Assembly: GCF_006715045.1 (NCBI RefSeq)
Contig: NZ_VFML01000002.1
Span: 372,001 to 436,000, forward strand
Direction: 5' to 3'
Length of the DNA stretch: 64,000 nucleotides
Source: Amycolatopsis cihanbeyliensis
GTDB lineage: Bacteria; Actinomycetota; Actinomycetes; Mycobacteriales; Pseudonocardiaceae
The notes beneath the pieces were generated by a model. The model was given only the letters and a program-made list of their open reading frames with translations. It did no database searches and was not told the DNA's origin. Positions 1 to 64,000 of this stretch are shown here, piece after piece (position 1 is the first letter of the stretch; every line of letters begins with the position of its first letter). The translations under genes and the position numbers were made by a program.

Positions 1-1
1 C

Positions 2-1027
2 CGCAAGGGCGACGGTTCAACCGGCGTGGCCGCGGTTGTCGGCTGGGTCGTGTTCAACCAGGTGGTGCAGGTCTTCGCCCCGATCAGCGAGCTGGAGGGC
101 TTCGAAGAGGGCGCAGGCTGGTGGCTGAACCCTCTCAAGTGGCCCTACAGCGTGCTGGGCGGCATCGTGGTCGGCCTGGTCACCGCCGTGCTGTGGCAGC
201 GGTTCCATCGCATCAAGCTACCGCCGTACCTGGCGTTCTTCGGCGGCCGCCGGTTCGTACCGATCATCAACTCGTTCGTACTGCTGCTCATCGGTGTGGT
301 CTTCGGGTTGATCTTCCCGGTGATCGATGCCGGTATGCAGAATCTCGGTGAGGCGGTCACCGGCGCCCCGATCGTGGGTGGCGGCATCTACGGCATGCTG
401 AACCGGCTGCTCATCCCGGTCGGCCTGCACCAGCTGCTGAACGTGCCGGTGTGGTTCATCTTCGACGGCGGCGACATCAACAACTTCTTCGACGGGGACC
501 CGAACGCCGGCGCCTTCATGACCGGATTCTTCCCGATCTTCATGTTCGCCCTTCCCGCGGCGGCGTTGGCGATCTGGCACACCTCGCGGCCGAGCCAGAA
601 GAAGGTCGTCGGCGGTATCATGTTCTCGGCGGCACTGACCGCGTTCCTCACCGGTGTCACCGAGCCGCTCGAGTTCGCCTTCATGTTCGTCGCGTTCCCG
701 CTGTACATCCTGCACGCGGTGCTCACCGGGCTCTCCCTGGCCCTGGTCAACGCGCTGGACATCCACCTCGGCTTCGGCTTCTCCGCGGGTGCGATCGACT
801 TCCTGCTGAACATGCGGGCCGAGGCGGCGAGCAACGCCTGGCTGCTGATCCCGATCGGCCTGGTCTACGCGGTGATCTACTACTTCCTCTTCCGGTTCGT
901 GATCACCAAGTGGAACCTGCGCACCCCAGGCCGGGAGGACGACGAGGAGATCACGGCCGCGGAGACCCCCGAGGACCCCAAAGCCGCGGACAAGAACACC
1001 AAGGACGACGCGGCACCCCGGGCTTGA
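2..1027 (+). CDS. PTS permease, EIIC domain, GlcNAc/glucose type (5' truncated by window edge)
   Basis: This is the membrane (EIIC) part of a phosphotransferase-system sugar permease, which imports and phosphorylates its sugar. The reading frame is already open at base 2, so the true start lies before the window; about 341 residues are visible. They contain a run of hydrophobic segments, the conserved GVTEPLEF loop typical of the glucose/N-acetylglucosamine EIIC family, and the stretch GLHQLLNVPVW. The protein ends in a charged tail rich in D, E and K and carries no EIIB domain at its C-terminus. HPr follows after 25 bp. The N-acetylglucosamine assignment is inferred from overall similarity to actinobacterial NagE2-like proteins and from the DasR-type sites elsewhere in the window; glucose or a related amino sugar is not excluded. 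Confidence 0.9.
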   Translation, partial: RKGDGSTGVAAVVGWVVFNQVVQVFAPISELEGFEEGAGWWLNPLKWPYSVLGGIVVGLVTAVLWQRFHRIKLPPYLAFFGGRRFVPIINSFVLLLIGVVFGLIFPVIDAGMQNLGEAVTGAPIVGGGIYGMLNRLLIPVGLHQLLNVPVWFIFDGGDINNFFDGDPNAGAFMTGFFPIFMFALPAAALAIWHTSRPSQKKVVGGIMFSAALTAFLTGVTEPLEFAFMFVAFPLYILHAVLTGLSLALVNALDIHLGFGFSAGAIDFLLNMRAEAASNAWLLIPIGLVYAVIYYFLFRFVITKWNLRTPGREDDEEITAAETPEDPKAADKNTKDDAAPRA

Positions 1028-1052
1028 CCCACGGAAACGGGAAGGATGATCC

Positions 1053-1319
1053 ATGGTCGAGAGACGGGTCACGGTCGCCAGCAAGGTCGGCCTGCACGCA
1101 CGGCCGGCCGCGCTGGTCGCCAAGACCGCCGCGGCGCAGCAGGTGCAGGTCACCATCGCCAAGGACGGTCACGACGCGGTGGCCGCGGGCAGCGTGCTCA
1201 ACCTGATGACGTTGGCCGCCGGGCACGGTGACGAGGTCCTGATCAGCGCGGAGGGCGAAGGCGCGCAGGCCGCCGTCGACACGGTTGCCGATCTCGTGGC
1301 CAGCGATCTCGACGGCTAG
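1053..1319 (+). CDS. ptsH: HPr phosphocarrier protein
   Basis: HPr relays phosphate from enzyme I to the sugar-specific EII complexes. The 88-residue length is normal. The active-site histidine is His15 within GLHARPA, and the regulatory-serine region around Ser47 reads AGSVLNLMTLAA. The start is an ATG directly preceded by GGGAAGGATGATCC, which supplies a purine-rich ribosome binding site. It lies 25 bp after the PTS permease and is probably cotranscribed with it. A strong hairpin begins 16 bp after its stop codon. No enzyme I gene is visible in the window. Confidence 0.97.
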   Translation: MVERRVTVASKVGLHARPAALVAKTAAAQQVQVTIAKDGHDAVAAGSVLNLMTLAAGHGDEVLISAEGEGAQAAVDTVADLVASDLDG

Positions 1320-1334
1320 TCCATATCTGCCTGT

Positions 1335-1376
1335 GAGTGGCCCGTTCCCGGCGACCTTCGCCGGGAACGGGTCACT
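1335..1376. terminator. Bidirectional terminator between ptsH and the RNase AS gene
   Basis: A perfect 14-bp inverted repeat at 1341-1371 (CCCGTTCCCGGCGA, 3-nt loop CCT, then its complement) is extended by GAGTG/CACTC arms across one mismatch. It sits between two convergent genes; its right end runs 5 bp into the 3' end of the RNase AS gene. The stem is strong enough to end transcripts from both sides. Confidence 0.85.
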
Positions 1377-1884
1377 CGTAGCTGTGGGCGGGGAAGCCGC
1401 GGGTGCGGCTGACCTTCTCGATGATCCGCCAGCGTTCGAGGTTGTGCCGGGCGTCGGCGAGCGCGTCGTGCGCGTCCTCGGGCGGGGTGGGCAGCTTCGG
1501 CTTGCCGACGTCCTCCCAGCGCTGCCGCAGGTCCCTGGTGAACCGCGGCAGCTGGCGCGGCAACGCCGGCATCGGGCCCCACAGCTGGGCGAGCGCGACG
1601 TGGTCGTAGGCGGCGAACCAGGCCCACAGCTCGATCCCACCGGGCGGCTTACCGAAGAACTCCAGCAGGTCGGACCGGATGCGCGCGCGGCTGCGCCAGG
1701 CCGGGTCGCCCGGCGAGGGCAGCTTCGGCAGGACGTTCTCCCGCACCCACGGCCCGGCCTTGCCCGGGTCGAAGTCGGTGGACACGGCGTAGAACTCGCG
1801 CCCCCTGGCATCTACGACACCGATCGAAACCAGGTCGATGGTCACGCCGTCCTCGATGAACTCGGTGTCGTAGAAGAATCGCAC
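1372..1884 (-). CDS. 3'-5' exoribonuclease, RNase AS family (Rv2179c-like)
   Basis: The 170-residue protein belongs to the DEDDh exoribonucleases typified by M. tuberculosis Rv2179c (RNase AS), which trims adenylate-rich RNA 3' ends. Visible motifs are the Exo I element DTEF (Asp6, Glu8), a middle motif around FAAYDHVAL, and the C-terminal DAHDALADARHN carrying the general-base histidine and last metal-binding aspartate. The length matches the family. It is convergent with ptsH and is followed upstream on the same strand by plsC, as in the mycobacterial Rv2179c-Rv2182c region. The GTG/ATG choice is not an issue: the N-terminal MRFFYDTEF begins exactly as in the family. Confidence 0.92.
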   Translation of the reverse strand: MRFFYDTEFIEDGVTIDLVSIGVVDARGREFYAVSTDFDPGKAGPWVRENVLPKLPSPGDPAWRSRARIRSDLLEFFGKPPGGIELWAWFAAYDHVALAQLWGPMPALPRQLPRFTRDLRQRWEDVGKPKLPTPPEDAHDALADARHNLERWRIIEKVSRTRGFPAHSYE

Positions 1885-1911
1885 CGGGGCACCCTAATAG
1901 GTGCGTTCGGT

Positions 1912-2676
1912 CTAGCCGGCCTTGGTCTCCGGGAGCCTGCCGGCCTCCCTGCCCGAGGCCGCCTGGGTGGGCACGGCCGGCCGTATCCCACCGGCCTCCG
2001 CATCCGCCAGCTCCTTGGCCCTGGCCGCGTAGATGTCCACGTACTCCTGGCCGGACAGTTCCATCAGGGCGTACATGATCTCGTCGGTGATCGACCGCTC
2101 GACGAAGCGGTCGCCGGAGAGACCCTCGTAGCGGGAGAAGTCCAGTGGCTTGCCGAAGCGGACCTCGAGCCGGCGCGGTCGCCACATCTTCGACCCGATC
2201 GGGTTCACCTTGTCGGTTCCGAGCACCGCCACCGGCACGACCACTCCGCCGGACTCCAGCGCGATCCGGGCGACCCCGGTCTTGCCCTTGTACAGCCTGC
2301 CGTCCGGGGATCGGGTGCCCTCCGGGTAGATCCCCAGCAGGTGCCCCGCACGGACCAGCCGGATCGCGGTGTCCAGCGCGGCCTGCGCCGCGGAGCCACC
2401 GGAGCGGTCGATCGGGAACTGGCCGACCCCGAGGAAGAACCACTTCTTCAGCCGGCCCTTGATCCCCTTCTCGGTGAAGTACTCCTGCTTGGCGGGAAAG
2501 GTCACCTTGCGCTTGACGTAGAGCGGCATGAAGAAGGAGTCCGCCACCGCGATGTGGTTACCGGCGAGGATGGCGCCACCGGAGTCCGGGACGTTCTCCA
2601 GGCCGACGACCTTCATCGGCCACAGGAGCCGAAGCACCGGCCCGAGCAGCACATACTTCATCAGCCAGTACAGCAC
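1912..2676 (-). CDS. plsC: 1-acyl-sn-glycerol-3-phosphate acyltransferase (PlsC family)
   Basis: PlsC-type enzymes place the second acyl chain on lysophosphatidate at the inner membrane. The HX4D catalytic motif is NHIAVADSF and the substrate-binding motif is YPEGTRSPDG. I chose the GTG at 2676, giving 254 residues, because AGGAGG lies 10 nt upstream and the hydrophobic N-terminus begins there; an upstream ATG at 2793 would add about 39 unlike residues. It lies 27 bp upstream of the RNase AS gene on the same strand, as in the Rv2182c neighbourhood. The C-terminal 30 residues are Ala/Gly/Glu-rich and probably disordered. Confidence 0.9.
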   Translation of the reverse strand: MLYWLMKYVLLGPVLRLLWPMKVVGLENVPDSGGAILAGNHIAVADSFFMPLYVKRKVTFPAKQEYFTEKGIKGRLKKWFFLGVGQFPIDRSGGSAAQAALDTAIRLVRAGHLLGIYPEGTRSPDGRLYKGKTGVARIALESGGVVVPVAVLGTDKVNPIGSKMWRPRRLEVRFGKPLDFSRYEGLSGDRFVERSITDEIMYALMELSGQEYVDIYAARAKELADAEAGGIRPAVPTQAASGREAGRLPETKAG

Positions 2677-2899
2677 CGCGCCATGTCCTCCTCGCTGCCG
2701 GTTCGGGGCAAGACCGCTCCGGCCATCCAGCCTACGAAGCGCCAGCGTACGCGCACAACGGCCGGAGGTCCGGTTGCGTCGTGGCAGCGACACATGTCAC
2801 ATGGTCGGTAGCCCCGTTCGGCTCCGCGGACGGACCCGCCGGGGTGTCCGGTCGTGCGACCATGGCAGGTGGCAGAGCTCAACCGGAGGACGATCGCGA

Positions 2900-3196
2900 A
2901 TGCCTGTGCTCGCCGGCGCGGAACCGTTCGCGCACACCGGCCCGACCGGGTCCGGGGTGTTGCCGTGTCATGGCCTCGCCGGCACGCCCGCGAGCATGCG
3001 CCCGCGGGGTGCGTACCTCGCCGAGAGCGTGCGCAGCACGGAGTTCACCGAGGTCCTACCGCGGGACAGCTTCCATGTGGCGACGCCGGACCACGACGCC
3101 CCGCTGGTCTTCGAGCGCAGTCTCGATGTCGTACGGGCACACCAGCCGCTGGGGGCGCCGGGCCGCGGACCGCGGCGAGAAGGAGCCGAGGCATGA
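2900..3196 (+). pseudogene. Internally deleted alpha/beta-hydrolase (carboxylesterase) remnant
   Basis: A clear ribosome binding site (GGAGGA, 9 nt before the ATG) starts a 98-codon frame. Its first 40 residues match the N-terminus of actinobacterial carboxylesterases (MPVLAGAEPFAHTG, then a CHGLAGTPASMRP oxyanion region), and residues from about 48 match their C-terminus (STEFTEVLPRDSFHVATPDHDAPLVFERS, with the catalytic His within SFHVAT). The whole middle, including the nucleophile Ser and the catalytic Asp region, is missing. The frame is intact across the junction, so a short protein may still be made, but it cannot be an active hydrolase. It is assigned by reading the sequence only. Confidence 0.75.
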
Positions 3197-3278
3197 GCCC
3201 CGAAAGCGACGCCTCGCGAGCATCGCAGGTCCGGCCCACGGGCCCAGGAGCGCAGCGAGAAGGAGCCGAGGCATGAGC
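3171..3278 (+). repeat. 28-bp direct repeat, 80 bp apart, spanning two start/stop overlaps
   Basis: Bases 3171-3198 and 3251-3278 are identical except at one position, with 24 consecutive identical bases from 3175 and from 3255. Each copy holds a ribosome binding site (AAGGAG) and an ATGA in which the upstream frame stops and the next one starts. The repeat therefore creates a 27-codon frame (3193-3276, beginning MSPESDASRAS) between the esterase remnant and the next gene. This arrangement looks like a short duplication or the scar of a deletion. Confidence 0.8.
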
Positions 3279-3824
3279 AGGGTGGGTGGCAGCGACGGCC
3301 CGGAGGACGTGGACGCCACGTTCGCCGAGATCGTCGCCGACCTGCGCGCGCAGGGGGTGGGCGACGGCCTGGGCAAGGGCGACACGGAGGAGCCGGAGAC
3401 CCGGCGGGAGAGGAACACCGGCGACACCGAGGAGGTCGGCGACGGCGGGGAAAGCGAGGAAAGGGGAGTGTCGCGGCCACCGGCACGACCGGCCTCGGAC
3501 TGGCGAAGTAGCGACACCGAGTGGGACGCCACCATGCTGGACGGCTCCCAGCCCGCGGGGGGCGGGACCGAGGACGAGGACGAGCACTACGTCCCGCCGG
3601 AGCCGCCGCCGTTGCCGAAGCCCCGCAAGGGCGCCATCGTGGTGCTGCTGTTCTTCGTGATCGCGCTGGTACTGCTGATCGCGCCGGGCCTGGTGGGACT
3701 GTCCAGCTCGGTCGGCACCCCGCTCGGGCTGCTCGGCCTCGCCGCCGCGCTCGCGCTGCTCCTGCTGCGGGTCAAGCAAGGCCCGCCGGACGGCGCCGAC
3801 CCGAGTACCGGCGCGCAGGTGTGA
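3273..3824 (+). CDS. Membrane protein of unknown function
   Basis: This 183-residue protein is not recognised by function. The first 125 residues are acidic and low complexity (repeated GDTEE and EDEDEH stretches, then a PPEPPPLPKP segment). Two hydrophobic segments follow at about 128-150 and 152-170, separated by a short glycine-rich turn, and then a short polar tail. It probably sits in the membrane with a long cytoplasmic N-terminus. The ATG at 3273 overlaps the stop of the preceding mini-frame and has AAGGAG 8 nt upstream. It lies where Rv2183c lies in the mycobacterial neighbourhood, though I cannot show that the two are related. Confidence 0.75.
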   Translation: MSRVGGSDGPEDVDATFAEIVADLRAQGVGDGLGKGDTEEPETRRERNTGDTEEVGDGGESEERGVSRPPARPASDWRSSDTEWDATMLDGSQPAGGGTEDEDEHYVPPEPPPLPKPRKGAIVVLLFFVIALVLLIAPGLVGLSSSVGTPLGLLGLAAALALLLLRVKQGPPDGADPSTGAQV

Positions 3825-3845
3825 CCGGCCGACCCGGGCTGCGCC

Positions 3846-4994
3846 GTGCGGATCGACTTCCACCCCTCCCGCCGATCGACCGTCGGCGCGGAATGGGAGC
3901 TCGCCCTGATCGAGGCGGACACCGGTGAGCTGGCCTCGGTGGCCGAGCGAATCGTCACCGATGTCTGCCCGGCCGGCAGCCCGGCGCACCCGAAGATCAA
4001 GCACGAGCTGCTGCTGAACACCGTGGAGGTGACCACCGGCGTCTGCTCGACGGTCGGCGAGGTGCGCGCGGACCTCGCCGACTCGGTCGAGCTGGTGCGC
4101 TCGGTCACCGACCCGCTCGGGATCGAGCTGTTCTGCGCGGGCGCCCACCCCTTCTCCAGCTGGACACGGCAGAAGGTGACGAACAAGGAACGCTACGCCA
4201 AGCTGATCGACCGCACCCAGTGGTGGGGCAGGCAGATGCTGATCTACGGCGTGCACGTGCACGTCGGTATCGACCACCGCGGCAAGGTGCTGCCGATCCT
4301 GGACGCGCTGCTGAACCACGCGCCGCACCTGCAGGCGCTTTCGGCCTCCTCGCCCTACTGGGCCGGCGAGGACACCGGGTACGCGTCGAACCGCGCCCTG
4401 ATGTTCCAGCAGCTACCGACCGCGGGGCTGCCGTTCCAGTTCCGGCACTGGTCGGAGCTGGAAAGCTATGTGGCGGACATGTTCGTCACCGGGGTGATCG
4501 ACCACTTCTCCGAGATCCGCTGGGACATCCGGCCCGCGCCGCACTTCGGCACCATCGAGAACCGGGTGTGCGACGGCCTGCCGACGCTGGCCGAGGTGTC
4601 CGCGGTCACCGCGCTGACCCAGTGCCTCGTGGAGGACCTCAGCACCCGGCTGGACGCGGGCGAGCGGCTGCCGACCCTGCCGCCGTGGCATGTCCAGGAG
4701 AACAAGTGGCGGGCGGCACGGTACGGGATGGATGCCATCGTGATCACCGACGCGGCCGGAAACGAGCGGCTGGTGACCGAGGACCTCGCCGACCTGCTGG
4801 AGCGGCTGGAACCGGTGGCCAAGCAGCTGGACTGCGTGACCGAGCTGCGCGGGGTGGCCGAGATCCTGGACCGGGGCGCCAGCTACCAGCGGCAGCGCGC
4901 GGTCGCGCTGGCCAACGGCGGGAACCTGGGCGCCGTGGTGAACGCGCTGGTCGCCGAGCTGCGCGCGGGCTCCCCTTCCGGCCCGGCAGGCTAG
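3846..4994 (+). CDS. Carboxylate-amine ligase, YbdK/GCS2 family
   Basis: The 382-residue protein belongs to the glutamate-cysteine ligase 2 (YbdK) family, ATP-dependent enzymes that join an amino group to a glutamate-like carboxylate. Characteristic stretches are STVGAEWELALIE at the N-terminus, KHELLLNTVEVTT, VHVHVGI, and the final GASYQRQR. Length is typical. The start is GTG at 3846, which fits the family N-terminus MRIDFHPS. The physiological substrate is unknown for most members, so glutathione- or mycothiol-type roles should not be assumed. Its stop codon overlaps that of the convergent NUDIX gene by two bases. Confidence 0.88.
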   Translation: MRIDFHPSRRSTVGAEWELALIEADTGELASVAERIVTDVCPAGSPAHPKIKHELLLNTVEVTTGVCSTVGEVRADLADSVELVRSVTDPLGIELFCAGAHPFSSWTRQKVTNKERYAKLIDRTQWWGRQMLIYGVHVHVGIDHRGKVLPILDALLNHAPHLQALSASSPYWAGEDTGYASNRALMFQQLPTAGLPFQFRHWSELESYVADMFVTGVIDHFSEIRWDIRPAPHFGTIENRVCDGLPTLAEVSAVTALTQCLVEDLSTRLDAGERLPTLPPWHVQENKWRAARYGMDAIVITDAAGNERLVTEDLADLLERLEPVAKQLDCVTELRGVAEILDRGASYQRQRAVALANGGNLGAVVNALVAELRAGSPSGPAG

Positions 4995-5860
4995 TCGAGC
5001 TCCAGCAGGTCGAGCAGGCTACGCGGGCCGAGCACGGCGGCACCCTCGCCCTGTGCCCTTGCCCGTAGCTCCCGGTCGGCGGTCACCACCACGACGTGGT
5101 CCCGTGGCCGGTCGGCCAGTGCCCCGCGGGCGGTGTCCACCACGGCCTGGTCGCCGTCCCGCTCGGCGGCGACCACCTCCACCAGCCCGTCCGGCGGGGT
5201 GTCCCGTGCCCGACCCTCGACCACCAGTATCACCCGCGGCCACCAGGACCACTCCCCCTCGGCCGGCAGGCCCAGGTCGATGCCGCGCACCCGGGCTAGG
5301 CCACCGAGCCGGTCGCGCAACCGGACCGCGGCGGCGGCGCGGTCCCGCCACCAGCCGTCCGGCCGCGAGCCGATCACGTTCGCCGCGTCCACCACCAGCA
5401 CCAGCTCCCGTTCGAGCTGCGCGCGCAGCCGCGGCCAGGCCGCGGCGAAATCCCGGTGCAGCGGAAGCCGCTCCACCTGCCCGGCCGGCACCCAGCGCAG
5501 CTCGGCGCTCTCCCTGCTGATCGCCCGCGGCCGGACCGGGCCACGCGCGGTGGCCAGCACGGTGGTGTAGCTCCAGGTGCCGTGGTCCTCGGTGGAGGCC
5601 GCGAGTACCCACACCGCCTCGGCCGCGACGGCGGCCTCCTCCTCGGCCTCCCTGGTGGCGGCCTGTGCCGGACTCTCCTCCGGCCGCACGGCGCCGCCCG
5701 GCAACGCCCAGGTACGGCCGTGGTGTGTCCACCAGGCCCTGCGCTGCAGCAGCACGCCGCGCTCGGGGTCGGACAGCAGCAGCCCGGCCGCGCCGTACCG
5801 TCCCCAGTGCCGGTTGCCGCAGGCGCACTTCACGAAGCCTTCCCCGTCACCGAGCAGCAT
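4991..5860 (-). CDS. NUDIX hydrolase fused to a NYN/PIN-like domain
   Basis: The 289-residue protein has two parts. Residues about 10-140 form a NUDIX domain, preceded by a small CACGNRHWG motif and containing the Nudix box from GGAVRPEES to REAEEEAAV. Residues about 145-289 read LVLVVDAANVIGSRPDGWW and end with VVVVTADRELRARAQ, the aspartate-bearing motifs of NYN/PIN-like nucleases. The start ATG at 5860 lies 4 bp after the stop of the ROK kinase gene, so the two are probably cotranscribed. A nucleotide or RNA housekeeping role is likely, but no substrate can be deduced. The combination is common in actinobacteria but little studied. Confidence 0.85.
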   Translation of the reverse strand: MLLGDGEGFVKCACGNRHWGRYGAAGLLLSDPERGVLLQRRAWWTHHGRTWALPGGAVRPEESPAQAATREAEEEAAVAAEAVWVLAASTEDHGTWSYTTVLATARGPVRPRAISRESAELRWVPAGQVERLPLHRDFAAAWPRLRAQLERELVLVVDAANVIGSRPDGWWRDRAAAAVRLRDRLGGLARVRGIDLGLPAEGEWSWWPRVILVVEGRARDTPPDGLVEVVAAERDGDQAVVDTARGALADRPRDHVVVVTADRELRARAQGEGAAVLGPRSLLDLLELD

Positions 5861-5864
5861 CCGG

Positions 5865-6839
5865 CTAGGGTGCCACACCCCCGAGGGTGCCCGGCTTCTT
5901 CCGCGCGTCCCTCGCCAGCGTGGCCGCACCGACGATGGTTGTCTCGTCCCCGAGCTGTGCGGTGCGGATGCGGGCCAGCGGGCGGTGCCCGGCGCCGGTG
6001 ACCACCCGCGCGTAGTGCTCGCGGGCCTCGTCCAGGAACAGTGTGGCCGACCCGGAGACCCCGCCGGCGACGACGACCACCTCGGGGTCGTAGACATCGG
6101 CGACCAGCGCCAGCCCTTCACCCAGCCAGCGCGCCAGCTCCGCCAGCGCGCGCAACGCGATCGGGTCGCCGTCCCGCGCGGCGCCCGCGACCCGCCGCCC
6201 GGTCACCGAGCCGGGGTCGCCGGACAGTTCCCTGGCCAGCACGGTGGACCGGCTCGGGTGCCTGGCCAGCAGTTCCACCGCGGTGGCCGCGAGCGCCGTG
6301 CCACTGCAGTACCGTTCCCAGCAGCCGTACTTGCCGCAGGAGCACGGCCGACCGCCGGGTACGACGCACAGGTGCCCCAGCTCCGGCGCCACCCCGTGCG
6401 CCCCGCGGAAGAGGTCGCCGCCGAGCAGCAGCCCGGCGCCGATGCCGGTGCCCACCGCGATCAGGCAGGCCACCCGCGCTCCCCGTGCCGCGCCGTACCG
6501 GTGCTCGCCGACCGTGGCCGCGTTCGCGTCGTGCTCGAGGGTCACCGGCAGGCCCACCCGCTTGGCGATCCGGTCGGCCACCGGGCTGGCCCGCCAGGCC
6601 AGGTGCGGCGCGAACATCACCGAACGGCGGTCGGTGCCGACGAACGCGGCCACGGCAAGGCCCACCGCGGCCACCTCGTGCCGGTTGCGCAGCTGGGCGA
6701 CCACCCCGGCGATCGCGTCCTCCAGCGCGTCCTCCCCGCCAGGGGTGGCGACCCGTGCGGTGTCCAGCAGGTCGCCCTGCTCGTCGACGACGCCGGCCCG
6801 CACGCTCGTTCCCCCGACGTCAACACCGATCGTCAGCAC
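5865..6839 (-). CDS. ROK-family sugar kinase (glucokinase-like)
   Basis: ROK kinases phosphorylate free sugars such as glucose or N-acetylglucosamine. The 324-residue protein starts with the ATP-binding motif DVGGTSVRAG and carries the ROK zinc signature ELGHLCVVPGGRPCSCGKYG with the three cysteines and a histidine. LEHDANAA supplies the sugar-binding and catalytic aspartate region. There is no N-terminal DNA-binding domain, so it is a kinase and not a repressor. The start is GTG at 6839, abutting the stop of the upstream gene. The sugar cannot be read from the sequence. Confidence 0.9.
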   Translation of the reverse strand: MLTIGVDVGGTSVRAGVVDEQGDLLDTARVATPGGEDALEDAIAGVVAQLRNRHEVAAVGLAVAAFVGTDRRSVMFAPHLAWRASPVADRIAKRVGLPVTLEHDANAATVGEHRYGAARGARVACLIAVGTGIGAGLLLGGDLFRGAHGVAPELGHLCVVPGGRPCSCGKYGCWERYCSGTALAATAVELLARHPSRSTVLARELSGDPGSVTGRRVAGAARDGDPIALRALAELARWLGEGLALVADVYDPEVVVVAGGVSGSATLFLDEAREHYARVVTGAGHRPLARIRTAQLGDETTIVGAATLARDARKKPGTLGGVAP

Positions 6840-7292
6840 CTAGCGTTCCTCCGCCGACCGCGCCGAATCCCAGTCCTCCCGACGGTGCACGGCGATCCGC
6901 TGCACCCGCTGCCCGGCGTCCTGCCCCGCCGGTTCGGCACCGGCGTCCGGCCGGAAGCCGGGCATGTGCACGCCCTGCTCCGGCTCCCAGCGGTCGGCGA
7001 GCACCGCCCGCAGCAGCGCCACCAGCTGGGTGGCCTGGTCCAGCAGCCGGGCGGCGAACTCCGGGCGTTCCCCGCGGGCGACGGCGACCACGGCGCACAG
7101 CGGGCACCAGCCGCAGGTGGTCGGCCCCGCCGGTTCCTCCTCGGCCGCGCGCTGCCGGTGCTCGCCACCGTCGGTGCCGCCGTGGCCGGCGGCGACCAGC
7201 CCGTCCAGCCACGGCGCCGCGCGCTCGACCACCAGCTCCACCAGTAACCGGATCTCCTCGGCCAGCCGGGCCGCGGCGGTCTCCTCGGTCAT
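6840..7292 (-). CDS. Conserved protein of unknown function with CGWCPLC motif
   Basis: This 150-residue protein has no function I recognise. It is helical and acidic at the N-terminus, carries one CGWCPLC motif near residue 62 that could bind zinc or form a disulfide, and ends in a polar tail. Its ATG overlaps the stop of the ArsA gene (ATGA), and its stop abuts the GTG of the ROK kinase gene. The tight packing suggests that ArsA, this protein and the kinase are made from one message. Confidence 0.7.
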   Translation of the reverse strand: MTEETAAARLAEEIRLLVELVVERAAPWLDGLVAAGHGGTDGGEHRQRAAEEEPAGPTTCGWCPLCAVVAVARGERPEFAARLLDQATQLVALLRAVLADRWEPEQGVHMPGFRPDAGAEPAGQDAGQRVQRIAVHRREDWDSARSAEER

Positions 7293-8455
7293 CGCTCGCT
7301 CCCGCTCTCCCGGACGAAGGACACCAGCAGGCCCCGCGCACCGGCCTCGGCGCCGGTCACCCGGCACGGCCGCAGCAGCTCGGGCAGCGCGATGAGCCTG
7401 CGGAACCCGTCCACCGTGATCGCCAGGTCGTCCTCCACCCTGGCGAGGTCCACCGCCGCGTCCTTGCTCAACGGCAGCGCCACCCGCAGCTCGTAGCCGT
7501 TGTCCACTTCGGACACCCGTAGCAGCGGTGCGGCCGGGGCGTCCTCGCCGTCGAGCGGATCGTGACCGCCGTAGAGTTCCTCGGCGATCGCCCGCAGCGC
7601 GGGCAGGCCGACCGGCTCGGCCGCGCGGTGTTCCACCGGCCGCACCAGCGCCGGGTCGAGGCCCGCTCCGGCGAACTCACCCAGCACGGCCTGCTGCTGC
7701 GCCCGCCGGGTTCGCATCCAGGAGGCGGCGGCCCCGCGCCACCGGCCCGGCGTCGGCATCACCCTGTTGACCACCAGCCCGTCCACCCGGATCCCGCGCA
7801 GGGCGAGCGAGCTGAGCGTGCGGCGGGTCTCGGCCACCACCACCCGCTCCGGGGTGAGCACCAGCCGGACGGTGGTGACGCCGGGATCGGTCAACAGCTC
7901 GCGCAGCGACGCCAGGTGCTCGCCCAGCTGCCGCACCGAGTCGGCGGCGCGCGCCCAGCGGCGCCCACCGATCCTGGCCGGCCTGCCGAAGATCCTCCCG
8001 AGGTAGCCGGAGATGGCCTCCGGAAGCGCGAGTAGCCGCAGGGTCTCCGCGGTCGGACCGCAGTCCACCACCACGGTGTCCCACGGCCCGGACCGGGCGA
8101 GACGGTGCACCTCGGTGAGCGCGAGCACCTCGTCGATCCCGGGCAGTACGGTCAGTTCCTCGGCGTCCAGCGCGTCCACCCCGGCGCCGGCCAGCGCGTG
8201 CCGCAGCGTGTGCCGCAGGTCCTGCCACGCCTGGTCGGCCAGCCCGCGCGGGTCCACCTGCACCGCGTGCAGGTGAGTGTCCACTTCGGAAGGATCGGCG
8301 GTGAGCGGGCGGCCGAAGGCGTCGCCGAGGGAGTGCGCCGGATCGGTCGAGACCACCAGTGCCTTCCTGCCCGTGCCGGCGAGCCCGGCGGCCGTGGCCG
8401 CGGCCAGGGTGGTCTTGCCGACCCCGCCCTTGCCGGTGAACAGCAGGATGCGCAC
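7289..8455 (-). CDS. ArsA/GET3-like anion-transporting ATPase
   Basis: The 388-residue ATPase has the deviant P-loop GKGGVGKTT (residues 8-16), switch I DPAHSLGDAF (38-47) and switch II VVVDCGPTAETLRLL. It is the counterpart of mycobacterial Rv2184c, judged by position next to the START-domain gene and FadD15. There is no arsenic-binding cysteine cluster, so arsenite export is unlikely; a role in protein targeting or envelope assembly is a guess from the GET3 fold. It overlaps the downstream gene by 4 bp and is preceded 19 bp upstream by the START-domain gene. Confidence 0.88.
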   Translation of the reverse strand: MRILLFTGKGGVGKTTLAAATAAGLAGTGRKALVVSTDPAHSLGDAFGRPLTADPSEVDTHLHAVQVDPRGLADQAWQDLRHTLRHALAGAGVDALDAEELTVLPGIDEVLALTEVHRLARSGPWDTVVVDCGPTAETLRLLALPEAISGYLGRIFGRPARIGGRRWARAADSVRQLGEHLASLRELLTDPGVTTVRLVLTPERVVVAETRRTLSSLALRGIRVDGLVVNRVMPTPGRWRGAAASWMRTRRAQQQAVLGEFAGAGLDPALVRPVEHRAAEPVGLPALRAIAEELYGGHDPLDGEDAPAAPLLRVSEVDNGYELRVALPLSKDAAVDLARVEDDLAITVDGFRRLIALPELLRPCRVTGAEAGARGLLVSFVRESGSER

Positions 8456-8474
8456 GCCTGTCCTTTCCTGCCGC

Positions 8475-8915
8475 CTACGCCAGGTTCTCCACCCGGCGCT
8501 TCAGCTCCTTCAACGCGGTATCCATGATCATCTTCTCGGCCTTGCGACGAAGCAGGCCGATCATCGGCAGCGCGAGCTCGACGGAGAGGGTGTAGGTGAC
8601 CTTGGTCGCCGCACCCCGCGGCTCGAGCAGGTAACGACCGTTCTGCGCCTTCTGCATCTGGCCCTTGACCAGGTGCCAGCTCACCGAGAGCCCGTCATCG
8701 GCCCAGTCGTACTCGAGGGTGTAGACGTCCTTCACCGGCCCGGCGTCCAAGGTGAACCTGACCTGCTTGGCCCTGCCCTGCTCGTCCTCGGCGAGTACCT
8801 CGGTCTCCTGGACGGCCTTGGCCCACTCCGGGTAGGCGGGCAGGTCCGCGATCACGGCCATGATCCGCTCGGGTGCGGCGGCGACCTCGATGGACTGCGT
8901 GGACTCGTCGGCCAT
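8475..8915 (-). CDS. SRPBCC/START-like protein (Rv2185c-like)
   Basis: The 146-residue protein has a START-type hydrophobic-ligand fold, with an N-terminal MADESTQSIEVAA, the central AYPEWAKAV and a C-terminal LPMIGLLRRKAEKMI. It matches the mycobacterial Rv2185c (TB16.3) type in length and neighbours. The ATG at 8915 is chosen because that family starts at MAD and because TAGCCT stands 7 nt upstream, the layout of a leaderless -10 box; an ATG at 8948 would add 11 arginine-rich residues. The bound ligand is unknown. Confidence 0.87.
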   Translation of the reverse strand: MADESTQSIEVAAAPERIMAVIADLPAYPEWAKAVQETEVLAEDEQGRAKQVRFTLDAGPVKDVYTLEYDWADDGLSVSWHLVKGQMQKAQNGRYLLEPRGAATKVTYTLSVELALPMIGLLRRKAEKMIMDTALKELKRRVENLA

Positions 8916-8964
8916 GCGGATGAGGCTACCGTCTCGCCGGCGGCGCACTGTCCGCCGGGACGCG

Positions 8965-9753
8965 TCACCAGCGCAGCACGTAGGGTGACTCGGCTTCCTT
9001 GAAGTGACCGACGTTACGGCACTCGGTGAAGGCGACCCGCGCCCGCGAGCTCAGCGGCTGGTGCACGTGCCCGAACAGGGACCACCGCGGCTGCTCCTTT
9101 CCGAGCAGGTCCAGCAGCGCGTCCGAGCCGAGTTCCGCACGCCGGGCGACCACGTCGTAGGTCAGCTCGGCGACGGCGGGCGGTATGTGCGTGCACAGCA
9201 CGTCGACCCCGGACAGGGCGGCCACCGAGGCGTCGTAGTCCTCCCTGGTGCGCAGGTACGGCTGCCATACGGCGCTGCGGCGCGGGGTCACCCCCGGCGG
9301 CAGCAGCGCCCCGCCGACGAAGCCGAAGCGCAACCCGCCGAGCTCGGCCACCTCGCCGTCCAGCACCCGCACGCCGGCGCCGGCGAACTCCGGCCACAGG
9401 GCGGGGGTGTCCACGTTGCCGGGGGTGGCGTAGGTCGGCGCGGTCATCGCCGCGAACAGGGTCGCGTACTGCTCCCGCACCGCTTCCTCGACCGCGCCCG
9501 CCGGGTCCTCGAGGCTCGCCCACAGCGAGCGGGAGAACGCGATGGTGTCCTCCCTGGTCCCCTCGCGGCGCAGCCGCGCGAAGGTGGCGACCTGCTCGGC
9601 GCCGAACAGCGCGCCGAGGATCCCCTTGCCGTGCTCGCGGTAGTCGACGAAGTCGAGCAGGTCACCCAGGACGATCAGGGCATCGGCGCCGTCCCCCGCG
9701 CGGGCGAGGGCCTCGGCGTTGCCGTGTACGTCGGAGACGACATGAACCCTCAC
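8965..9753 (-). CDS. Metallophosphoesterase
   Basis: Calcineurin-like phosphoesterase of 262 residues. Metal-binding motifs are visible in order: DVHGN (8-12), LGDLLD, TPGNVD, HIPP and GHVHQP. Such enzymes cleave phosphomonoesters or phosphodiesters in the cytoplasm; the substrate cannot be inferred. The start is GTG at 9753, with TAAGCT 8 nt upstream and no Shine-Dalgarno, so it is probably leaderless. It lies between two START-domain genes on the same strand. Confidence 0.87.
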   Translation of the reverse strand: MRVHVVSDVHGNAEALARAGDGADALIVLGDLLDFVDYREHGKGILGALFGAEQVATFARLRREGTREDTIAFSRSLWASLEDPAGAVEEAVREQYATLFAAMTAPTYATPGNVDTPALWPEFAGAGVRVLDGEVAELGGLRFGFVGGALLPPGVTPRRSAVWQPYLRTREDYDASVAALSGVDVLCTHIPPAVAELTYDVVARRAELGSDALLDLLGKEQPRWSLFGHVHQPLSSRARVAFTECRNVGHFKEAESPYVLRW

Positions 9754-9764
9754 GCCGCCCCAGC

Positions 9765-10184
9765 TTACCCAGTTCGCGGCGGGATGCCGGGCTCCCTGCC
9801 GTCCTCGAGGGTCTCCTTGAGGTCCAGCGCGATACCCTTGGCCGCCCGTGCCCTGCGGTCGAACTCCCTGCGCAGCTCGCCGGGCCGGACCGGAAGCGGG
9901 CGGCCGCCCGGCCCCACGAGTGAGGCACGCAGGAAGTAATGCAGCACGGTCCCGTCCAGCATCGGCTCCAGCCAGATCTCCATCGTGCCCACCAGCGCAC
10001 CCCGCACGGTCCAGCGCAGGCCATGCTCACCGCGGTCGGTGTAGACCTCCAGCACCAGGTCCGGCCAGTACCGCGCCCAGGACCGCGGATCGGCGAATGC
10101 CGCCGCGACCGTACTCGGCGGGACCGCGAGGAACGTTTCGTCGACGATGTCCAGCGCCGGTGTCGAGTTGTCCATAACGGTCAC
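9765..10184 (-). CDS. SRPBCC-family protein
   Basis: A 139-residue START/polyketide-cyclase-like protein. Recognisable stretches are DETFLAVPPSTVAAAFADPRS, WARYWPDL, and a basic helix RREFDRRARAAKGIALDLKE near the end. It occupies the place of Rv2186c beside fadD15. It starts with GTG at 10184, or with ATG at 10175 three codons later; nothing in the upstream sequence decides between them. It diverges from fadD15, with 117 bp between the two starts. Confidence 0.75.
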   Translation of the reverse strand: MTVMDNSTPALDIVDETFLAVPPSTVAAAFADPRSWARYWPDLVLEVYTDRGEHGLRWTVRGALVGTMEIWLEPMLDGTVLHYFLRASLVGPGGRPLPVRPGELRREFDRRARAAKGIALDLKETLEDGREPGIPPRTG

Positions 10185-10301
10185 GCATGCAGAATGTCAC
10201 GCCACCAGGGCATAGCGGCGGGCACCATAGTCAAACCGTATTCGACCAGCTAGGTTGACCGACGAGTAACACCAGGCTGGAGATCTGATCCGGAGGTCCA
10301 C

Positions 10302-12098
<1,797 letters not shown>

Positions 12099-12116
12099 CC
12101 GGGTCGACCGGCCCGC

Positions 12117-12884
12117 TCAGCGCGGCGGCAGGGTCGCCTCGATGCCGGCGATGATCCGGTCGATACCGCGCTCGAAGCGGTCGTCGGCGTCCCGGTGCTC
12201 GGCCTCCCTGAGCACCCTGGTGAAGTACGGGTAGTCGCCGCTGCTGATCAGGCTCTCCACGTAGGGGCCCATGCACTCCTGCCACCGCTCGAGGTCGGTG
12301 TGTTCCCAGGCCTGGCGTTCCGCGAGCTCCCGCTGCGCGAAACCGGCGACCCAGTTGGTGAGCCACTCGTAGGTCTCCAGCATGTCGTCGATGCCGAGAC
12401 CCAGCCCGTCCACGGCGGCCATGGCGTACTCGAGCCCGCGCAGCATGTTGGGCCCCATCGCGGGTCGGCCGACGGCGAGCAGGGTCAGCCACGGGTGGGC
12501 CAGGTACAACCGCCGGTGCTCGCGCGCCAGCATGCGCAGGTTCACCCGCCACTCACCGGTCAGCTCCGGCCGGGGTTCCTTGCCGATCATCCGGTCGAGC
12601 ATCAGGTCGTGGAGGGCCTCCTTGTTCTCCACGTAACGGTAGAGGCTCATCGCGCCGGTCCCGAGCCGTGCGGCCACCTTGCGCATGGACACCGCGGCCA
12701 GCCCCAGCTCGTCGGCCAGCGCGATCGCCGCGTCGGCGATCTGTTCCCGGCTGTAGCCCGGCGCGGGCCCCCGCGAGCCGTGCTCGGCGGGTAGCCACAA
12801 CCGCACCTGGACGGGTACCTGCTCCGCATCCACCGCGGACCGCTTCCCGGGACCGCCGGACCGCTCCACTGCCACCTCAGTCAC
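12117..12884 (-). CDS. TetR-family transcriptional regulator
   Basis: A helix-turn-helix at about residues 45-92 (YSREQIADAAIALADELG ... GAMSLYRYVENKEAL) is followed by a TetR C-terminal ligand-binding domain with the sequence LGLGIDDMLETYEWL. The start is uncertain: GTG at 12884 gives 255 residues, while an in-frame ATG at 12968 gives 283. It diverges from an ABC exporter whose promoter region contains two 11-bp palindromes, so it is probably that exporter's repressor and senses one of its substrates. Confidence 0.85.
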   Translation of the reverse strand: MTEVAVERSGGPGKRSAVDAEQVPVQVRLWLPAEHGSRGPAPGYSREQIADAAIALADELGLAAVSMRKVAARLGTGAMSLYRYVENKEALHDLMLDRMIGKEPRPELTGEWRVNLRMLAREHRRLYLAHPWLTLLAVGRPAMGPNMLRGLEYAMAAVDGLGLGIDDMLETYEWLTNWVAGFAQRELAERQAWEHTDLERWQECMGPYVESLISSGDYPYFTRVLREAEHRDADDRFERGIDRIIAGIEATLPPR

Positions 12885-13097
12885 CTCGCCAGCACAGAGA
12901 GGGTTGTTCAGCACGACCCGGCGACCGCGGGCCGCCAGGCCCATTATCACCGCGGCGCGCAGCGCCACCGATGGGGTGACGGTGGGCGACGGGCGGGATG
13001 TCGTTGCGGGTCACAGCAGTAGTGACGCGCGCAACGGACCTGAACAACCCGACTTTCGACTGGACACGGAGCCTGCCAAACGTACCGCGATACTTGG

Positions 13098-13145
13098 TTG
13101 CGTACATCGTACCCGGTTGGTTAGCGTGAACCGCGTACAACGTAC
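13098..13145 (+). promoter_or_regulatory. ABC exporter promoter with two TetR-type operators
   Basis: TTGCGT (13098-13103) and TAGCGT (13122-13127) are separated by 18 bp and resemble an actinobacterial vegetative promoter. Two copies of GCGTACAWCGTAC, each a GTAC-N3-GTAC palindrome, cover 13100-13112 and 13133-13145, overlapping the -35 box and the region just after the expected start of transcription. They are centred 33 bp apart, about three helical turns. This is what one expects of TetR repression of the exporter, but binding is inferred. Confidence 0.65.
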
Positions 13146-13159
13146 TCACTGGAGGGGCC

Positions 13160-14161
13160 ATGGGAACCACGAACGGCGACGCCATCGTCGTCGCCGAGGG
13201 GCTGCACAAGAGATTCGGCAGTACCCACGCACTCGCCGGGCTGGACCTGTCCGTACCGCGGGGGACGGTCTACGGGCTGCTCGGGCCGAACGGCGCGGGC
13301 AAGAGCACGGCCGTACGGGTATTCGCCACGCTCACCAGGCCGGACTCCGGCAGCGCGTCGGTGGCGGGGCACGACGTGGTGCGCGAGCCGCACGCCGTGC
13401 GCGGCCGGATCGGGCTGGCCGGGCAGCACGCGGCACTGGACGAGATCCTCACCGGCAGGGAGAACCTGCGGATCTTCGGCAAGCTGTTCCGGCTGGGCAC
13501 CAGGCGCGCCCGCCTGCGGGCCGACGAGCTACTCGAGCGGTTCGACCTCGCGCACGCGGCCGACCGGCCGGTGAAGACCTACTCCGGGGGTATGCGGCGC
13601 AGGCTCGACCTCATCTCCAGCCTGATCGTGGCGCCGACCGTGCTGTTCCTCGACGAGCCGACCACCGGGCTCGACCCGCGCAGCCGCAACGAGATCTGGG
13701 ACACCGTGCGCGAGCTCGTCTCGGACGGCACCACGGTGCTGCTCACCACCCAGTACCTGGACGAGGCCGACCAGCTCGCCGCGAACATCGCGGTGATCGA
13801 CTCCGGCACGGTGATCGCCTCCGGAAGTCCGCACGAGCTCAAGGCGCGGATCGGCGGCCGGATCGACGTCACCCTCAGCCCCGGCGTCGACCTGCCTGCG
13901 GCCGGGCGGGCACTGGCCCGCATCGCCGACTCCGGGGAACCGGACATCGACCAGGACAACCGGCTGCTCAGCGTGCCGGTGCTGGGCGTCACCCTCACCC
14001 TGCCCGATGTCGTGCGCAGGTTGGACGAGGCCGGGGTGCAGGCCGTGGATGTCGGCATCCGGCAGCCGACGCTGGACGAGGTGTTCCTCACGCTCACCGG
14101 CAAACCGACCCGGCAGGCGCCGACCGAGGGCAGCCCGCGGGTACCGGAGGTCGCCCGATGA
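13160..14161 (+). CDS. ABC transporter ATP-binding protein, DrrA-like
   Basis: ATPase of a drug or lipid exporter. Motifs in 333 residues: Walker A GPNGAGKST (42-50), signature YSGGMRRR (141-148), Walker B VLFLDEP (161-167), then a C-terminal DUF4162-type region. A good ribosome binding site (GGAGGGG) precedes the ATG. It overlaps the permease gene by 4 bp (ATGA). It diverges from tetR. DrrA proteins act in export of glycopeptides, daunorubicin-like drugs or lipids; the cargo here is unknown. Confidence 0.92.
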   Translation: MGTTNGDAIVVAEGLHKRFGSTHALAGLDLSVPRGTVYGLLGPNGAGKSTAVRVFATLTRPDSGSASVAGHDVVREPHAVRGRIGLAGQHAALDEILTGRENLRIFGKLFRLGTRRARLRADELLERFDLAHAADRPVKTYSGGMRRRLDLISSLIVAPTVLFLDEPTTGLDPRSRNEIWDTVRELVSDGTTVLLTTQYLDEADQLAANIAVIDSGTVIASGSPHELKARIGGRIDVTLSPGVDLPAAGRALARIADSGEPDIDQDNRLLSVPVLGVTLTLPDVVRRLDEAGVQAVDVGIRQPTLDEVFLTLTGKPTRQAPTEGSPRVPEVAR

Positions 14162-14982
14162 CCACACTCGACACCCCGCGGGGCTCTCGCCTGCTGGCCG
14201 GGTTCGGCGACGGGCTCACCGTCCTGCAACGCAACCTGCTCAAGCTCAAGCACCAGCCGAGCCAGATCGTCGCCACCTTCGCCTTCCCGCTCATCTCGGT
14301 GATCCTGTTCGGTTACGTGTTCGGCAGCGCCATCCCGATCCCGGGCGAGGTGGACTACCGCGAGTACCTGATGCCGGGGCTGTTCGTGATGGGCACCGTG
14401 TTCGGCCTGGTCGGCTCGCTCACCGTGGTCGCCAAGGACAACGGTCTCGGCGTGATGGACCGGTTCCGCTCCATGCCGATGTCCCGCGTCGCCGTCCCGT
14501 TCGGCCAGACCGCGGCCGACCTGCTCGTCGCCGCGGGCAGCCTGCTGGTGATGGCCGGCTGCGGGCTGCTGTTCGGCTGGCGGGCGCACAACGGGCTCGG
14601 CGCCGCGCTCGGGGCCTTCGGGCTGCTGCTGTTGCTGCAGTACGCGGTGTCCTGGATCGGGGTCTACTTCGGTTCCCTGATCAAGGACGAGGAGACCGCG
14701 GCGAAGATCTCCCCGCTGGTCATGCCGGTGACGATGATCTCCAACGTCTTCGTGCCGACCGAGGGAATGCCGGCGATCCTGCGCACCATCGCGGACTGGA
14801 ACCCGGTGAGCGCGGCGGCGATGGCCTGCCGGGAGTTGTTCGGCAACATGCCGGCGATGCCGCGGGGTGAGACCGCCTGGCCGGTGGCCAATCCGGTGCT
14901 GGCCACCGTCGGCTGGTCGGTCCTGCTACTGCTGATCTTCGTTCCGCTGGCCGTCCGCCGTTTCCGCACCGCCGGCCTCTGA
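14158..14982 (+). CDS. ABC transporter permease, DrrB-like
   Basis: The 274-residue integral membrane protein has about six hydrophobic segments and the ABC-2 conserved stretch SPLVMPVTMISNVFVPTEGMP. Together with the preceding ATPase it forms an ABC-2 exporter. The start codon overlaps the stop of the ATPase gene, so translation is coupled. A short GC-rich hairpin follows the gene and separates it from convergent ftsI. Confidence 0.92.
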   Translation: MTTLDTPRGSRLLAGFGDGLTVLQRNLLKLKHQPSQIVATFAFPLISVILFGYVFGSAIPIPGEVDYREYLMPGLFVMGTVFGLVGSLTVVAKDNGLGVMDRFRSMPMSRVAVPFGQTAADLLVAAGSLLVMAGCGLLFGWRAHNGLGAALGAFGLLLLLQYAVSWIGVYFGSLIKDEETAAKISPLVMPVTMISNVFVPTEGMPAILRTIADWNPVSAAAMACRELFGNMPAMPRGETAWPVANPVLATVGWSVLLLLIFVPLAVRRFRTAGL

Positions 14983-14997
14983 CCCCGCCGGAGGTGC

Positions 14998-15017
14998 CCT
15001 GGACGCCGACGTCCAGG
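14998..15017. terminator. Hairpin between the ABC permease and ftsI
   Basis: CCTGGACG, loop CCGA, CGTCCAGG forms a perfect 8-bp stem in the 43 bp between two convergent genes. It is a plausible bidirectional terminator, without a long U run, as is usual in this GC range. Confidence 0.6.
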
Positions 15018-15025
15018 AACACGCT

Positions 15026-16936
15026 TCAGTGGATCAGGGGGACCACTGGGGCGGGTTTGTCGGACAGCGGCAGGTTGAAGCGCTGGGCCAGGTAGGAGGC
15101 CACCTCGTGGAACAACGGGCCCGCGTTGTCGGTATCCGGGGCGTCCAGCCGGACACCGACCACGAACCGCGGGTTGTCCGCGGGCAGGATCCCGGCGAAG
15201 GTGATGTTCTCCAGCGTGGAGCTGTATGCCTTGGTCTCCGGGTCGATCTGCTGCCCGGTGCCGGTCTTGCCGGAGATCTGGTACCCGTCCAGTGCCGCCC
15301 CGGGCGCGGTGCCGTTGTCGTTGTGGTCGCCGACGCTGCTGTCCTGGGTGACGGCCCGCAGCATGTCCTTCACCGTCTTCGCCGTCTGTGGACCGACCAC
15401 CTGCTGGGTATCCGGCGGTGGTTCGGGGACCCTGGTGCCGTCCGGCTTCACCGTGGCCCGCACCAGCCGAGGCTCCACCCGCAGGCCCTCGTTGGCGATC
15501 GCCTGGAACATCGCGGTCATCTGCACGACGGTCATCGACAGCCCCTGACCGATCGGCAGGTTGCCGAAGGTGGTTCCGGACCAGGAGTCCCGCGGCGGCA
15601 CGTACCCCGGGCTCTCCCCCGGCAGCCCGATGCCGGTGGGCTGACCGAGGCCGAACCGCCGCACCAGCTCCATGTAACGCTCCGGTCCGATCTTGTCGGC
15701 CAGCAACAGGGTGCCGACGTTCGAAGACTTCGCGAAGATGCCGGTGGTGGTGAACCGCTGGGTGGGGTGGCTCCACGCGTCGTGCACGGTGTGGTCGGCC
15801 ACCCGGACGTGGTCGGGCACCTCGTACACCGAGTCCGGCTCGGTCACGCCGTACTCGATGGCGGCCGCCGCGGTGACCACCTTGTTCACCGAGCCCGGCT
15901 CGAACGGGGTGGTGACCGCCTCGTTGCTCAACAGGTCGTCGGTGAGGGTGTCGCTGTCGTTCGGGTTGAACGTCTGGTCGTTGGCCAGCGCGTAGACCTC
16001 GCCGGTCCGCGCGTCCATGACCACGGCACTACCGCCCTTGGCGTGTGTCTTCCTGACGTACTCACCGAGCTCGCGCTGCAGGTAGTACTGGACGTCGGAG
16101 TCGATGGTCAGTTCCAGGTCGGAGCCCGCCGTCGCCGGCTGCAACTCCCGTTCCGAGCCCGGCATGACCACGCTGTTGCTGCCCTGTGCGGTGTCCACCA
16201 GCCTGCGCCCGGGCGTGCCGGCAAGGGTCTTGTCCCGCGTGCTCTCCAGGCCGACCAGGCCGTGCAGGTTGTGCTTGAAGACGTCCGGGTTCTCCATCCG
16301 CCAGTTGGCATAGCCGATCACGTTGGCGGCCAGCGTGCCTCCGGGGTACTCCCGCTGGGCGCGCTTCTCCACACCGATCTCGGGGTACTTCTCGGTGATC
16401 TCCTCGGCGACCGAGGGCATCACGCCGTCCACCAGGTAGGTGAACGAGTTCGGCTTGTTGAACCGCCGCAGCAGGTCCTGTTCGGTGGTCTTGTCCGGCA
16501 CCTTCTCCGCGATGAACCTGGCGACCTCGGCCACCCTCGTCTGGAAGTTCCTGCCCTGCTCGGGGTGTTTGCGGGCGATCTCGTTCCACTGCTCCCGCAT
16601 CGACCGCAGGCTCACCGTGAGGGTGCGGGTCTCCACGCTGAACGCGAGCTTCGCTCCGTTACGGTCCACAATGGCCCCACGGTGCGCGGGCAGGTCGATC
16701 GTGGTGGTGCGCTGCTGCTCGGCCCGCTTGGACAGCGCCTCCGCCTCGAAGGCCTGTACGTGCACCAGCTTCAACCCGGCCGCGCAGAGCACCACGACCA
16801 GCACGATCCGGACCAACGTGAACCGGCTTCTGGCTCCGCTCTTGTCGTTGACGGCGCTGGTCCGGCGCGAGCCCGCCGAGTAGGTGCGGCGGATGCTGCT
16901 GCTGGGGCGGCCCGTCCGGCGCGCGTCACCCGGCAT
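15026..16936 (-). CDS. ftsI: Peptidoglycan D,D-transpeptidase, FtsI/PBP3-like
   Basis: This class B penicillin-binding protein crosslinks septal peptidoglycan. The 636 residues comprise a short cytoplasmic tail, a membrane anchor at about 39-61, a PBP dimerisation domain beginning HRGAIVDRNG, and the transpeptidase domain with S349-V-N-K352, the SSN triad at 404-406 and KTG at 557-559. Length and motifs are normal. It lies 2 bp after ftsL in the head of the division cluster. Unusually, murE does not follow: the next gene downstream is a convergent ABC permease. Confidence 0.93.
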   Translation of the reverse strand: MPGDARRTGRPSSSIRRTYSAGSRRTSAVNDKSGARSRFTLVRIVLVVVLCAAGLKLVHVQAFEAEALSKRAEQQRTTTIDLPAHRGAIVDRNGAKLAFSVETRTLTVSLRSMREQWNEIARKHPEQGRNFQTRVAEVARFIAEKVPDKTTEQDLLRRFNKPNSFTYLVDGVMPSVAEEITEKYPEIGVEKRAQREYPGGTLAANVIGYANWRMENPDVFKHNLHGLVGLESTRDKTLAGTPGRRLVDTAQGSNSVVMPGSERELQPATAGSDLELTIDSDVQYYLQRELGEYVRKTHAKGGSAVVMDARTGEVYALANDQTFNPNDSDTLTDDLLSNEAVTTPFEPGSVNKVVTAAAAIEYGVTEPDSVYEVPDHVRVADHTVHDAWSHPTQRFTTTGIFAKSSNVGTLLLADKIGPERYMELVRRFGLGQPTGIGLPGESPGYVPPRDSWSGTTFGNLPIGQGLSMTVVQMTAMFQAIANEGLRVEPRLVRATVKPDGTRVPEPPPDTQQVVGPQTAKTVKDMLRAVTQDSSVGDHNDNGTAPGAALDGYQISGKTGTGQQIDPETKAYSSTLENITFAGILPADNPRFVVGVRLDAPDTDNAGPLFHEVASYLAQRFNLPLSDKPAPVVPLIH

Positions 16937-16938
16937 CG

Positions 16939-17691
16939 TCAGTCTCCTCCCCCTGGTGCCGCGTTGTCCCCCGCCTGCCGCTCACCGCCTGGCGCGCTGT
17001 CCCGGTCGTCCTGGTCCGCGTCGTCCTGGTCCGCGTCGTCCTGGTTCGCGCCGTCCTGGTTTCCCGCGTCCGGCTCCGACTCCGCGGGCGGGGTCGCCGG
17101 CGGTGGTGGGGCCGGCGTGGTGACCTTCTCCGGCTCGCCGACCAGGGTGGTCTCGCCCTCGCGGTCGACGACCAGCCGGGCGGGGTCACCGCCGGGCACC
17201 ATGCCGAGCTGCCGTGCCTGCTCGGCGAGCCAGGACGGGGACTCCCGCATGGTGACCTCGCGTTGCAGTTGCTCGGCCCGCTCGCTGAGGTCGGCGTTGG
17301 CCTGCCGGAGTTCCTTGAGCCGGTAGGTGTCGGCGATGGCCTGGGTGGACAGCCACAGCGTGGTGGCCACCCCCGCGGCGAGCAGTCCCATCATCACCAG
17401 CACGAAGGACGCCCGTGAGCGCGGCAGGCGCAGCTTGACCAGCCGAAGCAGCCGGAACCGGCGGCGGCCGCCGGTATCGGCTTCGGCGGCACGCAGCTCC
17501 TCGGTCCGCTGCGCGCGACGGGCGTAGGCACGCTCGGCCGCCGAGCTGCGCCCGCGTGGCTGGGCACGGCGGGGAGCCCTGGTCTCCGGTTCCTCCGGCG
17601 CCTCCACGGTGGACTGCGCCGGCTTGGTCCGCGTACGGACCTGCTGGGCACGCGTGCGGGTGCGGGTGCGTGTCCGGGCGGGAGCCGTCAT
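16939..17691 (-). CDS. ftsL: FtsL-like septum protein with repetitive C-terminal tail
   Basis: A bitopic protein of 250 residues whose position between rsmH and ftsI marks it as FtsL. The first 85 residues are basic, including an RTRTRTR run; a membrane segment follows at about 94-115, then a coiled coil ([20 protein letters not shown]), a conserved [18 protein letters not shown], and a low-complexity tail rich in P, D, Q and N. FtsL normally ends soon after the coiled coil, so the extra 70 residues, with about four DQDDA-like units encoded by a 15-bp repeat, are specific to this lineage. Its ATG overlaps the rsmH stop. Confidence 0.85.
17005..17064. repeat. 15-bp tandem repeat inside ftsL
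   Basis: Four consecutive 15-bp units read GTCGTCCTGGTCCGC or close variants on the plus strand (17005, 17020, 17035, 17050); the first two are identical. On the coding strand they encode the five-residue ADQDD pattern of the FtsL tail. The unit is a multiple of three, so copy-number changes keep the frame. Confidence 0.8.
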
Positions 17692-18635
17692 GCTGCCTCT
17701 CCAATCCGCTCCGCCGCGCGTAGCCGCACAGAGCTCGCGCGCGGGTTCTGCCGCATCTCCGTCTCGTCCGCCTTCTCCGCACCCCTGGTCAGCAGCCGCA
17801 GCTGTGGCCCATGGCCCGGCAGCTCGACCGGCAGCCCTTCCGGGGTGCGGGACGTGGCGAGCTCGGCGAAGGCACGCTTCACCATCCGGTCCTCCAGCGA
17901 GTGGTAGGACTCGACGACGATCCGGCCACCGACGGCCAGCGCCGCCAGCGCGGCCGGGATGGCGGCCCGCAGCACCTCCAGCTCGCCGTTCACCTCGATG
18001 CGCAGTGCCTGGAAGGTGCGCTTGGCCGGGTGCCCCCCTGTCCGCCTGCTCGGCGCGGGCACCTGGTCGTACAGCAGCCGCACCAGCCGCTCACTGCGGT
18101 CGAACGGCTGCCGTTGCCGCTCCGCCACGACCGCCTTGGCGATCCGGGCTGCGAACCGTTCCTCGCCGTAGTCCCGCAGTACTCTGGTCAGTTCGGTGGC
18201 GGGATAGGTGTTCAGCACGTCGGCCGCGGTCGGTCCGGAGGTCGCGTCCATCCGCATGTCCAGCGGCGCGTCCCTGGCGTAGGAGAAACCACGCTCGGTA
18301 CGGTCGAGCTGCATCGACGACACGCCGAGATCGAACAACACACCGTCCACACGGGACAGACCGAACTCGGCCAGCACCTGGGGCATCCGGTCGTAGACGG
18401 CGTGTACGAAATGGACTCGGTCGCCGTGCCGGGCCAGCCGCTCGGCGGACCGCTCGAGTGCGGCGGGATCGGTGTCCAGTGCGATGACCCGCAAGCCGGG
18501 ATGCGCGGACAGCAGGGCGTCGGCATGACCACCGAGCCCGACCGTCGCGTCGACCAGCACGGCCTCCCGGTCGGCGAGCGCGGGGGCGAACAGGGCGAGC
18601 ACGCGCTCCGCCAGCACCGGTAGATGCTCGGTCAC
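17688..18635 (-). CDS. rsmH: 16S rRNA (cytosine(1402)-N4)-methyltransferase
   Basis: RsmH (MraW) methylates C1402 of 16S rRNA. The 315-residue protein has the family N-terminus [15 protein letters not shown], the SAM-binding motif [25 protein letters not shown], and the [13 protein letters not shown] motif. The GTG at 18635 is preceded by GGAAGGGGG and matches the family start. It follows mraZ after a 242-bp leader that could fold, and its stop overlaps ftsL (ATGA). Confidence 0.95.
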
Positions 18636-18698
18636 GGCCAACCCCCCTTCCGCAGTCCTGGCGCCCGACCGACGGCCCGTGGCGTCGCCGCCCTCACC

Positions 18699-18788
18699 GA
18701 TGCCGTCAGGTCTCCGCCCGCCCGCTGTGGACCTGGTGCCGGGGAAGGTGCACCAGGGCCACTGAGCGGACAGAGGCCTCACGGCATC
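18699..18788 (-). ncRNA. Structured leader upstream of rsmH, mraW-motif-like
   Basis: On the minus strand, between mraZ and rsmH, GATGCCGT (18788-18781) can pair with ACGGCATC (18706-18699). Inside lies a 17-bp hairpin: CCGCT and GTGG pair with CCAC and AGCGG, and CCTGGTGC pairs with GCACCAGG, closing the loop ACCTTCCCCG. The mraW RNA motif is known as a structured element upstream of this gene in Actinobacteria. Location and the conserved-looking loop agree with it, but I matched from memory and could not run the covariance model. Confidence 0.6.
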
Positions 18789-18877
18789 CGCGTCCACCAT
18801 CTCCGGGCCGCGCCGGCTCCCCTCACGCCGCCCGCGACCCCCGCCCCCCGACGGCGGGGGTGCGGACGGCCGCGCGA

Positions 18878-19309
18878 CTAGAACACGCCCGGCAGTACTT
18901 CCTCCTGCGCTTTCGCGTAGCTCTCCTCGTGTTCCTCCAGGTAGACCTCCCACGCCTGGGAGTCCCAGATCTCCAACCTGGTGATCGCACCGATCACCAC
19001 GCACTCCTTGTTCAGCCCGGCATAGCGCCGCAGCTCGGGCGCGATCGCGATGCGCCCCTGCCCGTCCGGGCGTTGTTCGTCGGTACCGGCGAACAGGTAC
19101 CGCTGGTAGGCCCGAACCGCCTCGTTGGTGAACGGGGCCTCGGCGACCTTGCGCGCCATCTGCTCGAACTCGGCACGCGGGAAGACGTAGAGGCAGTGAT
19201 CCTGTCCCTTGGTGATCATCAGCCCACCCGCCAACGCGTCCCGGAACTTCGCAGGCAACGTGAGCCGCCCTTTGTCGTCCAGTTTCGGGGTGTGGGTGCC
19301 GAGAAACAT
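18878..19309 (-). CDS. mraZ: Transcriptional regulator MraZ
   Basis: MraZ is a SpoVT/AbrB-fold DNA-binding protein that regulates the dcw cluster. The 143 residues start [19 protein letters not shown] and contain the second repeat with [13 protein letters not shown]; both DXXGR motifs are present. The ATG at 19309 matches the family start. Repeated GTGG boxes in its own promoter indicate autoregulation. The gene heads the mraZ-rsmH-ftsL-ftsI unit. Confidence 0.95.
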
Positions 19310-19390
19310 CGGCCGCCACCTCCCTACCGAACTCCGCCGTCCCGCCAGCGGCGGTTCCACCGAGATCGGCCACGGGGGCTCCCTTCCGCC

Positions 19391-19430
19391 CCACTGGCCA
19401 CCACCGTACCCCACTTTCCACCACAGTCAA
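19391..19430 (-). promoter_or_regulatory. mraZ promoter with four MraZ-type boxes
   Basis: Reading the minus strand, TTGACT (19430-19425), a 16-bp spacer and TACGGT (19408-19403) form a near-consensus vegetative promoter about 95 bp upstream of the mraZ ATG. GTGG occurs at 19424, 19414, 19404 and 19394, exactly 10 bp apart, so all boxes lie on one helical face and overlap the spacer, the -10 and the start region. MraZ is known to bind short G-rich repeats at 10-bp spacing. The rest of 19310-19643 shows no gene. Confidence 0.75.
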
Positions 19431-19643
19431 CGCTGAATGACACCAAAGAGGACTACTCTGTCGACGTTTTCGCAGGTCACAAAGGTGGCTTCCGGTGGGT
19501 GGTCGTGGGGGAACATCGCCGTCCCGGGTGATACCGCGGGCCCATATCGGGGGCGAGGACGGCGGGAAGGCGGCCCCTCGGCGGGCTCGCGGGCCGTGGT
19601 GGGGGTGGGTGGGAAGTCGGGTGGGCGAAGGTGGGGAGACCTG

Positions 19644-20399
19644 TTACCGCTCCAGGATGTCGGACAGCTTCCCGACCAGCCGCGCGCTGTCCGCGGGCGC
19701 GACACTCATCCAGTCCTGACCGCCCCGGCCGGGGGCCACGGTGCCGAGATAGGCACCGACGTCGGTGACGAACCAGCTCACCCCGCCCAGCCTGCGCACC
19801 TTGCCGCCGCGTTCCCGCGCCCGGACCGAGAACTGCCCCGCCCCGAACACCGGGCGCGCCTGGATCGCGAGTACCTCACGGGCCTGCTGCTGGTAGGGGG
19901 TGGACTTCTCGCCCTCCCCGCCCTCGTCGAACACCGGGTCCGTCATCCCGCCGCCGAGCCGCGCGGCGGGCAGGCTGATCCCGTAGCCGGGCCCGGGTTC
20001 CAGCTCGGGTAGGACCCCGACGGCAGCGGGCACCAGCTCGGTGTCCCGGATCTCCGACAGGCCGATCGTCTGCCGGGGCTGCACGGCGAGCACCGCCCGC
20101 GCTCCCCCGGCCGCAGCCACCGCGCGCAGCGGCTCGCCATCGGCGATATCGACCAGTGCCTCGCATTCCACGTACACCTCGGCCGTGGCCAGTGCGGCGA
20201 GCCGATCCTCCAGCACGGGGTCCAACCTGCCGTCCGCGAACAGCCCTCGCTCGGCCAGGTTGTCGTACACCGCGGCGCGGATATCGGTGCGCTCCTGCTC
20301 GGTCTCCCCGACGCTACGCACCGCGAGCGGTCCCGGTCGGGTGGAGTACCCGAGATCGGTCCAGAGGATGTCGAAGGCCGAGGCCGAGACCCGGATCAT
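19644..20399 (-). CDS. ESX secretion-associated protein EspG-like
   Basis: EspG proteins are cytosolic chaperones that bind PE/PPE-type substrates of type VII secretion systems. The 251 residues open with MIRVSASAFDILWTDLGYS and show the alternating helix and sheet pattern of the family, including LAVQPRQTIGLSEIRDTELV. It is the last gene of a four-gene unit with a PPE-like protein directly upstream, 3 bp away. The membrane ATPase EccC and the other core components are absent here. Confidence 0.8.
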   Translation of the reverse strand: MIRVSASAFDILWTDLGYSTRPGPLAVRSVGETEQERTDIRAAVYDNLAERGLFADGRLDPVLEDRLAALATAEVYVECEALVDIADGEPLRAVAAAGGARAVLAVQPRQTIGLSEIRDTELVPAAVGVLPELEPGPGYGISLPAARLGGGMTDPVFDEGGEGEKSTPYQQQAREVLAIQARPVFGAGQFSVRARERGGKVRRLGGVSWFVTDVGAYLGTVAPGRGGQDWMSVAPADSARLVGKLSDILER

Positions 20400-20402
20400 G
20401 AG

Positions 20403-20981
20403 TCAGTCCCCGGCGGGCCGGTCGCCGGTCAGGGTGGGTGGCGCGGCGAAGGCCGTGCGCGGCACGGCCGCCCGGAGCTCGGCATCCCGGTTGTTCATCA
20501 CGTCGACCGCCTTCTGCCGGGCCGCTTCGGCGTCCTCGCGCCGCTGCGCCAGCGCGTCGGACAGCCCGACCAGCGCCTGGATGTCCCCGCCGGCCGCGGC
20601 CTCGCGGATCATCGCGGCGGGGTCGTACGCGACCGGCTCCGGCATCTCGGCCCTGGCCCTGGCCGCGACCGAGGCCTGCTGGCTCACCGCCTCCGCGACC
20701 GCCGCCGAGATCTCCGCCGCCTCGTCGGACCAGCCGGCGGCCTTGTCCAGCACTCCGCGCAGGGCATCGCCCGCGGTGCCCTGCCACAGTTCCACGCTGC
20801 CGGTGGACAGGTTCCGCAGCTCCTGCGTGGACTCCCGCAGTCGCCCGGCCAGCTCGCCCCAATGCAGGCCGATCTCGCCGGCGGCGCTCGGATCATTGCC
20901 CGACTCGACCTCGTCCCGCATGGTCTCGTGCCGGTAGGACTCGTACCGCCTGTTCGGGGTCGGTATCGCCCGCTCGTTCAC
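20403..20981 (-). CDS. PPE/WXG-type helical protein
   Basis: A 192-residue helical protein with the turn motif WQGTAGDAL (W-x-G) near residues 66-74, preceded by the helix WGELAGRLRESTQELRNLS and followed by a second long helix. This is the helix-turn-helix hairpin of WXG100/PPE proteins. It lies immediately upstream of espG, its expected chaperone. It lacks an obvious YxxxD/E signal in the last few residues, so secretion is uncertain. Confidence 0.75.
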   Translation of the reverse strand: MNERAIPTPNRRYESYRHETMRDEVESGNDPSAAGEIGLHWGELAGRLRESTQELRNLSTGSVELWQGTAGDALRGVLDKAAGWSDEAAEISAAVAEAVSQQASVAARARAEMPEPVAYDPAAMIREAAAGGDIQALVGLSDALAQRREDAEAARQKAVDVMNNRDAELRAAVPRTAFAAPPTLTGDRPAGD

Positions 20982-21009
20982 GTGCGACGCACCTCCACTC
21001 CTCGGTCGG

Positions 21010-21636
21010 TCAGGGCAGCTTCGGTTCGATCAGCTCACCGGCGATCCTTGCCCGGCGGCAGGCCGAGTCGGTATCGGTGAAGTCGGTGTTGCTGACGTCG
21101 ATCTGCACGGTGGCCGAGTCCTCGGCCGGATCGCCGACGCCGATCAGCAGCGCGCAGGTGCCGTCGTCGGCCGCGCGGTCGGCGACCAGCAGCGCCTTGT
21201 GCGCACCGAGCTCGACCTCCTCGGTCGTGCCGGAGCCGGGGTCGATCCCGGCCAACCCGGTTCCGGCGTCCACGCTGACCAGCAGGCCGAATACCCCGGG
21301 CTCGGTCCAGTCACAGGCCGGCGCGTCCCCCACGGTCTTCTCCGTACCCAGCTCGGTCAGCCCGACCGTCGACCGGTCCACCGGGCCGAGCAGCTCGCAG
21401 GGCCGCAGGTCGGCGAGCGCGGGTTCGGCCTGCCGCGGGGTGTCCTCCGCGGCGCTCGAGGACACGACCAGTCCGCCGTCCGCGGGCCGGGCGTGACCCC
21501 GCGCGGACTCGGCGGCGCAGCCCGCGACCAGCGCGGCCAGCGCCAGCAGTGCCGGCACCGTGCCACCGGCTCGCGACGAGCGCGCGTTCCTGCGCTCACC
21601 ACGACGGGCCCCGGCCGTCCTCAGCCGCCGTGTCAT
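21010..21636 (-). CDS. DUF3558-type lipoprotein
   Basis: A 208-residue predicted lipoprotein. A basic N-terminus and a hydrophobic stretch lead to the lipobox LVAGC at about 37-41, with Cys41 the lipid attachment site. The mature part has the DUF3558 pattern, with LRPCELLGPVDRS, a second Cys in ACDW, and CALLIGV and CRRARI near the end. Members of this family are frequent next to ESX-associated genes in Pseudonocardiaceae. Function unknown. Confidence 0.8.
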   Translation of the reverse strand: MTRRLRTAGARRGERRNARSSRAGGTVPALLALAALVAGCAAESARGHARPADGGLVVSSSAAEDTPRQAEPALADLRPCELLGPVDRSTVGLTELGTEKTVGDAPACDWTEPGVFGLLVSVDAGTGLAGIDPGSGTTEEVELGAHKALLVADRAADDGTCALLIGVGDPAEDSATVQIDVSNTDFTDTDSACRRARIAGELIEPKLP

Positions 21637-21639
21637 GCG

Positions 21640-21999
21640 CTACCCACCCGAGCAGTCGACCCCGCCCGCGGCGGCGGCACTGTCCTCGTCCTGTTCCTCG
21701 TACCGCCGCAGCGCCCGGCTGATCTGCGCCTTGAGCTCCTCGAGCTCCCGGCCGAACCGGGTGAGCGACTCCACCGCGGAGCCGGTGTCGCCGATGCCGT
21801 ACTCGGCCATGAAATCGCCGACCTCGCCCGCGTACCCCTCGCCGAGGGGTACCCGTCTGCCGAGCGACTTGGCCTGCCTGACCATCTCGCCGACGACGTC
21901 CTGCAGCTGGCTGAGCCGTGTGAACGCGTCGGCGGCCAGCTCCGGGGCGACGGCGAACGCGGTGCCGTCCTTCGGGATCTGGATGCCAACGTCGGTCAT
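21640..21999 (-). CDS. Small ESX-associated helical protein
   Basis: A 119-residue protein that begins MTDVGIQIPKDGTAFAV and consists mainly of two helices, ending with an acidic tail (EEQDEDSAAAAGGVDCSGG). It is the first gene of the minus-strand unit that continues into the DUF3558, PPE-like and EspG genes, with a 3-bp gap to the next one. I infer an ESX-related role from context only. Confidence 0.65.
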   Translation of the reverse strand: MTDVGIQIPKDGTAFAVAPELAADAFTRLSQLQDVVGEMVRQAKSLGRRVPLGEGYAGEVGDFMAEYGIGDTGSAVESLTRFGRELEELKAQISRALRRYEEQDEDSAAAAGGVDCSGG

Positions 22000-22324
22000 G
22001 ATGTCCCGTTACGCCTCTCCGTAGCGGACCGAACTCGCATCGCAGCATAGGCCAGAACCCACCGTCATGGGAGGCCCCGGCTGAGTGTGTTCCGCCGAGG
22101 GTGCTCTCACCCGAACAGCCCAATCTGGTCGGTAACGTTGAGTGAGCACGGGGTTCCCTCCCCTAGTTCGCCCCGGTTTGACACACTTCGTGGGAAGCTG
22201 GCCTCCGCGAGGGCGGTCCCCGGTACACCGGAAACACTGGTGCGTCTCGGTTGCCTCGGCAGCCTCCGGCCGTGCGCCTCGCGCCCCAGCGACAACCGCA
22301 AGGGCTTCGGCACCAGGAGGTCGA
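22000..22324. other. Divergent intergenic region between the ESX-type unit and moxR
   Basis: 325 bp without a convincing gene. A perfect -35-like TTGACA lies at 22178-22183, but no -10 box follows at the right distance. TAACGT at 22133-22138 is a possible -10 without a partner. The moxR ribosome binding site AGGAGG is at 22315-22320. Nothing else stands out. Confidence 0.6.
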
Positions 22325-23398
22325 GTGACGTCGAGAACGCAGTCTGCTGCGCCCGGCGAACAGGTAACGCAACAGTCGCTCTACCCGGGTAGCGACGGCG
22401 GACCGCGGGACCAGGAAGGCACCGCGAGCCTCGAGGAGTTGCACGACGCCGCCCGCCGGATCACGGGCAACGTGGAGCGGGTGCTGGTCGGCAAGCCCGA
22501 GGTCGTGCGGATCGCGCTGGTCACCCTGCTCGCACAGGGGCACCTCCTGGTCGAGGACGTGCCGGGGGTCGGCAAGACCTCACTGGCCAAGGCGCTGGCC
22601 CGGTCGATCGACTGCTCGGTGAGCCGCGTCCAGTTCACCCCCGACCTGTTGCCGAGCGATGTCACCGGGGTGTCCATCTACAACCGGCAGACCGGAAACT
22701 TCGAGTTCCGCTACGGCCCGGTTTTCGCCAACATCGTGGTCGGCGACGAGATCAACAGGGCCTCCCCGAAGACCCAGTCGGCGCTGCTGGAGTGCATGGA
22801 GGAACAGCAGGTCACGGTGGACACCACCACCTACCACCTCGACGAGCCGTTCATGGTGATCGCCACCCAGAACCCGATCGAGATGGAGGGCACCTACGCC
22901 CTGCCCGAGGCGCAGCGGGACCGGTTCACCGCGCGGGTGTCCATCGGCTACCCCGACCCGCAGGCCGAGCTGGCCATGGTGGACGAGCACTCGGGGCACA
23001 ACCCGCTCGGCGAGCTGGAGCCAGTGTCCGACGCCGAGACGGTCAGCAGGCTGATCAGCGTCGTCCGTCGAGTGCACGTCGCGCCCGAGGTACGGCAGTA
23101 CGCCGTCGAACTGGTCAGTGCCACCCGGCAGGTCCCGGAGCTGCGACTGGGCGCCTCCCCCCGGGCCACCCTGCACCTGGTGCGGGCGGCGCGGGCGCAG
23201 GCCGCGCTCTCCGGCCGCGATTTCGTGGTGCCGGACGACCTGCACGCCGTCGCCGTTCCGGTGCTGGCGCACCGGCTGGTGCTCACCACCGAGGCACATG
23301 CCGCCCGCCGCTCGGCGACCGACGTCGTGCGCGCGGTGCTGCACCGCGTCCCCGTCCCGCACGGCAACGCGGCGGGCAACGGGCAGGTCCGGCGGTGA
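22325..23398 (+). CDS. MoxR-family AAA+ ATPase
   Basis: MoxR ATPases act as chaperones that help assemble metal- or stress-related complexes. The 357 residues show Walker A GVGKTSLAKAL, Walker B VVGDEINRA, and the sensor region ATQNPIEMEGTYALPEAQ. The GTG at 22325 has AGGAGG 4 nt upstream and gives a normal-length protein. It is the first gene of the MoxR, DUF58, transglutaminase operon, the usual gene triad. Confidence 0.92.
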   Translation: MTSRTQSAAPGEQVTQQSLYPGSDGGPRDQEGTASLEELHDAARRITGNVERVLVGKPEVVRIALVTLLAQGHLLVEDVPGVGKTSLAKALARSIDCSVSRVQFTPDLLPSDVTGVSIYNRQTGNFEFRYGPVFANIVVGDEINRASPKTQSALLECMEEQQVTVDTTTYHLDEPFMVIATQNPIEMEGTYALPEAQRDRFTARVSIGYPDPQAELAMVDEHSGHNPLGELEPVSDAETVSRLISVVRRVHVAPEVRQYAVELVSATRQVPELRLGASPRATLHLVRAARAQAALSGRDFVVPDDLHAVAVPVLAHRLVLTTEAHAARRSATDVVRAVLHRVPVPHGNAAGNGQVRR

Positions 23399-23432
23399 AC
23401 CGCGGCTTCGAGCACGGTCCAGGAGTCGGTAC

Positions 23433-24704
23433 ATGCTGCGCGCGCTGTCCGGACTGACCACCCGCGGTCGCTGCCTGCTCGCGGCCGGGGTCGCGGCCGC
23501 GGTCTGCGCGGCCGTACTGAACGAGCGGGACCTGCTCAGGGTGGCCCTGTTCGTCGTGGCCCTACCGCTGCTGATCGTGTTGTTCGTCGCGGCGACCAGG
23601 GTCCGGATCGGCGCCACCCGCACCCTGCTGCCCGAACGGGTCGCGGTCGGCCGCTCCGGTGAGGTGCAGCTCGAACTGTGGCGGAACGGCAGGTTGCCCG
23701 CCGGCGAGGTGATGCTGGAGGACGGCGTGCCCTACGCGCTCGGTGGTCGGCCCCGGTTCGTGGTGGAACACCTTCCGCACCACCGTCCGGTGGCCCTGCG
23801 CTACGCGCTGCAGCCGGTGCTGCGCGGCATCCAGCAGGTCGGACCACTGCGCGCCACCATCACCGACCCGTTCGGGTTGTGCGAGTTCGACCGGGAGCTG
23901 ATCGGGCACTCGCGGCTGGTCGTGGTGCCCACAGTGGTCGGGCTCTCCGGCCTGCCGATCGGCGCCGGGATCGGGTCCGGGGACGACGGCAGCATCCGGC
24001 TGCACGCCGGGCAGGGGGAGACCGACGCGATCGTGCGCCAGTACCGGCAGGGCGACGACCTGCGCAAGGTGCACTGGCCGTCCACCGCGCGGCGGGACGA
24101 GATCATGGTCCGGATCGAGGAGCGGCCCTGGCGCGGGGGGACCACCGTCCTGCTGGACCACCGCGCCGCCGCGCACCACGGCACCGGCCCGGCCGCCAGC
24201 CTGGAGTGGGCGGTGTCCTTCGGCGCCAGTGTGTGCCTGCACCTGCGCCGCGCCGGGCATCGGGTCCGGCTGGTCACCGAGCACGGCACCGTGCTGGCGG
24301 ACACCCCTGGCGAGGGCGGCGAGTACTACGACAACATCGTGCTCGACTCGCTCGCCGCGCTGCAGCCAGCACACCAGCGGGACATCACCACCGGCTACGA
24401 CCCCGCGCACGGGCAGGAGCTCATCGCGGTGCTCGGCACGGTGAGCAACGAGAGCGTGCACGAGTTGATCCGCTACCGCCCGCGCGGCACCCGCAGCCTC
24501 GCCGTGCTGCTGGACACGCCGGCCTGGGCGGGTGGCACCGGCGGCCCAGACCAACCGGGGTCGGTCGCCGAGTCCGCCACGCTGTTGCGCGCGGCCGGCT
24601 GGGGCGTGATCGTCGCCGGGCCGAGCAGCCCGATGCCCGAGGTCTGGTCCGGCCTGTGCACCAGCGCGGCCCGGCGCGGCTCGCTGATCGGCGGTGGCTC
24701 ATGA
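23433..24704 (+). CDS. DUF58 membrane protein
   Basis: A 423-residue protein with two membrane segments near the N-terminus (residues 17-50) followed by a soluble VWA-like DUF58 domain containing RQYRQGDDLRKVHWPSTARR. These proteins are partners of MoxR. The ATG at 23433 follows AGGAG with 8-nt spacing. It overlaps the next gene by 4 bp. Confidence 0.9.
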   Translation: MLRALSGLTTRGRCLLAAGVAAAVCAAVLNERDLLRVALFVVALPLLIVLFVAATRVRIGATRTLLPERVAVGRSGEVQLELWRNGRLPAGEVMLEDGVPYALGGRPRFVVEHLPHHRPVALRYALQPVLRGIQQVGPLRATITDPFGLCEFDRELIGHSRLVVVPTVVGLSGLPIGAGIGSGDDGSIRLHAGQGETDAIVRQYRQGDDLRKVHWPSTARRDEIMVRIEERPWRGGTTVLLDHRAAAHHGTGPAASLEWAVSFGASVCLHLRRAGHRVRLVTEHGTVLADTPGEGGEYYDNIVLDSLAALQPAHQRDITTGYDPAHGQELIAVLGTVSNESVHELIRYRPRGTRSLAVLLDTPAWAGGTGGPDQPGSVAESATLLRAAGWGVIVAGPSSPMPEVWSGLCTSAARRGSLIGGGS

Positions 24705-27187
24705 CCGCCGCACCGCCAGGGCAGGCGCAGCCGCACCAGGTTCAGCCCCAGCGACCCTCCCGGCAGCCGGCGGCGTGGGGCGGTACCGTACTCGCGCCGG
24801 TCGCGGCCGGGTTGGCCACGATCTGCGCCGCTACCTCGCTCACCGGGGTGGTCGCCGGCTGGGCATGGCTCGGCTACGTGATCGTGGCGACCGTGCTGGT
24901 CGCCTGCACCGGCCTGGCCCTGCGCACCCTGCGCACCCCGACCTTGCTGGTCGGCCTCGCCCAGTTGGCCGTGCTGCTGTTCCTGGTGGTCGGGGTGTTC
25001 ACCCGCAGCGGCACCCTGGCCATCCTGCCCGGGCCCACGGCCCTGGCCGAGCTGAACGACGTGCTGGTGGCCTCGTTCGAGCAGGTTCGCACCGGCCTGC
25101 CGCCGGTGGAGGCGGGCCCGCCGATCCTGTGCCTGGTCACCATCGCGATCGGGCTGGTCGCGATCCTGGTGGACACGCTGGCGATCGCGGCGAGCGCCCC
25201 GGCGGCCAGCGGCCTGATCCTGCTGTGTGTCTACGCGGTGCCCGCGTCCCTTTCCAACGAGCTGTTGCCGTGGTGGACCTTCGCCCTCGGTGCCGGCGCC
25301 TTCGCCGGGCTGCTCGCGGTGGACGGCAGCCACCGGCACCGGCGCTGGCGCAATCGCGACGGCCCGAGTCTCGGCGGGTCACCGAGCGCGGCCACCGCGC
25401 CGGTCGCCGTGGTCTGTGTGGCGTTGCTGGTCGGCCTGGTGGCCGGGTCCGGGGTGACGGCGATCGGCACAGCGGGCAGGCTGCCCGGCGCCGGCAGCGG
25501 GGACCAGACGGCGGTCAGCGGTGGGCTGGGCGTCAACCCGTTCACCTCCCTGCGGGGCATGCTGGACCAGGGCGCCAACGTGGAGCTGTTCCGAGTCCGC
25601 GGGCTCGGCGACGACCAGCGCCTGCTGCGCGCGTTCACGCTGAACACCTACCGCCCCAACGAGGGTTGGGGGTTACCGGAGGCGATGCCGGCCGGGGTAC
25701 CCGCGAACGGCCCGCTGCCGGCGGCGCCAGGGGACAACGGCACCGCGCAGAGCCGGGAGATCCAGATCGACCCGGTCAACTGGGTGGACGTGTGGCTGCC
25801 GGTGTACGGCGCACCACGCAACCTCGCCAACATCTCCGATGGCTGGTTCTACGACCAGACCAGCGGCTCGGTGTTCCGCGAGCGGCGGCAGGCACCGGGA
25901 CCGTACGTCGAGATGGCCTCGCTGACCGAGCCCAGCAGGGAGGAGCTACGCGCCGCGCGGTCGAATCCCTCGGAGCTCCCGCCGATCTACACCGAGGCCG
26001 GCCAGGTGGATCCCCGGGTGATGGCGCTGGCCGAGCAACTGACCCGGAACGAGCCGACCACCTTCGACAAGGCGGCCGCGCTCTGGCGGTACTTCACCAC
26101 CGCGGAGAACGGGTTCACCTACGACACCCGAACCGCGGAGGCCTCCGACTCCGACGCGCTCGCCGACTTCCTGCTCAACGGCAAGCGCGGCTTCTGCGAA
26201 CAGTTCGCCTCCGCGATGGCCGTGATGCTGCGCGCGCTGGACATCCCGGCCAGGGTGGCGGTCGGCTTCACCACCGGCTATCCCGCCTCCGACTACCGCT
26301 CGATCACCTCGCAGGACGCGCACGCCTGGGTCGAGGTCTACTTCGGCGCCAGCGGCTGGGTCTCCTTCGACCCGACCCCGCTGGCCGACGGCCGCGGTTA
26401 CCTGCCGCCCTACCTGCAACGCAACGACACACCCTCGGACTCCTCCGGCGACACCGGCGCCGAGGAGCCGTCCCCCTCGGCCTCGCCGGAGCCCTCGGCC
26501 GGCGCGGAGACCGAGCAGAACGCCGTCCCGCTGCCGCCGGGCGAGGCCCAGCCGAACTTCCTCGAACGGCCGCCGGCCTGGTCCGGTTGGGGCGCCCTGA
26601 TCGCGGGGCTCGCGGCGCTGGTGCTGACCGTGGCGACGGTGCTGCTCGGCAGGCGATCCTCCGCGCTGCGCCATCGCTCGGGCGGGGTACCCGACTGGTT
26701 GTCAGCGACGGTCGGCCTGCTGTGGGTGGTGTCCCTGGTGCTGGCGGGCTGGCAGGTGCACTGGACGTTCGCCCTCGGCCTGCTGATCATCGTGCTGCTC
26801 GGGCTCGCGCCCTCGGTCGCCAGGGAAGTAACCAGAAGGCGCAGGCTGCGTACGATCGCGACCAGCCGGTCCACCGCGGCCGACGCGGCATGGGACGAGC
26901 TGCTGGACGAGTGCGCGGACCGTGGCACCACGATCCCGAAGAGCGACACCGTGCGGGTGGCCGCGCAGAAGCTCGCCCACCGGCACCACCTCGACGAGGA
27001 GGGCAAGGACCACCTGCGCACCGTGGTGGGCGTGGTGGAGCGTTCCTGGTACAGCCCGACCGATCGGGAGGGCGACCCCGAGTTCGCCTCGGCGTTCCAC
27101 GGGTTGCGGCAGAGCCTACGGCGCAGCGCCCCGGTATCGCTTCGGGGCAGGCTGCTGCCCCGCTCCCTCTTCCGCCGCCGCGGCTGA
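24701..27187 (+). CDS. Membrane transglutaminase-like protein (TgpA type)
   Basis: The 828-residue protein combines about six N-terminal membrane segments, a periplasmic transglutaminase-core domain, one further membrane segment near 620-640, and a cytoplasmic DUF4129-like tail. The catalytic triad is visible: Cys in RGFCEQFASAMAVML, His in DAHAWVEVYF and Asp in WVSFDPTP. A Ser/Pro/Glu-rich linker (SGDTGAEEPSPSASPEPS) separates it from the last membrane segment. It ends the MoxR operon. Substrate unknown. Confidence 0.9.
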   Translation: MTAAPPGQAQPHQVQPQRPSRQPAAWGGTVLAPVAAGLATICAATSLTGVVAGWAWLGYVIVATVLVACTGLALRTLRTPTLLVGLAQLAVLLFLVVGVFTRSGTLAILPGPTALAELNDVLVASFEQVRTGLPPVEAGPPILCLVTIAIGLVAILVDTLAIAASAPAASGLILLCVYAVPASLSNELLPWWTFALGAGAFAGLLAVDGSHRHRRWRNRDGPSLGGSPSAATAPVAVVCVALLVGLVAGSGVTAIGTAGRLPGAGSGDQTAVSGGLGVNPFTSLRGMLDQGANVELFRVRGLGDDQRLLRAFTLNTYRPNEGWGLPEAMPAGVPANGPLPAAPGDNGTAQSREIQIDPVNWVDVWLPVYGAPRNLANISDGWFYDQTSGSVFRERRQAPGPYVEMASLTEPSREELRAARSNPSELPPIYTEAGQVDPRVMALAEQLTRNEPTTFDKAAALWRYFTTAENGFTYDTRTAEASDSDALADFLLNGKRGFCEQFASAMAVMLRALDIPARVAVGFTTGYPASDYRSITSQDAHAWVEVYFGASGWVSFDPTPLADGRGYLPPYLQRNDTPSDSSGDTGAEEPSPSASPEPSAGAETEQNAVPLPPGEAQPNFLERPPAWSGWGALIAGLAALVLTVATVLLGRRSSALRHRSGGVPDWLSATVGLLWVVSLVLAGWQVHWTFALGLLIIVLLGLAPSVAREVTRRRRLRTIATSRSTAADAAWDELLDECADRGTTIPKSDTVRVAAQKLAHRHHLDEEGKDHLRTVVGVVERSWYSPTDREGDPEFASAFHGLRQSLRRSAPVSLRGRLLPRSLFRRRG

Positions 27188-27209
27188 CCCCAGCTCCCCC
27201 TCCCCCGGC

Positions 27210-27272
27210 GTGTTTGCCGCCCACGCGCGCGTGTTTGCCGCCCACGCGCACGAGTTGGCTGTTCGCATGCGG
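27210..27272 (+). repeat. 21-bp intergenic repeat array 1 (three units)
   Basis: Three consecutive 21-bp units begin at 27210, 27231 and 27252. The first two differ only at the last base and start GTGTTTGCCGC followed by CCACGCGC; the third is diverged (GAGTTGGCTGTT...). Read in one frame they give the heptapeptide VFAAHAR. The array begins 23 bp after the transglutaminase stop, in the gap before the convergent DUF3040 gene. The same unit recurs at 43807-43911 and 61910-61978. Confidence 0.75.
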
Positions 27273-27402
27273 CCAACAGGCCGAGCGGACACGGCGCGGA
27301 GAACCGGGACATCCGGACGGTGTGGAAGGGAAGGGTCCCTCAGCGCGGCGCGACACCCCGTGCCCGAGCGGGGCAGCTGCTCGGCCCGGGGACGGGGTGG
27401 CG

Positions 27403-27807
27403 TTACTGCTGGTCGTCGAAACGCTGCCGGAAGCGGTCTTCCATCCGCTGCGTAAAGGAACTACGGCGCGGTGGATGCTTCCCGCCCGAGGCGGCCTCGG
27501 CGCCTTCGGCGCCTTCTCCGTCCCCGTGCGACCGCAGCGAGGTGACGGCGAGCAGGACCCCTAAGAACATCACCAGGAAGCCGGCCACGCTGATCAGCGG
27601 GATCTCGGCAACCCGGAACGGCACCATCACGCCCAGCACCAGGAGCGCGACGCCCACGACGAACAGGGCCGCGCCCTGGAACCGCCGTTTGCGCGCGGGA
27701 CGGCGCAGTCTCGTGCCTCGCACCGTAGATGCGAACTTGGGGTCCTCGGCATAGAGCTCGCGCTCGATCTGTTCGAGCAGCCGCTGCTCATGCTCGGAGA
27801 GTGGCAT
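27403..27807 (-). CDS. DUF3040 membrane protein
   Basis: The 134-residue protein starts with the DUF3040 signature MPLSEHEQRLLEQIERELYAE and has two membrane segments (about 44-62 and 66-87), then a polar C-terminus. The family is nearly restricted to actinobacteria and is often found beside the dcw cluster, as here and in mycobacteria (Rv2169c). Function unknown. It is convergent with the transglutaminase gene. Confidence 0.88.
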   Translation of the reverse strand: MPLSEHEQRLLEQIERELYAEDPKFASTVRGTRLRRPARKRRFQGAALFVVGVALLVLGVMVPFRVAEIPLISVAGFLVMFLGVLLAVTSLRSHGDGEGAEGAEAASGGKHPPRRSSFTQRMEDRFRQRFDDQQ

Positions 27808-27990
27808 GTCTCCTCCTCCGGCACAGCTGTCGCGGGCGCCGGGCCGCGCAACGTCGTGGACCCAACCAACACCCCTGGCGAGGTGTCACCACCAAGGATA
27901 CGAGCCCCGCGCGCGAAGGACTACCCGATCCCGCATCAAGCGTCGAACGGATTTGCGGTAGGGGGTCGGCACCGGCCGTTGACCTGGGTG

Positions 27991-29256
27991 TCACGACCGG
28001 TTTTGCCGCTCGTCAGGCGGCAGCAAGGAGGCCGGGCGGACCGCGGCGGCGCCGAACCGGGACCGGGCGACGTCCGCGGCCACCTCGGCGTGTCGCCAGC
28101 GCGGCTCGTCCGTCTCGAAACTGAGCTGTTCCCCCTCGTCCGCACCGGACAGCCCGTCCACCCGGACCCCGATCAGCCGCACGGCGCCCGCGGTGCCGTG
28201 CTCGGCGAACAGGGCCACGGCCGTCGCGTGGATCTCCCTGGCGGTGTCGGTGCCCGACAGCAGGGTCCTCGCCCGGGTGATGGTCCGGAAGTCGGCGAAC
28301 CGGACCTTGATCGACACCGTCCTGCCGCGCAGGCCCTTCGCCCGCAGGGTCGCCGCGACCCGCTCGGACAGCCGGAGCAGCTCCCGCTCCAACGCCTGCC
28401 GGTCGTGCTGATCCACATCGAAGGTGTGTTCCGCGCCGAGTGACTTCTCCGGCGCGTCCGGCACCACCGGTCGCTCGTCGCGGCCGGCGGCCAGCTCGTG
28501 CAGATGGTCGCCGAGGGCGGTGCCGAGCGAGCGCCGCAGCCGCGCCAGCGGGGCACGGGCGATGTCGCCGATGGTGCCCAGGCCGAGTTGACGCAGGTGC
28601 GCCTCGGTGCGCTTGCCGACGCCCCAGAGCGCGGACACCGGCAGCGGATGCAGGAAGTCGAGCGTGCGCTCGGCGGGCACCACCACCATGCCGTCCGGCT
28701 TGGCCATCCCGGAGGCGAGTTTGGCGACGAACTTGGCCGGCGCCACCCCGACCGAGCAGGTGATCCCGTGCTCGGCGACCACCCGCTGCCGGATCCAGGC
28801 GCCGACGCCGGCCGGAGTGCGGTCCAGTCGACGCAGCGCGCCGCTGACGTCCAGGAATGCCTCATCCAGGCTGAGCGGCTCCACCAGCGGGGTCAGCTCG
28901 CCGAAGATCGCCAGCACGCCACGGGAGACCTCCGCGTAGAGACCGCGGGTCGGCGGCAGGTAGACCGCCTGCGGGCAGAGCCGCTTGGCCGCCCCGACCG
29001 GCATGGCCGAATGCACCCCGTACCGGCGTGCCGGGTAGTTGGCGGACAGCACCACCGAGCGGGGGCCCGCCGCGGCCACGACCACCGGGCGGTCCACCAG
29101 CTCCGGCCGGGTGCGCAGCTCGACGGCCGCGAAAAAGGCGTCCATGTCGACGTGCAGCACGCCACAGCCGGTGTCGTCCGGCCACTCCTCGGGCGGTGCC
29201 GTCTCCCGGACCCGGAACCGCGCGAAGTCGGCGGGCAGGCCCGTGTTCGCTCCCAT
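27991..29256 (-). CDS. dinB: DNA polymerase IV, Y family
   Basis: Translesion polymerase of 421 residues. Catalytic aspartates Asp37 and Asp39 lie in LHVDMDAFF; the second site is SLDEA with Asp131-Glu132. The helix-hairpin-helix and little-finger domains follow (SALWGVGKRTEAHLRQLG). There is a 30-residue N-terminal extension before the polymerase domain. No C-terminal beta-clamp motif is obvious, though QLSF is present near residue 385. The ATG at 29256 has GGAGG only 3 nt upstream, plus a TAGCCT at a distance that would also suit a leaderless start. Confidence 0.92.
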   Translation of the reverse strand: MGANTGLPADFARFRVRETAPPEEWPDDTGCGVLHVDMDAFFAAVELRTRPELVDRPVVVAAAGPRSVVLSANYPARRYGVHSAMPVGAAKRLCPQAVYLPPTRGLYAEVSRGVLAIFGELTPLVEPLSLDEAFLDVSGALRRLDRTPAGVGAWIRQRVVAEHGITCSVGVAPAKFVAKLASGMAKPDGMVVVPAERTLDFLHPLPVSALWGVGKRTEAHLRQLGLGTIGDIARAPLARLRRSLGTALGDHLHELAAGRDERPVVPDAPEKSLGAEHTFDVDQHDRQALERELLRLSERVAATLRAKGLRGRTVSIKVRFADFRTITRARTLLSGTDTAREIHATAVALFAEHGTAGAVRLIGVRVDGLSGADEGEQLSFETDEPRWRHAEVAADVARSRFGAAAVRPASLLPPDERQNRS

Positions 29257-29267
29257 GACCTCCCAGG

Positions 29268-30032
29268 CTAGCCGCGCGGGCGCGTGGCCAGCGCGTGCAA
29301 CCGGCCGGCGATGTCCCGCAACGGGGGCGTGTTCGCCGCCAGCGCCTCGAACTCGGCGAGCTCGCTCTCCCAGGTACCGGCCTCGGTGTCGGTCGGGTGC
29401 GCGGCGGGCTGCGCGGTGTCCGGCACCACCCCGTCGCCCTGCAGCAGGGTGATCTCCAGCCCGGCCCCGACCAGCAACTCAGCCAGCCGCGCGGTGTCCA
29501 ACCTGCGCAGCAGGGTCTCGCCGTCCTCGGACAGCACGCCTTCCGGGCTGGCCAGCAGCTGCCGGGCCGTGGTCAGCCTGCCGGCCAACGCGCGTTGCAG
29601 GACCGCGGCATGCCGGTTGGCGACCAGCACCGACACCGTCCCGCCGGGTGCCAGCACCCTGGCCAGCGCGGTCGCGGTCGCGCTGGGGTCGTCGACCACC
29701 TCGAACAGGCCGTGCGCCAGTACCAGGTCGGCCGAGTCCGCCGGGACATGCTGGTGCAGCGCCTCCGAGTCGTCGGCGACCACGGTGATCCGCTCGGCCA
29801 CCCCGCCTTCCTCGGCCCGCCTGCGCAGCGTGGCCAGCGCGTTCGGGTTGGGTTCGACCACCGTGACCAGGCAGCCGGCGGAAGCGAACGGCACCGCCCA
29901 GCCGCCGCTGCCGCCACCGACATCGACCACCTTGGGCTGTTCGATCCCGCGCGCCCGCGCCTCGTCCAGCGAGGCCTCCAGCACGGTCCGCACCGCCGCC
30001 GAGCCACGACCTGCGGATGTGTCCGTTCGCAT
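29268..30032 (-). CDS. Class I SAM-dependent methyltransferase
   Basis: A 254-residue enzyme with motif I VVDVGGGSGGWAVPF, an acidic residue VVEPNPN in motif II, and DLVLAHGLFEVVDD. The start ATG at 30032 gives a compact protein and TACCCT lies 8 nt upstream. The substrate is unknown; the family includes both small-molecule and macromolecule enzymes. It lies 11 bp downstream of nothing on this strand except dinB (29256), with which it may be cotranscribed. Confidence 0.82.
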   Translation of the reverse strand: MRTDTSAGRGSAAVRTVLEASLDEARARGIEQPKVVDVGGGSGGWAVPFASAGCLVTVVEPNPNALATLRRRAEEGGVAERITVVADDSEALHQHVPADSADLVLAHGLFEVVDDPSATATALARVLAPGGTVSVLVANRHAAVLQRALAGRLTTARQLLASPEGVLSEDGETLLRRLDTARLAELLVGAGLEITLLQGDGVVPDTAQPAAHPTDTEAGTWESELAEFEALAANTPPLRDIAGRLHALATRPRG

Positions 30033-30092
30033 GGGTCTCGAGGGTAGCCGGGCCTGGTGTGTCCCCGGTGCATGCCCCGTAGGCTTGGCGGC

Positions 30093-30989
30093 GTGCACAC
30101 GGTCGCGGTACTCAGCCTCAAGGGAGGCGTCGGGAAAACGACGGTTGCGCTCGGCCTCGCCTCCGCAGCCCTGCGCCGGGGTGCACGCGCGCTGGTGGGT
30201 GATCTCGATCCTCAGGGCAACGCCACGGCCACCCTGGACCCGCCGTTGACCGAGGCGACGCTGGTCGAGGTCCTGGAGACCCCCCGGCGCGCGGTGCTCG
30301 ACCGGGCGATCGCCCCGAGCGCGTGGAGCGAGGACCTCGACGTGCTGGTCGGCTGCGAGGAGTTGGAGCTGCTGAACGAGCCGGGCAGCAGCGGACGGCG
30401 ATTGGACAACCTGGCCAGGGCGCTGGACGAGCTGCACGACAACCCACCGGACCAGCGGCCCTACGAGCTGGCCATCCTGGACTGCCCGCCCTCGCTGGGC
30501 AGGCTCACCCGCTCGGCCCTGATGGCCGCGGACAGTGCCCTGCTCGTCACCGAGCCGACGATGTACGCGGTTGCCGGCGCCGAGCGCGCGCTGGAGGCAA
30601 TCGAGACCATCCGCGCGGAACACAACCCGAACCTGCGCCCGGCCGGGGTGCTGGTGAACCGGCTGCGGGTGCGCTCCTACGAGCACCAGTACCGGGTCGG
30701 CGAGCTCAGGGAGGCGTTCGGCAGGCTGGTCATGCCGACCGCCATCCCGGACCGGCTGGCCATCCAGCAGGCGCAGGGCGCGTGCATGCCGATCCACGAG
30801 TGGACCTCGCCGAGCGCGCAGGAGATCGCGCTCACCTTCAACATGGTGCTGGCCAAGATCCTGCGTTCCGACCGGGCCGGGCGGCACCGCCTCGCCAGGG
30901 AGGCCAGCGAGGGCGAACTCGAGACCGAGCCCGAGACGACCTCGGAGTTCCCCGCCACACCCGCCTACGCCGAGCCCGAGACCGGCTGA
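30093..30989 (+). CDS. ParA/Soj-family ATPase
   Basis: This 298-residue P-loop ATPase has the deviant Walker A KGGVGKTT near residues 10-17, DLDPQGNAT, and LDCPPSLG. It ends in an acidic tail. No parB partner is adjacent, so it is not the chromosome partition locus; orphan ParA-like proteins position other cargo. The start is GTG at 30093 with TAGGCT 7 nt upstream and no ribosome binding site, so leaderless translation is likely. It is divergent from the methyltransferase gene. Confidence 0.86.
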   Translation: MHTVAVLSLKGGVGKTTVALGLASAALRRGARALVGDLDPQGNATATLDPPLTEATLVEVLETPRRAVLDRAIAPSAWSEDLDVLVGCEELELLNEPGSSGRRLDNLARALDELHDNPPDQRPYELAILDCPPSLGRLTRSALMAADSALLVTEPTMYAVAGAERALEAIETIRAEHNPNLRPAGVLVNRLRVRSYEHQYRVGELREAFGRLVMPTAIPDRLAIQQAQGACMPIHEWTSPSAQEIALTFNMVLAKILRSDRAGRHRLAREASEGELETEPETTSEFPATPAYAEPETG

Positions 30990-30995
30990 CCCACC

Positions 30996-31799
30996 GTGCC
31001 CGAGGGTGACACCGTCTTCCTCGCCGGGCGGACCCTGGAGCGGGCGATGGCCGGGCAGAGGCTGTACCGCACCGAGTTCCGCCATCCGGCACTGGCCACC
31101 GCCGACCTCCGCGGGCAGCGGGTGTCAGAGGTCCGCACCGTGGGCAAGCACATATTCACCCGGTTCTCCGCCGGGCTGAGCCTGCACAGCCACCTGAGGA
31201 TGGACGGGTCCTGGCAGGTGCTACGGCCGGGAGGTCGCTGGCGGGCGCCCGCGCACCACGCCAGGGTCATCCTGGCCGGGGACACCGCCGAGGCCGTCGG
31301 CTTCCGCCTGCACGACCTGGAGTTGCTGCCGACCGAGGCGGAGTCCCGGCTGGTCGGGCACCTCGGCCCGGACCTCCTGGATCCACAGTGGACCAGCGAG
31401 CACGTGCGGACGGCCGCCGGCGCGCTGGCCGCGGCCCCGGAAAGGGAACTCGGGCTGGCCCTACTCGACCAGCGGATCATGGCCGGGATCGGCAACCTGT
31501 ACAAGGTGGAGATCTGCTTCCTGCTCGGTGTCTCCCCGTGGACTCCAGTGTCCGATGTCGACCCAGAGCGGGTGGTGTCCTTGGCTCGCAAGCTGTTGCT
31601 GGCCAACGCGTGGCGGCATGAACAGAGCACCACCGGCGAGTTGGCCCGCGGCCGAAGGAACTGGGTGTACGAACGCGGCAGGCACGGGTGTTTCCGATGC
31701 GGTGGAAGGGTTCGCATCGCCACGCAGGGCGCCGGGGTGCACGGCAGGCCGACCTGGTTCTGCCCTCGATGCCAGCCGGGGCCTTGCCCGGACCGGTAG
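30996..31799 (+). CDS. DNA glycosylase/AP lyase, Fpg/Nei family
   Basis: The 267-residue enzyme removes oxidised bases. It begins MPEGDTVFLAGRTLE, with catalytic Pro2 and Glu3 after removal of the initiator, includes the HSHLRMDGSW turn, the helix-two-turn-helix region IGNLYKVEICF, and a C-terminal zinc finger CFRCGG ... CPRCQ. The MPEGDTV N-terminus resembles the actinobacterial Nei2 subgroup. Starts with GTG at 30996, 6 bp after the ParA-like gene stop. Confidence 0.9.
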   Translation: MPEGDTVFLAGRTLERAMAGQRLYRTEFRHPALATADLRGQRVSEVRTVGKHIFTRFSAGLSLHSHLRMDGSWQVLRPGGRWRAPAHHARVILAGDTAEAVGFRLHDLELLPTEAESRLVGHLGPDLLDPQWTSEHVRTAAGALAAAPERELGLALLDQRIMAGIGNLYKVEICFLLGVSPWTPVSDVDPERVVSLARKLLLANAWRHEQSTTGELARGRRNWVYERGRHGCFRCGGRVRIATQGAGVHGRPTWFCPRCQPGPCPDR

Positions 31800-31810
31800 A
31801 CTTCGTGCCC

Positions 31811-31873
31811 ATGCCGACCTATCAGCTCCCGCTGTACGGCAGCGACCGCGAACGCGGCGATCTCGCTCCCTGA
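31811..31873 (+). CDS. Possible leaderless 20-residue ORF before add
   Basis: An ATG at 31811 is preceded at 8 nt by TAGACT, which looks like a -10 box, and opens a 20-codon frame (MPTYQLPLYGSDRERGDLAP) that ends 61 bp before the adenosine deaminase start. It could be a leader peptide. No family is recognised. Support rests on the leaderless arrangement alone. Confidence 0.35.
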   Translation: MPTYQLPLYGSDRERGDLAP

Positions 31874-31934
31874 CCGACGGGTCGTTCCACGCCACCCGTC
31901 TCGTGCTCATCTTCTTTTACTCAGGGAGTTCGTC

Positions 31935-32957
31935 ATGCCCGAAAACTCGGCCCTGCGCGATGTCGTTGCCGCCCTGCCCAAAGTCGAACTACACGTCCAC
32001 CTCGTCGGCTCGGCGGGCATCGAGACCGTGACCTCGCTGGCCCGCAGGCATCCCGCCTCCGGGGTGCCGACCGACGCCGCCCAGCTGCGCGAGTTCTTCA
32101 CCTTCCGCGACTTCGACCACTTCCTCAAGGTGTACTGGGCCGTGCAGCAGTTGCTGCGCGACAGTACCGATATCCACACCCTGGTCACCGGGCTCGCCGC
32201 GGATCTGGCCGCGCAGAACTGCCGCTACGCGGAGGTGACCGTCACCCCGTACAACCACCTGCTGGACGGCATCCCCGGCGACGAACTGCTGACCGGCCTG
32301 GCCACCGGCCGCGCGGCCGCGGCCGAGGAACACGGAGTGGACCTGGCCTGGTGCTTCGACATTCCCGGGGAGAAGGGAACCAAGGCCGGAAAGGAAACGC
32401 TGGTCTTCGCCCTGACCAACCGGCCCGAGGGCCTGGTCAGCCTCGGCCTCGGCGGCCCGGAGGTCGGGGTCGGGCGAGCGCAGTTCGAGCCCTACTTCAC
32501 CGCTGCCCGCGAGGCCGGCCTGCACAGCGTGCCGCACGCGGGCGAGACCACCGGGCCGGCGACCATCTGGTCGGCCGTGCACGACCTCGGCGCGGAACGG
32601 ATCGGGCACGGGACGAGCTGCACCTCCGATCCGGCGTTGCTCGAATACCTTGGCACGCACGGAATCCCGTTGGAGGTGTGTCCCACGTCCAACGTATGCA
32701 CCCGGCAGGTCCCCTCGATCGAGGCGCATCCCGTCCGCCGGATGCTGGACCACGGGCTGCTGGTGACGCTGAACACGGACGATCCGCCGATGTTCGGCGT
32801 CACGTTGAACGGCGAGTACCTCGCCGTCGCCGAAACCCTCCGCCTGCGGCCGGCCGAACTGGCACGGCTGGCCCGCAACGGCGTCGAGGCCTCGTTCCTG
32901 GAAGGACCCGCCCGCGCCGGGCTGCTCGCCGAGATCGACCGGACTCTCGCTCGCTGA
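31935..32957 (+). CDS. add: Adenosine deaminase-type aminohydrolase
   Basis: Zinc-dependent purine deaminase of 340 residues. Metal ligands His20 and His22 sit in ELHVHLVGSAG; the catalytic Glu is in HAGE (201-204); RIGHG gives the next histidine (225); NTDDP has Asp282-Asp283. The motif set is complete. Family members also include aminodeoxyfutalosine deaminases, so adenosine as substrate is likely but not certain. The ATG has GGGAG upstream (TCAGGGAGTTCGTC). Confidence 0.88.
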   Translation: MPENSALRDVVAALPKVELHVHLVGSAGIETVTSLARRHPASGVPTDAAQLREFFTFRDFDHFLKVYWAVQQLLRDSTDIHTLVTGLAADLAAQNCRYAEVTVTPYNHLLDGIPGDELLTGLATGRAAAAEEHGVDLAWCFDIPGEKGTKAGKETLVFALTNRPEGLVSLGLGGPEVGVGRAQFEPYFTAAREAGLHSVPHAGETTGPATIWSAVHDLGAERIGHGTSCTSDPALLEYLGTHGIPLEVCPTSNVCTRQVPSIEAHPVRRMLDHGLLVTLNTDDPPMFGVTLNGEYLAVAETLRLRPAELARLARNGVEASFLEGPARAGLLAEIDRTLAR

Positions 32958-32970
32958 TCGCGAAATCGTG

Positions 32971-32999
32971 TTGCCGCGCCACGAACTCTTCCCTAGCGT
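32971..32999 (+). promoter_or_regulatory. Promoter for the small super-Shine-Dalgarno transcript
   Basis: TTGCCG (32971-32976), a 17-bp spacer and TAGCGT (32994-32999) lie just behind the add stop codon. Transcription would start near 33006, only about 7 nt before the extended Shine-Dalgarno. The intergenic stretch 32958-33372 contains this unit and no larger gene. Confidence 0.65.
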
Positions 33000-33031
33000 G
33001 GCGGGTACACGGGAAAGGAGGTGGTCCGAAG

Positions 33032-33070
33032 TTGATTGACGACAGGACTCGTGAGGTGGCTGCCCGCTGA
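33032..33070 (+). CDS. 12-residue ORF behind a super-Shine-Dalgarno
   Basis: A TTG at 33032, 10 nt after GGAGG, opens the frame MIDDRTREVAAR (reading TTG as initiator). It is too short to be a domain. The strength of the ribosome binding site and the pairing of its 3' flank suggest either a leader peptide or a ribosome-titrating element. No homology is claimed. Confidence 0.5.
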   Translation: MIDDRTREVAAR

Positions 33071-33168
33071 CGGGCGGCACGCGATAGGACTTTCCGGCAG
33101 GGGACCACTTCCAGACAGTCGCCTGCTTCGTGTGCTTGCCTTTCGGTGAATACCAGGCAGTCACCGGT

Positions 33169-33235
33169 CCCCCGACGCTCCCGGGCACCGGTCCGGCCCG
33201 GGCCCGACCCTCGCGGCCGGGAGCGGCGTCGGGGG
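33169..33235 (+). terminator. Long-stem terminator ending the small transcript
   Basis: CCCCCGACG with CTCCCGG (33169-33184) pairs with CCGGGAG and CGTCGGGGG (33217-33223, 33227-33235), and TCTCTT follows. The stem has 16 paired positions with a 3-nt bulge and a GC-rich loop of about 32 nt. It lies 137 bp before the next gene. Confidence 0.65.
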
Positions 33236-33372
33236 TCTCTTCATGGCACGGCCACCCGCCGTGATCCGCGGCACCGGCTACAGGCGCGCCACCCGCTCGA
33301 ACCCGCGCATCGCGGCGCCGGCGGCGCACAATTCGTTTCGCTTCCCCGTGCCCGGAGGCTAGCGTGGCGACC

Positions 33373-33933
33373 ATGCTCCGGCCGGAATTCCCGATCGGCA
33401 CCGCCCGGCTCGACCTGCGCCCGTTCACCATGGCCGATCTCGAGCAAGTGCACGCCTACCAGTCCCGCGCGGACGTCGCCCGGTACCTGTACTGGGAGCC
33501 GCGCTCGGCCGCCGAGGTCGAGGCGGCACTGGCACGCAGGCTCGACCGGGACCGGTTGACGCGGGAGGGAGACTGCCTCAGCCTTGCCGTCCGGCGGGTG
33601 GACACCGGTCACCTGATCGGCGAACTCGACCTGGACTGGTTGAGCGAGCGGCACCGCAGCGGGGAGATCGGCTTCATCTTCCACCCCGACCAGCACGGCC
33701 ACGGTTTCGCCACCGAGTCGGCCGCGGAACTGCTCCGCCTGGGTTTCACCGGCCTGGGCCTGCACCGGATCATCGCCAGGTGTGACGCACGAAACACGGC
33801 CTCGGCCGGGGTGATGGAGCGGCTCGGCATGCGCCGCGAGGCGTACCTGCGGCACAACGAGATCGTCAAGGGCCGGTGGGCCGACGCCCTGGTCTACGCG
33901 ATCCTGGACTCGGAGTGGACGGCTGGTACCTGA
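33373..33933 (+). CDS. GNAT-family N-acetyltransferase (RimJ/RimL type)
   Basis: A 186-residue acetyltransferase with the acetyl-CoA motif HPDQHGHGFATESAAELLRLGF and the C-terminal GVMERLGMRREAYL typical of the RimJ/L group, which act on ribosomal proteins, aminoglycosides or small amines. I chose the ATG at 33373, because TAGCGT stands 7 nt upstream; an in-frame GTG at 33364 would add three residues. Acceptor unknown. Confidence 0.85.
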   Translation: MLRPEFPIGTARLDLRPFTMADLEQVHAYQSRADVARYLYWEPRSAAEVEAALARRLDRDRLTREGDCLSLAVRRVDTGHLIGELDLDWLSERHRSGEIGFIFHPDQHGHGFATESAAELLRLGFTGLGLHRIIARCDARNTASAGVMERLGMRREAYLRHNEIVKGRWADALVYAILDSEWTAGT

Positions 33934-33972
33934 TCCCGTGCCCCGCGGGCTCATGCGGCAGCATGAGGAGCC

Positions 33973-35028
33973 GTGCTGTTCGACAAGATCGTCCGACCCG
34001 CGCTGTACCGGATGGGCCGCAACGACCCGGAGACGGTGCATGAGCGCACCGTCGGTGCCCTGCGCAGGATCGGCTCGGCGCCTCCCCTGCGGTCGGCGCT
34101 GGAACGCCGCTACCGGATCGACGCGCCGAGCACGGTGTTCGGGCTGCGCTTCCGCAACCCGGTCGGGCTGGCCGCCGGAATGGACAAGGAGGGCCGTGCG
34201 CTCGCCGCCTGGCCCGCACTCGGCTTCGGTTTCGTCGAGATCGGCACGGTCACCAGGCTGCCGCAACCGGGAAACCCGCGACCTCGGCTGTTCGTGCTGC
34301 CCGAAAGCGGCGCGGTGATCAACCGGATGGGGTTCAACAACGCGGGTGCGGAGGCACTGGCCGCGCGGCTGACCGCCACCGGCAAGCCGGAGGTTCCGCT
34401 CGGAATCAGCATCGGTAAGTCCAAGGCCGTCGCGGTGGCCGATGCCGTGCCCGACTACCTCGCCTCGCTGGAAGCGCTGTACCCCCATGCCGACTACTTC
34501 GCGATCAACGTCAGCTCGCCGAACACGCCGGGGCTGCGGACGCTGCAGGACCGTGGCGCGCTGGCCGAGTTGCTCGCCGAGCTGCGTTCCGCCTCGGCGG
34601 CGCTGGCCGAGCGGCACGGTCGCGCCAGCGTGCCACTGCTGGTGAAGGTCGCCCCGGACCTCACCGAGGACGCCCTCGATGAGCTGCTCGAGGTCTGCGC
34701 CCGGCACGCGGTGTCCGGCATCATCGCCACCAACACCACCCTCGGTCGGGACGGCGTGTCGCCCGCGGAGGGCGGGCTCGCACGGGAGTCCGGCGGACTG
34801 TCCGGCAGGCCGCTCGGCGCCCGTGCCCGCGAGGTCGTGCGGTTCGTGCACGCGCGTACCGGGGGCCGGCTGCCGATCATCGGCGTCGGCGGGATCGGCG
34901 GGCCGCAGGACGCGACGCGGATGCTGGACGCGGGGGCAAGCCTGGTGCAGGTCTACACCAGTTTCGCGCTATCCGGGCCCGGTGTGGTGCGGCGGATCAA
35001 CCGCGCGCTGGCTGCCCGCCCCCGGTGA
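33973..35028 (+). CDS. pyrD: Dihydroorotate dehydrogenase (quinone), class 2
   Basis: Membrane-associated flavoenzyme of pyrimidine synthesis, oxidising dihydroorotate with quinone. In 351 residues: N-terminal membrane-binding helices, [29 protein letters not shown] (with the catalytic Ser region), [26 protein letters not shown] and [15 protein letters not shown]. The start is GTG at 33973, with AGGAG 6 nt upstream. Convergent with the pspM-like gene, with a 15-bp gap between stops. Confidence 0.93.
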
Positions 35029-35043
35029 GCGCGTCGCCGCAGG

Positions 35044-35982
35044 TCAGGAGAGTTCACGAAGGGCCATGGCAAGTCCGGCGAGGCGGTCGGTGGCGTCGGT
35101 GAGGGATTCCTTCGCGGGTTGCGCTCCCCCGCTGCTGGCGGCCACCGCGCGCCCGGCCGCGGCGACCAGGCTGCCGTACTCCTCCAGCCCTTCCTCCAGC
35201 TGCTCGACCAGACCGTGCACGGCCGCCTCCAGCTGGCCGCGTTCGGTGGCAGGCGTGTTCTCCGTCGCTCGCTCGATCGCCTGAATACGCGCGGCGAGGC
35301 TACGCAGCGCGGCGGCCGCCTCGTCCGCCGTGGCACGTGCGTCCTCGACCGATACCTCGGGAACGGTGACCGAGACCCCTGCCGGCGGCTTGGCGAGTTG
35401 GGTGAGCAGCTCGGTGAGCGAGGCCTCACTCTCGGCGAGCCGTTCCATCGGCCCGCGCGCGACCGAGGTGGACGGCGGCAGCGGCGGCGGAGCCGTGCTG
35501 GCGGGCAGCTCGGTCCGGTTCAACGTGCGCAGCCGCATCCCGGCGCGCACGCCGAGGGCACCGAACACCACGGCGGCCGCGACCCCACCGAGGACCAGGC
35601 CCGACACGGTGCTCGCGCCGGTGACGCCCGCGACCACGGCGAGACCGCTCAGGATGGTCAGCACGATCCACAACGTGAGCGCCCGGGACGTCCGCCGCTT
35701 ACGGCGTTCCAGCTTGGCGGCCGGCTCGTTCCAGCGCTCCCACTTGGACTTCAGCTCGGCCACGACCGGCACGTCCTCGACCGAACCGGGCAACGGCAGG
35801 CTGGGACGGCGGCCCCTGTGGCCGGACCTACCGTCCCGCTGCTCGGCGGGCAGGTAACGCTCTACCTGCCGGTAGGCACGCTGGGCGTAGTCGGGCAGGT
35901 GCTCCAGATGCTTCTCCAGCCTGGCCTTGAAGTCACCGAAATCGCGGAACTCGCCGTAATCGCGCCTTCCGGGGCCTGCCAT
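35044..35982 (-). CDS. pspM: PspM-like membrane protein
   Basis: 312-residue protein placed as PspM of the mycobacterial phage-shock operon (Rv2743c) by its position directly after pspA. It has two membrane segments (about 105-121 and 127-148), an N-terminal YAQRAYRQVERYL region and a helical C-terminal domain. PspM anchors the PspA response at the membrane in mycobacteria. Sequence similarity is weak, so the symbol rests mainly on synteny. Its start lies 6 bp after the pspA stop. Confidence 0.7.
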   Translation of the reverse strand: MAGPGRRDYGEFRDFGDFKARLEKHLEHLPDYAQRAYRQVERYLPAEQRDGRSGHRGRRPSLPLPGSVEDVPVVAELKSKWERWNEPAAKLERRKRRTSRALTLWIVLTILSGLAVVAGVTGASTVSGLVLGGVAAAVVFGALGVRAGMRLRTLNRTELPASTAPPPLPPSTSVARGPMERLAESEASLTELLTQLAKPPAGVSVTVPEVSVEDARATADEAAAALRSLAARIQAIERATENTPATERGQLEAAVHGLVEQLEEGLEEYGSLVAAAGRAVAASSGGAQPAKESLTDATDRLAGLAMALRELS

Positions 35983-35988
35983 CGCCGG

Positions 35989-36861
35989 CTACGCCTGGTT
36001 CTTCTGCTGCTCTGCTTGGATCCGGGCCTGGATCTCCTGCTGGATGTTCGCGCTGGGCGCCGCCGCGGACTCACCGGCGGCCGACCCGGAGCCCGCGGCG
36101 GCCTTGTCCGCGGAGCCGTCGGTCACCTGGGCCACCGAATCGCCCTTCATCGAGGCGCGGATCTGCTCCAGCCGGCTGTGCCCGGCCAGCTGCGTGGTCG
36201 AGTGCTGCACCTCCATCATCCGGCCCTGCACCGAGTTCTGTGCCAGCTCGGCCGAGCCGAGCGCCGTGGTGTAGCGCTTCTCGATCTTGTCCCGCACCTC
36301 GTCCAGCGAGGGGGTGTTGCCCGGGGCGGCCAGCTCGGTCATCTGGTTCAGCGAGGCCGAGACCTTCTCCTGCATCTTGGCCTGCTCCAACTGCGAGAGC
36401 AGCTTCGTGCGCTCGGCCAGCTTCTGCTGCAGCATCGAGGCATTGCGCTCGACGGCCTGCTTGGCCTGGTCCGCCGCCTGCAGCGACTGGTCGTGCAGGT
36501 TCTTCAGGTCCTCGATGCTCTGCTCCGCGGTGACCAGCTGGGCGGCGAATCCCTCGGCGGCGTTCTCGAACTCGGTCGCCTTCTGCTCGTCGCCCTTCGA
36601 CCTGGCCTCCTCGGCGAGCACGAGGGCCTGCCGGGTGGAGGCCTGTAGCTTCTCCACCTCGCCGAGCTGGCGGTTCAGCTTCATCTCCAGCTGCCGCTGG
36701 TTCCCGATCACCGATGCGGCCTGCTGGGAGAGCGCCTGGTGATTACGCTGCGCCTCCTCGATGGCCTGCTGGATCTGCACCTTCGGATCGGCATGCTCGT
36801 CGACCTTCGACGAGAACGCCGCCATGAGGTACTTCCAGAACTTCACGAAAGGGTTGGCCAT
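35989..36861 (-). CDS. pspA: Phage shock protein A
   Basis: PspA/IM30 oligomerises on damaged membranes and stabilises them. The 290-residue protein starts [19 protein letters not shown], the amphipathic N-terminal helix of the family, followed by long coiled coils such as [18 protein letters not shown] and a KAAAGSGS low-complexity tail. The ATG at 36861 matches the mycobacterial PspA start. It follows clgR on the same strand behind a hairpin, the order seen in M. tuberculosis. Confidence 0.93.
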
Positions 36862-37085
36862 CTCCTCCGCCTGCCTTCTTGCGTCCCACGTGCCTGTTGA
36901 TCCGCTGGTCTGTGGAACGTCGAAACTTCCCCTGTGCATTTCTCAACGTCCCGACCGCGGCGTTGGGTTCCATCGTGTCAGGTCAGCGCCCGTCGTTCCA
37001 GGCGACCCCGCGGAAATCAGGGATCGGCTCAGGGACGATGCCCCACCACGAGCCGACCGGAGACCCACCGGAGGGCACGCACGGC

Positions 37086-37115
37086 GATGACCCCGAGAAA
37101 CCACTCGGGGTCATC
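37086..37115 (-). terminator. Hairpin between clgR and pspA
   Basis: GATGACCCCGAG, loop AAACCA, CTCGGGGTCATC: a perfect 12-bp inverted repeat 14 bp after the clgR stop codon. It could end the clgR message or attenuate read-through into pspA, whose start is 225 bp further on. Confidence 0.7.
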
Positions 37116-37128
37116 ACGACGGGCCGGT

Positions 37129-37614
37129 TCAGGCGGCGAGGGTGGAGGCCAGCTTCGGACCACTGATCGTGGTCCGCAGCGTCGGCGACATCGGCGGCCG
37201 CAGGCTGCCGGACATGCGCAGGTCGGCGAGGTCGTTGCCGATCACGTCCGGCACCAGCCGGCCGCCCTCCAGCTCCCCGCTCGCGGTGCCGGCCTCCGCG
37301 GGCTCCGGCACCTCGCTACCGGTCTCGTGCTCGGTCCGCTCCGCTCGCTCGTCCACAGCGCCGACTCGCACCCCGTCCAGCGCGGAGACATCGGCGGCGA
37401 CGTTGTGCAGCAGCTCGGCGAGCGGCAGCTCCAAGGCATCGCAGATGGAGGCGAGCAGTTCACTCGAGGCTTCCTTCTGCCCACGCTCCACCTCGGAGAG
37501 GTAACCGAGGCTCACCCTGGCAGCACGCGAGATCTCGCGCAGCGTGCGGCTTTGGTTGGTGCGGGCATGACGGAGCCGATCACCGATCGCCTCACGCAAC
37601 AGCACGGTCATCAC
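37129..37614 (-). CDS. clgR: XRE-family regulator ClgR
   Basis: ClgR activates clpP, lon and related proteolysis and stress genes in actinobacteria. The 161-residue protein carries a helix-turn-helix at about 9-65 ([23 protein letters not shown]), with an acidic linker and a C-terminal LAA, the kind of ending that targets ClgR for ClpP degradation in Streptomyces. Two in-frame ATGs (37614 and 37611) are adjacent; GGGAGG is upstream. Flanked by pncC upstream and pspA downstream, as in mycobacteria. Confidence 0.93.
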
Positions 37615-37684
37615 GCGCCTCCCTTCGGGTAGTTACCACGTTACCCAGACCAGACGGACCGGTGCAGTCATTGACACGTCCTTC

Positions 37685-37722
37685 CGCCATGGGCGAACGT
37701 CTTGGTCACCGTAAATGTTCCC
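37685..37722 (-). promoter_or_regulatory. clgR promoter: ECF-type -35/-10 with adjacent ClgR box core
   Basis: On the minus strand, GGGAAC (37722-37717), a 17-bp gap and CGTT (37699-37696) look like an ECF/SigE-class promoter. CGCCCATGGCG at 37695-37685 matches the CGCYNANRGCG core described for ClgR boxes and lies right after the -10. The -35 falls inside the last codons of pncC. Expected result: stress sigma control plus autoregulation. Confidence 0.6.
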
Positions 37723-38176
37723 GGAGCAGGTCCAGCGCCGCGGCGGCCGACGCCACCCGGATGGACGTCCGGTCGCCGGAAAGGCGCAGCGTACGGGTAG
37801 TCCGCACGCCCTGGCCCGCCAGGCCGACGTGCGCCGTTCCGGGGTCGATCCCATCCTGCGGATCCGGACCGGCGACCCCGGTGAGCCCGAGCCCCCAGTC
37901 GGCTCCGCAGATCCGCCTCGCCCCGGCCGCGAGCTGCGCGGCCACCTCGGGGTGCACGGCGCCGCGTTCCGCCAGCAGCGCGGGGTCCACTCCGGCGAGC
38001 GAGACCTTCAGCTCGGTCGCGTACACGACCAGGCCGCCCCGCAACACGGCGCTGGCACCCGGCACCTCGGCCAGGGTGGCGCAGACCAGCCCGGCGGTCA
38101 GCGACTCGGCCGCGGCGACGCTCTCCCCGCGGCTGGTCAGCGTGGTCACGACCGCCCGGGCGTCGATACCGGTCAT
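37706..38176 (-). CDS. pncC: CinA C-terminal domain protein, nicotinamide-nucleotide amidase
   Basis: PncC deamidates nicotinamide mononucleotide in pyridine nucleotide salvage. The 156-residue single-domain protein has AAAESLTAGLVCATLAEVPG, VVYATELKVSLAGV and GLTGVAGPDPQDG, all hallmark CinA C-terminal motifs. The start overlaps the pgsA stop by 4 bp, so it is translated with pgsA. Confidence 0.92.
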   Translation of the reverse strand: MTGIDARAVVTTLTSRGESVAAAESLTAGLVCATLAEVPGASAVLRGGLVVYATELKVSLAGVDPALLAERGAVHPEVAAQLAAGARRICGADWGLGLTGVAGPDPQDGIDPGTAHVGLAGQGVRTTRTLRLSGDRTSIRVASAAAALDLLREHLR

Positions 38177-38826
38177 CGGCCCACCGCGGCACGTTTACCG
38201 GTGGCCCGCAGCTTCACGGCCCGCACCACGTAGTCCAGCCCGGTGGCTACGGTGAGTATCAGCGCGAAGCCCATCAGCACCCAGCGCACCGGCTCCGCCC
38301 CGGCGGGCAGCGGCAGCAGATAGAGCACGATCGCCGCGATCTGGGCCAGGGTCTTCGCCTTGCCACCCCGGCTCGCCGGGATCACCCCGTGCCGGATGAC
38401 CCAGAACCGCAGCAGGGTCACCCCGATCTCCCGGACGGCGATCACGATGGTGACCCACCATCCGAGCTCACCGAGCAGGCTCAGCCCGACCAGCGCGGCG
38501 CCGATCAGTGCCTTGTCCGCGATCGGGTCGGCGATCTTGCCGAAGTCGGTGATCAACCCGTAGCGGCGGGCCACCCAGCCGTCGATCTGGTCGGTGAGTG
38601 AGGCGACCGCGAACAGCGCGGTGGCGACCAGCCGCCACCCGGTGTCCACCCCGCCGTCCGCGAACAGGGCGAACACGAACGCGGGTACCAGCACCAACCT
38701 GGACAGGGTCAGCACGTTGGCGACGTTCAGGGTCGGAACGGGCGTGGGGGCAGGGGCGTGCGATGCCTCGTGCGCCTCCGGCGTGCCGTCGTCCGCCTCC
38801 GGCGTGCCGTCGGCGGCGGCACTCAC
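38173..38826 (-). CDS. pgsA: CDP-alcohol phosphatidyltransferase (PgsA-like)
   Basis: 217 residues; the first 30 are Ala/Pro-rich and likely disordered. The CDP-alcohol phosphatidyltransferase motif is intact ([12 protein letters not shown] and, 13 residues further, DPIADK), and several membrane segments follow. It makes phosphatidylglycerophosphate or a related lipid. Starts with GTG at 38826, which overlaps the rimO stop (GTGA). In M. tuberculosis the matching gene is pgsA3 (Rv2746c). Confidence 0.9.
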
Positions 38827-40283
38827 CGGGGCGCGCCCTTGTCCGGCGCGAGCGGGCGCACGATCAGGTCCACTCCCTCGGAGTCGACCACCTCGCAGCG
38901 CACCAGCTCGCCCGCAGCGGACCCGGCCGCCTCCAGCACCACGCACTCGCCGTCGACCTCGGGAGCCTGATGCGCGGCTCGGCCCCGCACCTCGCCTTCC
39001 GTGTCGTTCTCGACCGACTCGACCAGCACCTCGACCACCTCGCCGACGCGGTCCTCCGCCCGCTGGGCGGTGAGCTCCTCGACCAGCCCGGAGATGCGCG
39101 CGACCCGCTCCGCGACGACCTCGGCGTCCAGTTTGCCGTCCAGGGTCGCAGCCTCGGTGCCGTCCTCGTCGGAGTAACCGAAGACGCCGACCGCGTCCAG
39201 CCGCGCGCCGATCAGGAACCGTTCGAGCTCGGCGAGATCCTCCTCGGTCTCCCCGGGGAAGCCCACGATCACGTTGGTGCGGATCCCGGCCGCGGGCGCG
39301 TACTGCCGGATCTGCTCGATCAGCGCGAGGAAGGAATCGCAGGAGCCGAAGCGACGCATCCGACGCAGCACGGTCTCGCTCGCGTGCTGGAAAGAGAGAT
39401 CGAAGTAGTCGGCGACCCCCTGCGTGGTGGCGATCGCGCGCACCAGCCCTGGCCGCGTCTCGGCGGGCTGCAGGTAGGACACCCGCACCCGCTCGATGCC
39501 CTCGATCTCGGCCAGCCGGGGCAGCAGCAGCTCCAGCGCCTTGGCACCGCCGTGCTCGCGGCCGAGGTCCTTGCCGTAGGAGGTCGAGTTCTCGCTGACC
39601 AGGAACAACTCACGCGCCCCCTGACCGGCCAACCAGGCGGCCTCGCCGAGGACGTCCTCCGGGGCGCGGGAGGTGAACGAGCCGCGGAAGGACGGGATGG
39701 CACAGAAGGAGCAGCGCCGGTCACAGCCCGAGGCGATCTTCAGTGCGGCCACCGGCGAATCGGCCAGCCTGGTGCGCAGCACCCGCGGCCCCCAGGCCCC
39801 GTGCCCGGGAACCGTCACCCCCTCGGCGGCCGCGGGACGCTCCACCGGGCTGATCGGCAGCAGGGTGCGCCGGTCGGCAGGGGTGTGCGCGGCGACCTGG
39901 CGGCCCGCGACCACGTCGTCCAGCCGATCGGCCAGGTTCGGGTAGTGGTCGAAGCCGAGGACCGCGTCCGCCTCGGGCAGGTTCTCGGCCAGCTCGTTGC
40001 CATACCGCTCGGCGAGGCAGCCGACCGCGACCACCTTGGCCCCGGTGTCCGCCGCGGCCAGCAGGGTGTCCACCGAGTCCTTCTTCGCCGAGTCGACGAA
40101 ACCGCAGGTGTTGACCACGACCACGGAGGAGTCCTCCGCGTCCTCGGACAGCTCCCAGCCGCCCGCGGCGAGCCTGCCGGCGAGCTCCTCGGAGTCGACC
40201 TCGTTGCGGGCGCAGCCCAGCGTCAGCAACGAGACCCGGCGGTCGCCGCCCGGTGCGGAGTCGGTGATGGCAGAAGAAGACAC
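38823..40283 (-). CDS. rimO: Ribosomal protein S12 methylthiotransferase RimO
   Basis: Radical SAM enzyme modifying ribosomal protein S12. The 486 residues show the N-terminal UPF0004 domain ([20 protein letters not shown]), the radical SAM motif [11 protein letters not shown] (CxxxCxxC), and a C-terminal TRAM domain. Starts with GTG at 40283; TACCCT 7 nt upstream and no Shine-Dalgarno suggest a leaderless start. First gene of rimO-pgsA-pncC. Confidence 0.93.
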
Positions 40284-40409
40284 GTCGACCAGGGTAACCG
40301 GCCGCCGGCGGTCGCGGCCCACACGGCCACGGCGCCCTGCGCGGTTCGCCGCGCAGGTGATCTGCACCACAGCCTCGCACGATCCCGAACTCCGGACGCG
40401 GGCGCGGCG

Positions 40410-42506
40410 TCACCAGCCGAGCACGGACACGAACTGCTGCTCGATGATCGGCGACATGGTGGACATGTAGGTCGCGCTGAGATGATGTCCGTCCAGGTAG
40501 ACCAGCACGTTGCCGATCAGTGACGGGCAGGCCAGCTCGGTGCAGTAGTAGTCGGTGAAGTCGAGGAAGGACACATTCGACGGCACGTCCGGGATGGCCG
40601 CGTAGGGCGGCCGCTCGGCGAACAACGCACCGCGCGGGGTGCTGCACTCGACCGATTCCGGCCCGTGCCGCTCCACGCAGGCCGGACCGGAGAAGTCGTG
40701 CCGCGCGTTGTCCCGGATCGCGACCACCGGGATCCCGGCCCGCTCCATCGCCCGCCACTGCTCGACGTAGCCAGGCGGCGTGTACTCGGTCGGCCCGGCG
40801 CGCACATCGCGGGTGGCCAGGGTGACCACGGCGTCCGGTCTGGTCTCGGCGAGGTAGTCGGCGACATCGGCGTTCCACTGGATGCATCCGGCGTCGCCCG
40901 GCATCGCGTCGGCGTCCACCGAGAACGGGCAGGCGCCCTTCAGGATCGCCGACAGCTGCCAGTTGCGGCGCTCGGCCATCGGCAGGAAGGCGGCGAGGTA
41001 CTGCTGGATATGCGAGTCGCCGACGATCACCACCCGCTTCTCCGCCCCCGCCGCGTCGACCCCGTTGGCGCAGACCTCCAGTTCCTCGTTGCTCGACGGC
41101 CGCGGGCACGGGCCGGGGATGCCCGCCCAGTCCTCCGGTAACGCGACCAGCGACGGCGCTGGTTCCACCTCCTCGGCACCGGTGTAGGTGAACCCGGGCG
41201 CCATCGCGGCGGCGCCGGGGTGGTCGGGGTCGCCGACCTCGATCGTGGACTCCCCCACTCGCTGGGTGGCCACCGCCTGCCAGGCACCCGCGGCGATCAG
41301 CACCGGCACCAGGGTGGCGGCGCCGAAGCGGTAGGAGCCCCACCGGGAGCGCACACCGATCCGCGAATCCCGCACCGGTTTCTCCACCAGGTGATAGGTC
41401 AGCGCGGCCAGCACGAAGGACAAGCCGATGATCGCGGCGCCACCGCGCCAGCCGACCTCCTCGCGATCCCGGATCACCAGGTAGAACAGCAGCACCGGCC
41501 AGTGCCACAGGTACAGGGCGTAGCTGAGGTTGCCGACGTACTCCAGCGGCCTGGCGGCCAGGATCCGATCCGCGCCCAACCGGCTGTCGGTCGCTCCCGC
41601 GACGATCACCAGCACCGCCGCCATCGTCGGCCAGAGCGCCGCGTACCCCGGGAAGACCGTGCCGACCTGCAGCAGCATCCCGCAGGACGCGAGCCCGAAC
41701 ACCCCGATCCAGCCGAGGAGAACGCGGAGCAGGCGGGGCAGCACGATGGCGTCGATGGCGAGCGCCAGCAGGCCACCGAGCGCGAACTCCCACACCCTGG
41801 TCAACGAGTGGAAGTAGGCCAGCGGCTGGTTTTGCCAGGTCAGCAGGACCGAGTAGGCCAGCGAGGTGGCGAAGGTCGTCACCAGCATAACCAGCACCCC
41901 GGTGCGCACACTGCGGCCGGCCGCCCTGGTCGCGAGCGCGATGAGGGCGATCAACAGCGGCCACACCAGGTAGAACTGCCCCTGGATGGAAAGCGACCAG
42001 AAGTGCTGCACCACGCTGGCGGTGTCGTGCTGGGCGAAGTAGTCGACCGAGTCCACGGCCAGCCGCCAGTTCTCCACATACAGCGCGGAGGCCACGACCT
42101 CCCTGATCGTCTGAAACCACCGGCTTTCCGGCAGGAAGGCGAAGCTGAACGCCATGATCGCGACCAGCACGGTCAGTGCGGCAGGGAACAGGCGCTTGAT
42201 CATCCGGCCCCACATCGGCCGGAACTCGATGCGGCCGCGCTCGCTCGCGCGGACCAGCTGGCCGGTGATCAGGAAGCCGGTGATCACGAAGAACACGTCC
42301 ACGCCGCCGGAGATCCGGTCGAACCAGACGTGGTAGACGACCACCAGCACGGCCGCCAGCGCGCGCAGCCCCTGCAGCTCCGGGCGGTACTTCCGGGCCC
42401 GGGGGTGTGCTGACGCTTTCACCGAGGGATGTGTCGTCGACTCGGCGACCTCAACGTTGTTCACCCGAGGAATCCTCCGCTGCGCCTCGGCCACCAGGGC
42501 CATCAC
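40410..42506 (-). CDS. Membrane O-acyltransferase with SGNH domain (OafA/OatA type)
   Basis: 698 residues. The N-terminal 350 residues form an acyltransferase-3 membrane domain with about ten segments, including RALAAVLVVVYHVWF and GVDVFFVITGFLITGQLV. The C-terminal part is an extracytoplasmic SGNH-hydrolase domain, with the serine in VGDSHIQQYL and the histidine in LDGHHLSATYM. Such proteins O-acylate cell-surface glycans or peptidoglycan. The two adjacent ATGs at 42506 and 42503 are both possible starts. It is divergent from the argA-like gene. Confidence 0.88.
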   Translation of the reverse strand: MMALVAEAQRRIPRVNNVEVAESTTHPSVKASAHPRARKYRPELQGLRALAAVLVVVYHVWFDRISGGVDVFFVITGFLITGQLVRASERGRIEFRPMWGRMIKRLFPAALTVLVAIMAFSFAFLPESRWFQTIREVVASALYVENWRLAVDSVDYFAQHDTASVVQHFWSLSIQGQFYLVWPLLIALIALATRAAGRSVRTGVLVMLVTTFATSLAYSVLLTWQNQPLAYFHSLTRVWEFALGGLLALAIDAIVLPRLLRVLLGWIGVFGLASCGMLLQVGTVFPGYAALWPTMAAVLVIVAGATDSRLGADRILAARPLEYVGNLSYALYLWHWPVLLFYLVIRDREEVGWRGGAAIIGLSFVLAALTYHLVEKPVRDSRIGVRSRWGSYRFGAATLVPVLIAAGAWQAVATQRVGESTIEVGDPDHPGAAAMAPGFTYTGAEEVEPAPSLVALPEDWAGIPGPCPRPSSNEELEVCANGVDAAGAEKRVVIVGDSHIQQYLAAFLPMAERRNWQLSAILKGACPFSVDADAMPGDAGCIQWNADVADYLAETRPDAVVTLATRDVRAGPTEYTPPGYVEQWRAMERAGIPVVAIRDNARHDFSGPACVERHGPESVECSTPRGALFAERPPYAAIPDVPSNVSFLDFTDYYCTELACPSLIGNVLVYLDGHHLSATYMSTMSPIIEQQFVSVLGW

Positions 42507-42642
42507 TCACTGAACTAGGTGACGTCAATCATCGCTGGAGGGTTGCCGGCCCCACTCGTCAGGGTCATGCACCGGGGCGCCGAGTGGATCGCCGCCCCGG
42601 CCACCGACCTACCCTGAACCGGCGAAGCGCTAAGTTGGCCCC

Positions 42643-43206
42643 GTGGCCCATGGATCTCCCGACCCCGCCGTCCGCCGCGCCCGGATCGCCGATGTGCCCA
42701 AGATCAAGTCCTTGGTGGACTCCGACGCCGGACGCGTGCTGCTGGAGAAGGAACTGGTCACCCTGTACGAGGACGTGCAGGAGTTCTGGGTCGCCGAGCT
42801 GGACGGCGAGCTGGTCGGGTGTGGCGCGCTGCACGTGCTCTGGGAGGACCTGGCGGAGATCAGGACGGTGGCGGTGGACCGGCGGATGCGCGGCCGCGGC
42901 ATCGGGCACGCGCTGGTCGCCCGGTTGATCGAGCTGGCGCGGGAACTGGGGCTGCCGCGCCTGTTCGTGCTCACCTTCGAGACCACCTTCTTCGCACGGC
43001 ACGGCTTTACCAAGATCGACGGAACGCCGGTGCCGAACGAGGTCTACGAGGAGATGCGGCGCTCGGCGGACACCGGCGTGGCCGAGTTCCTCGACCTCCC
43101 GTTCGTGAAACCGAACACCCTCGGCAACGCACGTATGCTACTTGACCTGCGCGAATCCGGAATCGACCGTCCCGGTACAGCTCACCATCACCGCACAGTG
43201 GAGTGA
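42643..43206 (+). CDS. argA: Amino-acid N-acetyltransferase, ArgA-like GNAT
   Basis: 187-residue GNAT protein with VRRARIADVPKIKSLVDSDAG at the start, the acetyl-CoA motif VDRRMRGRGIGHALVARLI, and FETTFFARHGFTKIDG. It matches the mycobacterial Rv2747 type, which supplies N-acetylglutamate for arginine synthesis, and it lies between pgsA and ftsK as there. Starts with GTG at 42643; TAAGTT 6 nt upstream points to a leaderless start. Confidence 0.85.
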   Translation: MAHGSPDPAVRRARIADVPKIKSLVDSDAGRVLLEKELVTLYEDVQEFWVAELDGELVGCGALHVLWEDLAEIRTVAVDRRMRGRGIGHALVARLIELARELGLPRLFVLTFETTFFARHGFTKIDGTPVPNEVYEEMRRSADTGVAEFLDLPFVKPNTLGNARMLLDLRESGIDRPGTAHHHRTVE

Positions 43207-43301
43207 TATTCACGTACAATACCCCGCTCGGCGGTAGGTCCGGATGATGTTGAGCCCTGAAGCTGGTCGCGCCCTGTCGAAACGATCAGCGAGGGAACCT
43301 C

Positions 43302-43742
43302 ATGTACGCGACTACCGTGCGCAGCACGTTCCGGCGGCTGGCCGCCGCGACCACCGTCGGCGCGGCGCTCGTCCTCGGTGCCGGTACCGCGCAGGCCACC
43401 GACATCCGGGCCGTCACCGACAACTACCTGTACAGCAAGTCCCTGTCCCAGTTCGCGCAGATCAGAGCCGACCGGCCGTACCCGAACCGGCTGGACTGGT
43501 CCACCGACGCCTGCTCCTGGTCCCCGGACAAGCCGCTGGGCTACGACTTCACCCGCGCCTGCCACCGGCACGACTTCGGCTACCGCAACTACAAGCGACA
43601 GGGCCGGTTCTCCGAACCGAACCGTAAGCGGATCGACGACAACTTCTACGACGACATGAAGACCATCTGCGCGGGCCGGTGGGCGTGCGACAGCGCCGCC
43701 TGGACCTACTACCAGGCGGTCCGCCAGTTCGGCGCCAGCTGA
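43302..43742 (+). CDS. Secreted phospholipase A2
   Basis: 146 residues beginning with a Sec signal peptide that ends around AQA (residue 31). The mature part has the PLA2 histidine/aspartate pair in ACHRHDFGYRNY, a Cys in DACSWSPDKPLGYDF, and two more in TICAGRWACDSAAW, forming the two disulfides of the prokaryotic group XIV enzymes. TACAAT (43215-43220) is a likely -10, and GAGGGA precedes the ATG. It ends before a strong terminator. Confidence 0.88.
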   Translation: MYATTVRSTFRRLAAATTVGAALVLGAGTAQATDIRAVTDNYLYSKSLSQFAQIRADRPYPNRLDWSTDACSWSPDKPLGYDFTRACHRHDFGYRNYKRQGRFSEPNRKRIDDNFYDDMKTICAGRWACDSAAWTYYQAVRQFGAS

Positions 43743-43748
43743 CCCGAG

Positions 43749-43790
43749 CCGCGTCCTCGGACCCGCCCACCAGCGGGTCCGAGGACGCGG
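43749..43790. terminator. Strong hairpin after the phospholipase gene
   Basis: Perfect 18-bp inverted repeat (CCGCGTCCTCGGACCCGC, loop CCACCA, complement) starting 7 bp after the stop codon. It lies between convergent genes, so it may also stop ftsK transcripts. Confidence 0.85.
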
Positions 43791-43806
43791 TCATGCTCGC
43801 TGCGTC

Positions 43807-43911
43807 GCCTACGCGGGCGGCGAACTCGCACACCGGAACGGCAAACTCACGTACGTGGGCGGCAAACTCACGTACGTGGGCGGCAAACTCGCGTACATGA
43901 GCGGCAAACAC
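43807..43911 (-). repeat. 21-bp intergenic repeat array 2 (five units)
   Basis: Read from 43911 to 43807 on the minus strand, five exact 21-bp steps start GTGTTTGCCGC or GAGTTTGCCGC; two middle units are identical (GAGTTTGCCGC then CCACGTACGT). It begins 4 bp after the ftsK stop codon and is preceded by CGGC, just as array 1 is preceded by CGGC. Reading through in frame gives VFAAHVR and EFAAHVR heptads. Confidence 0.8.
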
Positions 43912-43915
43912 GCCG

Positions 43916-46456
43916 CTAGTCGTCGCCTTCCGCGGCGGGCGGGCCACCGCCGCGCATCGTGTGCAGCACCGACTCCAGTTCCTCCGGCTTGATCAGCACG
44001 TCCCTGGCCTTGGAGCCTTCGGAGGGGCCGACCACTCCCCTGGTCTCCAGCAGGTCCATCAGCCTGCCCGCCTTGGCGAAGCCGACCCGCAGCTTGCGCT
44101 GCAGCATCGACGTGGACCCGAACTGCGAGGTGACCACCAGTTCCGTGGCCTGGAGCAGCACGTCGAGGTCGTCGCCGATGTCCGGGTCGATCTCCTTCTT
44201 CTCGCCTGCCTTGGCCGCGGTGACCCCGTCGGTGTAATCCGGCTCGGCCTGCTCCTTGGTGAAGTTGACGATCGCGTTGATCTCGTCGTCCCCGACGAAG
44301 CTGCCCTGGATCCGGGCCGGTTTACCTGCGCCCATCGGCAGGTACAGGGCGTCGCCCATGCCGATCAGCTTCTCCGCGCCGGGCTGGTCCAGGATGACCC
44401 GCGAGTCGGTGAGCGAGGAGGTGGCGAACGCCAGCCGGGACGGCACGTTGGTCTTGATCAGGCCGGTCACCACGTCCACCGAGGGTCGCTGGGTGGCGAG
44501 CACCAGGTGGATCCCCGCGGCCCTGGCCTTCTGGGTGATCCGCACGACCGCGTCCTCCACGTCCCGTGGGGCCGTCATCATCAGGTCGGCGAGCTCGTCG
44601 ACGATCGCCAGGATGTACGGGTACGGCTCGTACACGCGCTCGCTGCCCGGCGGGGCGGTGATGTCCCCGGAGCGCACCTTGCTGTTGAAGTCGTCGATGT
44701 GCCGGACCCGGTTGGCCTGCATGTCCTGGTAGCGCTGCTCCATCTCCTCCACCAGCCAGGCCAGCGCGGCGGCGGCCTTCTTCGGCTGGGTGATGATGGG
44801 GGTGATCAGGTGCGGGATGCCCTCGTAGGGGGTCAGCTCGACCATCTTCGGGTCGATCAGGATCATCCTGCACTCGTCCGGGGTGGCCCTGGCCAGCAGC
44901 GAGACCAGCATCGAGTTGACGAAGCTGGACTTACCGGAGCCGGTGGAGCCCGCCACCAGCAGGTGCGGCATCTTGGTCAGGTTCGCCGTGACGAAATGAC
45001 CCTCGATGTCCTTGCCGAGCCCGATCACCATCGGGTGCTCGTCCTTGGCTGCCTTGGTCGAGCGCAGCACGTCGCCCAGCAGCACCATCTCCCGGTCGGA
45101 GTTGGGCACCTCGATCCCGACGGCGGACTTGCCGGGTATCGGCGCCAGCAGCCGCACGTTGTCGGTCGCGGCGGCATAGGCGATGTTCTTGGTCAGCGCC
45201 GTGATCTTCTCGACCTTCACCCCGGGCCCGAGCTCGACCTCGTACCGGGTCACCGTCGGACCCCGGGTGAAGCCGGTGACCTGGGCGTCCACGTTGAACT
45301 GCTCCAGCACCCCGGCGATCGCCTCGATCATGGCGTCGTTGGCCTTGCTCCGGCTCTTCGGCGGCTCGCCGAGGGTGAGCAGGTCGGGTGGGGGCAGCTT
45401 GTAGTCGCCCTCGACGGTCCGGGTGACGGCCAGCGCGGTCTGCTCGCCCTTGCGGGACCTCGGCTGCTGTTCGGGGGCCTCGATCGGCTTGGCCTTGGCC
45501 CGGCTGGCCGCGGGCGCGGCCGGGGGACCGTCCTCGGCCGCCGCGCTCGCCCCCGTGGCCGGGCTCTCCTCGTTCCCGCTGGCCTGCCTGCGCCGGGACG
45601 GTTTGCGCAGCCGGACGGCGGCGGTGTCCGCCTCCGTGACCGCGGCGCGTTCCTCCGCGATGGCCTTGCGTTCGGCCTCGGCCGCCGCCCGCTCCTCCGG
45701 GTCGAGGCCCCAGTCCCGCAGCCGCTGCGGGATCTCCCGGACCGGGGTGGCGGTGAAGATCAACACGCCGTAGCCGAGGGCGAGGATCAGCAGCGGCACG
45801 GCCACCCAGGAGGTGACGCCCTTGGCGAGCAGCCCACCGGAGAACCAGCCGAGCCAGCCGCCCGCGTACATCTGGTCCTCGCCGGTGTCCGGCTTACCGT
45901 TGAACAGGTGCAGCAGGCCGAGCACGGACAGGGTGACCAGCAGGCTGCCGATCACCATCCGGGGGCGGGTCTCCGGCTTCGGCTCGGTCCGCATCAGCGC
46001 GACCGCGATGACGAACAGGGCCAGCGGCAGGGTCACCGAACCGGCGCCGACGACGCTGCGGGTACCGATCGCGACCCACTGCCCGATCGGGCCCGCGGCC
46101 TGCCACCACACCCCGACCGCCACGATCAGCCCGAGCGCGACCAGGCCGAGCGCCATCCCGTCGCGCCGATGCTCCGGCTCCAGCTCCCGGCTGCGGCCGA
46201 TCGTGCGGGCGAGCCCGCCGAGGCCCTTGGCCAGCAGGTTCCAGCCGCCGCGTACGGCCTTGCCGAAGCCGCCGCCGGAGGACGAACGCCGTGCCGCGGG
46301 CCGGCGTGCCGGGGGTTTACGGGCCGATGTCCGCGCGGGCGCCGGACGTGACCTGCCGGAGCCACGGGTCCCCTTGGCCGGCGCCTTACCGCGCCCGCCA
46401 GCACGTGACGTACTGCGTCCCTTACCAGGTCCCTTAGTCACCGACCCGCTCGCCAT
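43916..46456 (-). CDS. ftsK: DNA translocase FtsK
   Basis: Chromosome-dimer resolution motor at the septum. 846 residues: basic N-terminus, four membrane segments (about 100-260), a low-complexity linker with basic RLRKPSRRR and QPRSRKGEQ, then the motor with Walker A AGSTGSGKSSFVNS and Walker B AIVDELADLMM, and the C-terminal gamma winged-helix domain (TSMLQRKLRVGFAKAGRLMD). Counterpart of Rv2748c. Convergent with the phospholipase gene, with the repeat array 2 between them. Confidence 0.95.
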   Translation of the reverse strand: MASGSVTKGPGKGRSTSRAGGRGKAPAKGTRGSGRSRPAPARTSARKPPARRPAARRSSSGGGFGKAVRGGWNLLAKGLGGLARTIGRSRELEPEHRRDGMALGLVALGLIVAVGVWWQAAGPIGQWVAIGTRSVVGAGSVTLPLALFVIAVALMRTEPKPETRPRMVIGSLLVTLSVLGLLHLFNGKPDTGEDQMYAGGWLGWFSGGLLAKGVTSWVAVPLLILALGYGVLIFTATPVREIPQRLRDWGLDPEERAAAEAERKAIAEERAAVTEADTAAVRLRKPSRRRQASGNEESPATGASAAAEDGPPAAPAASRAKAKPIEAPEQQPRSRKGEQTALAVTRTVEGDYKLPPPDLLTLGEPPKSRSKANDAMIEAIAGVLEQFNVDAQVTGFTRGPTVTRYEVELGPGVKVEKITALTKNIAYAAATDNVRLLAPIPGKSAVGIEVPNSDREMVLLGDVLRSTKAAKDEHPMVIGLGKDIEGHFVTANLTKMPHLLVAGSTGSGKSSFVNSMLVSLLARATPDECRMILIDPKMVELTPYEGIPHLITPIITQPKKAAAALAWLVEEMEQRYQDMQANRVRHIDDFNSKVRSGDITAPPGSERVYEPYPYILAIVDELADLMMTAPRDVEDAVVRITQKARAAGIHLVLATQRPSVDVVTGLIKTNVPSRLAFATSSLTDSRVILDQPGAEKLIGMGDALYLPMGAGKPARIQGSFVGDDEINAIVNFTKEQAEPDYTDGVTAAKAGEKKEIDPDIGDDLDVLLQATELVVTSQFGSTSMLQRKLRVGFAKAGRLMDLLETRGVVGPSEGSKARDVLIKPEELESVLHTMRGGGPPAAEGDD

Positions 46457-46591
46457 GCCTCCTACGGTAACCGTTTGACCACTCTGATCACTGCTGCCAC
46501 TCGGGGCTCACCCGAAACATTTGTCCCGGTGGCACCAGTGGTACCGGAGCGGGCGTCCGGGCGGGGCCGCCCGCATGCCATGCTCTGCACC

Positions 46592-47413
46592 ATGTTCGCG
46601 CTGCATGACGCCGACAACGAGCCGACACGCCGGGGTACCGGCCCGCGGACGCCCCCGATCTGGCGCGCGATGCTGGCCGTGGACACGGCCGTGGTGCGCC
46701 TGGCCGGCCGGCTGAAGGTCACCGGCGGCCTGGCGAGCGAGCTACGCGGGCGTCCCCTGCTGATGGCCGCGAACCACATCGGCGTGTTCGACGCGTTCGT
46801 GCTGATGGCGGCCTGCCGCCGGATCGGTATCGCGCCGCGGTTCCTGCTGGCCGGCGGCCTGCTGGACGCGCCCGTGCTGGGCCCGGCGCTGCGCGCCAGC
46901 GGGCACCTGCGGGTGGATCGCGGCAAGGCCACGGCCATCGAGCAGTTCACCGCGGCCACCGAGGAGCTGCGCGCCAGCCGCGAACCGATCATCGTGTACC
47001 CGGAGGGCCGGATCAGCCACGATCCGGGCCTGTGGCCGGAGCGCGGCAAGACCGGAGCCGCCCGGCTCGCGCTGGCCGCGGGCACGCCGGTGGTACCGGT
47101 CAGCCAATGGGGCGCGCACGAGGCGGTGTACTGGGGCACGGAGACGGTCACCGGGATCCAGGACGTGCTGCCGCTGGCCCGGTCCGGGCTGACCGCGCCG
47201 CTGCGCAGGCCGACCTTCCGGGTGCACTTCGGTGAGCCGGTGGAGCTGTCCGAGTTCACCGCGGGCACGCCGGGGCACGCGGTACGGGCACACGCCAAGA
47301 TCATGCAGGCGATCACCGACGGGCTGGTGTCGCTGCGACGCGGTGAACCGGACCGCCCCCGCTTCCACGACCCGACCAGGCCGACCGACACCAGGAGCCC
47401 CTGGCGGCACTGA
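46592..47413 (+). CDS. 1-acylglycerol-3-phosphate O-acyltransferase-like protein
   Basis: Second PlsC-family protein in the window. NHIGVFDAF is the HX4D motif and YPEGRISHD the second motif. The ATG at 46592 gives 273 residues and CATGCT lies 7 nt upstream; ATGs at 46580 and 46475 are alternatives, the latter adding residues unlike the family. It lies downstream of ftsK in the divergent direction and before the EamA transporter. Lipid substrate not known. Confidence 0.8.
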   Translation: MFALHDADNEPTRRGTGPRTPPIWRAMLAVDTAVVRLAGRLKVTGGLASELRGRPLLMAANHIGVFDAFVLMAACRRIGIAPRFLLAGGLLDAPVLGPALRASGHLRVDRGKATAIEQFTAATEELRASREPIIVYPEGRISHDPGLWPERGKTGAARLALAAGTPVVPVSQWGAHEAVYWGTETVTGIQDVLPLARSGLTAPLRRPTFRVHFGEPVELSEFTAGTPGHAVRAHAKIMQAITDGLVSLRRGEPDRPRFHDPTRPTDTRSPWRH

Positions 47414-47469
47414 CGGGCGCCGAGGCCCACGAGCGATATTCGCTCGGTACCGGGACATAGGCTCATCGG

Positions 47470-48450
47470 GTGGTCACCGATGTCTCCCAGCGCTCACCCG
47501 GCTTCGTTCCCAGCCGTACCCGCGGCACCACGCTGATCATCCTCGCCTCGCTCTGTTTCGGCAGCTCGGGCGCGATCGGCAAACCCGCGATGCTGGCCGG
47601 GCTCGCCCCGGAGCAGGTGGCCGCCGCCCGGATCGGGCTGGCCGCGGTGCTGCTGGTGGCGGGCGTGGCGGTGGTGCGCCCCTCGTTGCTGCGGGTGCGG
47701 CGCGGGGAGTGGCCCCTGCTGGTGGCCTACGGCCTGCTCGGCGTCGCGGGTGTGCAGCTGTGCTACTTCATCGCGGCCGCGCGGATCCCGGTGGGCATCG
47801 CGATCCTGCTGGAGTTCACCTCGCCGGTGCTGGTGGCCCTGTGGGTCCGGTTCGTGCGCGGGGTGCGGCTGCCCCGGCCGATGTGGATCGGGATCGCGCT
47901 GGCCATGCTCGGCCTGGCCATGGTCGCGCAGGTCGGCGCGGGGCTGCGGCTGGACCCGGTAGGCCTGCTGGCCGGGCTCGGCGCCGCGCTGTGCTCGGCG
48001 GGCTACTTCCTGCTCGGCGAGCGCGGGGTCTCCTCCCGACACCCGCTCGGCATGATCACCTGGGGCATGCTGATCGGTGCGGTGGCCGTGTGCGCGGTGG
48101 CGCCGCCCTGGACGATGCCGGCCGCCGTGCTCGGTGTGCCGGCCGCGTTCGGGCCGTGGCACCCCCCGGTGTGGTTACTGCTGGTGCTGGTCGCGGTGTT
48201 CTCCACCGCGCTGGCCTACCTGGCGGGCATCACCTCGCTGCGGCACCTGCCGGTATCCGTGGCCAGCGTGCTGGCGCTGCTGGAACCGGTGGTGGCCGCG
48301 ACCGCGGCCTGGCTGCTGCTGGGCGAGGCGCTCGGCTGGCCGCAGGTGCTCGGGGCGGCCGTGCTGCTCGGTGGCGCCGCCCTGGTGCAACTCAACGACC
48401 CCGGCCCCCGGCACCCCGGTGGGGAACCGCTGCCGGTGGAGGCCACGTGA
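47470..48450 (+). CDS. EamA-family transporter
   Basis: Ten predicted membrane segments in 326 residues in two EamA repeats (IILASLCFGSSGAIGKPA and LLAGLGAALCSAGYFLLGERG). RhtA/YdcZ-like proteins export amino acids or drugs. The GTG at 47470 has TAGGCT 6 nt upstream, a leaderless pattern. Substrate unknown. Confidence 0.85.
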   Translation: MVTDVSQRSPGFVPSRTRGTTLIILASLCFGSSGAIGKPAMLAGLAPEQVAAARIGLAAVLLVAGVAVVRPSLLRVRRGEWPLLVAYGLLGVAGVQLCYFIAAARIPVGIAILLEFTSPVLVALWVRFVRGVRLPRPMWIGIALAMLGLAMVAQVGAGLRLDPVGLLAGLGAALCSAGYFLLGERGVSSRHPLGMITWGMLIGAVAVCAVAPPWTMPAAVLGVPAAFGPWHPPVWLLLVLVAVFSTALAYLAGITSLRHLPVSVASVLALLEPVVAATAAWLLLGEALGWPQVLGAAVLLGGAALVQLNDPGPRHPGGEPLPVEAT

Positions 48451-48535
48451 GCCCGCCGGGGTCCACCCAGGGAGGGAGGAAGACCGAACCCGGGAGGGAC
48501 GCCCCGTACCCGGGACGGCCAGCAGACTGCCGACC

Positions 48536-48643
48536 ATGCACCCCACCACTCGAGCCGAGCAGCGCCGGGCCCGTCGCGCGCTGCTGGCGCAGGTCCTCAC
48601 CGTCGGCTTCGCCCTGCTCATCGCGGCGGGCAGACGAAGCTGA
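48536..48643 (+). CDS. Possible small membrane protein (35 residues)
   Basis: MHPTTRAEQRRARRALLAQ followed by a hydrophobic VLTVGFALLIAA and a short basic tail: a basic amphipathic stretch and one membrane segment. CAGACT 7 nt before the ATG could be a leaderless -10. It is 6 bp from the convergent RNase J stop. Too short to be sure. Confidence 0.4.
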   Translation: MHPTTRAEQRRARRALLAQVLTVGFALLIAAGRRS

Positions 48644-48649
48644 CCGGAA

Positions 48650-51381
<2,732 letters not shown>

Positions 51382-51507
51382 TCACCCCGGGTTCAGGGCG
51401 ACGACCTGCGCGGGCGCCGGGATCGGCCGTTCCCGCCCCGCCACGGGCGAAGGATCGCCTGCTCCCCCTGCCGGGCGCGGGAACTTCTCCTGGCCGGCGC
51501 CGGACGG

Positions 51508-53019
51508 CTACCGGACGTTGCTGGACACGTACCCGTTCAGCTGGCCACCCGAGGCCGCCCGCGCCACGCAGAGCACCTGCCGCGTCGGGTCGCCGCTGTC
51601 CGGGACGCGTTCCCATTCCTCTTGCGCCGGGACGAGCGCGGCATAGTTGATCCGGTCCCGCTTCTCCGACTTGATCGTGTTGGTGTGGAAGCTCATCGCG
51701 CAGTGCGTCTCGGCGAACTCGCGCAGGTCCTGCTCGGGCGGGTAGTCGACCGGGGTGCTCTTGCTGCGGGAGTTGTTGCCGAGCGCGGTCACCCGGTCGT
51801 AGATCTCCAGCTCGTGCGGCTCGTCGCAGTCGGCCCTGTTCAGCTCGAAGTCCGGTCGCAACTGGCCACGATGGCAGCTGTAGGAACGGTCATCGATGCT
51901 GAGGTCACCGCCCTTGCCGTAGGTCATGGTCGGCAACATGGCCGGATCGGTGTCCGGGGCCGGCTCGAAGATCCATTTACCCAGGAAGAGGCCGCCGATC
52001 AGCAGGGCGACGGCGGCCACCGCGGCACCGGCCAGCAACAGGTTGCGCCTGGTCCGGTCCGGCGGCGCCGGCCGCGGCCCGGTGTGCCCGCCGACCATGG
52101 TGGGCGCCGCGCCGGAGTACAGCGCCGTCTGCTGCCCCCCGGGCGGGGTGGGCGCACCGGACTGGGTGCCCGCCATCGACAGCAGGCCGCGCGCCTGCTG
52201 GGCGGACAGCCGGGCATCCGGGCTGGAGATCAGCAGCCCCATGATCGCCGAGGCCAGCGGCCCCTGCGCGTGGGTGAGGTACGGGACCTCGTGCATGATC
52301 GCGTGCAGGGTGGCCGCGGTGGTCGGCCGTTCGAACGCGACCAGGCCCTCCACGGCGAAGAACAAGGTCGCGCCCAATGACCACAGGTCGGAGGCCGGCA
52401 GCGCCTCGTGCCCGGCGACCCGCTCCGGTGCCATGAAGGCGGGCGAGCCGACGATCATCCCGCTGGTGGTCAGCCGAGGGTCGTCCACGGCCTGCGCGAT
52501 GCCGAAGTCGGTGAGCTTCACCCGGCCGCCCGCGGTCACCATGATGTTGCCCGGCTTCACGTCGCGGTGCACGATCCCGGCCTCGTGCGCGGCCTGCAGG
52601 GCCGCCAGCACCTGCTCGCCGATGACGGCCACCTGCTGCGCGGACATCGGTCCGTGCCGCCGGACCAGTTCGGACAGTGTCGGGGCCTCCACCAGCTCCA
52701 TCACGATGTAGGTGGTGTCCCCCTCGGCGACCACGTCGTACACGGTGACCACCGCGGGGTCGTTCAGCCTGCCGCCGGTGCGGACCTCGCGCAGCACCCG
52801 CTCCTGGAACGTTCCGGCGTCCCGCGCACCCTCCGGGAGTCGCAACTCCTTGATCGCGACCTGCCTGCCGATCACCTGGTCCTCGGCCCGCCACACCACG
52901 CCCATGCCACCGCGGCCGAGCTCGCCCAGCAACACGTAACGCCCCGCGACCGAACGCGGGCCCGGTGTGGGCTGCGTCCGGTCAGCCTGGTGTGCCTGCT
53001 GGGTCTGATCATCGGTCAC
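51508..53019 (-). CDS. Membrane Ser/Thr protein kinase with extracytoplasmic Cys domain
   Basis: 503 residues. The kinase domain (about 28-270) has the P-loop GELGRGGMGVVWRAE, the VAIKELR lysine, HRDVKPGNIMV and DFGIAQ. A membrane segment lies at about 330-350. The outside part contains four cysteines and the pattern CDEPHELEIYDRV ... FAETHC ... VLCVARA, like a septum-formation domain. Start GTG at 53019 is preferred over GTG at 53028 because AAGGAGG is 10 nt upstream of it. Confidence 0.85.
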   Translation of the reverse strand: MTDDQTQQAHQADRTQPTPGPRSVAGRYVLLGELGRGGMGVVWRAEDQVIGRQVAIKELRLPEGARDAGTFQERVLREVRTGGRLNDPAVVTVYDVVAEGDTTYIVMELVEAPTLSELVRRHGPMSAQQVAVIGEQVLAALQAAHEAGIVHRDVKPGNIMVTAGGRVKLTDFGIAQAVDDPRLTTSGMIVGSPAFMAPERVAGHEALPASDLWSLGATLFFAVEGLVAFERPTTAATLHAIMHEVPYLTHAQGPLASAIMGLLISSPDARLSAQQARGLLSMAGTQSGAPTPPGGQQTALYSGAAPTMVGGHTGPRPAPPDRTRRNLLLAGAAVAAVALLIGGLFLGKWIFEPAPDTDPAMLPTMTYGKGGDLSIDDRSYSCHRGQLRPDFELNRADCDEPHELEIYDRVTALGNNSRSKSTPVDYPPEQDLREFAETHCAMSFHTNTIKSEKRDRINYAALVPAQEEWERVPDSGDPTRQVLCVARAASGGQLNGYVSSNVR

Positions 53020-53360
53020 TGTGCGCACGCCTCCTTCGGGTCCGGTGGGATGGTAGTCCGACCGTGTGAAGGCCGTACGGGTTCCGGGGTACCCGGCGCC
53101 GGCTCGACGGTCCGGTGCGCCATATGCGTGTCCTGGTCACCGGGGAGCCCCAGAGACGAGCCGCGGTCATTACCGGCCGGATTCGAGCACGCGAGGACTT
53201 TCCCCCGTTTTCGCGACTCGCGAAACGGGCGCGCGAACTTACCATGAAGAGGTGACGATTCGCAACGAACCGGTTACCCGAAGTATTCGTTGATCCGCAT
53301 GCGACCGCGGACGGGTCGGCGGCTGTCGGGGTACCGGGCGACACAGAGAGCAGGTCGGTC
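53020..53360. other. Divergent region between the kinase gene and the small Cys-rich gene
   Basis: 341 bp without a secure gene. It holds one imperfect hairpin at 53204-53229 (CCCGTTTTCGCG, loop ACT, CGCGAAACGGG), and possible short frames that I do not support. The ATG at 53361 is preceded by GAGCAGG. Confidence 0.5.
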
Positions 53361-53582
53361 ATGAGCATTCTCGGCACCATCAACAAGGCCATCGACAAGA
53401 GCGCGGAGGTCGCCGCACGGAGGGCACAGGCCAGGGAGAAGATCGTGGCCAGCGCCAAACCGAAGGCCGACCGGTGCCTGCACTGCAAGCGCCCCTGCGC
53501 ACCCACCGGGCTCGCGGTGACCTGGTGCCAGCACCGGCCCGCGTGCGTCCGGGCCGCGTCCCGGTACCTCTGCGAGGAATGA
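53361..53582 (+). CDS. Small Cys/His-rich protein, possible zinc ribbon
   Basis: 73 residues. A helical N-terminal half (MSILGTINKAIDKSAEVAARR) precedes CLHCKRPCAPTG and WCQHRPACVRAASRYLCEE: six Cys and two His that could bind one zinc. Not recognised. It stands alone between divergent and convergent genes. Confidence 0.6.
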   Translation: MSILGTINKAIDKSAEVAARRAQAREKIVASAKPKADRCLHCKRPCAPTGLAVTWCQHRPACVRAASRYLCEE

Positions 53583-53594
53583 GCGCGGCGCCGG

Positions 53595-53990
53595 TCAGTC
53601 CCCGGCCACCTCGTGCCCGGCGGCCCGCAGCGCGGCCGCGGCCCGGTCCAGGTCCGGTTCCTTCACCAGCACGTGGTCGGTGTCGAAAGTGGACAGGCTG
53701 AACAGCGCGACCCCCGCTGCGGCCAACTCGCTGGACAGCGCGGCGATGATCCCGGTCAGGGTGAACGCGAGCGGACCGCGCACGGTCAGCACCCGCCAGC
53801 CCCGCTCCGCCTCGGCGCCCTCCGGAACGCTGCCCGCGGGGCAGATCACCGAGGTCTCCGCCGGGGTGCGGGTGACCGACACCAGCTCGCTCCCGTCGGC
53901 TTGCAGCAGTTCCGCCGGCACCGTCGCGCCGGCGTCCAGCCGTGCCACGGCGTACTCGCCGGGCTGGATGTCGATGGCGAGCCTGCGCAT
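53595..53990 (-). CDS. ACT-domain protein
   Basis: 131-residue protein with the ACT fold pattern (WRVLTVRGPLAFTLTGIIAALSSELAAAGVALFSLSTFDTDHVLVKE). ACT domains of this stand-alone kind bind amino acids or regulate kinases. The ATG overlaps the thyX stop by 1 bp, so the pair is cotranscribed. Confidence 0.82.
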   Translation of the reverse strand: MRRLAIDIQPGEYAVARLDAGATVPAELLQADGSELVSVTRTPAETSVICPAGSVPEGAEAERGWRVLTVRGPLAFTLTGIIAALSSELAAAGVALFSLSTFDTDHVLVKEPDLDRAAAALRAAGHEVAGD

Positions 53991-54742
53991 TATCCTTCCA
54001 GGACCTTCGGGCTGGAAGCGACCTCGGTCCCGTCCGGCAGGGTCGAGATGGTGAAGTCGGCGAAGACGTTGTACGCGGCCTTCTGCAGGTGCCGCAGACA
54101 CTCCACGGCTAGCCTGCGGATCTCCACATCGGCGTGCTCGGTGGCACGCATGGCGATGAAATGCCGCCAGGCTCGGTAGTTCCCGGTCACCACGATGCGG
54201 GTCTCGGTGGCGTTCGGCAGCACCGAGCGGGCGGCCTGGCGGGCCTGCTTGCGGCGCAGGGTGGCGCTCGGCGCGTCGGCGAACTTCTTCTCCAGCCCGG
54301 CGAGCAGATCGGCGTAGGCGTCCACACTGGCCTGCGCCGCGGCGACGAACTTCTCGTGCAGCTCCGGATCCTCCGCGATCACCTCCGGCTCGACGAAGGC
54401 CGCGTTGCGCTCGGGCACGTAGCGCTGGGAGAGCTGCGAGTAGGAGAAGTGCCGGTGCCGGATCAGCTCGTGGGTGAGCGACCGGGAGATCCCGGTGATG
54501 TAGAAGGTCACCGAGCCGTGCTCGAGCACGGAAAGGTGGCCGACCTCGATGATGTGGTCCAGATAGCCGGCATTGGTCGCGGTCTTCGGGTTCGGCTTCT
54601 TCCAGGACTGGTAGCAGGCCCGGCCGGCGAACTCGGCGAGTGCCTGACCACCGTCGGCGTCGGTGGACCACGGCACGTCCTCCGGTGGGAAGAACTCGGT
54701 CTTCGCGATCAACTGCACCTTTGGCGACACGGTCTCTGCCAC
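53990..54742 (-). CDS. thyX: FAD-dependent thymidylate synthase
   Basis: ThyX methylates dUMP using FADH2 and methylenetetrahydrofolate. 250 residues with the diagnostic [13 protein letters not shown] motif, NAAFVEPEV, and [21 protein letters not shown]. Counterpart of Rv2754c. Start ATG at 54742. Confidence 0.95.
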
Positions 54743-54874
54743 GTTCGCTCCCTCGGACTCCCCTGGTCGGCTGCTGACTCGGGCAGCCTAACGGCCGCCC
54801 CCGACACTCCGATGGGCGGCGCGGGTGCCACCACCGCGGTGGCACCTCGACGGTGCCATGACGCCGCGACTGCC

Positions 54875-54903
54875 TTGAAAAGCACCATCGATGGTGTCAT
54901 TAT
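54875..54903 (+). promoter_or_regulatory. Promoter with nested palindromes before the RHH gene
   Basis: TTGAAA (54875-54880), 17 bp, then CATTAT (54898-54903), 6 nt before the ATG at 54910, so the RNA may be leaderless. The palindrome ACCATCGATGGT (54884-54895) lies in the spacer, and ATGGTGTCA (54891-54899) pairs with TGACACCAT (54917-54925). A second palindrome, CCACCGCGGTGG, lies further upstream at about 54831-54842. The RHH protein encoded next could bind here. Confidence 0.5.
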
Positions 54904-54909
54904 GATGTC

Positions 54910-55434
54910 ATGGATTTGACACCATACCTCAGCACGTTGCGAGAGGACCTCGCCACGGCGGCCTCCGCGGGGGACGAGCAGACCCGGCGGGCCGCGACCG
55001 TGCTGGCCGCGGCGCTGGAGCCGGCCGCCCGGCTGGCGCTGATGAACGCGCTCGCCGACCTGGCCGCCGAGGTCACGGCCGAGCTGCCGGATCACGTGGT
55101 GGACGTGCGCCTCGACGGGCGCGACGTCCGGGTGGTGGTCACCGGGACCGGTGACCACCAGGACGACACCGCCGAACGGGAGACTTCTCCTCCCCCGCCA
55201 CCGCCGATCGACGGGCGGGACATCAGCCGAATCACCTTGCGCCTGTTCGAACAGCTCAAGGGCCAGGCCGAGCAGGCGGCGTCCGCGCAGGGCGTCTCGC
55301 TGAACACCTTCGTCTCCCAGGCCGTGCAGGGCGCACTCCAGGGCAAGGGTCAGCGGCAGCACCAGCACGGCGAGCGACACCGGCAGGGCGGCGGCAACAG
55401 CGACTCCCGCCTGCACGGCTGGGTTCAGGGGTAG
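54910..55434 (+). CDS. Ribbon-helix-helix / HicB-like protein
   Basis: 174 residues. An N-terminal helical domain (RRAATVLAAALEPAARLALMNALADLA) is followed by the acidic linker and a C-terminal RHH-like unit ISRITLRLFEQLKGQAEQAASAQGVSLNTFVSQAV. The tail is Gln/His/Gly-rich. HicB-type annotation is common for this family, but no toxin partner is adjacent; the next gene, 2 bp away, encodes a DUF4097 protein. It may be a DNA-binding autoregulator. Confidence 0.65.
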   Translation: MDLTPYLSTLREDLATAASAGDEQTRRAATVLAAALEPAARLALMNALADLAAEVTAELPDHVVDVRLDGRDVRVVVTGTGDHQDDTAERETSPPPPPPIDGRDISRITLRLFEQLKGQAEQAASAQGVSLNTFVSQAVQGALQGKGQRQHQHGERHRQGGGNSDSRLHGWVQG

Positions 55435-55436
55435 TC

Positions 55437-56378
55437 ATGACCGAACAACGCAACGGCACGGAGAGTGAGGAACTGGTCCGCAACCACACCTTCGACGCCG
55501 AGGGCCCGCTGGAGCTGGATGTCAGCCTCACCGTGGGCCGGGTGGACATCCGGCTCGGCGAGCAGGACGAGCGGACCGGACCAACCGAGTCACGACCCGC
55601 GCTGGTCGAGGTGCGGCACGACCCCGGCGCGCAGGCGCCCTGGTTGAGCGGGGTATCCAGCCTGCTGGCCTGGGTCGGTGAGCAGTTCGGCCAGCAACTC
55701 GGCACGGACCTGGGTGGAAGCCCCGCCGATGCGGTGCAGCAGACCAGGGTGGAGAAGGTCGGCAACCGGCTGGTGGTACGCGGGCCGAAACCCCTGCCCC
55801 TGCGCAACATCCCGCTCGCGGTGACCGTGCACGCGCCCGCGGGTTCGGCGCTGCAGGTGCGGTCGGGTGCGGCCGCGGTCGACGTCACCGGGGCGGCCGG
55901 CCGGGTCGACGTGTCCAGCGGTTCCGGCGAGGTGAGCGTGGAACGGTCGGACGGCGCGGCCATCGTGCGCAGCGGGACCGGCGCGATCCGGCTCGGCCCG
56001 ATCCCGTCCGGGCTGCACCTGCGTACCGGTAGCGGCGATGTCGAGGTCGCCTCGCTGGGCGGCACGGCCACCCTGGCCACCGGAACCGGAACGGTCTGGG
56101 TCGGAACCTCCGCCGGCGAGGTGCAGGTACGCAGCGGCGGTGGCGGCCTGTCGGTTGCGGACGCCTCCTCGGGCTCGCTGGAGCTGGTCACCGGTTCCGG
56201 GGATATCCGGATCGGCATCCGCCCCGGGGTGCTCGCCGAGGTCAAGCTGTCCTCCGGCTCCGGCACGGTGTCCAGCGAGCTGGATGTGACCGAGCAACCG
56301 ACGGATCGGCTCGAAACGCTGAACGTGCGTGCCCGCACCGGCTCGGGCAACGCGGTGCTCACCCGCGCCACCGGGTAA
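55437..56378 (+). CDS. DUF4097-family beta-repeat protein
   Basis: 313 residues with repeated short beta units: GSGEVSV, GTGAIRL, GSGDVEV, GTGTVWV, GGGLSV, GSGDIRI, GSGTVSS. This is the parallel-beta pattern of DUF4097 (adhesin-like) proteins, which occur next to envelope-stress regulators. No signal peptide is evident. Cotranscribed with the RHH gene and followed by a strong hairpin. Confidence 0.82.
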   Translation: MTEQRNGTESEELVRNHTFDAEGPLELDVSLTVGRVDIRLGEQDERTGPTESRPALVEVRHDPGAQAPWLSGVSSLLAWVGEQFGQQLGTDLGGSPADAVQQTRVEKVGNRLVVRGPKPLPLRNIPLAVTVHAPAGSALQVRSGAAAVDVTGAAGRVDVSSGSGEVSVERSDGAAIVRSGTGAIRLGPIPSGLHLRTGSGDVEVASLGGTATLATGTGTVWVGTSAGEVQVRSGGGGLSVADASSGSLELVTGSGDIRIGIRPGVLAEVKLSSGSGTVSSELDVTEQPTDRLETLNVRARTGSGNAVLTRATG

Positions 56379-56386
56379 CCGCACCG

Positions 56387-56426
56387 GAGGTCGCCGCCTT
56401 CCCCCTCTCGGGAAGGCGGCGACCTC
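56387..56426. terminator. Hairpin between the DUF4097 gene and the chitinase gene
   Basis: A 17-bp perfect stem (GAGGTCGCCGCCTTCCC) with a 6-nt loop starts 9 bp after the DUF4097 stop, between two convergent genes. Confidence 0.85.
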
Positions 56427-56448
56427 GCGGGGACGGTCGGTACCGGCG

Positions 56449-58383
56449 TCAGCCGATGCCGTTGTGCACGGCGGTCATCAGCTCACCGTTGGCGGTATCG
56501 CCGTCCATCGACCAGATCATCGCCCCGCCCAGACCGTGATCGTTGATCCACGCCGTCTTGCGGGCGATCTCGGTCGGGTCGTCGAAGGTCCAGAAGGTGG
56601 TGCCGTCGAACAGCCATGCGTGCCCGGCCTGCTCGTCGCGATACAGCTGATATCCCTGGTTGAGCAACGGTTTGATCTTCTTGTAGTCGTCGATCCCGTC
56701 CTCGTAGGTTCCCGGCGCCGGCCCGGTAGCCTGCTGGTGCAGGCCGTTGTCGGCGTCGGTCACCCCGGTCCAGCCGCGGCTGTAGAACGGGATGCCGAGC
56801 ACCAGCCGGTTGGCCGGGGCACCCTTGCTGGTCCAGGCGTTCACCGCGATCTCGATGCTGAACGGCTTCGGGCCGGGGTCGTTGGCCGGCAGCCGCAGCG
56901 TCGACTGGTTGTTGGTCACCGACTGCCAGGCCCCGTGCAGGTCGTAACCCTGGACCGTGGCGAAGTCGAGGTAGTCGAAGACCTTGTCCACCTCGTAGCC
57001 CGCGGTCACCTTGTCCGGGTCGGCCGGAAGGAACGCGGTCAGCTCGTAGTGCTCGCCGGTGGTCGCGCCGTAGGCGTCCAGCTGGTCCCGCCACTCCTGC
57101 AACAGCAGGGTGAAGTTGCGCTTGTCCTCGGGCCGGACCACGTTGCCCTCGGCACCTTCCGAACCGGGCCACTCCCAGTCGAGGTCGATACCGTCGAACA
57201 CCCCTGCCGCGGCACCGGCACCGCCCTGCGGCTCACCACCGATCTTCGGCAGGTTGCCCTTGATCCACATGTCCAGGCAGGAGGACACGTGTGCCTCGCG
57301 GGAGGCCTCGGTCAGTGCGGCGTTGGAGAAGTACTTCGACCAGGTCCACCCGCCCAGCGACAGGTTGACCTTCAGGTGCGGGTGCTTCTCCTTCAGCTGC
57401 TTGAGCTGGTTCAGGTTGCCCGCCAGCGGCTGGCTGTAGCTGTCGGCCTGGCCGTTGACGGTCTGGTCGGCCCGGAACCGCCGCTGGTAGTCCGCCCAGG
57501 CGTCACCCTGGCCGGTCTGGTTGGCCTGGAAGCACTTGCCCGAGGAGTCGAGGTTGCCGAACGCGTAGTTGATGTGTGTCAGCTTCTCCGCGGAGCCGGA
57601 GGTGTCCAGGTCCTTCACCAGGTAGTTGCGATCGTAGATGCCCCACTGGGTGAAGTACCCGACCTTGCGGTCGCCGCCGGGCCCCGGCTCGCCGAACTCC
57701 TTGGTGGTCGCCGAGACCGGCTGGCTCAGGCCGGAGACGTTCCCGGCCTCGTCCTTGGCTCGCACCCGGAAGGTGTAGGTCGTCTCCGGCTGCAGGCCGC
57801 CCGCGGTGAACGAGGTGGACGCGGTGCTGCCCACCGGGGTGGTGGAGTCGCCCTGGAAGACCTCGTAGCCGGTCACGCCCACGTTGTCCTGCGCCGGGCT
57901 CCAGCTCAGCGGGATGGTGCTGCTGGTGGTCTCCCCCGCGCCGAGCCCGGCGGGCACGCTCGGCGCCTGGGTGTCGGGTTCGCCGGAGGAGCCGTCGCAC
58001 GGGTTGCCGTTGACCGTGCAGTCGACCGGCTCACCGGGGCCGGAGCCGTTGAAACCGAAGCTGGTCGAGCCACCCGCGGGCACGTTCCCGTTGTAGGAGC
58101 GGTTGGTGAAGGTGTAGTGGTCGCCGGAGCGGGTCATCTGCGCTTCCCAGGTCGACCCGATGCTGGTACCGGACGGCAGGTCGAGCTCCACCGTCCAGGA
58201 GGTCAGCGCGGTCGATCCGGCCTCGATCTCGACCTGCCCGGTGAACCCGGTCCCCCAGTCGGACACCTTGGTGAAGGTGGCGGTGGGGTTGGTCGCGGCC
58301 TGCGCGGTCCCGGTCACGGCGCCGGCCAGCGCGAGGGACGCGGCCATGAGCAGGGTGCCAAAACGCCATCGTTTTGTGGACAT
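56449..58383 (-). CDS. Secreted chitinase, CBM2-FnIII-GH18
   Basis: 644 residues: Sec signal (cleavage near AQAA, residue 30), a family 2 cellulose/chitin-binding domain (about 31-120, with Cys pair 122/129), an FnIII domain (about 140-228) and a GH18 catalytic domain (about 238-644). The catalytic motif is FDGIDLDWEWP with Glu404 as acid/base. AGGAGA lies upstream of the ATG. Two DasR-type sites lie 66-100 bp upstream of the start. Chitin breakdown releases chito-oligosaccharides and GlcNAc, feeding the PTS permease at the other end of the window. Confidence 0.93.
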   Translation of the reverse strand: MSTKRWRFGTLLMAASLALAGAVTGTAQAATNPTATFTKVSDWGTGFTGQVEIEAGSTALTSWTVELDLPSGTSIGSTWEAQMTRSGDHYTFTNRSYNGNVPAGGSTSFGFNGSGPGEPVDCTVNGNPCDGSSGEPDTQAPSVPAGLGAGETTSSTIPLSWSPAQDNVGVTGYEVFQGDSTTPVGSTASTSFTAGGLQPETTYTFRVRAKDEAGNVSGLSQPVSATTKEFGEPGPGGDRKVGYFTQWGIYDRNYLVKDLDTSGSAEKLTHINYAFGNLDSSGKCFQANQTGQGDAWADYQRRFRADQTVNGQADSYSQPLAGNLNQLKQLKEKHPHLKVNLSLGGWTWSKYFSNAALTEASREAHVSSCLDMWIKGNLPKIGGEPQGGAGAAAGVFDGIDLDWEWPGSEGAEGNVVRPEDKRNFTLLLQEWRDQLDAYGATTGEHYELTAFLPADPDKVTAGYEVDKVFDYLDFATVQGYDLHGAWQSVTNNQSTLRLPANDPGPKPFSIEIAVNAWTSKGAPANRLVLGIPFYSRGWTGVTDADNGLHQQATGPAPGTYEDGIDDYKKIKPLLNQGYQLYRDEQAGHAWLFDGTTFWTFDDPTEIARKTAWINDHGLGGAMIWSMDGDTANGELMTAVHNGIG

Positions 58384-58448
58384 CTGTCTCCTAATGCTTC
58401 GAGAGCAGGGTTCTCGGTGTGGGCGCGAAGCCCGCCCCGAGCAACATG

Positions 58449-58482
58449 TGGTCTAGACCACCATTTCGTCAAGGTCTAGACC
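58449..58482 (-). promoter_or_regulatory. Two DasR-type operators (dre) upstream of the chitinase gene
   Basis: Site 1: TGGTCTAGACCA at 58449-58460, a perfect palindrome. Site 2: GGTCTAGACC at 58473-58482 with one mismatch in the flanking arm. The spacing between centres is 23 bp. The pattern is that of DasR, the GntR-family repressor released by glucosamine-6-phosphate in actinobacteria. Binding is inferred from the sequence. Confidence 0.75.
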
Positions 58483-58759
58483 ACCGTTGTCACCCGAATG
58501 CAACTGTGTGGGTGGTGCTCCCGGCCGGGACAGGCTCGGCTGGACCTTGGTGTCCATGCATGTCGTCGGCCCGGTGTTCATCGGCCGGACCGCCGAATCC
58601 GGCCGTTGCACGCCGCGGGCGACTGCGTCGAGCTGGGCGACCTGGTCGTGGCCGGAACTGCTCGGTCCCTGCGCCGGATCCACCCAGAACCCCTGACAGC
58701 TGCGGCGATTGACCGCGGGGCTGCGAACGGCGCAGGCCGGCATGCCGAGACGCCGTGCG

Positions 58760-59090
58760 CTCCGGACCTGGTCGCCTCCTCCCGAGTCACCTGGCCGTTG
58801 CTGGTGGTCAGCGAGGGACTTGCCAACCAGGACGCCGAGGCGGGCCCGAGCGCAGGGTCGCCTGGGACGGACCTGCGCCGGGAGATCGCCGCGGCGGACA
58901 GGCTGCTGGTCATCACCCGGAGTACAACGGCTCCATCCCCGATGAACCGAGGAACGCGATCGACTGGGCTCCCGGCCGCGCGGCGAGTGTGTGCCGAGCG
59001 GCAAGCCGGCCGCGGTGCTGCACAACCTGCGGGAACACGTCGGCGGCCTGATCGGGGTGGCCCGAGCCGGGCGCGCGGTCCCGGTCGCTA
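58760..59090 (+). pseudogene. Decayed NADPH-dependent FMN reductase
   Basis: Pieces of a flavodoxin-like NADPH:FMN reductase can be read in different frames: SEGLANQDAEAGPSAGS, TDLRREIAAADRLLVIT in one frame, PEYNGSIPDEPRNAIDWA in the next, then SGKPAAVL in the third. The shift near 58917 fits loss of one C before CCGGAGTAC. The N-terminal Rossmann part is missing. The rest of 58490-58760 shows no gene I can support. Confidence 0.6.
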
Positions 59091-60305
59091 CCCGCGCCGC
59101 AGGACCGAGCGCAGCGGACCGGCCAGGGCACCACGCTCCCCGACCGCGACCCCGTCCAGCTCGAGCCACTCCGCCATCGCCCGGAGCTCGCCCGCGAGCT
59201 CCGCGACGACGCGGCCGTGGTCGGCTCCGGGTTCGGCGAAGGCGCCCGGCACTCGCAGCACGCCCCGGGCCCGGTCTGCCTTCAGGTCGACCCGGCCGAC
59301 CAGCTCGCCGTCCAGCAGGAAAGGGAACACGTAGTAGCCGTAGGCCCGCTTCGGCTCCGGCACGTAGATCTCGATCCGGTAGTGGAAGCCGAACAGCCGC
59401 TCGGTCCGCGAACGTTCCCAGATCAGCGGGTCGAACGGGCAGAGCAGGGCTCGCCCGGGAACGGAGCGGGGAGCCTTGGCCGAGGCGTGCCGGTAGGCCT
59501 GCGCCCGCCAGCCGCGCACGGTGACCGGTTCCACGCTGCCCTGTTCCACCAGCTCGGCCACGGCCCGCTGACTGACGTCCGGCCCGAGCCGGTAGTAGTC
59601 CCGCAGGTCCGGTTCGGTGGCGATGCCCAGCGCCCGCGCCGCCCGATCGGTCAGCTCCCGCGCGGCCTGCTCGGGATCGACCTGCCTGGCCAGGACCTCC
59701 GGGGGCAGCACACGTTCGGGCAGGTCGTAGCAGCGCTGGAAACTCCGTCTGGTGCCGGTGGTGAGCTGCCCCATCGCGAACAGCCACTCGCAGACCTTCT
59801 TCACCTCTGAGCGATCCCACCAGGCGCCCTGCTTGCGGGTGGAGCCGCCGGTGAGCTGCCGCTCGATCGTGCCGGCCCCCACCGGGCCGAGTTCCTTCAC
59901 CACGGCCACCACATCGTCCACAAGGGACGGTGAGTTGTCGATGATCCGCTGGTAGCCCTTCCACCAGCCGCGCCGCTTGGCGCCGGACTGCAGCAGCGGC
60001 CAGTCCTCGACCGGCACCAGGCTGGCCTCATGCGCCCAGTACTCCACCAGCAGCCGCGGCCTGCGGGCGGAATGCGACCAGGCGGCATCGTCCACCAGCG
60101 CGGGATCGTAGGACCCCAGCCGGGCGAACAGCGGCGCGTAGTGCGCACGCACCGCGACGTTGACCGAGTCCAGTTGGAACAACTGCACCCTGGACAGCAC
60201 GCGCCGCAGGTGCCGCCGGGTGGGCTCACCTTCCGGCCGTGGGTCCGTGAAACCCTGGGCCGCCAGCGCGATCCGCCTGGCGACCGCCGTACTCACCGTT
60301 CGCAT
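59088..60305 (-). CDS. AlkZ/YcaQ-family DNA glycosylase
   Basis: 405 residues of the HTH_42 superfamily, which unhooks DNA interstrand crosslinks or removes bulky bases. The N-terminal QLDSVNVAVRAHY carries the QxD catalytic motif of the YcaQ type, as opposed to QxQ in the AlkZ type. The tandem winged-helix arrangement is implied by length and RSRTERLFGFHYRIEIYVPEPKR. The start at 60305 overlaps the upstream EamA gene by 13 bp. Confidence 0.85.
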   Translation of the reverse strand: MRTVSTAVARRIALAAQGFTDPRPEGEPTRRHLRRVLSRVQLFQLDSVNVAVRAHYAPLFARLGSYDPALVDDAAWSHSARRPRLLVEYWAHEASLVPVEDWPLLQSGAKRRGWWKGYQRIIDNSPSLVDDVVAVVKELGPVGAGTIERQLTGGSTRKQGAWWDRSEVKKVCEWLFAMGQLTTGTRRSFQRCYDLPERVLPPEVLARQVDPEQAARELTDRAARALGIATEPDLRDYYRLGPDVSQRAVAELVEQGSVEPVTVRGWRAQAYRHASAKAPRSVPGRALLCPFDPLIWERSRTERLFGFHYRIEIYVPEPKRAYGYYVFPFLLDGELVGRVDLKADRARGVLRVPGAFAEPGADHGRVVAELAGELRAMAEWLELDGVAVGERGALAGPLRSVLRRG

Positions 60306-61249
60306 GATGGAGCCATCGTGCCAGCACCCACCGACACTTTTCGTTCCGGTCGGGCTCCGGCGCGCTCCGCCCGCACCACCACCAGCACGGCCAGCACCAC
60401 CAGCGCTCCCCCAACGAGTTGCCCCAGCCCGATGCGCTCGTCCGCGATCAGCACGCCGAGCAGCACCGCGATCGCCGGGTTGACGTAGGCGTAGGTGGCC
60501 ACCGTGGACACCGGCAGCCGGTGCAGCACGTAGACGTAGGCGCTGTAGCCGATCAGCGAGCCCGCGACGACCAGGTACCCCAACGCCAGCCAGGATTCGG
60601 TGGTGACCGCGTCAGGGTCGATCCGCTGCCCGGAAAGCAGCCCGACCACGTTCAGTGCCACCCCGGCGGTGCACAGCTGCACGGCGGAACCGGCGAACGG
60701 GTTGGCGGGCATCGGCAGCCGGGTGGTCGCCACGGTGCCGATGGACCAGCTCAGCGCCGCCAGCAGCACGGCGAACGGACCCCACCAGGCCGAACCGTGT
60801 GCGCCGTCGCCGGTGGAACCCAGCAGCAGCAACACCGCCAGACCCGCCAGTCCGAGCAGCACCCCGAACAGGGTGCCGCCCGGCGTACGCTGGCCGAGGG
60901 CACGGCGCAGAAGCAGCACGAACAGCGGGACGCAGGCGACCAGCAGGGCCGCCAGGCCGGAGGCGACCTGGGTCTCGGCGATGGTGAGGATGCCCTGGCC
61001 ACCACCGGCCATCAGCAGGCCGACCAGCGCGGCGGAACCCAGTTGCGCGCGGGTCATCCGCAACGCGGAGCGGCCGCCGAAGATCAGCACGAGGGCGAGC
61101 AGGATCGGGCCGGCCATGGCGAACCGCAGGCCGGCCCCCAGCAGTGGCGGCAGCGAGTCGACGAGGTACCGGATCCCCAGGTAGGTGGATCCCCAGACGA
61201 CGTAGACGGTGCCGAGCGCACTCCAGGCCAGCCATGATCGATTGCCCAT
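60293..61249 (-). CDS. EamA-family transporter (DMT superfamily)
   Basis: 318 residues, ten membrane segments, starting SALGTVYVVWGSTYLGIRY, the signature of drug/metabolite exporters of the YedA type. The second repeat contains FAVLLAALSWSIGTVATTRL. It overlaps the downstream glycosylase gene, suggesting one message. Substrate not known. Confidence 0.88.
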   Translation of the reverse strand: MGNRSWLAWSALGTVYVVWGSTYLGIRYLVDSLPPLLGAGLRFAMAGPILLALVLIFGGRSALRMTRAQLGSAALVGLLMAGGGQGILTIAETQVASGLAALLVACVPLFVLLLRRALGQRTPGGTLFGVLLGLAGLAVLLLLGSTGDGAHGSAWWGPFAVLLAALSWSIGTVATTRLPMPANPFAGSAVQLCTAGVALNVVGLLSGQRIDPDAVTTESWLALGYLVVAGSLIGYSAYVYVLHRLPVSTVATYAYVNPAIAVLLGVLIADERIGLGQLVGGALVVLAVLVVVRAERAGARPERKVSVGAGTMAPSCER

Positions 61250-61340
61250 GAGCAGACCGTCTCATAACCACTGACAAAAATACAGTGGTTATTCGACACC
61301 GTGCTGGCCCGCGCCGGAGCGGGCCACGTACGTTGGGTGT

Positions 61341-61901
61341 ATGAGCACAGCTCAGGTCCGCAGCGCCCGCACCGACGACGCCGCCGAGATCGGCCGGATC
61401 CAGCGCGACACCTGGCGCGCCGCGTACACGGACATCCTCGGGGCGAGCGTGCTGGATAGGCTGGATGCCGAGGACGTCGAACGGCAGTGGGCGGACGCGG
61501 TCGCCCATCCGGAGACCGGCGTCTACCTGGCATTCGAGGGCGAGTTTCCGGTGGGTTTCTGCGTCGCCGGGCCGGCTCCGGAACCGGAGGTCGCTAGCGC
61601 GGACGGTGACCTGCCCGCGGACGCCGCCCGCACCGGGCTGATCGGCACCATCCTGGTCGAGCCCCGGTGGGGCCGCCGAGGCCACGGTGGCCGCCTGCTG
61701 GTCGCGGCCGCCACCGGGCTGCGCGAGCAGGGTGCGGAACGCGGGATCACCTGGGTCGCCCAGTCCGACTCCGCCTCGCTCGCCTTCTTCCGCAGCGTGG
61801 GCTGGAATCCGGACGGAACGATGCGCACCCTCGACACGGGTGAACGGACCGTTCGCGAACTCCGCCTCACCGGCGACCTCGCACTTCACCTCACCGAGTA
61901 G
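61341..61901 (+). CDS. GNAT-family N-acetyltransferase
   Basis: 186 residues with VRSARTDDAAEIGRIQRDTWRAAYTDI at the start and LVEPRWGRRGHGGRLLVAAA as the acetyl-CoA motif. TACGTT is 6 nt before the ATG, a leaderless pattern. Acceptor unknown. It is divergent from the EamA gene. Confidence 0.85.
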   Translation: MSTAQVRSARTDDAAEIGRIQRDTWRAAYTDILGASVLDRLDAEDVERQWADAVAHPETGVYLAFEGEFPVGFCVAGPAPEPEVASADGDLPADAARTGLIGTILVEPRWGRRGHGGRLLVAAATGLREQGAERGITWVAQSDSASLAFFRSVGWNPDGTMRTLDTGERTVRELRLTGDLALHLTE

Positions 61902-61909
61902 GCCCGGCC

Positions 61910-61978
61910 ACGTCCGCGAACGGCCAACACGGTTACGTGGGTAGCCAACACGGTGATGTGTTGGCCGTTGGCGTAGGC
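61910..61978. repeat. 21-bp intergenic repeat array 3 with an opposing unit
   Basis: Two minus-oriented units (61951-61931 GTGTTGGCTACCCACGTAACC in two parts of 11 and 10 bases, and 61930-61910) share the period and core of the other arrays. A third unit (61958-61978) faces them, making the hairpin GCCAACAC-GGTGAT-GTGTTGGC. It lies 9 bp after the GNAT stop, where it may also act as a terminator. Confidence 0.65.
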
Positions 61979-62126
61979 GTCGTGGCGGTTCCCGGCCGGG
62001 GCCGGCTCTCTCTCCGGGCGCCGCCTCCCCTGGCTAGGCAAGGCGCTAGCCGGGTTGTCGGTTGCTGTGACCAACACCCGGTCTGGCGCGGAAATACGGT
62101 GCCGCACCGGGCCGGTCGTACCGGGT

Positions 62127-63199
62127 ATGAACAGGGCCGCGGACCACGAGACCGATGTCGTGGTGATCGGTGCGGGGCAGGCCGGGCTGTCCGCCGCCTA
62201 CTTCCTGCGCCGCGCCGGGCTGGACTTCGCCGTGCTCGACCACGGCAAGCGAGCCGGCGGGGCCTGGCAGTACCGGTGGCCCTCGCTGCGGCTGGGCAAG
62301 GTGCACGGAATCCACGACCTGCCGGGCCTCCCGCTCGGCACACCGGACGGCGACCGCCCCGCCGCGGAGGTCGTCTCCGAGTACTTCGACCGCTACGAGC
62401 GGGCCTTCGACCTTCCGGTGCTGCGCCCGGTGGACGTGCGGTCCGTGCGCCGGAGCGAGGACGGCCGGCTGCTGGTGGACAGCGCCACCGAAACCTGGGC
62501 GGCGCGCGCGGTGATCAACGCGACCGGACCTGGGACCGTCCATTCTGGCCGCACTACCCAGGCCAGGACAGCTTCACCGGAAGGCAACCGCACACCGCCG
62601 ACTACACCGGCCCCGCCGAGTTCCGCGGCAAGCACGTCGTGGTGGTCGGCGGCGGCACCTCCGCGGTCCAACTGCTCACCGAGATCGCCACCGAGGGCGA
62701 ACCGGCCGGTACGACCTGGGTGACCCGCAGGCCGCCGGTGTTCCACAAGGGCCCGTTCACCCCTGAGCACGGCCGGGCCGCCGTCGCCAAGGTGGAGAAG
62801 GCCGTGCGGGCGGGTAGGCCGCCCGCCAGCGTGGTGAGCGTTACCGAACTGACCCTCACCCCCGAGGCCGAGCGGGCCCGTGCGGCGGGATTGCTGGACC
62901 GAAAGCCGATGTTCGAGCGGATCACCCCGCACGGTGTCGTCTGGGCGGACGGCACCGTGCAGCGGGCCGACGTGATCCTGTGGGCCACCGGCTTCCGCGC
63001 CACCTTCGACCACCTGGCGCCGTTACGGATCCGCGAACCCGGCGGCGGAATCCGGATGGACGGCACCCGCGTCGTCGCCGAACCGCGCCTGCACCTGGTC
63101 GGCTACGGCCCCTCGGCCAGCACGATCGGCGCCACCAGGGCCGGTCGCGCCGCCGCGCACGCCGTCCATAACCTCATCCTCGCCGGAGCGAGATCGTGA
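62127..63199 (+). pseudogene. FAD/NAD(P)-binding flavoprotein with a frameshift
   Basis: Residues from 62127 read MNRAADHETDVVVIGAGQAGLSAAYFLRRAG (Rossmann GxGxxG) through INATG at about 62524; the continuation DRPFWPHYPGQDSFTG, then VVVVGGGTSAVQLLTE (second GxGxxG) and GFRATFDHLAPL, is in another frame. One base is missing around 62525-62530 (ACCGGACCTGG where ACCGGNACCTGG would keep frame). It resembles CzcO-type flavin monooxygenases. It is either a pseudogene or a sequencing error. Confidence 0.8.
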
Positions 63200-63202
63200 G
63201 CC

Positions 63203-63847
63203 TCAGAGCCCGCTGACCTTCACCGGGAACCTTCTGAGCGTGACGATCGTGGTGTCCGGGAGCACCAGGTCGACGGGGTTCTCCAACTCGTACAGGTCGC
63301 GCTGTGGTGGGAACTGGGTGAGGCGCGCGAAGAGCCGCGCGGGGTCCTCTGTGGTCAGGACAAGCCGTTCGCTGCCCGGCCGGTCGATGGTCATGGTGAA
63401 GCTGAGCACCATGACCATCTCGTACCGGGGCGGGTTCCCCTGGGTCAGCCGGAGTCGGCTCTGCACATCGGCGTCCGGGTTGTTCTGCTCGAGCGTGATC
63501 GTGCCGCCCTCGGTGCCGTTGTCGTCCGGCAGTTTGCCGGTCACCTTGAACTCGAGCGTGCGCAGCCGCACCGAGCGATCCGGGTCGTAAGGGTCCGCCT
63601 CGACTCGGTGCTTGATGCCACCGCGGAAGTCCACCCTCACCAGATCAGTGCGGATCCGCACCTGTGTGTCGGTCGCCAGCATGCTGTACGGGATCTCGGC
63701 GCCGACCGGGGGCAGTTCGTCCCGCTGGGCCTCGGCCGGGGACGCGCCGAGCACGCCCAGCGCCGCCGCACCGCCCATCGCCGCTGTCGCACGCAGGAAT
63801 CCACGGCGGTCCAGGCCGTTGGCGGGGTTGTCGCTCGACGCAGGCAT
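63203..63847 (-). CDS. Tat-exported protein of unknown function
   Basis: 214 residues with a twin-arginine signal (DRRGFLRATAAMGGAAALGV). The mature part is mostly beta strand (VRLRTLEFKVTGKLPDD, YEMVMVLSFTMTID, VLPDTTIVTLRRFPVKV). It resembles the DUF6073-type proteins of Pseudonocardiaceae, though I cite the family from memory. No catalytic motif is seen. Convergent with the flavoprotein remnant, 3 bp apart. Confidence 0.7.
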   Translation of the reverse strand: MPASSDNPANGLDRRGFLRATAAMGGAAALGVLGASPAEAQRDELPPVGAEIPYSMLATDTQVRIRTDLVRVDFRGGIKHRVEADPYDPDRSVRLRTLEFKVTGKLPDDNGTEGGTITLEQNNPDADVQSRLRLTQGNPPRYEMVMVLSFTMTIDRPGSERLVLTTEDPARLFARLTQFPPQRDLYELENPVDLVLPDTTIVTLRRFPVKVSGL

Positions 63848-64000
63848 CCTTCGTCCTCCTCGGTTTTCCTGGTCCTCCTGCCTTCCGAAACTAGCCAGCG
63901 GAGATCGTCACAGCGAGGTCCAGCGGGCAGATCCGCCTGGTCGTGTCCACCGGCGTGACGGGCCGTCACGCCGATGCCCGCCGGGGCAGGCGCACGCCAC

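Follow-up and report, generated by a model that had tools for sequence, protein, structure and literature searches.

Leader-peptide ORFs, such as those of trp-type and ribosome-arrest attenuators, are conserved short frames whose translation must rearrange RNA pairing, and they regulate a downstream gene. Dual-function sRNAs with a small ORF, e.g. SgrS and RNAIII, are stand-alone RNAs that combine a Shine-Dalgarno sequence (SD), an ORF, and structure, while tmRNA carries its internal ORF within a defined structure that includes a pseudoknot. Extended SD motifs also shape initiation at ORFs of Staphylococcus aureus, according to the accessible part of the report (PMC13009471).

The RNA analysed here, Ms_IGR-5, shares with the attenuators a conserved short frame whose translation would have to rearrange RNA pairing. 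However, its peptide varies freely, and instead of regulating a downstream gene it appears to end at a terminator-like stem of its own. It resembles SgrS and RNAIII in being a stand-alone RNA with SD, ORF, and structure, but its peptide is not conserved and one strand of the covarying fold is supplied by the ORF. It differs from tmRNA in having no tRNA-like part (ARAGORN found neither a tmRNA nor a tRNA-like domain at the locus, its one gene in the window being a tRNA-Ala elsewhere), and ribosomes would enter via the SD and a start codon. Unlike the S. aureus cases, as far as these are described in the text accessible, its SD is able to pair along the full length of the 16S tail, and its ORF is embedded in a structured RNA that stands alone.

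Ms_IGR-5 (sRNA IGR-5 of Mycobacterium smegmatis) is catalogued in Rfam as RF02471 (“Actinobacteria sRNA Ms_IGR-5”). Transcripts were reported from S. lividans (PMC8079986), S. avermitilis (PMC8780764), and M. smegmatis (PMC10454040), going by the accessible portions of these papers, and ribosome-protected reads were found on its homologues in two mycobacteria, M. abscessus and M. smegmatis (PMC4974804). The accessible text of the latter study warns that footprints are seen on classical ncRNAs too, and the reads thus do not prove translation of Ms_IGR-5. In the literature searched (main texts of mostly open papers) we found no function for this RNA, and a search for papers naming a Mycobacterium tuberculosis counterpart led nowhere. 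Neither the RF02471 match output nor this literature, including the accessible parts of PMC3828370, PMC3774663, PMC8628891, and PMC4046766, describes the ORF, the three pairings reported below (H0, H1, and a pseudoknot), or a spread beyond Actinomycetota.

Material and methods

Searches with the Rfam model in genomes drawn at the level of family, class, and phylum gave 235 places in 234 genomes. The counts are based on 202 copies (the one in the window included), which correspond to 183 distinct stretches from SD to stop codon; some of the compared regions end early at contig ends. Two duplicates (L008 of L127, L103 of L010) and two non-members (L125, L126) were left out, as was L120, in which the SD differs (AAAGGATGTGGTCC) and an ORF is still visible by eye. 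In the frame test, a stretch passed if a canonical start lay 13-20 nt downstream of the point where the SD begins, with a frame that matched the motif GAGGTG and was open through it. Synonymous changes were counted as single-base codon changes among close pairs of 12-codon ORFs. Neighbouring genes were called with a crude gene caller retrained on the genes of the window. For non-actinobacterial groups, the phylum given is the one named in the title of the record from which each search started.

Results

The window, i.e. the whole 64,000-nt stretch of the Amycolatopsis cihanbeyliensis genome that was analysed, contains a full-length match to RF02471 (model positions 1-184 of 184; cmscan 97.1 bits with a cut-off of 45, E 1.6e-20; Table 1). 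The original prediction, made from the raw sequence, knew of no named system like this locus; given the full-length match it amounts to a rediscovery of a catalogued RNA. By covariance-model evidence, the RNA belongs to an Rfam family already known, with an architecture that apparently had not been recognised. The promoter-like pair was found where it had been predicted, and the same layout (TTG...TANNNT) occurs in 139 of the 202 copies compared with 0/202 when the bases upstream of each copy were shuffled once. The predicted strong terminator stands as a stem-loop, but generic scans for sigma-70 promoters and T-run terminators returned nothing in 32900-33400; in several relatives outside Actinomycetota a T-run does follow the terminator-like stem. 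The proposal of a probable autonomous transcription unit is supported.

Table 1. Features of the Ms_IGR-5 locus (window positions).
Feature	Position	Strand	Basis or remark
Ms_IGR-5 RNA (RF02471), probable transcript	33007..33244	+	Covariance-model match, full-length
Promoter-like pair: -35 TTGCCG (32971-32976), 17 bp, -10 TAGCGT (32994-32999)	32971..32999	+	Sequence
H0 5' strand CACG, 5' end of the RNA	33008..33011	+	Best fold of the window copy; covaries across groups
Extended Shine-Dalgarno sequence	33012..33027	+	16 contiguous pairs (two G-U) with 16S tail GGAUCACCUCCUUUCU
12-codon ORF, TTG start, TGA stop	33032..33070	+	TGA at 33068-33070; frame conserved in 174/183 distinct stretches
Pseudoknot, ORF strand GGAC (codons 5-6)	33045..33048	+	Covaries with side loop of the terminator
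H0 3' strand CGTG (codon 7 and first base of codon 8)	33050..33053	+	Best fold of the window copy; covaries
GAGGTG (codons 8-9), internal SD-like motif	33053..33058	+	9 nt before the stop; putative role
H1 5' strand (last base of codon 8 and codons 9-11)	33055..33064	+	Covariation with 33156-33165
Lineage-specific anti-SD GGACCACTTCC	33102..33112	+	11 pairs with the SD; outside the best fold
H1 3' strand, 3' box GGCAGTCACC	33156..33165	+	Placed by flanks; covaries with the end of the ORF
Terminator-like stem-loop, outer stem 33169-33178 / 33226-33235	33169..33235	+	Sequence, fold
Pseudoknot 3' strand GTCC, side hairpin inside the terminator	33191..33194	+	Covariation, fold

The short ORF predicted from a TTG start is present, and its conservation in relatives had been named beforehand as a check that could refute the prediction. 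The result was clear, with the frame test passed by 174 of the 183 distinct stretches against 6 and 1 for the two other frames. Among the 174 framed stretches, the ORF measures 36 nt in 146, 39 nt in 18, 42 nt in 9, and 33 nt in 1, and the distance from SD to start ranges over 15-19 nt, which together indicate that start and stop shift jointly. In 173 of them, the distance from GAGGTG to the stop is exactly 9 nt; in L160 the stop comes one codon later. TTG is a rare start codon in actinobacteria. Here it is the most frequent one (91, compared with 53 ATG and 30 GTG), so that 121/174 stretches start with TTG or GTG. Several of the nine exceptions to the frame test carry in-frame non-canonical starts by eye, namely CTG in L020, L122, L197, and L198, ATT in L023, and ATC in L026 and L030, while L018 has no usual start. 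In L201, a separate start-to-stop frame of about 10 codons is seen with GAGGTG one base out of frame, and L306 seems alike.

The very long SD was likewise confirmed in its place. The original prediction had put about 14 nt of complementarity at 33014-33027 (AAAGGAGGTGGTCC), and pairing in fact reaches 16 nt with GGAUCACCUCCUUUCU, the actinobacterial 16S tail. Allowing G-U, this pairing spans 16 nt in 189 of the 202 copies, 15 nt in 9, 12 nt in 2, and 4 nt in 2. The exact tail was present in 12 of 17 genomes checked, i.e. in 12/13 actinobacterial ones (two of the same genus) and 0/4 from other groups, which limits the claim of full-tail pairing to actinobacteria. A search of the assembly to which the window belongs gave no match to this tail or to the 16S 3' end GGATCACCTCCTTTCT, although two genomes of the same genus have three copies of the latter each. 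The two other AAGGAGGTGRTYC sites in the window genome lie inside long coding stretches by eye. In predicted folds, the mean unpaired fraction was 0.33 for the SD and 0.51 for the start codon.

The ORF also serves as a pairing strand. Helix H1 joins its end to a distant 3' box and has a pair probability of 1.0 in the window RNA, exceeding 0.5 in 114 of 178 predicted folds. In a first set of 121 copies, the box could be placed in 107, and 94.9% of cells were paired compared with a permuted mean of 89.4% (maximum 90.9%), and in the larger set (178/202 placed, 75 distinct pairs) 91.7% compared with 84.2% (maximum 87.1% of 1000), where the permutations, like those for H0 and the pseudoknot, ignore phylogeny. 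Slid partners in the larger set reached only 27-57%. The flank profile for finding the box was first trained on boxes chosen by complementarity, and placement relied on the flanks plus the final three letters of the box (ACC), while its first seven letters played no part; the GGU:ACC pairs are therefore partly by construction, while the six variable pairs, which were not used in placing the box, are not and were paired in 85.9% compared with 73.3% after permutation (maximum 77.4%). On inspection by eye, the Zixibacteria group has a short or weak H1, whereas the Sumerlaeota and Deltaproteobacteria groups have pairs of CUG plus flank with CAG plus flank, mostly with a one-base bulge.

Helix H0 closes a loop that holds both the SD and the start codon. 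Of 179 distinct combinations of its two short segments, 159 allowed a helix of four pairs or more (permuted mean 116.8, maximum 128 of 100 permutations), and the signal was found both in actinobacteria alone (133/151 compared with 109.6, maximum 118) and outside Actinomycetota (26/28 compared with 11.9, maximum 16). The pairs differ by lineage (CACG:CGUG, CACA:UGUG, CGCA:UGCG, CCAG:CUGG, GCAG:CUGC, CGCUG:CAGCG, CGGUG:UACCG, CAGUG:UACUG, and CACUG:CAGUG). For the pseudoknot, GTCC occurred within 70 nt after the box in 161 of the 163 copies that bear GGAC (mean 65 and maximum 79 in 200 shuffles), and it was mostly unpaired in the predicted fold in 141/163. Among the 15 copies without GGAC, inspection by eye revealed changes on both sides in L079, L159, L160, L163, L114, L015, and L017, maintenance of the pairing by G-U in L101, L172, L115, L190, and L192-L194, and an ambiguous case in L124. 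The pair on one side of the pseudoknot core was possible in 72.2% compared with 43.9% after permutation (0 of 2000 reached this value), while the pair on the other side gave no signal (29.6% compared with 28.4%). The ORF strand also has a rival partner in the SD. When the window copy adopts its best fold, the SD bases GGUCC are paired with the ORF bases GGACU, in competition with the pseudoknot. At least 4 of these 5 pairs are possible in 199/202 copies, although the invariance of the SD precludes a covariation test of this pairing. In several relatives from other groups the pseudoknot was not evident by eye. Going by these comparisons, three covarying pairings outside the Rfam structure cover most of codons 5-11 of the ORF.

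The structure given by Rfam instead pairs the SD with the end of the ORF, a helix that we rejected because it lacked covariation (84.4% compared with 84.7% permuted) where H1 covaries. A built-in anti-SD, proposed to form an 11-bp helix with the SD, does exist in the window and was not matched by any of 100 shuffles. Checked in relatives, however, this helix reached p<0.05 in no more than 33 of the 176 copies compared (about 9 expected). Conservation of the pairing segment, also named beforehand as a check, held only in part. It is absent from the best fold of the window RNA (-121.4 kcal/mol) and could be forced only at a cost of about 7 kcal/mol (-114.2 kcal/mol). We thus regard it as lineage-specific and rejected it as the key switch or core of the device. 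The hairpin predicted to hold the stop codon in its loop fared similarly, with a mean score (15.16) above all 100 partner swaps (mean 14.42, maximum 14.78) but p<0.05 in just 18/202 copies (about 10 expected), which is little support for conservation, and it was set aside as weak.

Whether the peptide or its translation is under selection was addressed with synonymous changes, the counts of which are not independent since close ORF pairs overlap. Synonymous changes made up 64 of 384 in codons 2-4 (0.167; 0.227 expected), 86 of 194 in codons 5-7 (0.443; 0.303 expected), and 28 of 126 in codons 8-12 (0.222; 0.295 expected). The excess is confined to codons 5-7, which hold the pseudoknot and H0 motifs, and no purifying selection on residues was seen in this test of 12-codon ORFs. 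Of the 146 twelve-codon ORFs, all have E8 and V9 and 140 have T6, but the conservation of E-V is partly by construction, GAGGTG having been used to locate copies, and T6 is changed to M in six ORFs, where the pseudoknot partner in some cases carries a matching change. A frame that is kept while its residues are free to vary speaks for the act of translation over its product.

In the window, the upstream neighbours encode a formamidopyrimidine glycosylase and an adenosine deaminase, and the downstream neighbours, on the same strand as the RNA, a GNAT acetyltransferase and dihydroorotate dehydrogenase (pyrD). Our crude gene caller placed a downstream gene at 114 loci, on the same strand in 53 and on the opposite strand in 61; by the same caller, the upstream gene was on the same strand in 70 and on the opposite strand in 49 of 119 calls, and the largest cluster of shared neighbours comprised 17 of 121 loci. 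The suggested role as a leader for the next gene was thus dropped, since the neighbours vary among loci and no conserved co-directional downstream gene was found.

Matches to the Rfam model (E <= 0.001) were obtained in 79 of 100 drawn genomes of the same family, 131 of 197 of the class, and 40 of 198 of the phylum, and in none of 14 named control genomes. Each listed matching genome has a single match except G368, which has two (L083, L113). The 21 genomes of the same family without a match (a pattern re-scan produced matches in 4 of them that look chance-like by eye) imply that the RNA is dispensable or replaced there. Absence within the family is mostly genus-wide, affecting every drawn genome of g149, g160, g166, g182, g185, and g193, with exceptions such as G270 and G278.

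Outside Actinomycetota, a pattern of SD, gap, and GAGGTGRCTG matched among the listed records labelled Zixibacteria, Sumerlaeota, Deltaproteobacteria, and Acidobacteria. The exact pattern was present in at least 14 of 132 drawn genomes of Zixibacteria, at least 7 of 40 of Sumerlaeota, and at least 2 of 345 of Deltaproteobacteria, each count including the starting genome, and in at least 1 of 149 of Acidobacteria, where the copy of the starting genome was missed due to a gap longer than the pattern allows; all four counts are lower bounds because an exact pattern misses divergent copies. Stray contamination is made less likely by four copies of the Zixibacteria group that sit 0.98 to 3.44 Mb into their contig, while single copies in other groups, e.g. 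L257, could be misbinned. Searched with patterns that do not include a stop, the 27 distinct sequences whose record or group bears the label of another phylum all have a stop 9 nt after GAGGTG (27/27), and 23 of them have a canonical in-frame start, the rest having AUU (three) or CUG (one); none is open in another frame. ATT is found at the in-frame start position of L346, L347, and L348 behind the same SD, and a start at ATT occurs in infC. The matches listed from viral contigs and named records number 125, of which 108 combine a start with a stop, 10 have only the stop (9 of these with an in-frame CTG by eye), and 7 have no stop. Five of the latter are the viral-contig matches among those listed, every one of which lacks the stop codon, and a plasmid search with the window copy gave no match; an origin from phages or plasmids was thus rejected.

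Discussion

Full-tail pairing of the SD in 189 of 202 copies and the strictly kept frame support the earlier suggestion of a device linked to translation, and Ms_IGR-5 may sense or capture translating ribosomes. We lean, with some reserve, towards a stand-alone structured RNA that is built for ribosome engagement and has two states set by ribosome traffic. Our comparison provides a conserved frame of 10-20 codons, the SD, three pairings in the ORF, and independence from neighbours. As all three pairings use the ORF as a strand, translation and fold should exclude each other, from which we infer the two states. A ribosome on the ORF would have to open H0, H1, and the pseudoknot, and the closed fold would in turn hinder the ribosome. 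Non-AUG starts (UUG being the commonest, with CUG, AUU, and AUC in some lineages) next to a strong SD suggest firm capture of the 30S subunit with slow commitment, and such weak starts might, speculatively, be sensitive to initiation factors. The internal GAGGUG is placed to pair with 16S rRNA while the ribosome is at the stop codon and may hold a terminating ribosome there. Exposure of the CAG-CACC box in the open state or altered stability of the RNA might then be the output, although both are speculative. In the lineage of the window, the extra anti-SD would add a possible SD-closed state.

A simpler explanation would be a ribosome holder or stability device, in which SD and ORF park 30S or 70S and thus titrate ribosomes or protect the RNA, while the fold merely stabilises free RNA. 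The 16-nt complementarity to the 16S tail, the predominance of non-AUG starts, residues that are free to vary, and the ribosome-protected reads that the accessible text of PMC4974804 gives for mycobacteria would all fit such a role. However, three covarying pairings inside the ORF exceed the needs of protection, and binding of 30S alone needs neither a strict frame nor a stop, so we consider this explanation unlikely. The conserved start, frame, and stop, together with the near-constant E8, V9, and T6, could also point to a small-protein gene with a 12-residue peptide as its product and the remainder as UTR, which was among the options of the original prediction. We rejected this option as quite improbable given that codons 2-4 and 8-12 show no synonymous excess and that the excess in codons 5-7 coincides with RNA pairing motifs. 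The exchanges of T6 for M, some with a matching pseudoknot change, and the partly constructed conservation of E-V weigh against it as well.

Rfam and the three transcript reports (PMC8079986, PMC8780764, and PMC10454040, in their accessible portions) class the RNA as an sRNA, and it might accordingly be a non-coding regulator in which GGAGGUGGUCC or the CACC box pairs with mRNAs or rRNA and the ORF is incidental; the outcome of the frame test (174 against 6 and 1) and the invariable stops outside Actinomycetota (27/27) make this very improbable. Least credible of all is a role as leader or attenuator for what lies downstream, in the window the GNAT acetyltransferase and pyrD. A small ORF followed by a terminator is the classic layout of such leaders and the next genes in the window are on the same strand, but the divided orientation of downstream genes (53 same, 61 opposite of 114) and the small largest neighbour cluster (17/121) contradict it. 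Furthermore, the pseudoknot uses the loop of a finished terminator, which leaves no antiterminator.

Returning to the two-state RNA, a wider version of it would be a ribosome-gated RNA class, so far unrecognised, that spans phyla. Such an independent transcript would capture ribosomes by a duplex along the full 16S tail; the passage of a ribosome through a variable frame of 10-20 codons, with weak starts and an internal SD near the stop, would be the mechanical input that opens or closes the fold of H0, H1, and pseudoknot, and the RNA would thereby read initiation or termination capacity and act in trans. We put this forward tentatively, as a possible but rather doubtful extension. If ribosome sensing proved true, Ms_IGR-5 would be a stand-alone RNA sensor rather than a cis leader. 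The selected frame, the full-tail SD, and the fold built largely from the ORF turn an “unknown sRNA” into a concrete candidate device and extend it to genomes outside Actinomycetota. Moreover, Ms_IGR-5 offers a natural test of how a 16-bp SD duplex affects initiation.

Some further elements were observed elsewhere in the window. A match to the mraW leader RNA (Rfam RF01746, 67.5 bits) lies at 18688-18795 on the minus strand, and the tRNA-Ala(cgc) called by ARAGORN at 5305-5401, also on the minus strand, measures 97 nt, which is long for a tRNA-Ala. At 35044-36939 on the same strand, a PspA/IM30 protein adjoins a protein of the Rv2743c family.
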